A DNA stretch of 40,132 nt from Bacilli bacterium (lineage in GTDB: Bacteria > Bacillota_I > Bacilli_A > RF39 > UBA660): positions 1-40,132 of the forward strand of contig JAGHJJ010000082.1 of the NCBI GenBank assembly GCA_017886705.1. Direction: 5' to 3'. The position numbers were made by a program, and so were the translations under genes. Positions 1 through 40,132 of the stretch are shown one piece after another. Every line of letters starts with the position of its first letter. Within the stretch, counting starts at the first letter, position 1. The notes beneath the pieces were generated by a model. That model was not told the DNA's origin. It worked only from the letters and a program-made list of their open reading frames with translations, and ran no database searches.

Positions 1-171
1 CAATTAGTTAAATATGCTATGGATGAAAATATGAGCCAATCTGCACAACATGCCTTAAGAAACACCGTAGTATCCAGAAGTACTGTTTCTAAAAAAATAT
101 CTAGATTAGATGGCTCTATCCAAGAAACAGGGTTCAGTTCATTTTTACTCTTTTTTACTGTATTTAATTAA
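1..171 (+). CDS. 3' end of an unidentified gene (partial)
   Basis: Reading frame 1 is open from the window edge to a TAA at 169-171 and gives 56 residues ending in a hydrophobic FSSFLLFFTVFN. The stretch is Ser/Thr/Arg-rich before that. I do not recognise a family. It converges on the HD gene. It could be the tail of a real gene or a chance open frame; no start or ribosome site is visible because the gene would begin outside the window. Confidence 0.35.
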   Translation, partial: QLVKYAMDENMSQSAQHALRNTVVSRSTVSKKISRLDGSIQETGFSSFLLFFTVFN

Positions 172-230
172 AAAACATTCTTTAACACCTTTATGAATAA
201 AATATCAAATAACATCAAAGATACTATATT

Positions 231-920
231 CTACTTATCACCATCCATAGTATGCAAATATGTTTTCAAATACTCTGTCCACTCTGGAACATCTTCTTCA
301 TCAAAGAAATGAAATAAAAAATCTACAACAAATTGATGTCTACTTGCCGCTTCTTTCTTTCCAGACTCTGTTAGCATTAAGTTTTTTAGTTTTAATATTT
401 TATCAAACATATGACAAATAGCACTATCAGCACATTTTTCTAAAGATTTATCTTGTGTTCTACCTTCAAACGGAAAAACATTTTTATCAAAAAAGGGATT
501 CCCGTAATTGATAACATATTCATAATCTCTTAAAATACCATGTGCACCTAATGCATCACACATATCGGCATCAGAAACAACCTTTCCTTCAATAGTTGTA
601 GGAATACAGCCCTTTAATCGCTTTCTATATCCAATATTACTAATAGCAAGACAAACTTGATCCTGTATACTTTTATCAACACCACAATCATCCATAATTT
701 TTCTAGCATTCACTAAATGTTTAGCATACTCCATACCAAACAACTTATAATCATCTACATCATGAAGTAATGCAATCAAAGAAATAATATCTTTATCTGC
801 CTTTTCCCGTTCAGCAAACTTTAAAGACAAATGAAAAACTCTATCAATATGTTCCATACCATGACCAGAATGATCTTCTCCTAATAACTGACAAACATGT
901 TCTCTAACCTTTTCTATCAT
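231..920 (-). CDS. HD-domain phosphohydrolase
   Basis: This is a 229-residue protein of the HD superfamily of metal-dependent phosphohydrolases. The pattern is visible in order: His in GMEHIDRV (about residue 24), the paired HD in LLHDVDD (about 53-54) and a distal Asp in VSDADMCDA (about 117). The length fits the small stand-alone YedJ-like group, whose natural substrates are mostly undefined; nucleotides are a common guess. The start ATG is preceded by AGAGGTG. The upstream lipoprotein gene ends 24 bases away, so the two are probably co-transcribed. A decayed copy of the 5' end of this gene lies at about 1530-1680. The substrate cannot be read from sequence. Confidence 0.85.
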   Translation of the reverse strand: MIEKVREHVCQLLGEDHSGHGMEHIDRVFHLSLKFAEREKADKDIISLIALLHDVDDYKLFGMEYAKHLVNARKIMDDCGVDKSIQDQVCLAISNIGYRKRLKGCIPTTIEGKVVSDADMCDALGAHGILRDYEYVINYGNPFFDKNVFPFEGRTQDKSLEKCADSAICHMFDKILKLKNLMLTESGKKEAASRHQFVVDFLFHFFDEEDVPEWTEYLKTYLHTMDGDK

Positions 921-944
921 CTTAACACCTCTAACAAAACTATA

Positions 945-1463
945 TCAATCAGATGAATAATAAATTATGATTTTCCTATCCTCTGGATTTCCACCATCTG
1001 ATTCAATCAAATCCTCATCTCGAATTTCCAGATAATATACACCTAGATTATCCGGATTATTTTTATTAATAAAAATTGCATTATGAGTGATTCGATAATT
1101 TTTACCAGTATCAGTTCGAATATTGTTAATAATACTATACACTTCCTCATAAATTGTTTCTCCATACTTCACATGTCGCCTGCTTCTTCCACCATGTTGA
1201 TCATACGATACAATCTCTCCATCAATAAAATTCAAAAAAGAATAAATCTGTTCATCTAATTCCGGCTTTTGCTGAATATCAGGAGTAAACAAACTTTTCA
1301 ATGTGTCCGCGTCATTCTTCTGAATACACTTCAAAATAGTATTTGCCTGTTTTCTAGCAACAGCCGCAGGAGAATGGTTATTGGTAATACTACATCCTGT
1401 TAGACAAACAAAAATCAACACAATTAAAAAAACACTAAAAATCAAACGATATCTTTTTACCAT
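945..1463 (-). CDS. Lipoprotein, DUF5104-like
   Basis: A 172-residue secreted lipoprotein. The N-terminus has positive residues, a hydrophobic stretch and the lipobox LTGC, so the Cys near residue 24 should be lipidated and the protein held on the outer face of the membrane. The body has a helical Lys/Asp-rich start (IQKNDADTLKSLF) and a beta-rich end, resembling lipoproteins assigned to DUF5104 in Gram-positive anaerobes; this is from memory of the family pattern. The ATG at 1463 follows GGGAGTGA at good spacing. It ends with TGA and sits directly upstream of the HD gene. Function unknown. Confidence 0.8.
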   Translation of the reverse strand: MVKRYRLIFSVFLIVLIFVCLTGCSITNNHSPAAVARKQANTILKCIQKNDADTLKSLFTPDIQQKPELDEQIYSFLNFIDGEIVSYDQHGGRSRRHVKYGETIYEEVYSIINNIRTDTGKNYRITHNAIFINKNNPDNLGVYYLEIRDEDLIESDGGNPEDRKIIIYYSSD

Positions 1464-1529
1464 TTATAACATCACTCCCATAACGACGATTACTAATATG
1501 AAAACAACAAAGATTCAAATGCTAAAATC

Positions 1530-1680
1530 AAAAAATCTTTATCTGCCTTTTTTCATTCAGTAAAATTTGAAAACAAATTAAAAATACTATCAATATGTTC
1601 ATACCATAGCCAGAATGAATTTCACCTAATAACTAATAAACAATTTGTCAACCATTTTTTAACATCCTAAAACTTCTAAC
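1530..1680 (-). pseudogene. Decayed fragment of a second HD-domain gene copy
   Basis: The plus-strand text here (for example ACTATCAATATGTTC, CCAGAATGA and CCTAATAACT) matches, block by block with small indels and substitutions, the sequence at about 790-920, which encodes residues 1 to about 44 of the intact HD protein. No open frame survives. This is best read as the remnant of a tandem or inserted duplicate of the HD gene lying between the two lipoprotein genes. The neighbouring lipoprotein genes do not look homologous to each other, so the whole lipoprotein-HD pair was not obviously duplicated. Confidence 0.75.
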
Positions 1681-2221
1681 TAGTTCTTAGTCTTAACTTT
1701 TGCAGCATTAATCGTTTTTAATCCCTCTTCGATTTGAGGCTCTAACGCTCTAATTTCATCTATCGTATAATAATCTTTATCAACATAATCTTCGACGTAA
1801 CTACTAACTTCATTAAGACAGACTTGATAATTGTTATCTAATAGATAATTATAATATTCTTCATTATAGACTGTACCAAGTCCATCACAATAGACAATCA
1901 TTTCTTCTGTTACTAGATCATACACTTCCGTATAACGAGCCAATCCAAACAAAATATCACTACTAGCATATATATATTCTGTTACATTATATGATTCTTT
2001 ATCATATAACAAATATACATTATCACTATTATAATATTGTACTGCTTCTCCATCTTGAATAGAAAACTCATAGTAATCCTCGATATTAGAATATCTCTCA
2101 GGTACAGGAGTAATTTCCGGAATAACATCATCACTACCACAACCTGACATAAAACATACAGTGCTCAAAACTCCCAAAGATAATAATTTTTTTTCACATT
2201 AGTTAATCTATATTTATCCAT
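1680..2221 (-). CDS. Lipoprotein with frameshifted signal peptide
   Basis: The ORF track begins at a TTG (2177), but a far better start is ATG at 2221, which follows AGGAGGTAGGTT. From that ATG the frame runs into TGA after 18 codons. Adding one base in the A8 tract (2187-2194 as T8 on plus) gives MDKYRLTNVKKKLLSLGVL continuing into FMSGC, a complete lipoprotein signal peptide with lipobox. The mature part is acidic and Tyr-rich with a helical C-terminus, and I do not recognise its family. The gene is therefore off by one base: an inactivated allele, a phase-variable or slippage-rescued gene, or a sequencing error in a homopolymer. Confidence 0.7.
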
Positions 2222-2252
2222 ATAACCTACCTCCTAATTAAAGTTACATCTA

Positions 2253-2484
2253 TTATACCAAACTATTATCTAACAACTCAATAAAATTAAGAATAACACA
2301 TGCCAATACATCAAAATCATAAACCTTATCAATAATAGGGACATGGATAAATATCATTTTGGTAGATAATTGATTTTGATAAATATAGCTTAATCACTCA
2401 TAATATATACGATTACATAAATACGAATCTACATCATGAGAAATACAAAACTCTATTAGTACTTTTTTTAAAAATTTTCTAACA
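2253..2484 (-). pseudogene. Relic of pyroglutamyl-peptidase (C-terminal part)
   Basis: The gap between the lipoprotein and the flavoprotein gene reads, on the minus strand, as LIEFCISHDVDSYLCN, then IYYE, an in-frame TGA at 2394-2396, then LSYIYQNQ, KMIFIHVP and a short helical tail ending in TAA at 2253-2255. This follows the C-terminal half of peptidase C15 (pyrrolidone-carboxylate peptidase), in which the Cys of the YLCN motif and the His of FIHVP are catalytic residues. The 5' half is missing, replaced by the end of the neighbouring gene. I read it as a truncated, stopped pseudogene; assignment is by motif memory only. Confidence 0.6.
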
Positions 2485-2504
2485 AATAAAAAAATGATAA
2501 TTTT

Positions 2505-3767
2505 TTAGTTACCATTTTTCTTATCTAAATATTCTATAATAGCATACGATGCATCTCGTCCACTTCGACCTGCAAAAGCAACCGTTCCTGGAGTATTTGT
2601 TAAATCTCCACCAGCAAATATGTTCTCCCGAGATGTTCTTCCCTCTTGATCAATTTTTACTTTTCCACGAGGAGTTCTTTCTAATCCCAATCCACTAACA
2701 ACACTCTCTTCTACCATAGATCCTATGGCCATCATTACATAGTCACATGGTATATGATAATTGCTTCCTTCTATATTTACAGGACTAAGACGACTTTCTC
2801 CTTCTTTTTGAATTAAATCTGTCTTAGTTACTTCAACTCCTTTTACTTTAGTAACACCATCTATTTTTAAAATATTATGTTGAAATAAAAACTCTACACC
2901 ATCTGTTTTAGCATCCGCAATTTCTTCTTTCGTAGCTGGCATCTCTTTCTCACTACGCCTGTAAATGACATAAACATGTTCTGCACCTAACCGCTTTACT
3001 GTTCTAGAAACATCCATCGCAACATTACCACCACCACTAACAACAACAGTCTTTCCATGATAATCAGGATGACTATTATTTTCTAAAATTTCATTGCCAC
3101 CATAGACACCATTTAAATCTTCTCCTGGTATATGCATCTTTAGTGAAATATTACCTCCAATTCCTAAAAAAACAGCATCATACTCTTTCTCTAAATAATC
3201 TAAAGTAATATCACGACCTAATTCCTGATTTAATTTTACTTCAACACCTAAATCTAAAATCTTATCAATAGTCTTCTTTAAAATATCTTTAGGAAGTCTA
3301 AAATCAGGAATTCCATGATATAAAATACCACCTAAATAATTATGTTTTTCATAAACAACAGGACTAATACCGTTAATCGCAAGAAAAGCAGCACAGACAA
3401 GTCCGGCTGGTCCACCTCCAACGATTGCAACCCTCTCCCGCCTTTTAGGACAATCCTTCCTTACAATACTCCAATTATTTTTAATAGATAAATCTCCAAT
3501 AAAAGCTTCTAACTCTCCAATTCTTACCGCATCATAAGACACTTTCTTTACACAAGCTCCTTGACATTGCTTATCATAAGGACAAACTCTACCACAAATA
3601 GCTGGAAGAACAGTAGTCTGACATAGTACTCTATAAGCATGTTCATAATCTTCACTTTTAATATCTTTGATAAAAGAAGTAATATCATTATTAAATGGAC
3701 ATCCTACTTGACAAGGTTTAGTAACACAACTAGCACAATAATTTGCTTTTTCTAAAATACTATTCAT
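2505..3767 (-). CDS. GltD-like FAD/NAD(P) oxidoreductase (hydrogenase partner)
   Basis: About 420 residues, the size of glutamate synthase small-subunit-like flavoproteins. N-terminal Cys clusters (CASCVTKPCQVGCPF and CGRVCPYDKQCQGAC) should hold two [4Fe-4S] clusters. An FAD-binding loop follows in VAIVGGGPAGLV, then an NAD(P)-binding loop in VVVSGGGNVAMD and a second FAD contact in IFAGGDLTNTPG. The ORF track starts at a GTG (3776), but ATG at 3767 is better placed after GGAGGTG and overlaps the hydrogenase stop by eight bases, indicating translational coupling. No glutamate synthase large subunit is present, so its likely job is electron transfer between NAD(P)H and the adjacent hydrogenase; that is inference. 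Confidence 0.9.
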   Translation of the reverse strand: MNSILEKANYCASCVTKPCQVGCPFNNDITSFIKDIKSEDYEHAYRVLCQTTVLPAICGRVCPYDKQCQGACVKKVSYDAVRIGELEAFIGDLSIKNNWSIVRKDCPKRRERVAIVGGGPAGLVCAAFLAINGISPVVYEKHNYLGGILYHGIPDFRLPKDILKKTIDKILDLGVEVKLNQELGRDITLDYLEKEYDAVFLGIGGNISLKMHIPGEDLNGVYGGNEILENNSHPDYHGKTVVVSGGGNVAMDVSRTVKRLGAEHVYVIYRRSEKEMPATKEEIADAKTDGVEFLFQHNILKIDGVTKVKGVEVTKTDLIQKEGESRLSPVNIEGSNYHIPCDYVMMAIGSMVEESVVSGLGLERTPRGKVKIDQEGRTSRENIFAGGDLTNTPGTVAFAGRSGRDASYAIIEYLDKKNGN

Positions 3768-5127
3768 GATGACCACCTCCTAATAAATAAGACCTATCTA
3801 CAAAAGTAGTATGTAAAAGTTCTTCTGCTATCTCACTATTAGGTTCATTTAAAAACTTCTCATAAATCTCTTTAATTTCAGGATTTTGATGACACAATCG
3901 AATCTTAGAATGACTATCTTCCTTCTCCATACTTTCTAGTCGTTTATTCTTTCTACTTTTCATCTCTAATAAAGTAAGTTTAGGTTGTCCTCCACCACCA
4001 ACACATCCAAAGCTACAACTCATAACCTCAACAAAATGATAAAAAACTTCGCCTTTTTTTATCTTATCAAGAACTCTTACTGCATTTTTCATTCCATTAA
4101 TAACTGCAACTTTCAAAGTAACATCACCTAAATTAACACTAGCTTCTCTAACACCTTCTGTTCCACGTACATCTTGAAATAAAATAGCATCCTTATCTAA
4201 ATCCCTACCATTCAAAAAGTAATAGGCTGTTCGAAGTGCTGCTTCCATAACACCACCCGTTTTACCAAAGATAAGCCCGGCACTAGAACCCTTTCCTAAT
4301 GGAGAAGAAAACTTCTCCTCAGGTAATGTTTTAAAATCAATATCACAATCACGAAATAAAGAAATTAACTCTCTTGTAGTTATCACATAATCCGTATCAC
4401 TAATACCAGAAACCTTGAAATATTCACAAGCTCGATTAACTTCATCTCTTTTTACTTCTGCTTTTTTAGCCGTACAAGGTGCAACTACCACATTTAAAAT
4501 TTTACGAACATCAAGCTGCTCTTGTTCTGCAAAATAAGTTTTAATCATACTACTTTGCATGGTAATAGGACTCTTACAACTAGATAAATTAGACAAAAAC
4601 TCTGGATAAAAAATTTCTGCATAACGCACCCAGGCTGGACAACAAGAAGTAAACATCGGAAGTCTTTCATTATTCTTAATACGATTTACTAACTCCATAG
4701 CTTCTTCCATAATCGTTAAATCTGCTCCAAATGTCACATCAAAAACATAATCAAAGCCCAGCCTTTTTAGTCCAGCAACAATCTTTCCTTCATAATTTTC
4801 TTCACCTAAAGAAAAAGCTTCGCCAATCGCAACCCGTACTGCAGGAGCAATACTAATTACTTTAACAAAATCTTTCTTGCTTAATAATTCTTTTAACTTT
4901 AAATAATCAAACTTCTCATGAACAGCTTCTGTAGGACATAAATTAGCACATTGTCCACAATAAATACAAACTGGCTCCCTTGTTTGATTAATATCATACA
5001 TCTTTAAAACAGTAACTTCATCCCGACAAGCCTTAACGCAATATCCACATTGAATACATTTAGAATCATCCTTCTCAATTGCTGGATTATCATCACTATA
5101 AATAATTTCTAACTCGTTATCTTTCAT
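3760..5127 (-). CDS. hydA: [FeFe]-hydrogenase catalytic subunit
   Basis: A 455-residue iron hydrogenase that interconverts protons and H2. Two ferredoxin-type [4Fe-4S] sites appear at residues 24-34 and 54-64. The H-cluster motifs are complete: L1 TSCCPAW (about 160-166, including the Cys used in proton transfer), L2 APCTAKKAE (about 216-224) and L3 EVMSCSFGCVGGGGQP (Cys 371 and 375). The C-terminus (NPEIKEIYEKFL, then ELLHTTFVDR) is the fused small-subunit domain. Coupling to a GltD-like flavoprotein fits the glutamate-synthase-linked subgroup (group A2 in HydDB terms, from memory). The maturases HydE, HydF and HydG are not in the window. A consensus-like promoter lies just upstream. Confidence 0.95.
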   Translation of the reverse strand: MKDNELEIIYSDDNPAIEKDDSKCIQCGYCVKACRDEVTVLKMYDINQTREPVCIYCGQCANLCPTEAVHEKFDYLKLKELLSKKDFVKVISIAPAVRVAIGEAFSLGEENYEGKIVAGLKRLGFDYVFDVTFGADLTIMEEAMELVNRIKNNERLPMFTSCCPAWVRYAEIFYPEFLSNLSSCKSPITMQSSMIKTYFAEQEQLDVRKILNVVVAPCTAKKAEVKRDEVNRACEYFKVSGISDTDYVITTRELISLFRDCDIDFKTLPEEKFSSPLGKGSSAGLIFGKTGGVMEAALRTAYYFLNGRDLDKDAILFQDVRGTEGVREASVNLGDVTLKVAVINGMKNAVRVLDKIKKGEVFYHFVEVMSCSFGCVGGGGQPKLTLLEMKSRKNKRLESMEKEDSHSKIRLCHQNPEIKEIYEKFLNEPNSEIAEELLHTTFVDRSYLLGGGHHE

Positions 5128-5147
5128 TACAACACCATCCTAAATTT

Positions 5148-5176
5148 ATCATACAAATAAGACATAACTTGGTCAA
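5148..5176 (-). promoter_or_regulatory. Sigma-A-type promoter of the hydrogenase operon
   Basis: On the minus strand TTGACC (plus 5171-5176) and TATGAT (plus 5148-5153) are separated by exactly 17 bases and lie about 20 bases upstream of the hydA start. The block TTTTTCTTGACC that contains the -35 also occurs once more upstream (plus about 5232-5243), which could be a regulator half-site or a second weak promoter element. Confidence 0.7.
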
Positions 5177-5240
5177 GAAAAACTCATAAATTTCCTAACT
5201 ATATAAAAAATAACACCAAGGAGTAACACACGGTCAAGAA

Positions 5241-5271
5241 AAAATAAAAAAAAAGACTCAATAAAGTCTTA
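5241..5271 (-). terminator. Rho-independent terminator after the 188-residue membrane protein
   Basis: On minus, AAGACT, a six-base loop and AGTCTT are followed by a run of nine T. The stop codon of the gene overlaps the stem. A nearly identical hairpin ends the gene at 20995. Confidence 0.75.
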
Positions 5272-5835
5272 AAATAAATCTTGCATCAAAAGAAAAGTTA
5301 TAATAATAGAAACAATTAATAAAATAGAAAAAGCAGAAATAAAAGTATTAGCCTTAGTAGATAATTGATTCTGTTTCTTAATAGTTCTATCTTTAATAGC
5401 ATAAACCAAAGTGGAAATAGCATAAATCATCGGTGTAAGACCAACTGTACCAAGAACTATATGTAATACTCCTGCTGCAATATACCACTCATAGATAGAA
5501 TATAATTTTTTCTCTTTCTTATCACTAATACGAAAAATAATACTAACAATTAAAATTATCAATACTAAGATCCAATTAAGAACAACAATCATATCTCTAA
5601 AATTATTTAACACATCTATTGCTTCCTGATTTCCAGATAAAGCAGCAGTAAACCTTAATCTAAAATACCAATCCATAGAAGTAATAAAATTATCAAAGAA
5701 AATAATTATCGTAATAACTAAAACTATAACCATCAAAACAATAGCTTTAGAAGAAAGAAAAGATATATTATTTTTCTGATTATTATCTACATCATTAACA
5801 TTTCCTAAAGAACTATTCTCAACTGCATTCATCAT
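5269..5835 (-). CDS. Four-helix membrane protein of unknown function
   Basis: 188 residues with four predicted membrane segments (about 27-50, 84-108, 117-145 and 162-186) and a short polar N-terminus. There are no conserved catalytic motifs. Helices 3 and 4 resemble the small DUF4190-type membrane proteins of Firmicutes in spacing, but I cannot assign it. The start is one of two adjacent ATGs after GAGGTG. It has its own terminator and sits between the hydrogenase operon and a DNA-repair-like operon without obvious connection to either. Confidence 0.75.
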   Translation of the reverse strand: MMNAVENSSLGNVNDVDNNQKNNISFLSSKAIVLMVIVLVITIIIFFDNFITSMDWYFRLRFTAALSGNQEAIDVLNNFRDMIVVLNWILVLIILIVSIIFRISDKKEKKLYSIYEWYIAAGVLHIVLGTVGLTPMIYAISTLVYAIKDRTIKKQNQLSTKANTFISAFSILLIVSIIITFLLMQDLF

Positions 5836-5872
5836 ATATCACCTCTATTATGATAATAACACATAAACACGA

Positions 5873-6586
5873 CTAAGGAACAAGAAAATCCCATATTCTC
5901 ATATATTGTTCAAATTGTACATCTTTTTTCACCTGAGCAGTAGGATGATAACACGGAATAATAACAAAATCATCTTGTTTAATAACTGGCATATCGCGAA
6001 TAATATCCGATAATCTATGACTAATATGAAAGCCGTACATAGTTGCTAAAGAAAATAACGGATAATATCCTAAAGTAATAATAACTCTAGGTTTAATAAT
6101 ATCAATTTGTCTTTTTAAATAATCACTACAATAGATAGTAGATTTTAATAAATCAATATTCTCTCCTCGATAAAGATTCCCTTTTCTAGCACACATAATA
6201 GCATTAGTAATAAATATATTGTCTATATCAATAGAAGTATGAGAGATCTTAGCAGACTCCAATAAATACTTCATAAGCATCTTTTTAGTAAGACTCTTTT
6301 CACTATTGATTAAATAATCCCAATTCTCAAGTGTTGGATTAGTCAAATAAGAATTATGTAACTTTTCCATATCAGCATAAGGTCCCCAATCTTGTCCTAT
6401 AACCATAATAGAAGAATCTAATCTACGGTACCAATCTGTCCAAACAGAAGGAATACTTTTACCAAAATCAACATCACAATATATATTAATTAATGAACAA
6501 TCTCTACCACTTTTCTTTCTTAAAGACATACAGCTTCTACACTTAGACATAGCTTCTATTAAATCATCAAACTCTTTTTCTTTCAT
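5873..6586 (-). CDS. Uracil-DNA glycosylase-superfamily protein
   Basis: About 237 residues. The ORF track extends to 6658, but ATG at 6586 (MKEKEFDDLIEAM) is preferred because it falls 13 bases after the stop of the upstream gene. The N-terminus carries four Cys (CRSCMS and CSLINIYC) that could bind Fe-S or Zn. The UDG fold is suggested by VIGQDWG (a GQD-type motif A), ITNAIMCAR, PRVIITLGYYPLF and the terminal CYHPTAQ, which stands where other families have HPS. The motif mixture fits no classic family exactly. Expected role: removal of deaminated bases from DNA. It ends an operon starting with the acetyltransferase at 8392. Confidence 0.75.
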   Translation of the reverse strand: MKEKEFDDLIEAMSKCRSCMSLRKKSGRDCSLINIYCDVDFGKSIPSVWTDWYRRLDSSIMVIGQDWGPYADMEKLHNSYLTNPTLENWDYLINSEKSLTKKMLMKYLLESAKISHTSIDIDNIFITNAIMCARKGNLYRGENIDLLKSTIYCSDYLKRQIDIIKPRVIITLGYYPLFSLATMYGFHISHRLSDIIRDMPVIKQDDFVIIPCYHPTAQVKKDVQFEQYMRIWDFLVP

Positions 6587-6599
6587 AAAATTCCTACCC

Positions 6600-7466
6600 T
6601 TACTCAAATTGATTAGCAAGCTGATCAATACTAACTCCGCCAGCACCATTCCAATCAATTACTACGCTATCAAACTCATTACTTCGAAACTGATTCATCT
6701 TCTCATAATCTTCTCTACTCATATCAAAATTCAATGAATAAATATTCTCACTAATTCTATCTATATTAGTACTCTTAACCAAGGGAAAAAGATGCTTTTC
6801 TTTCCATATCCAATTTAAAATAATCTGATTTTGAGTTTTCTGATACTTTTTAGAAAGTTCCAAAAGTAATGAATAATATCGATTAGCTGTTCTACCACGT
6901 CTTAAAGGCTGATAACAAACAAATTGTATATTATGACACTTACAATAATCTAATACACCAATATCTTCATAGGTTTTACATTCTAAATTATAAACACCTT
7001 CAAAAAAATCAACAGAAACAGCCTCATGAACTTCAATCAACTGTTCTAAATTAACATTACTAATACCAATATATCTAACTTTACCAACAGAAACCAATCT
7101 TTGAATTTCCAAATAAACTTCAACTAAAGGAATTTTAGAAAACACAGGACTATGTAATTGCAAACTATCAACATAACGAAGGTCTAAAACTTGTAAATAT
7201 TCATTTAATTGTATTTCTACATCTGATATATCTACAATAGTAGGTTCCAAATTAACAGTAATAAACAAATTTTCTCTACCAACTTCATCAATAAACTTCT
7301 TTACCTTTTTTACAATTTCACCATGATTATATAACATATATAAAGATAAATAATTTTGTCCCTGAGAAAAAGAATACACTAAGGAAGGGATTTCTTTTTC
7401 TATATTTTCACAATCAATATTCCAAGTACCAATACCAATAGGAAAAATATTTTCTTTTAAAATCAT
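6600..7466 (-). CDS. Aldo/keto reductase-like protein with degenerate active site
   Basis: 288 residues following the AKR (beta/alpha)8 pattern: DSLQLHSP, the VGKVRYIGISN segment, VYNLECKT, and FVCYQPLRRG near the cofactor end. The catalytic His (LQLH) and Tyr (MLYNHGEI) positions are kept. However, the usual Asp before the Tyr is replaced (YLSLYMLY), and the usual Lys in the ITxK strand reads FITVNLEP, with Asn. Loss of the Asp and Lys suggests the protein no longer works as a normal NADPH reductase. AGGTGA precedes the ATG, and it is closely spaced with its neighbours on both sides. The substrate is unknown. Confidence 0.8.
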   Translation of the reverse strand: MILKENIFPIGIGTWNIDCENIEKEIPSLVYSFSQGQNYLSLYMLYNHGEIVKKVKKFIDEVGRENLFITVNLEPTIVDISDVEIQLNEYLQVLDLRYVDSLQLHSPVFSKIPLVEVYLEIQRLVSVGKVRYIGISNVNLEQLIEVHEAVSVDFFEGVYNLECKTYEDIGVLDYCKCHNIQFVCYQPLRRGRTANRYYSLLLELSKKYQKTQNQIILNWIWKEKHLFPLVKSTNIDRISENIYSLNFDMSREDYEKMNQFRSNEFDSVVIDWNGAGGVSIDQLANQFE

Positions 7467-7488
7467 ACTTTATTCACCTAACCATATA

Positions 7489-7941
7489 TTATTTTTTATC
7501 TCTACTATAAACTTCAGAAGCCAACGGATGTAAAAAATAAATTAAAGTATCAGAAGTCTTAAACTCAACTGCATCCCATTCTGGCCTTTGAATATAAGAA
7601 TATCTAGAATCTTTTCCTACCCTGTTAAGTAAAATGTTTCTATCTTCTACAACAAAATCAATTGCCGCTTCCCAATTTAAACGAGTCTCATCAAAAAATC
7701 TAATTTTAACAAACTTTAACTCTCCAAACTTAGTATGAATTGCCTCATGCAAAATATAGACATTCCCTCTTTCCGTCTCCAAAATTAAAGAAGAAATATT
7801 TTGCATTTCTAAATCCAACTGCATCTTATGCTCCACACTAGTAGGAAAGACATCAATAAAGTCAATACATTTTATTCCTTCTATTTCTTTCAAATCACTA
7901 TCAATTCTTTCTAAATTTTTACGAACAATTTCATATAGCAT
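7489..7941 (-). CDS. Hypothetical protein, 150 residues
   Basis: A real gene by its ribosome site (AGGAAGG before the ATG) and by tight spacing to the acetyltransferase upstream (13 bases) and the AKR-like gene downstream (22 bases). It is predicted soluble, mixed alpha/beta, with no signal peptide and no recognisable catalytic motif. Features of note are an acidic N-terminal helix and a central beta-rich block (SLILETERGNVYILHEAI). I do not recognise its family. Operon context with a UDG-like protein and an acetyltransferase gives no clear function. Confidence 0.75.
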   Translation of the reverse strand: MLYEIVRKNLERIDSDLKEIEGIKCIDFIDVFPTSVEHKMQLDLEMQNISSLILETERGNVYILHEAIHTKFGELKFVKIRFFDETRLNWEAAIDFVVEDRNILLNRVGKDSRYSYIQRPEWDAVEFKTSDTLIYFLHPLASEVYSRDKK

Positions 7942-7954
7942 AATAAAATCCTTC

Positions 7955-8392
7955 CTACTTTTGTCTTTTCCTATAATAAGTAATCATATCAGAAGAGACA
8001 AATCCTAACTTACCTAAAGCATGCATCATAATTTTATTCTCTCTACCAACAAAATCCATAATAAAATTACAGTCTTTTTCTCTAGTTTCTAATTCTTCTA
8101 ACATCTGCCTTAATAATCCCTGTTTTCTATACTCATCTTTTACATAAGCCTGCGATAAATAGATACCGCGACCAGAATCAGCAAAATATAAATAAGAGTA
8201 TAAAAGAAAGCCAACACATTCTCGATTCACTTCAGCAATAATTACTTTACATATTTTATTTTGAAATAAATCTCGATCAATATTTTCAGAAAAATGACTT
8301 TCACCAAGCCCTGAAACTTGATTAATCTCTTTATGTGCTTCTAAAATAAATCCTTTATCATCCACTTGAGCATCTCGAAACGAAACATTCAT
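7955..8392 (-). CDS. GNAT-family N-acetyltransferase
   Basis: 145 residues, the usual size for a single GNAT domain. The acetyl-CoA-binding region is recognisable in AYVKDEYRKQGLLRQML (Q/R-x-x-G-x-L form), followed by a strand (CNFIMDFVG), the NKIMMHALGKLGF helix and a C-terminal Tyr-containing strand. It transfers an acetyl group from acetyl-CoA to an unknown amine. The strong AAGGAG ribosome site and a 168-base upstream gap suggest it is the first gene of the run 8392 to 5873. Confidence 0.88.
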   Translation of the reverse strand: MNVSFRDAQVDDKGFILEAHKEINQVSGLGESHFSENIDRDLFQNKICKVIIAEVNRECVGFLLYSYLYFADSGRGIYLSQAYVKDEYRKQGLLRQMLEELETREKDCNFIMDFVGRENKIMMHALGKLGFVSSDMITYYRKRQK

Positions 8393-8559
8393 AACAAATT
8401 CTCCTTACTTTCAAATTATTAATTTTCCAATAATAACTTCAAATGCATATAACATTTACACACTTACCTTCTAATATTTTTCTACCAGTTATTTTCAAAA
8501 TATATAATCAACCATATTCTATAATATATTTTGCATATAAGAAAGGACTAACATCTGAA

Positions 8560-9330
8560 TTAAATATCATTTTGATTACCAACATTACAGACTTTCTGTA
8601 AAGGACAATCCTCACATTTTTTCTTATTACAAAAACTATTTCCTACTTCCCATAAATATTTATCAATAGTACTAGCATCAACCATTAACTCTTTTCCGAC
8701 CATAATATAAGTATCAGATAATCGTTTAATATCTTTCTGATTTAATTTCTTAGAATCTATAATACCAGTAAAATAACTAATCTCTATATCATGTCTATCA
8801 ATAGGGATAATTTCTAAATCTTCCTTAAAATTACAAACCTTAGAATCACATATAATTCTAATCAATAAACCTCCAGTTTTTTGACCATACCCTGGAATAC
8901 TTTTTATAAATTGTTCTAAAGAGCGAACACTTTCTAAAGATTTTAAACAATACAAAAGATTGTCATACTTTATTAATACTTGCGATAACATCATCCATTT
9001 TTTAACAGCAACATTAGGATATCTAGGATGAACATGAGAAACTAAAATATTTCTAAGTTCTTCTTCTGACATAGCAATAACATAGTTAGGATTAAAAATG
9101 CAAGGATATTTCATATAAGTATCCATTAAATTATGATGATATATTTTAGACCTCATACCATAATCCAATAAACAAGAGTAAAACATATATATAAAGTATT
9201 TATTCGTTCCGTAAGTAATATTAACTGGATATTCTATAGTGGCAAGATTATTTTGATTTTGAAAATATTTCTTTAATAGCAACACTATTTCTCTACATCT
9301 TTGATAATCGATATTCAAAATAATCACCAC
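8560..9330 (-). CDS. Endonuclease III-like HhH-GPD DNA glycosylase with Fe-S motif
   Basis: About 252-256 residues. The helix-hairpin-helix is seen in SIPGYGQKTGG (about 165-175, with the Lys that acts as Schiff-base nucleophile in Nth), followed by IPIDRHDIEI, where the Asp matches the catalytic Asp of the family. The C-terminus ends in four Cys, CNKKKCEDCPLQKVC, a slightly shortened version of the Nth/MutY [4Fe-4S] motif. Expected role: excision of damaged bases and strand nicking. The N-terminal half is longer and less conserved than in Nth, so it may be a distinct subfamily. The start is either GTG 9330 or TTG 9318; it overlaps the upstream gene's TGA. Confidence 0.8.
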   Translation of the reverse strand: MVIILNIDYQRCREIVLLLKKYFQNQNNLATIEYPVNITYGTNKYFIYMFYSCLLDYGMRSKIYHHNLMDTYMKYPCIFNPNYVIAMSEEELRNILVSHVHPRYPNVAVKKWMMLSQVLIKYDNLLYCLKSLESVRSLEQFIKSIPGYGQKTGGLLIRIICDSKVCNFKEDLEIIPIDRHDIEISYFTGIIDSKKLNQKDIKRLSDTYIMVGKELMVDASTIDKYLWEVGNSFCNKKKCEDCPLQKVCNVGNQNDI

Positions 9331-10100
9331 TTTCTAAAATCATGATGTAAAACTCTCTCATCTAACTCTGCAAATCCATTTCTACTCCATAACCATAATG
9401 CTGTATGAATATCAATTGGCTTGTATTTAGTTCCCTGAAATAGCTCATCCCAACGAGCAATAACGATTTCTTGTACATGACTAGACAAAAACTCTTCTTC
9501 TGTTATTAAACCTAACTGATAAGTAGACTTACAAACATGCGTATCAGGAGCAACAGTTAAACTCTCAATATTTTTATACCCTCTATCTGTATATTGCCAA
9601 ATAACATACAACCAGTAATTACATATTTTTGTTCCTGATAAATAAGGAAATCTCTTTTTTTCTTTTTTCTGAACAAACTCTCGGATTTTATCCACATCAT
9701 TATGAAAAGTATCAAATAATTTACGAATATCACCGTCAAAAAAATCTACAAAAGTCTGACATAACGCTATCCATATTTCTGTTTGTTTATTTTTCTGTAA
9801 TGCTACTTTATATTTTGTTAAAGCAGTCTGAACTTCAAAAAAAGAATGATTCAATACTTCTTTAGGAAAAAATACAAACCTAGTTTCCTTATCTTGATAT
9901 GTCTTATTAGCAGCCTTCCATAACTCATACGAATTTCTTTGATAGTTTAATGCCATAGGCAAAGTAAAATACAAATAATTTTCTAACGACTCCTGAGGTA
10001 AACCTGGATTAGAATCTTCTGGCATCACTTCTCCACCAAGTAACCCCTGCTTCCACATCGCATATAAAATATCCACCTTTTTTAGTATTTCTTCTTTCAA
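9324..10100 (-). CDS. Divergent HhH-GPD-like protein
   Basis: About 258 residues, not a standard family match. Two stretches resemble the DNA-glycosylase fold: FPYLSGTKICNYWL, in the place of the HhH hairpin, and VAPDTHVCKSTYQLGL, which closely follows the VDTHVxRxxxRLGL block with the catalytic Asp. The HhH lacks the normal GxGxKTA form, and no Fe-S Cys set is present, so activity is uncertain. The start is TTG (10100). An ATG with a good ribosome site lies in frame 17 codons upstream at 10151, but TGA at 10107-10109 interrupts it after 14 codons. It overlaps the Nth-like gene downstream, so the two probably act together. Confidence 0.7.
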   Translation of the reverse strand: MKEEILKKVDILYAMWKQGLLGGEVMPEDSNPGLPQESLENYLYFTLPMALNYQRNSYELWKAANKTYQDKETRFVFFPKEVLNHSFFEVQTALTKYKVALQKNKQTEIWIALCQTFVDFFDGDIRKLFDTFHNDVDKIREFVQKKEKKRFPYLSGTKICNYWLYVIWQYTDRGYKNIESLTVAPDTHVCKSTYQLGLITEEEFLSSHVQEIVIARWDELFQGTKYKPIDIHTALWLWSRNGFAELDERVLHHDFRKW

Positions 10101-10186
10101 AACATATCACCCTTCTAACTCTTCTACAACTAATTTTACTTCTTTAAACATCCTTTTCACCTAAATAGTATATTCATCATTACTGT

Positions 10187-10690
10187 CTAATCATTATCTT
10201 TAACATAATCAATATAATGAGGTCTATTTCTATTTCGTTGATAATATGCATCGATACCATATTTCTTGATTTCAATATTACCATCTAACCATTTCTTAAT
10301 AGTTGATTTTTTATAAACACTTTCATTTACCTTATCACAAGGAAACTCACTACACTGAGCACAAAATAAAACACGATGCTTTTGTGTACATTCTGGAATA
10401 AAGCAACCTTTAATACAACAACTACTAGCTCTTCCATTTCTACACCCGCTACATTCAGGATTAGCATACTTCTTTAATTTCTTATGAAATAGCAAGTATT
10501 CATCTAACTTATGCCGATACTGTGCTTTTAAATTCTGATTTAAAAACTCCTGATGCCCCTCCAACAAATGTAATAATTCCATAGCATGATAACTAATATC
10601 ACCATAACTACAACCAGTACAAGTACTACAAAACATAGAACAAGGAGCAATCGCTAAAAGGATTTCATCACTTATTTTTTCCTTAACCAT
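10187..10690 (-). CDS. DUF3795-type cysteine-rich protein
   Basis: 167 residues with Cys clusters typical of DUF3795 proteins: APCSMFCSTCTGC at the N-terminus, then CSGCRNG, SCCIKGCFIPEC and FCAQCSEFPCDK. These suggest Zn or Fe-S binding. The C-terminus (IKKYGIDAYYQ) is the usual end of this family. The biochemical role is unknown. It is first in a run with the two HhH-GPD-like genes, separated from the next by 86 bases. The ATG follows AGGTGG. Confidence 0.85.
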   Translation of the reverse strand: MVKEKISDEILLAIAPCSMFCSTCTGCSYGDISYHAMELLHLLEGHQEFLNQNLKAQYRHKLDEYLLFHKKLKKYANPECSGCRNGRASSCCIKGCFIPECTQKHRVLFCAQCSEFPCDKVNESVYKKSTIKKWLDGNIEIKKYGIDAYYQRNRNRPHYIDYVKDND

Positions 10691-10713
10691 AATACCACCT
10701 AAAAAAATTATAA

Positions 10714-10747
10714 CAAAAAAAGACGATATTTCCTATCCAATATCGTC
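10714..10747 (-). terminator. Rho-independent terminator after the 179-residue protein
   Basis: A nine-base perfect stem (GACGATATT with AATATCGTC) is followed on the minus strand by seven T. It separates the gene at 10762 from the DUF3795 gene. Confidence 0.8.
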
Positions 10748-10761
10748 ATAATATCACTGAA

Positions 10762-11301
10762 TTATTTTCCTCTTTTAACAGGAGAAATTCTACCAATTTT
10801 TAAATTTTTATCCTTAACCATTTCTTTCGTAGATTTTTCTGCATTATGTTGTTGCGACTCAGAAACATTAAAAAAAACTTCTTCCCTAGCCATTTTCTCA
10901 AAATCACCTGAAATAGAATCATCTAATACCTCTAATACTTCACTACAATCGGTAAGGCAATTAAACATCATAGAACGCTCTATATTACATTTCAAAGCAG
11001 TTTTCTCATCTAAACTCATAGTATCTAAAAGTAAGGTAGCTACCCCTTCATCAATTGCTCTTTTTAAAGTATCAATATTTCTATTTAAAACAATCCTTTT
11101 AGCAGCAGAAATCATAATAGCAAGATCTTCTTTACCATGAGAAGCCGCAGCCAATGATAAAATAGAACTTTCTTCATCTCGCATATGAGATACAACCTCT
11201 ACCATTCCCTCTAAAGATAATTTTAACTGCTCAAGTCGATTAACATCAGCTAACCTACTTTCTAACTCTCGACCAAGTTTTACACATTCTTCTAAATCCA
11301 T
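10762..11301 (-). CDS. Hypothetical mostly helical protein, 179 residues
   Basis: Soluble, almost entirely helical, acidic, with a basic C-terminal tail (NLKIGRISPVKRGK). There is no signal peptide, membrane segment or known motif. It has a very strong AAGGAGG ribosome site and its own terminator, so it is a genuine gene. The family is not recognised. Located just downstream of coaD with a short gap; no functional link is evident. Confidence 0.75.
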   Translation of the reverse strand: MDLEECVKLGRELESRLADVNRLEQLKLSLEGMVEVVSHMRDEESSILSLAAASHGKEDLAIMISAAKRIVLNRNIDTLKRAIDEGVATLLLDTMSLDEKTALKCNIERSMMFNCLTDCSEVLEVLDDSISGDFEKMAREEVFFNVSESQQHNAEKSTKEMVKDKNLKIGRISPVKRGK

Positions 11302-11360
11302 AAAACTCCCTCCTTAATAGTTGCACCCTATTATACCATAAAATCTACAAAACACAAAAC

Positions 11361-11843
11361 TTATCTTCTCTTTAAAATCATCTGTTTCCGAACATCAGGG
11401 GCAACATAACGAGAAATATCTTTTCCTAAAGAAAATACTTCTTTAACCATACTAGATGATACAAATTGATATTCCTTATCTGCAAATAAACAAACAGTGT
11501 TAACACTACCATTAGAAATTTCTTTATTGATTTGTTGCATCCCTACTTCATAATCATAATCACTTAAACTTCGAAGACCTCTAACAATAGCTCCACACTC
11601 ATATGCTATCGCAACATCAACAGCCGCACCACTAGCAGAAATCACTCTAACATTTTGTATGTTCTCATATAATTTTTCAATTATCGCAACTCTTTCATCA
11701 ATGGAAAACATACCCTGCATTTTATTGGGATTGCAAAGTACTGCAACCAAAACTTCATCAAACAAATCACTTGCTTGCTCAATAATATTCATATGCCCTT
11801 TAGTAATAGGATCAAAACTACCGGGATATAACACTCTACTCAT
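11361..11843 (-). CDS. coaD: Phosphopantetheine adenylyltransferase
   Basis: This enzyme makes dephospho-CoA from 4'-phosphopantetheine and ATP, the penultimate step of coenzyme A synthesis. The nucleotidyltransferase signature YPGSFDPITKGHMNII is at the N-terminus. GLRSLSDYDYEVGMQQINK and the terminal SSSMVKEV helix match CoaD. The ORF track begins 19 residues early; ATG 11843 gives about 160 residues, the normal family length, and follows AGAAGTGA. No rsmD neighbour is seen. Confidence 0.96.
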   Translation of the reverse strand: MSRVLYPGSFDPITKGHMNIIEQASDLFDEVLVAVLCNPNKMQGMFSIDERVAIIEKLYENIQNVRVISASGAAVDVAIAYECGAIVRGLRSLSDYDYEVGMQQINKEISNGSVNTVCLFADKEYQFVSSSMVKEVFSLGKDISRYVAPDVRKQMILKRR

Positions 11844-11942
11844 AATATCACTTCTTTCTATATGGATATTTATATTATAAAGAAAAATCAAAAATAACAA
11901 AAATACATATATAGAATGACAGATATAATCAAAATTTATAAC

Positions 11943-11967
11943 TAAAAAACCACCCTAAGGTAGTTTT
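11943..11967 (-). terminator. Rho-independent terminator after the zinc-ribbon gene
   Basis: AAACTACC, a four-base loop and GGTGGTTT (one G-T pair) are followed by T residues on the minus strand, overlapping the stop codon region of the gene at 11966. Confidence 0.65.
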
Positions 11968-12241
11968 AATCACCAAACATTTCAAAAACTTCACCTAAGA
12001 AAGATTCTCTTTTTCTTTTCCTAGTATGACTAGACTTTTTAGCATTCTTTCTATCTTCTTCATCTTCATAATCATGACTATCTCTACGAGCTTCTTGATA
12101 AGTTTTTTCTTCCTTTTCAATCAATTTATCTAACTCTCCACGGTCAAGCCAAATACCACGGCATTCTGGACAATAATCAATCTCCACGCCTCTTTTTTCT
12201 GACATTAATAAAGTTACATCTTTACAAACTGGACATTTCAT
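11966..12241 (-). CDS. Small TFIIB-type zinc-ribbon protein
   Basis: 91 residues. The N-terminus, MKCPVCKD then YCPECRGIWLDRGEL, is the two-knuckle zinc ribbon of the zf-TFIIB family, with its characteristic GIWLDxGEL. The rest is a highly charged Glu/Lys/Arg-rich tail ending in LGEVFEMFGD. The role of these small proteins is not known; binding of nucleic acid or protein is plausible. Confidence 0.88.
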   Translation of the reverse strand: MKCPVCKDVTLLMSEKRGVEIDYCPECRGIWLDRGELDKLIEKEEKTYQEARRDSHDYEDEEDRKNAKKSSHTRKRKRESFLGEVFEMFGD

Positions 12242-12296
12242 AAATAATATCCCTCCTTTAATCTATTATACAAAAACTAAACAAGAAAAGAAACAC

Positions 12297-12398
12297 TTAT
12301 TTTTCCTCATAAGGATATTCCCAGAAACTTAGTTTTCCATTAATATAAATAGGATCTATTTTTTCTATATTTTCAAGTTGAAATCCATATCCTATTCA
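12297..12398 (-). other. Coding-like continuation of the ASCH gene beyond an in-frame TGA
   Basis: After the TGA at 12396-12398 the same frame stays open for 32 codons, reading IGYGFQLENIEKIDP then INGKLSFWEYPYEEK and a TAA at 12297-12299. This matches the normal C-terminus of ASCH proteins (a WKLEN-type strand and KGKLGLW-type ending). The gene has therefore lost its last strands through a nonsense change, unless TGA is read through. Confidence 0.75.
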
Positions 12399-12692
12399 AC
12401 TTGAATCTTTAACAACTCCAGAATAAACAAGAGGATCCTCTAAATTTAATTTTTTCTTCATTTTATCATCGATTGCTACACAGTCAGTAATAGTTGCTTT
12501 CGCTAGAATACATCCTGTAGGATAACTAAGACCTAAACTAGTAAACTTCTTCATAGCTTTCTTATCCACACTTTTCCCAGCATGAATTAAAATATCTCCA
12601 CGATACTTGGTCTTCCAAGTTCGAAATTCATATCTTTTTAATCCTTCAGCAATCAAAGTAGCGAATGGTTGCTTAATTGTAATTACTTTCAT
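12396..12692 (-). CDS. ASCH-domain protein, truncated by in-frame TGA
   Basis: 98 residues up to the TGA. MKVITIKQPFATLIAEG, then YEFRTWKTKYRGDILIHAGK, is the classic start of an ASCH domain, a PUA-like fold linked to RNA binding or modified-nucleoside hydrolysis. Intact family members of this group are about 125-135 residues, and the missing part follows in frame after the stop. AGGAGG precedes the ATG. It is probably an inactive allele or a read-through product. It diverges from the M16 operon. Confidence 0.8.
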   Translation of the reverse strand: MKVITIKQPFATLIAEGLKRYEFRTWKTKYRGDILIHAGKSVDKKAMKKFTSLGLSYPTGCILAKATITDCVAIDDKMKKKLNLEDPLVYSGVVKDSS

Positions 12693-12755
12693 AATTCCTC
12701 CTAATTAATTACTAGTATATCAAAATATATGATAAAATAAAACTGAGGTGTTTTT

Positions 12756-14009
12756 ATGAAAGAGATAACAATAGCAAATCCAACTTTAATAAAAAATGAA
12801 AACTTTGAAACCATCATAATAACAGTAATATTTCCATATCAAGAAAAAATAGAAGAACTAGCAAAACAAGCATTACTACCTGCCATGCTAATGTATATGA
12901 ACGAAGAATATCCTACAGAAGAAGAATTCCAAAAAGCATTAAAAGAAAACTACATCGTAGATTACTTTGCCAAACAAATAACAGTAGGAACATCCAATTC
13001 CTTTGCTTTCTATTTAGTAATTCCTGACAAATTAACACTAAAGAAAGACTATATCGAAAAACAAATATCTTTCCTAGAAAAATGTCTTTATCATCCTAAA
13101 TTAATAAATGAAGAATTCGATAATTTTGAATTAGATCGAGAAAAAGAAAATTTACTAATAAAATTAAAAAATACAGATAAATCCTTCCATGCCTATCAAA
13201 CCAAAAAATTACATAAATTAGTAGATAATGAAGGAATATTTTCTAGATCATTATATGACCATCAAGACCTAATAGAAAAACTAACCTCAAAAGAATTATA
13301 TAAGTTTTATCAAGAAAAAATTAAAAACAACCATCCTCTTATTTTTATCCTAGGAAATATAGAAAAACAAACTATACTACCTATCATAAAAAAATATTTT
13401 CCTACACTAAAAGAACAAGAAACATTAAAAACAAATTACAGACATTACCTAAAACCTTTTAGAATAACACCACAAGAAATAACAGAAGAAAAAAAGTTTA
13501 AAGACTCTAGCTTATCCTTAGTATATAAAGTAGAAAATATGAAAAAGGAAGACACGATTCTCTTAGGCTTACTAAAAAATATTTTAACGTCACAATCAAC
13601 AAGACTATTAAGTAAAAAATTAAGAGATGAATATAACTTAGTCTACTCATCATATGCAACCTTCTATCCCAACTTCGGAATCTTTGAAATAACAGCCTAT
13701 ATCAATCCCCTAAATAAAGACTTAGCCCTAGAAAAAATATTAGAAGTGATGAATGATATAAAACAAGAAAAAGAACTAAGACCATTAATAGAAAAAATTA
13801 TACGTAGAAGAAAAACAAGTTTAATTAGAAGCCTTGATAATAAATATTCCATATTAACAAATGAAATATATAAAAAACTAGATATAGCGTACACCGATAA
13901 AGAAAGCTACGACCTCTTAACAAAAGTAACAGAAGAAGACTTACTAGAATTCTTATCAAGACTAAAATTAGACACAATATATTTTTTAAAGGAGATGCAA
14001 GATGAATAA
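12756..14009 (+). CDS. M16-family peptidase-like protein without zinc motif (YmfF-like)
   Basis: 417 residues with the two-lobed layout of M16 peptidases: PFRITPQEITEEKKFKDSS in the linker region, then SLVYKVENMKKEDTILLGLL and the SKKLRDEYNLVYSSYATF block typical of the second lobe. The HxxEH zinc motif is absent, so it should be non-catalytic. In Firmicutes such proteins pair with an active M16 partner (YmfF with YmfH; AlbF with AlbE), and here the next gene overlaps by eight bases. It is cytosolic, with no signal peptide. GAGGTG precedes the ATG. Confidence 0.87.
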   Translation: MKEITIANPTLIKNENFETIIITVIFPYQEKIEELAKQALLPAMLMYMNEEYPTEEEFQKALKENYIVDYFAKQITVGTSNSFAFYLVIPDKLTLKKDYIEKQISFLEKCLYHPKLINEEFDNFELDREKENLLIKLKNTDKSFHAYQTKKLHKLVDNEGIFSRSLYDHQDLIEKLTSKELYKFYQEKIKNNHPLIFILGNIEKQTILPIIKKYFPTLKEQETLKTNYRHYLKPFRITPQEITEEKKFKDSSLSLVYKVENMKKEDTILLGLLKNILTSQSTRLLSKKLRDEYNLVYSSYATFYPNFGIFEITAYINPLNKDLALEKILEVMNDIKQEKELRPLIEKIIRRRKTSLIRSLDNKYSILTNEIYKKLDIAYTDKESYDLLTKVTEEDLLEFLSRLKLDTIYFLKEMQDE

Positions 14010-15246
14010 AATAGACAAAACAACATTAACTAATGGACTAACCATCTACTTCTATGAAGATAAAAGAAAACATACAACTATTTTCCAATTAATTACTTTT
14101 TTTGGTGGAATGTCAAAAGACTACAAAATTGATAACGTAGACTACCACTTTTCTGATGGCATCGCCCATATATTAGAACATTACTTAGTAGAATGTAATA
14201 AATATGGAAACTATATAGAAATTTTAGGACAACACGACATGAATAGTAATGCATGTACACAGGGAAAAATAACTAGATTTTTTTTCGATACTGTAGATAA
14301 TATAGAATTTGGTATAAAAACATTACTAAATTGCATATATTCTCCTGTCTTTACAGAAAAAAACTTAAACAAACTAAAAGAACCTATCTATCAAGAAATT
14401 AGAGGAAAAGAAAACAATAAGTTTTACCATGAAGATATTAAAGTACTAAATAACTGTTTTCATTCTTTATCCTTTAAAACAACTGGTGGAACAATAGAAG
14501 AAGTAAAAAATATAAGCTTAGAAGAAATCAAATTATGCTACGAAGCATTCTACCAACCATCCAATCAAATAATCATAGTTGCTGGTAACTTTAATAAAGA
14601 ACAAGTATTAAAAAAAATAAAAGAAGAAACAAAAACCATAAAAATACCAAAACACAAAGTAGAAAAAATAAATATAAAAGAAAAAAAAGAAGTCGTAAAA
14701 CAAGAAGATGAATTACTATTTCCAACACCTAAGACTTATACAGAAGTAACATATAAAATATCACTAGACCATCTATCTAACTTAGAACAATTAAAACTAG
14801 ATTTTTATATCTATTACTTTATGGAAATGACTACTAGTGTATCATCACCTTTGTATAAAAAAGTAATCAAAGATAAAATTATAACCGGTAGTATAAACAA
14901 ATCAAAAAAACAATTAGAAAATTATTTACTTTTATCGATAGGAAGTTATACAGATAAAAAAGAAGAATTAGTTAATAGTATCATAGAAGAATTTAAAAAT
15001 CCAACGTTAGACAAAGAGTTATTTGAAATAGATAAAAAAAATACCATACTAGAAATTATATTAAGAGAAGAAAACCTTTCTTCTATGATAAGTCCATTAA
15101 TTGGAAACATAGTAGATTTTAATTATCCCTATCCAGATACAATCGAAGATATAGAAAAGTTCTCTTTTGAAGAATTTAAAAAATTAATACAGTCACTAGA
15201 CTTTACAAACTATACAGTAACTACCATAAAAAATCCTAAAAATTAA
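14002..15246 (+). CDS. M16-family zinc metallopeptidase (YmfH-like)
   Basis: 414 residues. The inverted zinc motif HILEH is at residues 56-60, and a Glu in YQEIRGKE (about 132-137) supplies the third ligand, so this member should be catalytically competent. The rest follows the M16 fold (KLCYEAFYQPSNQIIIVAGNF strand region, second lobe from about 240). Peptidase work on small peptides is expected, together with the preceding non-catalytic partner. No bacteriocin or radical SAM gene is nearby, so a maturation role like AlbE/AlbF is not supported. The stop codon lies inside a terminator hairpin. Confidence 0.9.
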   Translation: MNKIDKTTLTNGLTIYFYEDKRKHTTIFQLITFFGGMSKDYKIDNVDYHFSDGIAHILEHYLVECNKYGNYIEILGQHDMNSNACTQGKITRFFFDTVDNIEFGIKTLLNCIYSPVFTEKNLNKLKEPIYQEIRGKENNKFYHEDIKVLNNCFHSLSFKTTGGTIEEVKNISLEEIKLCYEAFYQPSNQIIIVAGNFNKEQVLKKIKEETKTIKIPKHKVEKINIKEKKEVVKQEDELLFPTPKTYTEVTYKISLDHLSNLEQLKLDFYIYYFMEMTTSVSSPLYKKVIKDKIITGSINKSKKQLENYLLLSIGSYTDKKEELVNSIIEEFKNPTLDKELFEIDKKNTILEIILREENLSSMISPLIGNIVDFNYPYPDTIEDIEKFSFEEFKKLIQSLDFTNYTVTTIKNPKN

Positions 15247-15266
15247 AAACTTTTAGGATTTTATTT
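15232..15266 (+). terminator. Bidirectional terminator between M16 operon and DUF3298 gene
   Basis: A ten-base perfect stem, AATCCTAAAA and TTTTAGGATT, with a nine-base loop is followed by TTATTT on plus and A/T-rich sequence on minus. It can serve both convergent genes. Confidence 0.8.
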
Positions 15267-15795
15267 ATAATTGATCATAAGGAATAACTATTTTAAAGGC
15301 TCCAGAGGAATAAGGAGCAATCTGATATTCTGGAAAATAAATCATGATACCACGAGAAGTAAAGACAAAAGTTTGAAAATTAGATTTCTCCGGACTAGTA
15401 CCTTCAAATAATAATTCTTGATCATGAATATTAGGATTCTTAGAAAGAATCTTTCTACTTTCAGTTGATAAAATAGAAAGTAAATGCGCTTTTTCTCTTA
15501 CTAAATCATGAATAGTAATAATCTTATCACGGGAAACATCATATACAAAAGATGAAATTCTATGTTCAGGATGAGCACCACCAGTATAAAATGATACATA
15601 AAATATAACAGATAAATAATCTTGATAACTATACTCATCATGAGAAATATCTAAAGTATAAGTAAAATTCTCCTGAATTGGTTCCTTAGCATAATTCATA
15701 AACTCATGAATTGTTTTTTCTAAAAACTCTTGCATTGTCTGATTTAAAGTTAAATACTTAGTTCTCGGATAAATTACTTGTATTCCATTATTCAT
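15265..15795 (-). CDS. DUF3298 (RsiV-like) domain protein
   Basis: 176 residues from ATG 15795, chosen because GGTGATG precedes it; the longer start (15882) lacks a ribosome site. The C-terminus contains the DUF3298 hallmarks: SFYTGGAHPEHR, a DLVREKAHLL helix and the closing EYQIAPYSSGAFKIVIPY. Such domains occur in the extracellular part of RsiV, the lysozyme-sensing anti-sigma factor, and in related surface proteins. The chosen start has no signal peptide; the longer form would add a hydrophobic N-terminus, so the start and location are uncertain. No sigma factor gene is adjacent. Confidence 0.82.
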   Translation of the reverse strand: MNNGIQVIYPRTKYLTLNQTMQEFLEKTIHEFMNYAKEPIQENFTYTLDISHDEYSYQDYLSVIFYVSFYTGGAHPEHRISSFVYDVSRDKIITIHDLVREKAHLLSILSTESRKILSKNPNIHDQELLFEGTSPEKSNFQTFVFTSRGIMIYFPEYQIAPYSSGAFKIVIPYDQL

Positions 15796-15880
15796 AACAT
15801 CACCAATAAAATATATGTAAAAGTAGGAAAAAACTTGAAAAGAATACAAAAGAACGTTATAGTAAACACTAGGTGATAAC

Positions 15881-16374
15881 ATGAAAGTAAAACATATACT
15901 AAAACCAATTTATGATGAAAATTCTAAAGTTTTAATATTAGGAAGTCTTCCTTCCGTTAAATCAAGAGAAATAGGTTTTTATTATGGACATCCTAAAAAT
16001 AGATTCTGGTCCACATTAGAAAAAGTATTTGAAAAAAAATTGGTAACTCCAAAGAAGAAAAAATCAACTTTCTAAAAAAACATCATATTGCCTTATTTGA
16101 TGTAGTAAAAGAATGTGATATATCTTCATCAAGTGATGCATCCATTAAAAATGTAATACCAAACAATTTAAAACCAATATTAAAAAGTTCAAATATTAAA
16201 ACTATCTTTACAACTGGAACCAAAGCACACGAATTATATAAAAAGTATATCTAGCCAAAAACAAAAATAGAAGACATTACCCTTCCAAGTACATCTCCTG
16301 CGAACTGTAAAAAAGGAATAGAAGAACTATTAACTAAAGAATACAGAAAAATAAAAGAAAAATTAGATAGCTAA
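15881..16374 (+). pseudogene. DNA-deoxyinosine glycosylase (hypoxanthine-DNA glycosylase) pseudogene
   Basis: The first 50 or so codons read VLILGSLPSVKSREIGFYYG then HPKNRFWSTL, the signature of the UDG-superfamily hypoxanthine-DNA glycosylases. Near 16050-16070 the frame shifts by one. The other frame continues with HHIALFDVVKECDISSSSD, IKTIFTTGTKAHELYKKYI, then a TAG at about 16252 and LPSTSPANC with a C-terminal helix ending at TAA 16372-16374. Both halves together make a normal-length enzyme of about 160 residues, so this is a recent loss caused by one frameshift and one stop. The start overlaps the divergent upstream region of the DUF3298 gene. Confidence 0.85.
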
Positions 16375-16392
16375 CCTCTATCTAATTTTTTT
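16360..16392 (+). terminator. Bidirectional terminator between the glycosylase pseudogene and the HAM1-like gene
   Basis: An eleven-base stem, AAATTAGATAG and CTATCTAATTT, with a seven-base loop is followed by T residues on plus and, in reverse, also by T residues. Both convergent stop codons lie in the loop. Confidence 0.85.
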
Positions 16393-17348
16393 TGAAAAGA
16401 TTGTTGTAAAATTGGATTCATATCTAAAACTTTTTCTTGACTAACATCATCTTTGGCAGCTACTGCAAGATAAGCACCAAAACGATATCCTAATCCTATA
16501 GAATAAAAACGGTCATGATATTTTACTGTATAATAATTTATATCTATATCAGTACTAGAAGGAATATGGTAACGTTTAGAACATTTCTCAACATATTTAT
16601 AAATAAAATCTAAATAATCTAATTGTATATGGTCAAGCGGGGAAATTTCATAAGGACTATACAACCAATCAGTATTACGAAAAGAGGGATATATATCAGT
16701 AAAATCTTCTAACCAGTCAAAAAAATCAGCTACTTCTTCTTTATCAAATTTTTTATTATCAACTTTATTATTTCGATACCAATCTAAAAACTGAACAGTA
16801 GCACTATTTTTTCGAGTTTCTTTTTTATATTGTAACATCTCCTTAGAAGACATACCAGCAAGTGTAGAATGATATCCTTCTGGAATAAATACTTTCCATA
16901 ACTCAGATTTAGCATTATTCATATTTTCACCAGATACTTCTGTTGCAAGTTCACCTCGACTCTCACCAAAAAATTGTTGAAAACACTCTCCATCATAATA
17001 AGTAATACAATCAACAAACCTACAACTTCTATTATCTACATCTTTCATATCATCAAGTAATTTTTCTAAATTAGAACTTACTCCACTTCTTTTTACAAAA
17101 GCCCCAGGATATCCAGGCTGATTAGGATAATAGTCAATATAAAAACCAGTATCAGACACAAAACAAGGATATCCTAACTCCTGATAAGCATATTCCGCTT
17201 TCTTTTTAGAAATATAAGAAATATCATTTAAATCCGGTTCCGAAAAATCCAAAGAATAAAAAGAAACAGGAATATTCTTTGCCTGAGCATAATTTTTAAC
17301 AGAACTTATTTTACCAGAATTTCCAGAAACAAAAACTAACTCTTCCAT
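16371..17348 (-). CDS. HAM1/RdgB-like non-canonical NTP pyrophosphatase with C-terminal extension
   Basis: 325 residues. The first 200 match the ITPase family that hydrolyses ITP, dITP and XTP to monophosphates: FVSGNSGKISSV for nucleotide binding, CFVSDTGFYIDYYPNQPGYP with the metal-binding Asp, and ESRGEL and AGMSSKEMLQYKKETRKNS toward the end. Ordinary members stop near residue 195-200. Here a further 120 residues (FDWLEDFTDIYPSF, then YKYVEKCSKRYHIP and a beta-rich tail) form an extra domain I cannot identify. AAGGAG precedes the ATG, and the gene starts one base after the SIS gene's stop. Because it is embedded with SIS, WYL and Nudix genes, its substrate may be a modified or sugar-linked nucleotide; this is inference. 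Confidence 0.82.
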   Translation of the reverse strand: MEELVFVSGNSGKISSVKNYAQAKNIPVSFYSLDFSEPDLNDISYISKKKAEYAYQELGYPCFVSDTGFYIDYYPNQPGYPGAFVKRSGVSSNLEKLLDDMKDVDNRSCRFVDCITYYDGECFQQFFGESRGELATEVSGENMNNAKSELWKVFIPEGYHSTLAGMSSKEMLQYKKETRKNSATVQFLDWYRNNKVDNKKFDKEEVADFFDWLEDFTDIYPSFRNTDWLYSPYEISPLDHIQLDYLDFIYKYVEKCSKRYHIPSSTDIDINYYTVKYHDRFYSIGLGYRFGAYLAVAAKDDVSQEKVLDMNPILQQSFQKKLDRG

Positions 17349-17349
17349 A

Positions 17350-18423
17350 TTACATTTCTCCTTTATATTTATACATTTTTTTTACTATTTTGGGATTATA
17401 CTCAGGCATAGTAAGATCAATTTTTTTATCATCAGCAATTTTTTTAGATAAATAATACATCTGTAAAGATAAATAAAATTCTTTCCAAAAAATATTTTGT
17501 TCTTCATCCAAAGTATGAAATAAAAATATATTAGGATATTCCTCCATAAACAAATGAATTAACTCTTGATCAAAAGATTTCATCTGATGAGCTAAATATA
17601 TCATAGGACTATCTGGATTCTGAAATAATAGATTACTTCTTCCATGACAATAAGAACCTTTATCATGAATACAAACACTAGTGGTACCTGTCTCAATCAT
17701 ATTAGACTCCAATATACAAGAAGAGGATTTAGTATCATAGCCACTAGCAACTTGAATTAAATTAGTATCCTTAAAATCAAAGTCAAGGCGTTCTACCCTT
17801 TCTCTACTTTTCCATATAAGACTCTTTAATTTATCATTAATTTTTTTATAATCTTCCTTCGTTAATTCCACCTTTTTTTCTTCCAATAAAAGTTCTAATT
17901 CTAAAAACATCAAATTCGGTCCAAGAGTAGGAACAATTGAGGTAAAACTCTTTTCTTTATTATCAAGATAAAATCCATTACTCCAATAAATAGTATCAAA
18001 AAGCGCAACCCTCCTATCCCCTTCCCAAGTATAGTCTTCTTCTTGCATAACATATTCACTAGTAATTAACATGGCCTCTCCTGGGAATGTTCTTAAACTA
18101 TCCAACATTCTATTGGATTTTCCACTATTAGACAAAACAATGAATCTTTGATAAGAAGAAATATTTTGTTTATATAAATAATCTCTTGGCTCAATTACTT
18201 CACACAATATATCTTTGCTTTCCAAAAACATTTTCAAATACTCGGCAGAAGCACGAGATCCACCAGTAGCCATAATTAAGGTTGGTATCTTTCTTAACAA
18301 ACTAGGTAAACGTCTACTAAACTGAAAATTTGTCCGTGCTATTACATCATTAACCTGTAATAATCTCTCTTCCAACTTAGAAAAATTAACTTCCGCTGGT
18401 TCCGTATAAACATGCTTTATCAT
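17350..18423 (-). CDS. SIS-domain sugar-phosphate-binding protein
   Basis: 357 residues with two SIS (sugar isomerase) modules. MATGGSRASAEYLKMF (about 51-66) and IVLSNSGKSNRMLDSL (about 114) give the Ser-rich phosphosugar-binding loops of the first. VASGYDTKSSSCILESNMIETG (about 225-246) starts the second, with its family-typical Glu. Relatives include glucosamine-6-phosphate synthase isomerase domains and fructosamine-6-phosphate deglycases, but no amidotransferase domain is present. The gene sits between a WYL regulator and the HAM1-like gene with a one-base gap to the latter, implying a joint role with a phosphorylated sugar or nucleotide substrate. Confidence 0.85.
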   Translation of the reverse strand: MIKHVYTEPAEVNFSKLEERLLQVNDVIARTNFQFSRRLPSLLRKIPTLIMATGGSRASAEYLKMFLESKDILCEVIEPRDYLYKQNISSYQRFIVLSNSGKSNRMLDSLRTFPGEAMLITSEYVMQEEDYTWEGDRRVALFDTIYWSNGFYLDNKEKSFTSIVPTLGPNLMFLELELLLEEKKVELTKEDYKKINDKLKSLIWKSRERVERLDFDFKDTNLIQVASGYDTKSSSCILESNMIETGTTSVCIHDKGSYCHGRSNLLFQNPDSPMIYLAHQMKSFDQELIHLFMEEYPNIFLFHTLDEEQNIFWKEFYLSLQMYYLSKKIADDKKIDLTMPEYNPKIVKKMYKYKGEM

Positions 18424-18482
18424 AATAAAAACCTCTCTTTCAATATCAATATATCAAAAGAAGAGGTAATATATATGTCAGT

Positions 18483-18956
18483 TTAATTTTTTTCTAATAA
18501 TTCAATACTTTTAATACGTTTAAGATAAAAATGTCTAATTTCATTCTTTAATTCACAATAAGCTGCAACGCCCCATTCATTTCCAAATAAGATCAACTCA
18601 TAAGGATGAATCACTCTTTTAGAAATATTTTTTCTATCCTTAGAATAGTATTCAATAAAACACTTTTTTTGATTCTTAATTGCTCGACTCACCAAGTTAT
18701 AAATTTTCTTATCAGAAACATCAATAGTATCAGGAGTAATAAATCTTTGAGGAACATGTACATTCTGCCTTAAAACATATCCTCCGTAAGGTCCTTTTAC
18801 GGTATCAATATAAATACCTGCTTTTTCACATTCCTCTTTATATACTCGAATCATTCTAGGACTAACTTCTAACCTTTCAGCAAGTTCTACTATCTGATAC
18901 TTACGACCACTACTGAGTAATTCTAACATTTCTAAAACATTACTAACTTTAGACAT
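18483..18956 (-). CDS. HTH-WYL transcriptional regulator
   Basis: 157 residues. The N-terminal helix-turn-helix (IVELAERLEVSPRMIRVYKE, about 22-41) resembles the DeoR/HTH-11 type. The C-terminal half (CFIEYYSKDRKNISKRVIHP, then WGVAAYCEL and HFYLKRIKSIELL) is a WYL domain, which binds nucleic acid or nucleotide ligands in the regulators studied. It is shorter than typical WYL proteins (about 300 residues), lacking the WCX extension. It lies between a Nudix hydrolase and a SIS gene in one orientation and probably regulates this cassette. WYL regulators are often found in defence loci, but this one is not surrounded by known defence genes. Confidence 0.88.
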   Translation of the reverse strand: MSKVSNVLEMLELLSSGRKYQIVELAERLEVSPRMIRVYKEECEKAGIYIDTVKGPYGGYVLRQNVHVPQRFITPDTIDVSDKKIYNLVSRAIKNQKKCFIEYYSKDRKNISKRVIHPYELILFGNEWGVAAYCELKNEIRHFYLKRIKSIELLEKN

Positions 18957-18978
18957 TCTATCACTTTCCCAAATAAAA

Positions 18979-19440
18979 CTATAAATACTCTTGATAATAT
19001 TTTTGAATCTTACTCCAATACTTCTCAGTCATAGGAGACAAATTACTAGGCATCTCTTTTAAAGAAAACCATCGTAATTCTCTAGACTCATCATCACCTA
19101 TTTTTAATGTTCCATGATACTTACAAACTTCAAAAACAGCCGTAATATCATATAACTTATCACCGTTAGGATATTCCCGGTAAGTATCTTTACCAGATAA
19201 TACTTCAAGTAACTTCATATCATCAATAATAAGTCCAGTCTCTTCTTCTAATTCTCGCTTTGCAGTCTCTTCAAAACTCTCTCCAAGTTCCATCGACCCG
19301 CCAGGAAATCCCCAGGAATTAAAATCTGTACGGAGTTCCATCAACACTTCATTCTTTTCATTAAAAACTAATAAACCAGTACCTGCCGTTAAAATTGGAT
19401 TATGTCCCACATACTGTCTTAAATATTGAATATATCCCAT
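18979..19440 (-). CDS. Nudix hydrolase
   Basis: 153 residues with a full Nudix box (GSMELGESFEETAKRELEEE followed by TGL), so it should be an active metal-dependent diphosphate hydrolase. The N-terminal VGHNPILTAGTGLLVFN and the later YPNGDKLYDITAVFEV match small cytosolic Nudix proteins acting on nucleotides or nucleotide sugars. The substrate is not determined. It is co-oriented with the WYL, SIS and HAM1-like genes downstream, 22 bases from the WYL gene. Confidence 0.93.
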   Translation of the reverse strand: MGYIQYLRQYVGHNPILTAGTGLLVFNEKNEVLMELRTDFNSWGFPGGSMELGESFEETAKRELEEETGLIIDDMKLLEVLSGKDTYREYPNGDKLYDITAVFEVCKYHGTLKIGDDESRELRWFSLKEMPSNLSPMTEKYWSKIQKYYQEYL

Positions 19441-19454
19441 ACTACCTCCAAAAA

Positions 19455-20177
19455 CTACTTTTTCATATACATTTTAGGAAAACTTTCTGCAACACTTAAA
19501 TCCCTATCATAAACATCATTATTTAGATTTTTATATTCTTCTACAACAGAAGAAGAAATAGGACTACCTAATTTATCAAAAATTTTCAATTCACTAATAT
19601 AACCAAAAGGCAAAGAAGGAAAAACAAGATTACCAAAACATAAAGCAATAGAATCAAAATAATTCATCATTTCATGATTTTCTTCTTGTAATTTACTAAG
19701 TGCAACAACCCTAGCTACATTATCTTTTCCAAAATCCGAAATTTTTGCTTTAGAATGAATTCTAGACATACCTTCTTTTAACTCTTGTTTCACTACTTTA
19801 TCACGCAATTTATATAAAGAAAAAAGGGAAGAAAAATGAAGACCTGCTAAAGCAAGCTCACTAAAAGTAAATCCGTTCAGTTGCTCATAAATATCTTCAT
19901 GATAAGGCTTTATATGACGATAAATACTCTCTGTAGTCCCTACTAATCCTCGACTAAAATCAAAAGTATAATCATCTAAATTACTACCTCTAGATTGAAT
20001 AATATCAAAATCTCTCTCAACAATACTATCAAAACCTTTTTTATAGATTCGTCTATCTATTTCTTTATCAATATCCTCTTTGGGAAATCTACTTTGCTCA
20101 CGATAAATAGCATAAAAAAGAAGTTTAGAAGTAGGAACAGTTTTTAAACTTAAGTTTTTAACATTCCAAAAACTCAT
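19455..20177 (-). CDS. Unknown protein, member 1 of a local three-paralogue family
   Basis: 240 residues from ATG 20177, preferred over 20192 because GGAGG sits eight bases upstream and the 20192 ATG overlaps that site. It shares with the next two genes an N-terminal NLSLKTVPTSKLL block, a middle SNLDDYTFD block, FTFSELALA near residue 105-115 and a Pro-containing C-terminus (ESFPKMYMKK). It is soluble and mainly helical, with no signal peptide and no known catalytic motif. It is the most divergent of the three. It lies 14 bases upstream of the Nudix gene. I do not recognise the family. Confidence 0.78.
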   Translation of the reverse strand: MSFWNVKNLSLKTVPTSKLLFYAIYREQSRFPKEDIDKEIDRRIYKKGFDSIVERDFDIIQSRGSNLDDYTFDFSRGLVGTTESIYRHIKPYHEDIYEQLNGFTFSELALAGLHFSSLFSLYKLRDKVVKQELKEGMSRIHSKAKISDFGKDNVARVVALSKLQEENHEMMNYFDSIALCFGNLVFPSLPFGYISELKIFDKLGSPISSSVVEEYKNLNNDVYDRDLSVAESFPKMYMKK

Positions 20178-20178
20178 A

Positions 20179-20907
20179 CTACTGTCCTCCATTTCTTCTC
20201 ATAAAAATACGTTCTGAATTAGGATATTTCTTAATTAATCTACGATCAATAGCTGTAGAATTTGGATTTAAAGCAACACCCGCTAAATCATCAGCAAGAA
20301 AAACATCTCTTCTTACTATCTTTTCATATTCATAATTACAAGCCTTCATTGCTTTAGAAATAGCTTGCTTAGAAGGTTGCAAAACACCAAGCCCATAATC
20401 AGCTTGCAAAAGAAAATACTCACAAGAAGTCTCTTTTAAAAAGCGAAAATAATCCACTAACTGTGCCTCTAAAGAACAATCTTCACGAGAACCATCTACA
20501 CTATTTTGTGATAAGTCTAATCTCATCTGATACTGACGTTCTAATTTATCAAAAAGAACAGGTAACATTGCTAACTCACTAAATGCTAAATGAGAAAAAC
20601 GTTTATATATATCAAAACCATAATCAATAGGTAAAAGATTTTTATAAACAATATTTAAAGTATCACTTAGAGTATGACCTGGCATAAAAGCATAATCTTC
20701 TTCTCTCTCTCCTCTTCTCTTAAATACTTTTTTATCACCTTTAATAATTTCCATAGAACGAAAAGGACTTAGTTTATATTTCTTTTCTAATCTATCCTTT
20801 AAAATTTTAGATGCTCTACTATCCTCTAAAAACATATCATCCTTATACACTGAAAATAAAATTTCAGAAGTAGGCATCATTTTTAAGTTTTTAACTAATT
20901 GACTCAT
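20179..20907 (-). CDS. Unknown protein, member 2 of the three-paralogue family
   Basis: 243 residues. The start is ATG 20907 after AGGAGG, rather than the 20937 ATG in the ORF track, which has no ribosome site. Family blocks are visible: VKNLKMMPTSEILF, RLEKKYKL, KRRGEREEDYAF, HLAFSELAML and IKKYPNSERIF. The last two are shared closely with member 3. Soluble, helical, function unknown. It has its own promoter immediately upstream and ends one base before the start of member 1, so those two are co-translated. Confidence 0.78.
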   Translation of the reverse strand: MSQLVKNLKMMPTSEILFSVYKDDMFLEDSRASKILKDRLEKKYKLSPFRSMEIIKGDKKVFKRRGEREEDYAFMPGHTLSDTLNIVYKNLLPIDYGFDIYKRFSHLAFSELAMLPVLFDKLERQYQMRLDLSQNSVDGSREDCSLEAQLVDYFRFLKETSCEYFLLQADYGLGVLQPSKQAISKAMKACNYEYEKIVRRDVFLADDLAGVALNPNSTAIDRRLIKKYPNSERIFMRRNGGQ

Positions 20908-20936
20908 AATTATCCTCCTGAATAAAACGTAAATCA

Positions 20937-20965
20937 ATCATAACACAAATATAAAATTATGTAAA
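20937..20965 (-). promoter_or_regulatory. Promoter upstream of paralogue 2
   Basis: TTTACA (plus 20960-20965) and TATGAT (plus 20937-20942) are spaced by 17 bases on the minus strand, about 30 bases before the chosen start. It lies just after the terminator of paralogue 3, so a new transcript running into the Nudix-WYL-SIS-HAM1 genes probably begins here. Confidence 0.7.
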
Positions 20966-20980
20966 CAAACGAAATTTTCA

Positions 20981-21006
20981 TTAAAAAAGACTCATTAAAG
21001 TCTTTT
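20981..21006 (-). terminator. Rho-independent terminator after paralogue 3
   Basis: AAAAGACT, a six-base loop and AGTCTTTT are followed by T residues; the stop codon is in the loop. It differs by one loop base from the core of the terminator at 5241-5271. Confidence 0.78.
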
Positions 21007-21702
21007 GTTTTTATAAATTTGCTCCATATTAGGATGTTTTTTTATTAATTGTATTTCTTTATCATAGGAATCACTATCATTCTCAAATGTATGCCATTCT
21101 TGACTCAACACAGAGCAAGGATTTTCATATAAAACAACCGTAGCAGCTCTAGTAACATCCTTAAAAGAAGGCCTAACAACAGAAGAATTATGATCTATTT
21201 TCTGAAGTAATCGAGAACGAGCTGCTAATTTCAAGAATCGATAATAATCCCTGATATTTTCTTCCTTACTTAAAGTTTGATAATCAGTATTCATTTTTTG
21301 TAATTTAGAATATTTAGTATTGTGAAAAGTTTCCAAATTACAAAATATTCCAATGGAAACAGCCAGTTCACTAAAAGTAAAATTTAAAAATCGCTTGGTA
21401 ACCAAAAACCATTGTTCATGCTCTTGTGGTTGAATATAATCGTATACAATATCTAATCTATCATATACATTAGTATCTTGACAAAAAGCATAATCACGAA
21501 CATTATCTCCTCTTTTAGAAAACACTTCATAATCTTGCTGAATAATTTTATCAATAGTATCAGCTCTCAGTTTATACTTTTTTTCTAATCTTCTCATAAA
21601 AGCACGAGAAACATCCTTATCTTTTAAAGAAATATCTCCTCGGTAATCAGCAAGTAAAATCTGCGAAGTAGGAGTCACCTTCAAATTTTTAATCATATCC
21701 AT
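20995..21702 (-). CDS. Unknown protein, member 3 of the three-paralogue family
   Basis: 235 residues from ATG 21702, which follows GGGAG at eight bases. Blocks in common with members 1 and 2: IKNLKVTPTSQIL, RRLEKKYKL, SKRGDNVRDYAF, FLNFTFSELAVS and IKKHPNMEQIY. Mostly helical, no membrane segment, no catalytic signature. It follows the copper operon by 47 bases and is closed by its own terminator. Family not recognised; the repeated N- and C-terminal blocks suggest a conserved binding role. Confidence 0.78.
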   Translation of the reverse strand: MDMIKNLKVTPTSQILLADYRGDISLKDKDVSRAFMRRLEKKYKLRADTIDKIIQQDYEVFSKRGDNVRDYAFCQDTNVYDRLDIVYDYIQPQEHEQWFLVTKRFLNFTFSELAVSIGIFCNLETFHNTKYSKLQKMNTDYQTLSKEENIRDYYRFLKLAARSRLLQKIDHNSSVVRPSFKDVTRAATVVLYENPCSVLSQEWHTFENDSDSYDKEIQLIKKHPNMEQIYKNKRL

Positions 21703-21749
21703 AGCAAAATCTCCCTTATATAACAAATTGTAATTATAATACCAAAAAA

Positions 21750-21962
21750 CTATTCCAAAGTAAATCCTAACGCTTCTATCTTATCTTGGAACACAGAATC
21801 ATCAATATCCTTTGTTAGTACCAAATCTGCTTTCTTATCTTCTAAACTAACAGAACAAGATTTTACTCCAGGAATAGCAGATAAAACATTTTTAACACGA
21901 TTAACACAACCTTCACATTTCATCCCTTCTATATAAATAGTTTTATTTATTTTCTTAAACAT
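21750..21962 (-). CDS. copZ: CopZ-like copper chaperone (HMA domain)
   Basis: 70 residues, a single heavy-metal-associated domain. The metal-binding loop is GMKCEGC (M-x-C-x-x-C), and the fold pattern (VKNVLSAIPGVKSCSVSLEDKKADLVL) is standard. It carries Cu(I) in the cytosol and delivers it to CopA. Last gene of the csoR-copA-VOC-copZ run. Confidence 0.92.
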   Translation of the reverse strand: MFKKINKTIYIEGMKCEGCVNRVKNVLSAIPGVKSCSVSLEDKKADLVLTKDIDDSVFQDKIEALGFTLE

Positions 21963-21972
21963 AAAAATCCTC

Positions 21973-22365
21973 CTAATTTGTAAATCTTAATAAATATCCA
22001 TCTAAATCTTGAATTAGAAACTGTTTATCAGAATAAACCTTATCATCTACTAAGTACTCATCTATTTGCATATCACGAAATATGGGATAATGATTTTTCT
22101 GAACCAAGTCGTAAATCTTATCAATATCATTAACTTCCATACTAATATTAATTCCTCTTCCATAAGGATATTCTAACTCTCCCGTATTCCAATGATCATT
22201 TACTTCTTCAATCATAAGTTGATTACCATCTAACTCTAAAAAACAGAATTTATCCTCAACTCTCTCATAGACAATCGAAAATCCTATAGATAAGTAAAAC
22301 TCTTTACTTTTATTAATATCAGAAACACTAAGTTCTGGTATTAATTTATTAAACTTCACTTCCAT
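21973..22365 (-). CDS. VOC-family (glyoxalase/bleomycin-resistance-like) protein
   Basis: 130 residues from ATG 22365, which overlaps the copA stop as TAATG. LIPELSVSDINKSKEFYLSI, then FCFLELDGNQLMIEE and FLIQDLDGYLLRF, are the paired beta-alpha-beta-beta-beta units of bleomycin-resistance-type proteins. It may bind or sequester a small molecule. Insertion between copA and copZ is unusual and implies co-expression under copper stress; the ligand is unknown. Confidence 0.85.
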   Translation of the reverse strand: MEVKFNKLIPELSVSDINKSKEFYLSIGFSIVYERVEDKFCFLELDGNQLMIEEVNDHWNTGELEYPYGRGINISMEVNDIDKIYDLVQKNHYPIFRDMQIDEYLVDDKVYSDKQFLIQDLDGYLLRFTN

Positions 22366-24539
22366 TATCTCACCATCCATCTAAGTCTTAATGAATTAAA
22401 AACAACAGTTAAACTACTAATAGTCATAAAAATACTAGCAAGCATAGGATTTAAAACAATGCCAAATGGTTCTAATAATCCTGCTGCAACTGGTATCATA
22501 CATACATTATAGAAAAATGCCCAGAACAAATTTTCTTTAATAACACGATTAGACTTACGACTAATATCAATAAAATCTAATAAATTAGATAAATTATGAT
22601 TCATCAAAATAACATCACTAGCATCACTAGCAACATCAGTGCCATCGCTAATACTAATACCAACAGTAGCTTCTACTAACGCAACAGCATCATTCACACC
22701 ATCACCAACCATGACAACTTTATTACCTGAAGCAACAAATCCTTGAATAATAGAAGCTTTATCTTTCGGTAAGACATCAGCATGAATCTCACTAATTCCT
22801 AATTCCTTCGCAACAATTCTAGCCGTATCTAAATTATCTCCAGTAAGCATCACCGTAGTAATACCTAAACTCTCTAAACGAGAAATAACATTTTTCATAT
22901 CAGGACGAGCAGTATCACGAACACCAATTAATCCAACAACTTCCTTCTCTTTTACTAAATATAAAATACTACAACCTGCACTGACTAATTCCTTATAATC
23001 CTTCTCATGAAAATCACTAATTCCTAACTTTTTAAGTAATTTTTTATTTCCAACATAATAATGCTCAGAATCAATCACTCCTTCAATTCCCATACCAGGA
23101 ATATCAGAAAAATCTGAAACAGGAAGCAAAGCCTTCTTAGAAAATGCAGAAGCAATAGGATGAGTAGAAAAGCTTTCTAAACTTTCCACTACTCTCAAAA
23201 TAGAATAAGAATTATCAAGATAAGAAAATACTTGGTATACTTGCAACTTTCCATAAGTAAGAGTACCTGTCTTATCAAATACTACTCTATCTACTTGCCG
23301 CATCTCTTCTAATACATCTCCCGATTTCACAATCACGCCTACTTTAGCACAAAGACCATAACTGAGGCTAATAACTAATGGAACAGCAAGACCCAGTGCA
23401 CAAGGACAAGCAATTACTAACACCGTAACAAAAGCATGAAAACTAGCTGCAAAGCCAAATCCTAGTAATAGCTTAATAACAAAAGTAATAATAGACACCA
23501 AAACAATAAATGGTACAAAATAACTACTAATCTTATCAGCAATTCTCTCTATTTTATTCTTCTTTCCTAAAGATTCAACAACCATACTAACAATACTAGA
23601 AACAGTAGACTCTTTACCAATTTTCTTTGCTTTATACAGAACTACACCATCATAATTCATAGAACCAGCAAGCACCGTACTACCTTTCTTCTTTAATACC
23701 GGTACACTCTCTCCTGTAATAAACGCCTCATCTGCATAAGACTCTCCATCAACAACTTCACCATCAACCGCAAACTTCTCTTGAGGACGACAAACTAAAA
23801 TATCATCCATTTCAATTTCATCTAACGTAACAGAAACGAAATCATCACCCTTTTTCATAACAGCTGTTTTAGGAGTAATTGTCACTAAATTCTGAATCGC
23901 GCTAGTAGTCTTATTCTTACTAATATTCTCAATAAATCTACCTAGTTTTACAAAATAAATTACCATCGCAACAGACTCAAAATATAACTCATGTAAAAAC
24001 AAAGTATTACCTAAACATATCTCTATAAAACTATAAATACTATAAGAAAGACTAAAAAACACACTAAAAAGGACCAGAGTATCCATATTAGGCATACGAT
24101 GTATCAAATTCAACAATCCACTTTTTAAAATATCAAAACCATAGATTACAAAAAAAGAAGAAATAAATAATAATATCAAACTATATAAAACAGGATATTC
24201 CATAGGAGAAAATATCTCTGGTAAAGATAACATATGTCCCATGGAAACATACATCAATAAAATAAGCAAAATAGCAAAAATAAGTAAATTACGTTTTTCT
24301 AGTTTATACACTTTACTATCATCAGTATAAGAATACTCTCCCGGGCTAGAAAAACCTGCTTGTGAAATATACTTCTGCAACTGTTCAATAGATAAGTCAT
24401 CATATTCTACCGTAACCATTCCCAAAATCAAATTAACAGAGGCAGAAAATATTCCTGTCTGCTTCATCAAATATTTCTCAAGTCCGCTAGAGCAAGCACT
24501 ACAAGTCATACCATCTACCTTTAATTGCACCTTTTTCAT
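22365..24539 (-). CDS. copA: Copper-exporting P1B-type ATPase
   Basis: 724 residues. One N-terminal HMA domain has GMTCSAC (Cys 13 and 16). There are about eight membrane helices, with the CPC metal site at residues 378-380, the TGES actuator loop at about 275, the phosphorylation loop DKTGTLT at about 422, the HPIA motif, and TGDN and GDGVNDA in the ATP-binding and hinge region. This is the full P1B-1 set and predicts ATP-driven export of Cu(I) from the cytosol. It follows csoR with a four-base overlap and is therefore controlled by the operator upstream of csoR. Confidence 0.97.
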   Translation of the reverse strand: MKKVQLKVDGMTCSACSSGLEKYLMKQTGIFSASVNLILGMVTVEYDDLSIEQLQKYISQAGFSSPGEYSYTDDSKVYKLEKRNLLIFAILLILLMYVSMGHMLSLPEIFSPMEYPVLYSLILLFISSFFVIYGFDILKSGLLNLIHRMPNMDTLVLFSVFFSLSYSIYSFIEICLGNTLFLHELYFESVAMVIYFVKLGRFIENISKNKTTSAIQNLVTITPKTAVMKKGDDFVSVTLDEIEMDDILVCRPQEKFAVDGEVVDGESYADEAFITGESVPVLKKKGSTVLAGSMNYDGVVLYKAKKIGKESTVSSIVSMVVESLGKKNKIERIADKISSYFVPFIVLVSIITFVIKLLLGFGFAASFHAFVTVLVIACPCALGLAVPLVISLSYGLCAKVGVIVKSGDVLEEMRQVDRVVFDKTGTLTYGKLQVYQVFSYLDNSYSILRVVESLESFSTHPIASAFSKKALLPVSDFSDIPGMGIEGVIDSEHYYVGNKKLLKKLGISDFHEKDYKELVSAGCSILYLVKEKEVVGLIGVRDTARPDMKNVISRLESLGITTVMLTGDNLDTARIVAKELGISEIHADVLPKDKASIIQGFVASGNKVVMVGDGVNDAVALVEATVGISISDGTDVASDASDVILMNHNLSNLLDFIDISRKSNRVIKENLFWAFFYNVCMIPVAAGLLEPFGIVLNPMLASIFMTISSLTVVFNSLRLRWMVR

Positions 24540-24814
24540 GAAGAATACCTCCTAAATAATTGCATTACTTCATCAACAACCTCTAAATTTCCCTCTGACA
24601 CTTCTTTTTTTATACAAGAATACATATGCTTTTCTAAAATAACAGAAGATAAACTTTTTACTGCCTTATCCACAGCCAAAAGTTGTGTTAATAAATCATC
24701 ACAGTACCGGTCTTCCTCTATCATTTTTTTAATACCTTCTACCTGACCAGAAATACGATTCAATCTATGAATCAATTGCTTCTTTTCTTCTTCCGTTCGA
24801 TAAGTTTTCCTCAT
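24536..24814 (-). CDS. csoR: CsoR-family copper-sensing repressor
   Basis: 92 residues, all-helical. The Cu(I) ligands of CsoR are present as Cys 38 (RYCDDLL) and His 63 with Cys 67 (LEKHMYSC), rather than the RcnR or FrmR patterns, so copper is the probable signal. It represses the operon in the absence of Cu and is released when Cu binds. It is first in the operon, and its promoter contains a matching operator. Confidence 0.94.
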   Translation of the reverse strand: MRKTYRTEEEKKQLIHRLNRISGQVEGIKKMIEEDRYCDDLLTQLLAVDKAVKSLSSVILEKHMYSCIKKEVSEGNLEVVDEVMQLFRRYSS

Positions 24815-24829
24815 AACATCACCAATTTA

Positions 24830-24858
24830 ATTATATACCCTACCAGGGTATCTGTAAA
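24830..24858 (-). promoter_or_regulatory. csoR-copA promoter with CsoR operator in the spacer
   Basis: On the minus strand TTTACA (plus 24853-24858) and TATAAT (plus 24830-24835) are 17 bases apart. The palindrome ATACCCTACCAGGGTAT (24835-24851), with CsoR-type GC-rich arms in an AT-rich background, fills that spacer. A bound CsoR would block RNA polymerase, giving autoregulation of csoR and copper control of copA, the VOC gene and copZ. Confidence 0.9.
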
Positions 24859-24875
24859 GAAAAAAAGAAAGGAGA

Positions 24876-25361
24876 CTAATAACCTAATACTCCCTCTAAT
24901 GTTTCATCATTCTCAATAAATTCAGATACATCAATAATGGTATACTTATCCTTAGTATCTCGAACAACTACTTGTTTAATACCCGCATTAATAATCATTC
25001 TTTTACACAAAGCACAAGGTCTAGCATTCTCTACATAACTACCATCATCATAATTAATTCCCACTAAATACAAAGTAGAGCCCAGCATATCACATCTTTT
25101 AGCACTAATAATAGCATTCTGTTCTGCATGAACACTACGACATAATTCATATCGTTCTCCTCTAGGAACCTTCAATTTTTCACGCATACAATACTTTAAA
25201 TCACAACAATTCTTTCTACCACGAGGAGCCCCTACATAACCAGTAGAAACGATTTCATCATGATTAACAATAATAGCACCAAAGTTACGTCTCAAACAAG
25301 TACCACGTTCCGCAACACTTTCTGCAATATCTAAATAGTAATTAATTTTATCTCTTCTCAT
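24876..25361 (-). CDS. dCMP deaminase
   Basis: 161 residues of the zinc deaminase fold. The catalytic motif is VHAEQNAI, with zinc Cys in PCALCKRM. The GYVGAPRGRKNC loop and the preceding FGAIIVNHDEI identify the deoxycytidylate deaminase (ComEB) branch rather than tRNA or guanine deaminases. It makes dUMP for thymidylate synthesis. The ATG follows AGGTGATG. It stands alone, upstream of the copper operon. Confidence 0.93.
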   Translation of the reverse strand: MRRDKINYYLDIAESVAERGTCLRRNFGAIIVNHDEIVSTGYVGAPRGRKNCCDLKYCMREKLKVPRGERYELCRSVHAEQNAIISAKRCDMLGSTLYLVGINYDDGSYVENARPCALCKRMIINAGIKQVVVRDTKDKYTIIDVSEFIENDETLEGVLGY

Positions 25362-25489
25362 ATCATCACCTAAAATAACTATATCACATAATAAGAAATT
25401 ATTTATATTTTTTCTATGCTTTTGCTAAAATATCTTTCAAACAAACTTACTATATGATAAATATATTAAGTATCTTCAATCTCTAAATA

Positions 25490-26428
25490 TTATTTTTTAC
25501 TATACACCATAACTGAATCTTTTGTCTTATTATCCTTAAACTTGATTCCGTCAATTCCCAAAAAACTATAGAAAGAATTAAAGTATTCACCTAATATTTC
25601 TTTATCTCGCTCTAAATTATAAATAGGATGAAAAGATGTTTCATAAGGATCTTGTGTATTATATAAATAACAAAGAACCATATTTCCAGAAATATTTAAA
25701 TGTGGATTCAATAAATTAGCCATTGCTTTAACATCTTCTACCTTATTCCACTTACCAATATTAGAAAGATGAATAAAGTCATAACTGTCTAATAAATTAG
25801 TATCAAAATCTTTATAAATTAAATCTCCCTGAATAAACTGAAAATGAATGTTAGTAACAATATCTTTAACTTTATCAAAACTCTCATCATCATGTAAATA
25901 ACTCATCTGTTGTTGCAACAAGTTATCACCATACTCTTCCGTAGTAAACAAAGAAAGTCTTACCTTTTTTCCAGAAAACATATGAAACAACTCATCCCAA
26001 AATAAGAAAGACTCATAATCTAAAAGGCGTAAAGTATCTCTTAAAGCATAAAATCCTTCCTTAGAAAATACCTGGGAATTATATAAAAAAGTATCTGGAT
26101 AATCCATATACCTAAAGAAATCCAAAAATTGTTTACGATTAAATCGAAGTAATCCAGCTACTTTTAAATAAAAATATTCTTTTGTATTAGGACAAGCATC
26201 AATAACAGTCTGGTCATAGCAACCATACATACCAAGTTCAATAACCTGATCTAGGGAAGAACCAACAGTAAGTGCCTTTTTATTTTTTACATCAAAATAA
26301 GGTAAATAACCTTGAATATTTTCAGTAGAAAAAGGATATATATGATAAAAATTATGATAATCATCAGAATTCCCTATCCCTGAACACTTAGAAATAGCTT
26401 TTTGTAATCTAATATCAAACGTTTCCAT
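25490..26428 (-). CDS. DUF3419-like / SAM-dependent transferase-like protein
   Basis: 312 residues. The nucleotide-fold strand ALTVGSSLDQVIELGMYG, then TVIDACPNTKEYFYLKVAGL, looks like the SAM-binding start seen in DUF3419 (BtaA-like) proteins. SYDFIHLSNIGKW, then NISGNMVLCYLYN, follows the later Rossmann strands. In BtaA relatives a 3-amino-3-carboxypropyl group is transferred from SAM to a lipid; whether that applies here is not shown. It follows an ABC exporter by nine bases and lies in the same operon as mutY and xth. Confidence 0.65.
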   Translation of the reverse strand: METFDIRLQKAISKCSGIGNSDDYHNFYHIYPFSTENIQGYLPYFDVKNKKALTVGSSLDQVIELGMYGCYDQTVIDACPNTKEYFYLKVAGLLRFNRKQFLDFFRYMDYPDTFLYNSQVFSKEGFYALRDTLRLLDYESFLFWDELFHMFSGKKVRLSLFTTEEYGDNLLQQQMSYLHDDESFDKVKDIVTNIHFQFIQGDLIYKDFDTNLLDSYDFIHLSNIGKWNKVEDVKAMANLLNPHLNISGNMVLCYLYNTQDPYETSFHPIYNLERDKEILGEYFNSFYSFLGIDGIKFKDNKTKDSVMVYSKK

Positions 26429-26437
26429 AACTACCTC

Positions 26438-28174
26438 CTATTCATTATTTTTTAATTCTGCCTCATATAATTCACGATAACCTGGACACTTCTTAAGAAG
26501 CTCTTTATGTCCTCCTTCTCCAACAATTTTTCCATCTTCAATAAATAATATTCTATCACTATTAATAATTGTACTTAATCTATGAGCAATAATCAAAATA
26601 GTATAATCCTTCTTCAAATTACTAATAGCTTTTTGTATTTCTCTTTGCGTTTCATTATCGAGTGCACTCGTTGCCTCATCAAACAAAATAATCTCTGTCT
26701 TTTGTAAAAATGCTCTAGCAATCGCAAGTCTTTGTCTCTGTCCTCCTGAAAGATTAACACCACCTTCTCCAACAACAGTATCATATCTATCAGGTAAACT
26801 CATAATAAAGTCATGAATACACGCAAGTTTACACGCATCTATCATTTCCTCTTCCGTCATATCAGGCTGCACTAGTCTCAAATTATCCCGAATACTAAGA
26901 TGAAAAATATAAGGACTCTGACTAATAATAGTAATATTACCACGAATACTTTCCCTATCTAAAAGAGAAATATCAACACCATCAATAGTAATACTACCAC
27001 TATCAACATCATACATCTTACATAATAAATTAAAAATAGTACTCTTACCAGCTCCACTCTTTCCAACAAATGCAACTGTCTCATTAGCATGAACTTCAAA
27101 ACTTAAATTATCGAGTACTTTTCTATTATTAGAATCATAATGAAAATTAACATGAGAAAAACAAAAATCACCATTTACTTTATCTAAATGCCTAGACCCG
27201 AATTTCTCTTTAGAAAACTGATCACTATACATAATAGCAAAAACTCTACTACAAGATAAATTAAAATCTTTAATACTTTGTAATAATATTCCTAAAATAT
27301 CAATAATAGAAGTAACTCTTCCCTGATAATTATGAATAACTAAACCATTCACAACAGCTAAATTGCCAGTCATAATTAAATATACCAATAAAAAGATTAA
27401 TCCTAAATGAAAAATATCTTGTAGACAAAAACGAAGACAATTATACCTATTATTAACTCTCATCATCAAATATCTACTCTGATTTAATTCCTCTACCTGG
27501 CTATGAAGTTCAGAAGAAAAACTATCTTCCGAATGTAACATTTTAATATCACGAAGTCCTCTAACAATTTCGGAAACAAAACCAGTAACTTTCTCATTTT
27601 GCTTACGAAATTCCTTATCCTTACTATTATATATTCTAACTCTCCTTCTCTCAATCAGATAAAGTACAATAACCATAACAATTAAATAAATAAAGGCTCT
27701 AAAACTAATAATAAATACCGCAATAAAAATACCAAGATTAATTAATATTCTACTAAGATACAAATTCAAAACATTAAAAATATCCGCCAGTCTACTAGTA
27801 TCACTAGTAAGTCTTTGAATAAATACTCCTGAACTATTAGAATCAATAATTTTATTTTCTAATCTTAATATATTTTTTCCTAATGCTGTTTGTATTTTTA
27901 TAAACGATTCCCGAAAAATAATCATAGAATAATATCTAGAAAAATAATTTAACATGTTACGTAACAATTCAAGTAAACATAACACCGATGCCATCATCAG
28001 CAACTGATAAAACATACTATCTGTTAAATATATAATTATATTAGCACTAATAATTGGCACAACAACACTAATAATAACCACAACAAAATTACATAAAATA
28101 TATTTAATTAATTTTACTTTTTGATCTTTAGCATATTGCCAAACAAATTTTAAATTAGAAAAAAACTCTTTCAT
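26438..28174 (-). CDS. ABC exporter, fused membrane and ATPase domains
   Basis: 578 residues from ATG 28174, which follows GAGGAG; the ORF track's earlier ATG lies inside xth. The N-terminal half has six membrane helices of the type IV exporter (MsbA/LmrA) fold. The ATPase half has Walker A GKSGAGKST, the signature LSGGQRQRLAIARAFL, Walker B EIILFDEATSALD and the H-loop IIAHRLST. It functions as a homodimer or as half of a heterodimer. The substrate is unknown; possibly a lipid or peptide, given the adjacent DUF3419-like gene. Confidence 0.93.
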   Translation of the reverse strand: MKEFFSNLKFVWQYAKDQKVKLIKYILCNFVVVIISVVVPIISANIIIYLTDSMFYQLLMMASVLCLLELLRNMLNYFSRYYSMIIFRESFIKIQTALGKNILRLENKIIDSNSSGVFIQRLTSDTSRLADIFNVLNLYLSRILINLGIFIAVFIISFRAFIYLIVMVIVLYLIERRRVRIYNSKDKEFRKQNEKVTGFVSEIVRGLRDIKMLHSEDSFSSELHSQVEELNQSRYLMMRVNNRYNCLRFCLQDIFHLGLIFLLVYLIMTGNLAVVNGLVIHNYQGRVTSIIDILGILLQSIKDFNLSCSRVFAIMYSDQFSKEKFGSRHLDKVNGDFCFSHVNFHYDSNNRKVLDNLSFEVHANETVAFVGKSGAGKSTIFNLLCKMYDVDSGSITIDGVDISLLDRESIRGNITIISQSPYIFHLSIRDNLRLVQPDMTEEEMIDACKLACIHDFIMSLPDRYDTVVGEGGVNLSGGQRQRLAIARAFLQKTEIILFDEATSALDNETQREIQKAISNLKKDYTILIIAHRLSTIINSDRILFIEDGKIVGEGGHKELLKKCPGYRELYEAELKNNE

Positions 28175-28176
28175 AT

Positions 28177-28932
28177 TTACTCCTCGATAATAATTCCAAT
28201 AGGACAATGATCACTACCTAATATATCTTTATAAATAAGACTATCCTTAACTTTAGAAATAAACGACTTAGATACTACAAAATAATCAATTCTCCAACCA
28301 ATATTTCTCTCTCTAACACCCTTCATATAACTCCACCATGTATAAGCATCACGCCTATCTGGATATAAATAACGAAAAGTATCAATAAATCCTGCTTGTA
28401 ATAACTCACTAAACTTACCACGTTCTTCATAAGTAAAACCAGCATTACCAATATTAGATTTAGCATTCTTAATATCTATCTCTTCATGAGCAACATTCAT
28501 ATCACCACAGAAAACAACTAGTTTATGTTTTTCTAACTTTTTGATATAAGCTAAAAACAATTCTTCATAACGCATACGAGATTCCATCCTAGATAAATCT
28601 CTTTTTACATTAGGTACATAACAATTAACTAAATAAAAGGAATCAAACTCTAAGGTAATATTACGACCTTCACTATCATACTCCAAATCGCCAATTCCAT
28701 AAGTAACAGAAATAGGTTCAACTCGACTAAAAATAACAGTACCAGAATATCCCTTACGTTCTGCTGGATATAAATACATAGTATAACCATCTGGTCTAAA
28801 ATCAAACTGATTTTCCATTGCTTTTACTTCTTGCATACAAAAAATATCAGCATCAACATCTTTAAAAAATTCACTAAGACCTTTCTTTAGGCAAGCCCGA
28901 ATTCCCGCAACATTCCACGATACTATCTTCAT
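28177..28932 (-). CDS. xth: Exodeoxyribonuclease III / AP endonuclease
   Basis: 251 residues of the ExoIII (Xth/ExoA) family. MKIVSWNVAGIRACLK, DIFCMQEVK, FCGDMNVAHEEID and the terminal GSDHCPIGI contain the metal-binding Glu and catalytic Asn, Asp and His. It cuts DNA 5' to abasic sites, so it follows naturally after MutY. Its ATG overlaps the mutY stop (ATGA). Confidence 0.95.
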   Translation of the reverse strand: MKIVSWNVAGIRACLKKGLSEFFKDVDADIFCMQEVKAMENQFDFRPDGYTMYLYPAERKGYSGTVIFSRVEPISVTYGIGDLEYDSEGRNITLEFDSFYLVNCYVPNVKRDLSRMESRMRYEELFLAYIKKLEKHKLVVFCGDMNVAHEEIDIKNAKSNIGNAGFTYEERGKFSELLQAGFIDTFRYLYPDRRDAYTWWSYMKGVRERNIGWRIDYFVVSKSFISKVKDSLIYKDILGSDHCPIGIIIEE

Positions 28933-29963
28933 TTTAACTCCTCCTTCAACTGATATAAAAATGGACTAAACGCTGCTGGCAAAGCAAAATGCTCTTCAAC
29001 ATCAGAAATACGATAAAACATATCCTGACAATTTACACTTTCTAAAAAAACAAAATACGCTTGCATCTTCCACTTTTTATGCGTAAACACATGAGTATAA
29101 CAAATACTCTTCTTAATATTTGCTACTTTACCAAACTCTTCTGAAATAGCTCTTACTTCCTCCACACACTTATTTCCAACAACATTAGGAAATTCATACA
29201 AATTATGTAAAAGTCCTACTTCTCTTCTCTTTCTAACCAAAGTCTTTCCTTCCCAAATAGGAATAATTACAGTCATCTCTACTTCTTCTTTTTCCTTTTT
29301 CTCATCTTTTACAGGAAAAAGATAATAATTACTATTTTGATAAGATAGGCACCCTTTTTTCAAAGGACAAATATCACATTTTGGCATACCATTAGGAATA
29401 CAAATAACTTCTCCTAACTCCATCATTCCTTCATTAAAACAGCCAGGATCAAAAGACATCATAGAAAGTAGTCTATCATGAATCATCACTCTAGTACTAT
29501 CCTTAGAAATATTAGAAGATTCATTATAAAACCTAGTAAATACTCTCATTACATTTCCATCCACAGTAACTTGATTTTCTCCAAAACAAATAGATGATAT
29601 CGCACTAGCTGTATACTCACCAATACCAGGCAATTGAATAATTTCTGCATAAGTAGTAGGAAATACTCCTCCATACTTTTCCATAATCATGAAAGCAGCC
29701 TTCTTCAAATTCCTAGCTCGATTATAATAACCAAGCCCCTCCCATAATTTCAATAATTTATCTTCTGAAACATTTGCTAAAGAAGGAATATCTGGTAACT
29801 CTTTCATAAACCTCTCATAATAAGAAATTACCGCCTCGATTCTAGTCTGTTGAAGCATCACCTCAGATATCCATACATGATAAGGATTCTTATCTTTTCT
29901 CCAAGGAAGAATCCGTCTATTTTCTAAAAACCACTCTTCTAAATTACTAATATAATCCTGCAT
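28929..29963 (-). CDS. mutY: A/G-specific adenine DNA glycosylase
   Basis: About 344 residues. RILPWRKDKNPYHVWISEVM, then LQQTRIEAV (with the catalytic Glu), the HhH hairpin LPGIGEYTASAISS, and VDGNVMRV with the catalytic Asp are diagnostic, followed by the Fe-S Cys of CDICPLKKGC and a C-terminal Nudix-like domain that recognises 8-oxoG. It removes A opposite 8-oxoG. ATG 29963 is favoured over the GTG at 29975. First gene of the mutY-xth-ABC-DUF3419 operon. Confidence 0.96.
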   Translation of the reverse strand: MQDYISNLEEWFLENRRILPWRKDKNPYHVWISEVMLQQTRIEAVISYYERFMKELPDIPSLANVSEDKLLKLWEGLGYYNRARNLKKAAFMIMEKYGGVFPTTYAEIIQLPGIGEYTASAISSICFGENQVTVDGNVMRVFTRFYNESSNISKDSTRVMIHDRLLSMMSFDPGCFNEGMMELGEVICIPNGMPKCDICPLKKGCLSYQNSNYYLFPVKDEKKEKEEVEMTVIIPIWEGKTLVRKRREVGLLHNLYEFPNVVGNKCVEEVRAISEEFGKVANIKKSICYTHVFTHKKWKMQAYFVFLESVNCQDMFYRISDVEEHFALPAAFSPFLYQLKEELK

Positions 29964-30008
29964 AAACTTCACCACTTATTTCTATCTATTATAACAATTT
30001 TTATATAC

Positions 30009-30037
30009 TTTTACTATCCTCAAAAATATGCTATACT
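30009..30037 (+). promoter_or_regulatory. Promoter of ylmH (extended -10)
   Basis: TATACT at 30032-30037 is preceded by TGC, making an extended -10 element (TGnTATAMT). A weak -35, TTTTAC, lies 17 bases upstream. It is about 48 bases before the YlmH ATG. Confidence 0.6.
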
Positions 30038-30084
30038 AGGCAAGAACAAAGAAAAACCTATAAAAAATATTAAAAGGTGATACT

Positions 30085-30765
30085 ATGTACAAAATAGAAA
30101 AAAACTTAAACCGTCTATATAGAAAAGAAGCAACATTTTTCTTAGATCCAAAAGAACAACTAGAACTAGCAAAAAAATTAAAAAAAGAACCATATCAAAT
30201 ATATATACCATATCCCGATAGTGAAAAAAACATCTTTTATATAAAAGAAGAACCAAAAGTAATTCTATATGAAATAAAATCAAAAATACCTCTAGAACAT
30301 AGAGAAATACTAGGTACACTCTTTTCTCTAAACATCACAAGTGAACTATTTGGAGACATAGTAATTACCAATAATCATTATTATATCTATGTATTAGAAA
30401 GTATCGCTCCCTATATTAAAAACAATTTATTATTGGTAAAAAACTCTCGCATAGAACTAATAGAAGTACCTCTAGAAACACTAAAAGAATATCATAAAGA
30501 ATATGAAACAATCGAAATCATCGCATCAAGTACTAGAATTGATACAGTAATTTCTAGATTAATCCAAACCAGCAGACCAAACATCATAGAAAAAATAAAA
30601 AATAAAGAAATAATATTAAACTATGATATTCTAAAAAATAACTCCTACCAATTAAAAGAAAATGACATTTTTAGTATCAGACGCTATGGTAAATATCAAT
30701 ATATAGGCATCAAAAAAGAAACAAAAAGCAAAAACTATATCATAGAATGCAAAAAATACAAGTAA
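30085..30765 (+). CDS. ylmH: YlmH-type S4-domain RNA-binding protein
   Basis: 226 residues. The N-terminal domain ends near residue 130, and the C-terminal S4 domain is clear in STRIDTVISRLIQTSRPNII, then ILNYDILKNNSYQLKENDIF. YlmH proteins bind the ribosome/50S-tRNA complex, and some act in ribosome quality control as RqcP-like factors. It normally lies in a ylm/divIVA cluster, but here it is isolated and flanked by mutY and the abiE pair. Terminator follows. Confidence 0.88.
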   Translation: MYKIEKNLNRLYRKEATFFLDPKEQLELAKKLKKEPYQIYIPYPDSEKNIFYIKEEPKVILYEIKSKIPLEHREILGTLFSLNITSELFGDIVITNNHYYIYVLESIAPYIKNNLLLVKNSRIELIEVPLETLKEYHKEYETIEIIASSTRIDTVISRLIQTSRPNIIEKIKNKEIILNYDILKNNSYQLKENDIFSIRRYGKYQYIGIKKETKSKNYIIECKKYK

Positions 30766-30784
30766 CTACTTACTTGCTTTTTTT
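30759..30784 (+). terminator. Terminator of ylmH
   Basis: CAAGTAA and TTACTTG with a four-base loop are followed by CTTTTTTT; the stop codon is in the stem. Confidence 0.85.
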
Positions 30785-30818
30785 GTATAAATCATAACAC
30801 CATTATGATTAAGAAAAA

Positions 30819-31670
30819 CTAAATTGTAATTAATTCTTGTTCTAATATATAAACAATATCTTTTATAGCACCAATAGTATCATCAAACACTATCATTTTA
30901 GGATATTCCAATTTACTTTGATAATTAGTAAAAACTTTTCTCAAAGCATTACTATTTTCTAACATTTCTATAATTTCTTTAAATTTATTAATATTAAAGT
31001 CAGTATTTCTTTTGTTAAAAGTATTTTTTATAGCAATAACTAAATTTATATCATTAATATCATCTTTATGCTTAGTAATCAATATATATAAATCATAAAA
31101 ATCTTTAGCTCTGGTAGTAGTAATATTTTTACTAATAATACTTTCAAATTTTTCTGCAATTATAGTTTCAATAGTATAAGCCATAATACTAATTTTTCTA
31201 TCTTCAAATATAGAATGATATTGATATTTTATTTCTCTAGGCGTAATAATATCTCCAGCAGTAATTTCTATAAAAAAATTAGTTCTAATTTTATCAAAAG
31301 AACCTTTAACATTAATCCTAAATCCACTATATTCATCTTCTAATCTAATATCTTTGATACTAATAAGTTCAAAATTAACATTATCATCTATGTTTATTGA
31401 CAGTATTTCTTCAAAAACATTTCTAACAGAATGAATATTTAATGGTATACTTTTAAAAGATGCATCAATATCTTTTGTCGTTCTTAAATCTTCTCCAATA
31501 ATAGAAGAGAGTAAAACCCCGCCTTTTAGAATAATGTTATTTCTATACTTACTTTTTTCAAGTCTCATTAATACATGTTCAAAGAAAAACATTTGATGAA
31601 AATGATGCGCCAGATTATTATTACCATTAGACTTTTTCCTAATAATGGCATTTAATTTATCTGAATTCAT
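30819..31670 (-). CDS. AbiEii/AbiGii-type nucleotidyltransferase toxin
   Basis: 283 residues. LKGGVLLSSIIGEDLRTTKD followed by IDASF (about 49-73) is the GG...DxD nucleotidyltransferase motif, and TTRAKDFYDLYIL is the conserved downstream motif of AbiEii. In characterised type IV systems the toxin blocks growth by modifying tRNA 3' ends, and the pair gives abortive phage resistance. It starts directly after the antitoxin stop (TAG ATG), so the two are co-expressed. Confidence 0.92.
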   Translation of the reverse strand: MNSDKLNAIIRKKSNGNNNLAHHFHQMFFFEHVLMRLEKSKYRNNIILKGGVLLSSIIGEDLRTTKDIDASFKSIPLNIHSVRNVFEEILSINIDDNVNFELISIKDIRLEDEYSGFRINVKGSFDKIRTNFFIEITAGDIITPREIKYQYHSIFEDRKISIMAYTIETIIAEKFESIISKNITTTRAKDFYDLYILITKHKDDINDINLVIAIKNTFNKRNTDFNINKFKEIIEMLENSNALRKVFTNYQSKLEYPKMIVFDDTIGAIKDIVYILEQELITI

Positions 31671-32264
31671 CTATAATAATACCTCCATTAACTCAACAAC
31701 TTCTTTTTCAATAGCCAATTTTTTAGCATATTTAAGTAATTTTAAAATATCTTTATCTTTTCTTCTTGCATATTCTTTTAACGCTTTTGAATAAACTTCT
31801 TTATCCATACGATTTTTATCTTTGATAATATCACATATAGTTCTTTCTAAATCATAACACTTAACGGTTAAGTCATTAATAGTTGTAATATCAATCATCC
31901 CAAGACTAAAAATATCATCTTTTACGTATCGTAAAGAAATATATTCATTATTTAATAAATTTCCACTATAATGATATGGAACAGTAACGTCATAAACTAA
32001 CGGAATTCTATCACACATATTATGTAAATATAAAGCGGTAGCATGAGAATAACACATATTTTTACTACTTTTAGATAAAATATAAAAATTGTCAATCGGA
32101 TATCCAGGTAATTTATAAATTCCTGCCCCAACTCTTTCTAATTTCTGCTCATTTACTAAATTAGTTAAAAACGTACTATTAATTTTCAAGCTTTCTACCA
32201 CTTTCGTTGTAATATATCCATTATTTTTTTTAGTATAATTTAAAATTTTATCATAATTACTCAT
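31671..32264 (-). CDS. AbiEi-type antitoxin and autorepressor
   Basis: 197 residues from ATG 32264. The N-terminal winged helix (ITTKVVESLKINSTFLTNLV) is followed by VGAGIYKLPGYPIDNFYILS, CYSHATALYLHNMCDR and LTVKCYDLERTICDIIKD, the AbiEi antitoxin core. In known type IV systems it neutralises the toxin without stable binding and represses its own promoter through inverted repeats; such a repeat is present here just upstream. Confidence 0.92.
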   Translation of the reverse strand: MSNYDKILNYTKKNNGYITTKVVESLKINSTFLTNLVNEQKLERVGAGIYKLPGYPIDNFYILSKSSKNMCYSHATALYLHNMCDRIPLVYDVTVPYHYSGNLLNNEYISLRYVKDDIFSLGMIDITTINDLTVKCYDLERTICDIIKDKNRMDKEVYSKALKEYARRKDKDILKLLKYAKKLAIEKEVVELMEVLL

Positions 32265-32276
32265 ATATATCATTTC

Positions 32277-32319
32277 CTTTTTCTAGGAAAATAATAACAT
32301 TTTTCCTAGAAAAAGTCAA
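32277..32319 (-). promoter_or_regulatory. abiE promoter inside a 15-bp inverted repeat (operator)
   Basis: The minus strand has TTGACT (plus 32314-32319) and TATTAT (plus 32291-32296) 17 bases apart. Two perfect 15-base arms (CTTTTTCTAGGAAAA at 32277-32291 and TTTTCCTAGAAAAAG at 32301-32315) flank the -10 region with a nine-base spacer. This position would let AbiEi cover the -10 and the start of transcription. Confidence 0.88.
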
Positions 32320-32654
32320 TTTATTAAATAAAAATCCAATATGATTAATACAAATTAATTACTAAAATAAAAATTTCTCACAATTACATCTTCAAATTAT
32401 ATGAATTTGTAAGAACTAAATTTTCTTACCACACTTATTATACTTCAATACATATCAAAATAGTAACACATATCCATTAAGCGCTCCCTGGATGAAACAA
32501 ATATATAATACATTTGTTCGTGTGTCAACTATTTTTTATAAAAATTTAAATTTGTATAATTAATTTATAGTAATGTTTGTAGTGTTAACCTTTGAAAATA
32601 TTATAGTTACAATAGCATCTTAAGAAGTGATGCAATATACAAAATAGAAAAAGC
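32320..32654. other. Intergenic region with no clear gene
   Basis: About 335 bases between the abiE promoter and the FemX terminator. No frame has a ribosome site and a plausible protein. It contains one less AT-rich patch (GCGCTCCCTGGATG at about 32480) and a 15-base match to the start region of ylmH (TACAAAATAGAAAAA, about 32637). Possibly relic sequence or the edge of an acquired abiE module. Confidence 0.5.
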
Positions 32655-32677
32655 AAGAAAAAAGAAGCCCTAGCTTC
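32655..32677 (-). terminator. Terminator of the FemX gene
   Basis: GAAGC, a four-base loop and GCTTC are followed by six T on the minus strand, three bases after the stop codon. Confidence 0.75.
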
Positions 32678-32679
32678 CT

Positions 32680-33906
32680 CTATTTCCTAATTTTATGAAT
32701 AAACTTAATCAAATAATAATGCCAAGTAATAGGAAGTTCAAACTCACCAATCAACTCTTCCACAATACCATTAAATCCTCGTTTAAACTCATAAATTCCA
32801 TAATCCTTTGGATGTTCATTAATATTAGCGGGAATTCCATAAAAGTTATGCTTCTTAAATCCATGCTCTATCCCGTATTGAATCATCATCCATTGTAATA
32901 AATACTGAGAATTAAACTTCATAAACTCTTCATAATTACCACTAGATAAATAAATAATCTCAGGCTGTATAATCATAAACATCGAACCAGACAAAGTAAT
33001 AACATCCGTATTTTTTTCTTTCCTAATATCCTCTGCTTCCTTAATTCTCTTCTCATAAGAAGCAATTTCATTCTCTAAGTTTTTCTTTTGACCTTCATTA
33101 TATTTCGCATCACTAAGCTTAGATAACTTATCTTCTGCTGATTTTTTATCTTCTTCTAATTTTTTCTGATACTTTACTAAATCTAACTCTGTAACATAAT
33201 ACTTAACTTCACCTTTATCATGAAAAAGTTCATACATCTTTTGATAGTAATCTACACTACGAATAGAAAAATTCTTTCTTTCTCCAGTTTCCACCATTAT
33301 ATTTTGAAATCGATCCAATTCATCATATCCCAACTCTTTCACAGTAATACCGATTTTTTCAGTCTTACGAATCGTATTTCTAGTATTAGGCTTCATCTCT
33401 TTTAATATTTGTTCGCAACTCTTTCCTTCTAGTGGTAAAGAAAACATCCAACCAACTTGTTCCATATCAGGAATACTTACCTTTTTAAATCCCAAACTTT
33501 CTAAATGAGAAACAACAGTACTATGATCTACACCATCTTCTACTATATTTCCATCAATATCTCTTTCTTTATAAATAACATATGGATCCATTCTAAAAAT
33601 ATAGCCATGATGTTTTCTAACAAAATTCTTAATTTCCTTTAAAAAACAATCTAATAACTCTTTATTCTCATAATCAACTAAAACTCCTCTAGGAGAATAA
33701 AATTCATATTTACCAAAATGACGCTTATGAGAGACAATCATCGCTGCTGCAACTATATCACTATTCTCTTTAACACCAACAAAATAAACATCCCAACCAT
33801 TACTTTTTCTAAGCTCACCAATCTCAGGTGCTGATAAAAAAGTTTTTAATGGATGATTTTCCCAAAACTTACGATATTCTTTTTCTGTAATCTCTAAAAA
33901 TTGCAT
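32680..33906 (-). CDS. FemX/FemA-type peptidoglycan bridge aminoacyltransferase
   Basis: 408 residues in the FemABX family, which adds amino acids from aminoacyl-tRNA to the lipid II stem peptide. Two GNAT-like lobes are recognisable (FLSAPEIGELRKSNGWDVYF at the start; LQWMMIQYGIEHGFKKHNFY then GIYEFKRGFNG at the end), with the conserved MKPNTRNTIRK. They are separated by the long helical arm (KKLEEDKKSAEDKLSKL, about 245-295) that binds tRNA in FemA. It implies a cross-linked cell wall and so argues against a wall-less Mollicute. GAAGGTG precedes the ATG. Confidence 0.93.
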   Translation of the reverse strand: MQFLEITEKEYRKFWENHPLKTFLSAPEIGELRKSNGWDVYFVGVKENSDIVAAAMIVSHKRHFGKYEFYSPRGVLVDYENKELLDCFLKEIKNFVRKHHGYIFRMDPYVIYKERDIDGNIVEDGVDHSTVVSHLESLGFKKVSIPDMEQVGWMFSLPLEGKSCEQILKEMKPNTRNTIRKTEKIGITVKELGYDELDRFQNIMVETGERKNFSIRSVDYYQKMYELFHDKGEVKYYVTELDLVKYQKKLEEDKKSAEDKLSKLSDAKYNEGQKKNLENEIASYEKRIKEAEDIRKEKNTDVITLSGSMFMIIQPEIIYLSSGNYEEFMKFNSQYLLQWMMIQYGIEHGFKKHNFYGIPANINEHPKDYGIYEFKRGFNGIVEELIGEFELPITWHYYLIKFIHKIRK

Positions 33907-33957
33907 AGTATCACCTTCAATATTAGTATATATGAAAATAATGTTTTTATCAAATTA

Positions 33958-34674
33958 CTACTTTCGAATAGAAAACATTTTCTTTTTCTTATGGTAAGCA
34001 TCTTCTACTTTTTGATATACAATCTTATCTCTATCAAACAAAGTAAGAATAAATAAGAATAAAACAATAATTAAAATAATTATCACAATACAAAGCACAA
34101 CACTAAACTGTTCTCTTTGTGGAATCGTAGTATCTAAATAACTATTCGTCAAATAAGTATTAAAATTCTCATTTGTAATAACTACTTCATTTTCTGCAGG
34201 AACAAAGTTAGTTATATTTTGAATAGCTAATTGCTTTAACTCATCATCAATAACAACAGGATATCCATACACTTTGACTGGTTCAGGTACTTCAGCAGTA
34301 CGTTCATAAGTATAATCAATAATTGCCTTATACTTATCATAATCATCTGCATCAATAGCTATCAAATAAGTATGCCAAAGCCCTGTATCTTCTTGTTCAA
34401 TAACAAAATGAATCTCCTTATTAGAATCCTGATAATAAGCAAACTTCTCGCTCATTCTAGAAATAGTAATATAACTATAATCATCAACAGACTCTACTTG
34501 ACTCCAAGGAAGAATTTCTTCTTTTTCATTATAAAGTTGATAAATACAAACAATTAAAATAGTAATAACAATTAAATATATTAAACAAACAAAACTTTTA
34601 AAAATTAATCGTTTCTCATACCACTTTTGATGAATATGATTTCTCTCATTTGATTTTACTTTTTTCATTTTCAT
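33958..34674 (-). CDS. Membrane protein with large extracytoplasmic domain
   Basis: 238 residues. A basic N-terminus is followed by a membrane helix (about 28-48), a polar domain of about 140 residues outside the cell, and a second helix (about 187-210) with a Lys/Arg-rich tail that stays inside. The outer domain (YITISRMSEKFAYYQDSNKE, then GYPVVIDDELKQLAIQNITN) has no recognised family. AGAGGT precedes the ATG. Neighbours are FemX and another anchored protein, so a cell-envelope role is plausible. Confidence 0.75.
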   Translation of the reverse strand: MKMKKVKSNERNHIHQKWYEKRLIFKSFVCLIYLIVITILIVCIYQLYNEKEEILPWSQVESVDDYSYITISRMSEKFAYYQDSNKEIHFVIEQEDTGLWHTYLIAIDADDYDKYKAIIDYTYERTAEVPEPVKVYGYPVVIDDELKQLAIQNITNFVPAENEVVITNENFNTYLTNSYLDTTIPQREQFSVVLCIVIIILIIVLFLFILTLFDRDKIVYQKVEDAYHKKKKMFSIRK

Positions 34675-34705
34675 ATACTTACCTCTATTATAATAATATC
34701 ACAAA

Positions 34706-34733
34706 AGAAAAAAATGGAAAATAACTATTTCCA
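34706..34733 (-). terminator. Terminator after the anchored 145-residue protein
   Basis: TGGAAA, a seven-base loop and TTTCCA are followed by seven T on the minus strand. It lies 47 bases beyond the stop at 34780 and just before the next gene. Confidence 0.6.
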
Positions 34734-34779
34734 CTTTTCATTCTAACTCCTAATCATAAATTAATATTGATCTCAATAG

Positions 34780-35217
34780 TTAAGAATTAATACTCTGTAA
34801 TTCTTCTTCACTCAACCAGTGTAAACGATAATCAGTAGTTTGAATAATATCTTTATCTGTAAATTGTATTTCTACAGATTGAATATCTTGTGGTAAAAAA
34901 TCACTATAGCGAAATATAAATTCTTTTTGATTATTATTATCAAAGATTACCTTTACAAATCCCGAAGAAAGATTATCACTTCCAGTATTTTGCAAATAAA
35001 AACGAATAGTTCCCACTTTCTGTTTATTATCATAGATAACATCCATCTTTTTCACACATAAATCATCTAAACAATGAAGTTCTTTTAACTTTTTGCTATC
35101 ATTTTGTAACTCTTTTGTATCCTTAGTATTATCCACTTTAGGCAAAAAAGATAAACTTAACCCTAAAATAATTAAAATAATTGCAATAACAAAGACAACA
35201 ATTCCTATTTTTTTCAT
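34780..35217 (-). CDS. Membrane-anchored beta-rich extracellular protein
   Basis: 145 residues. One N-terminal membrane helix (IGIVVFVIAIILIILGLSLS) has no lipobox or clear cleavage site, so it is probably an anchor. The outer part has two Cys (HCLDDLCVKK) that could pair, and strands such as VGTIRFYLQNTGSDNLSSGF, resembling an FxLYD or Ig-like fold for intermolecular contact. Family not recognised. AGGAG precedes the ATG. Confidence 0.75.
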   Translation of the reverse strand: MKKIGIVVFVIAIILIILGLSLSFLPKVDNTKDTKELQNDSKKLKELHCLDDLCVKKMDVIYDNKQKVGTIRFYLQNTGSDNLSSGFVKVIFDNNNQKEFIFRYSDFLPQDIQSVEIQFTDKDIIQTTDYRLHWLSEEELQSINS

Positions 35218-35301
35218 ATTTTTCTCCTAATCCTTCTATTATCAAACAAAAAACATGCACTATCCTATGCAAACATAATACACTTATTTTACTATTTTGT
35301 C

Positions 35302-35337
35302 AAATTAAAAACCAGATTAAACAAATAGATAATCTGG
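35302..35337 (-). terminator. Terminator of the nrdD-nrdG operon
   Basis: An eight-base perfect stem, CCAGATTA and TAATCTGG, with a ten-base loop containing the nrdG stop is followed by five T on the minus strand. Confidence 0.82.
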
Positions 35338-35868
35338 CTTAGAATAACTAATTTCATAATCTTTATCTTTCATATATTTGTCAATAAGTACTACTTTTTC
35401 TTCTTTCAAACTTTTCGGAACATCAATAATTCTTTGATTCCGTGAACCTCTAAAATAAAGATCATAACTTTTCTCCTCTAAAACAAACTTACCATCTACT
35501 AAAACATCAATCTGTTCTAGTAATCGTCTTGCTTTAGGATTTAATAGCATTTGCTCATAGGTAAACCCTGTATAACACCATACATTAAGTCCTATTTCAT
35601 GAGCAGCTTTAGCAATTTCATAGCAAGCATTAGCTTGACAGACAGGATCGCCACCAGATAAAGTTATTCCATCCTGATTTTTGATTTTTTTTAATTCTGA
35701 AATAACCTCATCAACATCTATCAAAGCTCCTCCTTCAAAATCATGTGTTTCAGGATTATGGCATCCTAGGCAGTGATGTGGACATCCTTGCGTCCAAAGA
35801 ACAGTTCGAATACCTTCTCCATCCACAATAGAATCCAGTTGCAAATAAGCAGCCAATCTTATTTTCAT
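35317..35868 (-). CDS. nrdG: Anaerobic ribonucleotide reductase activase (radical SAM)
   Basis: 183 residues. The radical SAM cluster motif CPHHCLGC (Cys 29, 33 and 36) with WTQG before it, and GITLSGGDPV for SAM binding, identify NrdG. It uses SAM and one electron to put the glycyl radical on NrdD. It begins one base after the small glycyl-radical ORF stops (TAG T ATG), so the two should be made together. Confidence 0.96.
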   Translation of the reverse strand: MKIRLAAYLQLDSIVDGEGIRTVLWTQGCPHHCLGCHNPETHDFEGGALIDVDEVISELKKIKNQDGITLSGGDPVCQANACYEIAKAAHEIGLNVWCYTGFTYEQMLLNPKARRLLEQIDVLVDGKFVLEEKSYDLYFRGSRNQRIIDVPKSLKEEKVVLIDKYMKDKDYEISYSKPDYLFV

Positions 35869-35869
35869 A

Positions 35870-36034
35870 CTACTTACCTTCTTTAGTCATAATTTCTTTG
35901 ATTCCTGTATGTTTTACACGATCACGTTCTTCAGCACGTTTTCCATTATTAAATCTAGAAACATCACCTGCTAAATAACCTGTAACTCTTCTAATTCTTT
36001 CAAATTTTTGTCCTTCCCCTAATACTTTTTCCAT
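35870..36034 (-). CDS. Separate 54-residue glycyl-radical subunit of anaerobic ribonucleotide reductase (NrdD C-terminus)
   Basis: Not in the ORF track. ATG 36032-36034, with AGAGGAG ten bases upstream, opens a 54-codon frame to TAG 35870-35872. The protein contains RRVTGYLAGDVSRFNNGKRA then EERDRVKH, which matches the last part of ordinary class III NrdD, where the Gly of the RVxGYL motif (here Gly 19) carries the stable radical. The preceding nrdD chain lacks this motif and stops 36 bases upstream, so the reductase appears split into a catalytic chain and a small radical chain. That is comparable in principle to GrcA/YfiD with pyruvate formate-lyase. NrdG directly downstream would activate it. 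Confidence 0.88.
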   Translation of the reverse strand: MEKVLGEGQKFERIRRVTGYLAGDVSRFNNGKRAEERDRVKHTGIKEIMTKEGK

Positions 36035-36070
36035 AAATAATCACTCCTCTTTTCTTTTTTATATATTAAA

Positions 36071-38401
36071 CTATTCACAACAACCAGTATCAATAGATGT
36101 AATCTTTTCTATTGGAACCCCTTCAAACTCACGACGTCCACATTTAGGACAAACATCATTAATCACTCCAACATATCCACAAACAGGATCACGGTCAACT
36201 GGATGATTAACAGCACCATATCCAAGCCCTGCTTCTTTCATTGCTCGAACCACACTCTCAAATGCATCAACATTAGCAGCAGTATCTCCATCCAACTCAA
36301 CATAAGAGATATGTCCTCCGTTAGTAAATGCATGATATGGAGCTTCTTTAGCTAACTTCTCAGAAATACTAATATGATAATATACAGGTATGTGGAAAGA
36401 ATTTGTATAATATTCTCTATCAGTAACTCCCTTTATTTTTCCATAGATTGCTCTATCAATTCCTGTAAATCTACCTGCAATTCCTTCCGCAGGAGTAGCA
36501 AGACAAGTAAAGTTTAAATTATATTTTTCTGCATTTTGATCACAGCGATTTCTCATAAATTGAATAATTTCTAATCCTAGCTTTTGACTTTCTTCACTCT
36601 CACCATGATGTTTACCAGTAAGTGCCTTTAAACACTCAGCTAAACCAATAAATCCCGTAGATAATGTTCCATGTTTCCATACCTTACGTAGGCGATCCGT
36701 TGGCTTAAGCTTTTCACCATTCGTCCAAACACCCTGTCCAAGTAAAAATGGAAAATTATAATTATGTTTACTACACTGAACTTCAAAACGTTCAAGTAAC
36801 TGATCTCTTACCATATCCATAATTTCTCCAAGTTCTTGATAAAAGCCTTCCATATCAGCTTTATCTCTCTCTTTTAAAGCAATACCATATTTAATTCCAA
36901 GTCTTGGTAAATTAATCGTTGTCCATGATAAATTACCACGTCCCGTAACCACTTGATTATCAGGAGAAGTAACATCAGCCATAACCCTAGTACGACATCC
37001 CATATAAGCAATTTCTGTATTGATATCCCCTTCTTTATAATATGGTAAATTAAATGGAGCATCAATAAATGCAAAATTAGGGAAAAGCCTTTTAGCAGAA
37101 ACCTGACAAGCCAATCTAAATAAATCATAGTTAGGATCTTCCTTATTATAATTAACTCCTTCTTTTACTTTAAAAATAGATACTGGAAAAATTGGTGTTT
37201 CTCCTTTACCTAATCCACGATCTTCAGAAAGTAAGAAACTTTTAATAACCATTCTACCTTCTGGAGAAGTATCTGTACCAAAGTTAACAGAAGAAAATGG
37301 AACTTGTGCCCCGGCTCTAGAATGCATTGTATTTAAATTATGAATAAATGCTTCCATAGCTTGTTGTGTAGCACGTTCTGTTTTTTGTAATGCTTTCTCA
37401 TAACTTTTTTCAAAGATTTCATGAATACGACTAGAACCTTTCGCATAATCACTAAAATCTTCTACATTTAACTCAATAGAATCCACTTTATCAATTTCAC
37501 GAATAATTCTATCGATATTAATAACTGGAATAAATCCTTCTAAATCAAGAAAATCATAAATAGTTTGTTTAAATTGCTTTTTAAATGTTTTAAGTACTCC
37601 AGGTGCTAAATAATAATCAAGAGCTGGTATTGCTTGACCTCCATGTTGATCATTTTGATTTGCTTGAATAACAATACAAGCTAAAGAAGCATAAGTTGAA
37701 ATATCCTGTGGTGGACGAACATAACCATGACCTGTATCAAATCCATTTTTAAATAATTTTGATAAATCAATCTGACAACAAGTAGTAGTTCCCATGGCTA
37801 GGAAATCCATATCATGAATATGAATAGTTCCATTATCATGAGCTTCAGCATATTCTTTCTTCATTAAGTAAGCTTTAGCAAACTCTTTAGAAACAGTACC
37901 TCCATACTGTAGCATTGTTCCCATGGGACTATTTCCATCGATATTAGCATTTTCTCTTTTTGCATCTTCTTCATTAGCTGATTTTAAACCAAGATTTTCA
38001 ATAGATTTTAAAAACTTATGAGTTTTATTATCACCAAAGAAACTTTCTCTTGATTGATTTCTTCTTTCACGATACTCAGAAAAAGATTTATAAACATCAT
38101 CATATCCTTTACTAGAAAGTTCCCCTTCAATATAATCTTGAATTTCTTCTATCTTAAAACGATTATTTTTTTCTTTTGCATCTTTTTCTATTTTCTTTAA
38201 TACTGCTTGATAAACTTTCTGAATATCTTGAGAAGTATACTTACGTTCCTTCTCAGTTTCATCATCATCTACCTCAACACTATCAAATCCCTTTTTTATA
38301 GCTAAAGCAATTTTTGCTCCATCAAAATCTACTTTTTTACCATTTCTTTTAATTACTGTGACACCATCTAACAAGTCATTTAACTCACATACATCTGCCA
38401 T
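36071..38401 (-). CDS. nrdD: Class III anaerobic ribonucleoside-triphosphate reductase, main chain lacking the glycyl-radical tail
   Basis: 776 residues. The N-terminal ATP-cone (VTVIKRNGKKVDFDGAKIAL, about 14-110) gives allosteric control. The barrel includes GTTTCCQIDL, LACIVIQANQNDQHGGQ, RAGAQVPFSSVNFG and CRTRVMADVTSPDNQ. The C-terminus has the zinc site, DPVCGY then CPKCGRREF, but the first of the usual four Cys is Asp 738; two extra Cys end the chain (TGCCE). No RVxGYL glycyl motif is present; it lies in the next small ORF. It reduces NTPs to dNTPs under anaerobic conditions. The gene has an AGGGAGG ribosome site and its own promoter. Confidence 0.95.
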   Translation of the reverse strand: MADVCELNDLLDGVTVIKRNGKKVDFDGAKIALAIKKGFDSVEVDDDETEKERKYTSQDIQKVYQAVLKKIEKDAKEKNNRFKIEEIQDYIEGELSSKGYDDVYKSFSEYRERRNQSRESFFGDNKTHKFLKSIENLGLKSANEEDAKRENANIDGNSPMGTMLQYGGTVSKEFAKAYLMKKEYAEAHDNGTIHIHDMDFLAMGTTTCCQIDLSKLFKNGFDTGHGYVRPPQDISTYASLACIVIQANQNDQHGGQAIPALDYYLAPGVLKTFKKQFKQTIYDFLDLEGFIPVINIDRIIREIDKVDSIELNVEDFSDYAKGSSRIHEIFEKSYEKALQKTERATQQAMEAFIHNLNTMHSRAGAQVPFSSVNFGTDTSPEGRMVIKSFLLSEDRGLGKGETPIFPVSIFKVKEGVNYNKEDPNYDLFRLACQVSAKRLFPNFAFIDAPFNLPYYKEGDINTEIAYMGCRTRVMADVTSPDNQVVTGRGNLSWTTINLPRLGIKYGIALKERDKADMEGFYQELGEIMDMVRDQLLERFEVQCSKHNYNFPFLLGQGVWTNGEKLKPTDRLRKVWKHGTLSTGFIGLAECLKALTGKHHGESEESQKLGLEIIQFMRNRCDQNAEKYNLNFTCLATPAEGIAGRFTGIDRAIYGKIKGVTDREYYTNSFHIPVYYHISISEKLAKEAPYHAFTNGGHISYVELDGDTAANVDAFESVVRAMKEAGLGYGAVNHPVDRDPVCGYVGVINDVCPKCGRREFEGVPIEKITSIDTGCCE

Positions 38402-38436
38402 AATAATACCTCCCTAATTTCTCTCTAACTATGTCC

Positions 38437-38465
38437 ATTGTAAGATGCAAAATTCTAAAATGCAA
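38437..38465 (-). promoter_or_regulatory. Promoter of the nrdD operon
   Basis: TTGCAT (plus 38460-38465) and TACAAT (plus 38437-38442) are separated by 17 bases on the minus strand, about 36 bases before the nrdD start. TTTGCAT recurs within the spacer as a direct repeat. I do not see a clear NrdR box. Confidence 0.6.
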
Positions 38466-38734
38466 TAGACAAAAACATGAAATTTTTACCACTTTTTTTA
38501 AAAGTATTGATATAGCTAGATTTCGTAAAAAATCTTTTTTTGTTCGATTTACGACAATTTACAAAAATAGACATTTTTTAAAATTTTTAAAAAATTATTT
38601 TTATTTTTTTACCAAAAACCGAATATCAAAACCGCAGAATTTCTTTATTTTTCAACAAATCAAAAAAAATAAAATTAAAAAAATTGAAAAATCAAAAAAA
38701 ATCATTTTAAAACATTTTTAATTTTTTACACTTT
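38466..38734. other. Very AT-rich intergenic region without a gene
   Basis: About 270 bases dominated by A and T runs, with repeated ATCAAAAAAAAT-like blocks (about 38658-38703). The plus-strand ORF at 38431-38721 has no ribosome site and a Lys/Phe-only composition, so it is spurious. It probably holds upstream regulatory DNA for nrdD and the end of the dUTPase transcript. Confidence 0.6.
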
Positions 38735-39187
38735 TTAATCAGTAGAACCAAACCCGCCAATCCTCTTTCCAAAAGCACTATCATCATCAGTAACTAAAAA
38801 CTTTTGAAACACAACTTGCCCTATTACATCCCCTTTTTTAACATGAATATCATGATCACTACAATTAAAATAAACAAAGTAAAAATGACCATCATTATCA
38901 GGATTACCATAATAATCAGAATCCACTAAACCAACGCTATTAGCCAAAACAAATCCTTTTTTAGGGCCACTACTACGATTTAGTAATAAAAAAAATTCAT
39001 CCTCCTTACAATAAGCTTTTAAACCTGTAGGAATTAACGTAGGCTTAATTCCAGGATAATATTTAGGTATCACAATATCCTCTGCTGCTTCTATGTCATA
39101 ACCAGCAGAGTGACGAGTCTTTCTAACCGGAATATGGATATCTTTATTTTCATATCCTTTCACTATTTCAAACCCTCTATTTCTCAT
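38735..39187 (-). CDS. dut: dUTP diphosphatase (trimeric)
   Basis: 150 residues. Dut motifs are in order: RHSAGYDIEA (I), NRSSGPKKG (II), GLVDSDYYGNPD (III, with the catalytic Asp), GDVIGQVVF (IV) and RIGGFGSTD (V). It turns dUTP into dUMP, keeping uracil out of DNA and feeding dTMP synthesis. AAGGAG precedes the ATG. It is upstream of the nrdD promoter and pairs functionally with the dCMP deaminase and glycosylases in this window. Confidence 0.96.
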   Translation of the reverse strand: MRNRGFEIVKGYENKDIHIPVRKTRHSAGYDIEAAEDIVIPKYYPGIKPTLIPTGLKAYCKEDEFFLLLNRSSGPKKGFVLANSVGLVDSDYYGNPDNDGHFYFVYFNCSDHDIHVKKGDVIGQVVFQKFLVTDDDSAFGKRIGGFGSTD

Positions 39188-39206
39188 AATTTTAAACTCC
39201 TTCTCT

Positions 39207-40073
39207 CTATCTTAATTTAATTTCTCTTCTAAACACTTTTTCTGTATCTTTATTTTTGGGCATACCACGACTTATAACAGAATTAACTATATAAGAACTA
39301 ATCACATCATTATAACTTTCCATTGTATAAACAACAAGAGTATTACCACTAATAGAATCTAAAGAAAAATCAACCTTATCATCATAATACAAATAACCAT
39401 CCTCTATATAGAAACAACTTTTATCTGTTGAATCATAGTTAATAACCTTCATTTTTTTATCATCACTACTACTTAGCAATAAGCAATTTTTCTTTATACT
39501 ATCAATATCCAATTGTTCACCATTTTTTAGTTGTTCTTCTATTTTTTTATAATCTTCCAAAGAGACATTATAAGCGATAAAATTTTCAACAGAATATGTA
39601 TCATCATATAATGACATAAAATGCTCATCAGAATATACATCATTATATAATCCTATCATATCGTATAATGAACATTCCTTTTTCTTATAACTATTATTAC
39701 GCTCAATAATAACAGATTGTTCTTTTACTTGATCATTAACTACCAAATCACTAGAATTATTTTCCATCATTCTTTCTATTTTTCTATACTTATTAACTTT
39801 TTCATCTTGTTCTTTCCTAAGTAAAGAAACATTTTGTAAGAAATTATCATCACAATGTAGAAAAGAAATTTTTTTATTTACTATTTTTTTATTTTTCTTT
39901 AACGCATCTTCTCTAGCTTCCTCAAAATTATCAAATACTTTATCTACATTAGTAGAGTTTCTACACTCACCATAACAATTATAATTAGGTTCTACTCTTA
40001 ATAAATATCTGTGCAAATTATCCCTTTCATAAGGAAAAACAACTTTATATTTGCACTCAGTATTACCATACAT
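39207..40073 (-). CDS. Hypothetical protein, 288 residues
   Basis: Soluble, charged, with no signal peptide and no membrane helix. An N-terminal beta-rich part (YKVVFPYERDNLHRYLLRVE) and a Cys-containing loop (YNCYGECRN) are followed by a helical charged middle. Two similar short blocks occur side by side, MIGLYNDVYSDEHFMSLYDD and then TYSVENFIAY. The last third is beta-rich with acidic turns. I do not recognise the family. Its start is near the window edge; the upstream GGGAAGA is a weak ribosome site. It is 19 bases upstream of dut and likely in its operon. Confidence 0.7.
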   Translation of the reverse strand: MYGNTECKYKVVFPYERDNLHRYLLRVEPNYNCYGECRNSTNVDKVFDNFEEAREDALKKNKKIVNKKISFLHCDDNFLQNVSLLRKEQDEKVNKYRKIERMMENNSSDLVVNDQVKEQSVIIERNNSYKKKECSLYDMIGLYNDVYSDEHFMSLYDDTYSVENFIAYNVSLEDYKKIEEQLKNGEQLDIDSIKKNCLLLSSSDDKKMKVINYDSTDKSCFYIEDGYLYYDDKVDFSLDSISGNTLVVYTMESYNDVISSYIVNSVISRGMPKNKDTEKVFRREIKLR

Positions 40074-40132
40074 ATTATATTTTTCTTCCCTACCTACTAC
40101 ATAACATTTAGATACTATATAACAAACTACCC

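Follow-up and report, generated by a model that had tools for sequence, protein, structure and literature searches.

Three adjacent genes, here called P1, P2 and P3, in the 40,132-nt stretch of DNA that was analysed (the window) belong to an undescribed protein family, with no match to a known domain, fold or defence family. The gut Bacilli family in which they occur has been little studied, and it gains with them a protein family whose core is strictly conserved and for which no structural match was found. The conserved core, taken with broken copies, clean loss of single genes and nearly identical copies at unrelated sites, marks it as a candidate for a conflict-type function, one that a single small gene would suffice to test.

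Three paralogues beside a copper cassette

P1, P2 and P3 are members 3, 2 and 1, respectively, of the initial annotation, which had taken them to be paralogues of an unrecognised family. This reading is borne out by pairwise blastp E-values in the 1e-33 to 1e-10 range and by the lack of a match to any known family. P1 and P2 match at E = 1e-33, with 34% identity across 234 aa; P1 and P3 match at E = 9e-12, and P2 and P3 at E = 6e-10. Because these values are significant, the blocks that the initial annotation had read in all three proteins, K-N-L-(K/S)..PTS..L, DY(A/T)F and FSELA, are not chance resemblances; the ending IKK(H/Y)PN.E.I occurs in P1 and P2 only, again as described. A profile built from the three genes, a check proposed at that stage, found relatives in other genera, rebuilt profiles recovered further ones, and a profile with such relatives, in which all three proteins were included, matched P1, P2 and P3 each at E < 1e-70.

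Table 1 Features of the P1–P3 region and of its surroundings in the window
Feature	Position	Strand	Length	Description
Ham1/dITP pyrophosphatase gene	16371–17348		325 aa	Ham1 domain at residues 4–173
Nudix hydrolase gene	18979..19440	(-)		directly after P3
P3	19455..20177	(-)	240 aa	family member in a separate clade; fastest diverging
P2	20179..20907	(-)	242 aa	family member
Promoter-like site before P2	20937..20965	(-)		sigma-70-type TTTACA-17-TATGAT, extended -10 (TG before -10); consensus match only
Hairpin and U-run after P1	20985..21006 (approx.)	(-)		probable intrinsic terminator, -9 kcal/mol, z = -2.6
P1	20995..21702	(-)	235 aa	family member; copper operon probably ends here
copZ	21750–21962	(-)		name read from sequence
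VOC protein gene	21973–22380	(-)		name read from sequence
copA, P-type ATPase gene	22365–24539	(-)		name read from sequence
csoR	24536–24814	(-)		name read from sequence
Promoter-like site upstream of the csoR cassette	24858–24830	(-)		11/12 consensus match

The csoR-copA-VOC-copZ cassette (21750..24814, minus strand) lies upstream of P1 and forms one border of a variable slot. Only 47 nt, with no terminator or hairpin, separate copZ from P1, so that the operon formed by this cassette probably ends with P1. The initial annotation had assigned P1 a terminator of its own, and the predicted folding of the hairpin that follows the gene supports this assignment; a consensus terminator scan passed over the hairpin, as just two of its base pairs are G-C. 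P2 and P3 had been proposed to share a promoter and to run into the Nudix gene. Consistent with this proposal, a good -35/-10 pair precedes P2, as judged by its match to the consensus in a region whose promoter-like sites as a whole show no excess over shuffled sequences. Only 1 nt separates P2 from P3, and 14 nt P3 from the Nudix gene, and the three genes are predicted to form a second transcription unit. A search of Rfam for an RNA leader or riboswitch gave no match. The Ham1/dITP pyrophosphatase gene of the window is longer than its counterparts in genomes G015 and G008, which encode 211–214 aa, and thus carries a C-terminal extension.

Conserved core, predicted fold and distribution

The family has two clear branches, the window type (P1–P3) and a second type exemplified by G000:C32, a fourth member encoded in this genome. 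A profile–profile comparison matched the two over ~110 columns (E = 7.5e-10). Among 32 diverse members, S111 and E112 (P1 numbering) are invariant, and S13, R38, R64, G65 and Y71 are kept in at least 30 of the 32 aligned rows. The family alignment contains neither a conserved Cys or His pattern nor a catalytic-looking set of conserved residues, and the conserved residues may be structural.

Pfam, NCBIfam and PHROGs yielded nothing significant for P1–P3 (best E = 0.04, for P1, far below the cut-off), PADLOC gave no match to these three proteins, and a sequence search of the PDB found no significant match. When the 32 members were searched with PADLOC, no defence model was matched beyond a single AbiEi stretch of 42 residues; this stretch is helical, occurs in one of the 32 members (E = 2e-4) and is taken as a chance match rather than a relationship. 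AlphaFold2 models of P1 (pLDDT 78, pTM 0.80) and of one distantly related second-branch protein (pLDDT 81, pTM 0.79) are both all-helical, and their N-terminal helices follow the same order. For both of these deeply split branches, an all-helical fold class is confidently predicted. With Foldseek E < 0.001 or a TM-score > 0.5 as the criterion for a known fold, neither model matched the PDB or viral models (best E 0.3, TM < 0.5).

Members were found in 26 of 367 genomes (~7%) of the GTDB family, distributed over 18 of its 150 genera. All members in the order sample and in the class sample came from this same GTDB family, and the phylum sample returned only this genome itself. Relatives that carry a name are Bacilli or Erysipelotrichaceae MAGs, several of them apparently gut-derived. 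In the samples searched, the family is so far confined to one GTDB family of gut Bacilli; the single genome-contig scan used a second-branch query. A phage or plasmid origin was considered and rejected, as the searches made found no member in phage records, plasmids or viral contigs (IMG/VR).

Descent, turnover and relocation

In the tree, P1 and P2 group with the copies that occur singly in G001, G002 and G008 (support 94/91), and P3 falls in its own clade (100/100) among members from other genera, where its placement is without resolution. The best match of P3 outside the genus, in G360 (E = 1e-24), scores higher than P1 or P2 does. A single recent duplication therefore did not produce all three genes, as the tree and BLAST rule this origin out for P3. 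Of the initial view that adjacent copies had diverged rapidly, the strong divergence stands, but the simple picture of neighbours derived from one local duplication does not. Elsewhere, members are mostly single genes outside any array. A second tandem pair, strongly diverged from all other members, is present in another genus (L088:7075-8744, G223).

Between G000 and G014, dN/dS is 0.18 for P1, 0.21 for P2 and 0.49 for P3, compared with 0.03–0.17 for neighbouring genes. P1 and P2, at ~0.2, are under clear constraint between these close species. For P3, the between-species values of 0.49–0.55 are raised but below 1 and are highest in the C-terminal part (0.7–0.8); P1 has no such C-terminal excess. 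A signal of positive selection (dN/dS > 1) was not seen in between-species comparisons, and values near 1 against G001 and G008 are an artefact of comparing saturated, non-orthologous copies. The rate of P3 reflects raised or relaxed evolution, short of proof for diversifying selection.

The gap between copZ and the Nudix gene is an unusually variable slot. Within one genus it holds three copies, or one diverged copy, or a sigma-like gene, between well-conserved flanks. All three genes are present in G014, where they are 95%, 95% and 85% identical to P1, P2 and P3. G003 has counterparts of P1 (87% identity) and P3 (63% identity) and a broken second copy. A single copy is present in G001 and in G008, only 27–33% identical to any of P1–P3, although their Nudix proteins are 86–89% and their other flanking proteins 71–97% identical. 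The G008 copy is frameshifted. For the G001 copy alone, the identity to P1–P3 is 27–30% and that of the flanking proteins 83–97%; its synonymous distance is 0.8–0.9, as against 0.2–0.5 for the flanks, suggesting that old copies were replaced or sorted rather than that one changed fast in place. G015 has no family member in the slot and carries a 685-aa sigma-like gene instead, and the G008 slot holds both a family copy and a sigma-like gene. These sigma-like proteins of 678–685 aa (L133:6196-8253 in G015 and L082:6288-8324 in G008, both between copZ and the Nudix gene) have sigma-70 region 2 and region 4 ~350 residues apart (Pfam E 1e-5 to 1e-2), and the gene was found in only 2 of the 16 genomes of the genus. 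The gap is thus marked as a variable slot that also houses a sigma-like protein with a long insert.

At the C32 locus, the family gene is cleanly missing from the sister genome G014, in which the leader and the Nudix gene are both intact. Broken copies number at least eight: those in G002, G008, G131, G218 and G419, the second copy of G003, L105, and L106 (the same sequence as G124:C75); some of them could be assembly errors. Rapid turnover of these genes shows across relatives as loss, breakage and variable content of the slot.

The family gene also relocates, on its own and accompanied only by its promoter region. Second-branch copies with 85–92% DNA identity lie at unrelated places, and their similarity ends ~25–200 nt outside the gene; nucleotide identity is 90% for L093/L094, 92% for L097/L099, 91% for L095/L096 and 85% for L098/L106, with unrelated flanks in each case. 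L093 and L094 also resemble each other over ~200 nt upstream, a stretch that may contain the end of a neighbouring gene since lost; an ancestral common site with later rearrangement is therefore possible for this pair. A transposon-like unit was rejected, as the ends of the relocated units show no shared terminal repeats and no target duplication. Relocation is not frequent everywhere, and the gene stays put within several genera: L103, L104 and L105 have their entire neighbourhood in common, so the gene was inherited in place, and it also keeps one place in L069/L141/L144.

Possible functions of the family

At 44 loci, the neighbours are mostly housekeeping genes, such as pfl, ftsY, rpsD, ezrA, uvrC, murG, tdk, recG and typA (ten identities were checked by Pfam, the rest read from sequence). 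No toxin, secretion, partner, recombinase or defence gene recurs beside the family across these loci. The initial suggestion that each copy handles a different partner, as in recognition or immunity-like families, gains no support from these neighbours or from the searches for an LXG toxin and for known immunity and defence families. Those neighbours that do recur are metal genes, Nudix genes, M16 proteases and some housekeeping genes, mostly because the loci share ancestry.

When a small single gene is gained, lost, broken and moved quickly while its core stays under constraint, it shows a pattern typical of conflict accessory genes. On this ground, our best explanation, offered tentatively, is that the family consists of solitary, cytosolic, all-helical accessory proteins of the conflict type. 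The N-terminal half, with S13, R38, R64-G65, Y71 and S111-E112, would do a common job by binding a host component, and the variable C-terminal helices would set specificity; a role in protecting against phage, mobile elements or the toxins of rivals would favour fast gain, loss and change. Against this reading stand the mainly housekeeping neighbours, the lack of hits in phages, plasmids and viral contigs, the lack of a catalytic-looking residue set, the constraint on P1 and P2, the even rate along P1, and the genera in which the gene stays in place. Abi-type solitary genes are likewise single accessory genes, sporadic within a lineage and often lost, and family members resemble them in all these respects. 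Unlike them, the family has no PADLOC match beyond the chance AbiEi stretch, no defence neighbours and no conserved His of the HEPN kind.

The Nudix and metal-gene leads were both noticed after the fact and are weak. It is unlikely that the family protein forms a two-gene module with the Nudix hydrolase, in which the helical protein would sense or hold a factor and the Nudix enzyme would remove or make a nucleotide or ADP-ribose signal. In this genome a Nudix gene comes directly after each of the two family loci, and these two Nudix genes, in the window and at G000:C32, are of one subfamily (55% identical); the G001 and G008 slots keep the adjacency, and in G014:C28 genes for a CD-NTase (SMODS) and a 4TM effector, with a recombinase close by, precede a Nudix gene whose product is 65% identical to that of the window. 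Yet such a Nudix gene stands beside no other family member and remains where the family gene is missing (G014:C2 and G015); two Nudix-adjacent cases among ~30 independent loci carry little weight when each genome has several Nudix genes.

A role in copper or metal stress, with P1 co-transcribed with csoR-copA-copZ and the family assisting metal handling or signalling metal stress, is decidedly unlikely. In addition to the position of P1 after copZ, a csoR-copZ-like-copA operon starts 426 bp from an independent member of the second branch (L094) and runs divergently from it, and a csoR-like gene lies 2.2 kb from the member at L102. Against this, metal genes are absent from the surroundings of most members, G015 carries the copper genes and no family member, the conserved residues include no Cys/His pattern, and the association was spotted post hoc among many neighbours.

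Strings of T7SS immunity genes in Firmicutes (EsaG, TsaI DUF443, TipC) are made up of adjacent paralogues that differ from one another, sharing conserved blocks and varying elsewhere, and some copies have no cognate toxin (PMC9484751). P1–P3 are similarly tandem and non-identical, with conserved blocks, a variable rest and no recognised toxin beside them, and the quick turnover and broken copies of the family also fit this pattern. An orphan immunity function against rivals' toxins, comparable to that of the staphylococcal esaG and tsaI strings, is nonetheless quite improbable: the proteins have no sequence match to Pfam immunity families, no toxin was recognised beside any member, no LXG toxin was found in this genome (77% complete), and members in relatives are mostly solitary.

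It is very doubtful that these genes represent a new anti-phage or anti-mobile-element family, whose new helical fold, single self-promoted genes and diverged arrays would be joined at some loci by a Nudix hydrolase as nucleotide-signal partner. The family resembles lineage-restricted ORFan families of host-associated Bacilli in its restriction to one bacterial family, lack of a domain match and high turnover, and differs from them in its strict conserved core, confident fold model and relocation with only its own promoter region. A nearly neutral ORFan family of marginal role, kept by chance and decaying, would account for the broken copies, sporadic presence and clean loss, but is very unlikely, as intact frames and a strict core across ~18 genera and the dN/dS of P1 and P2 show selection.

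Two of the loci examined have features of their own. At L094:854-4711, csoR and genes for a copZ-like protein and a membrane protein form one operon with copA, divergent from the family member. L134:181-3614 (G014:C28) resembles a CBASS locus that also has Nudix genes: it encodes a CD-NTase (SMODS, E = 8e-45), a 4TM effector (PADLOC E = 3e-54), the 65% identical Nudix protein and a PHP-Nudix protein, and a recombinase gene lies nearby.
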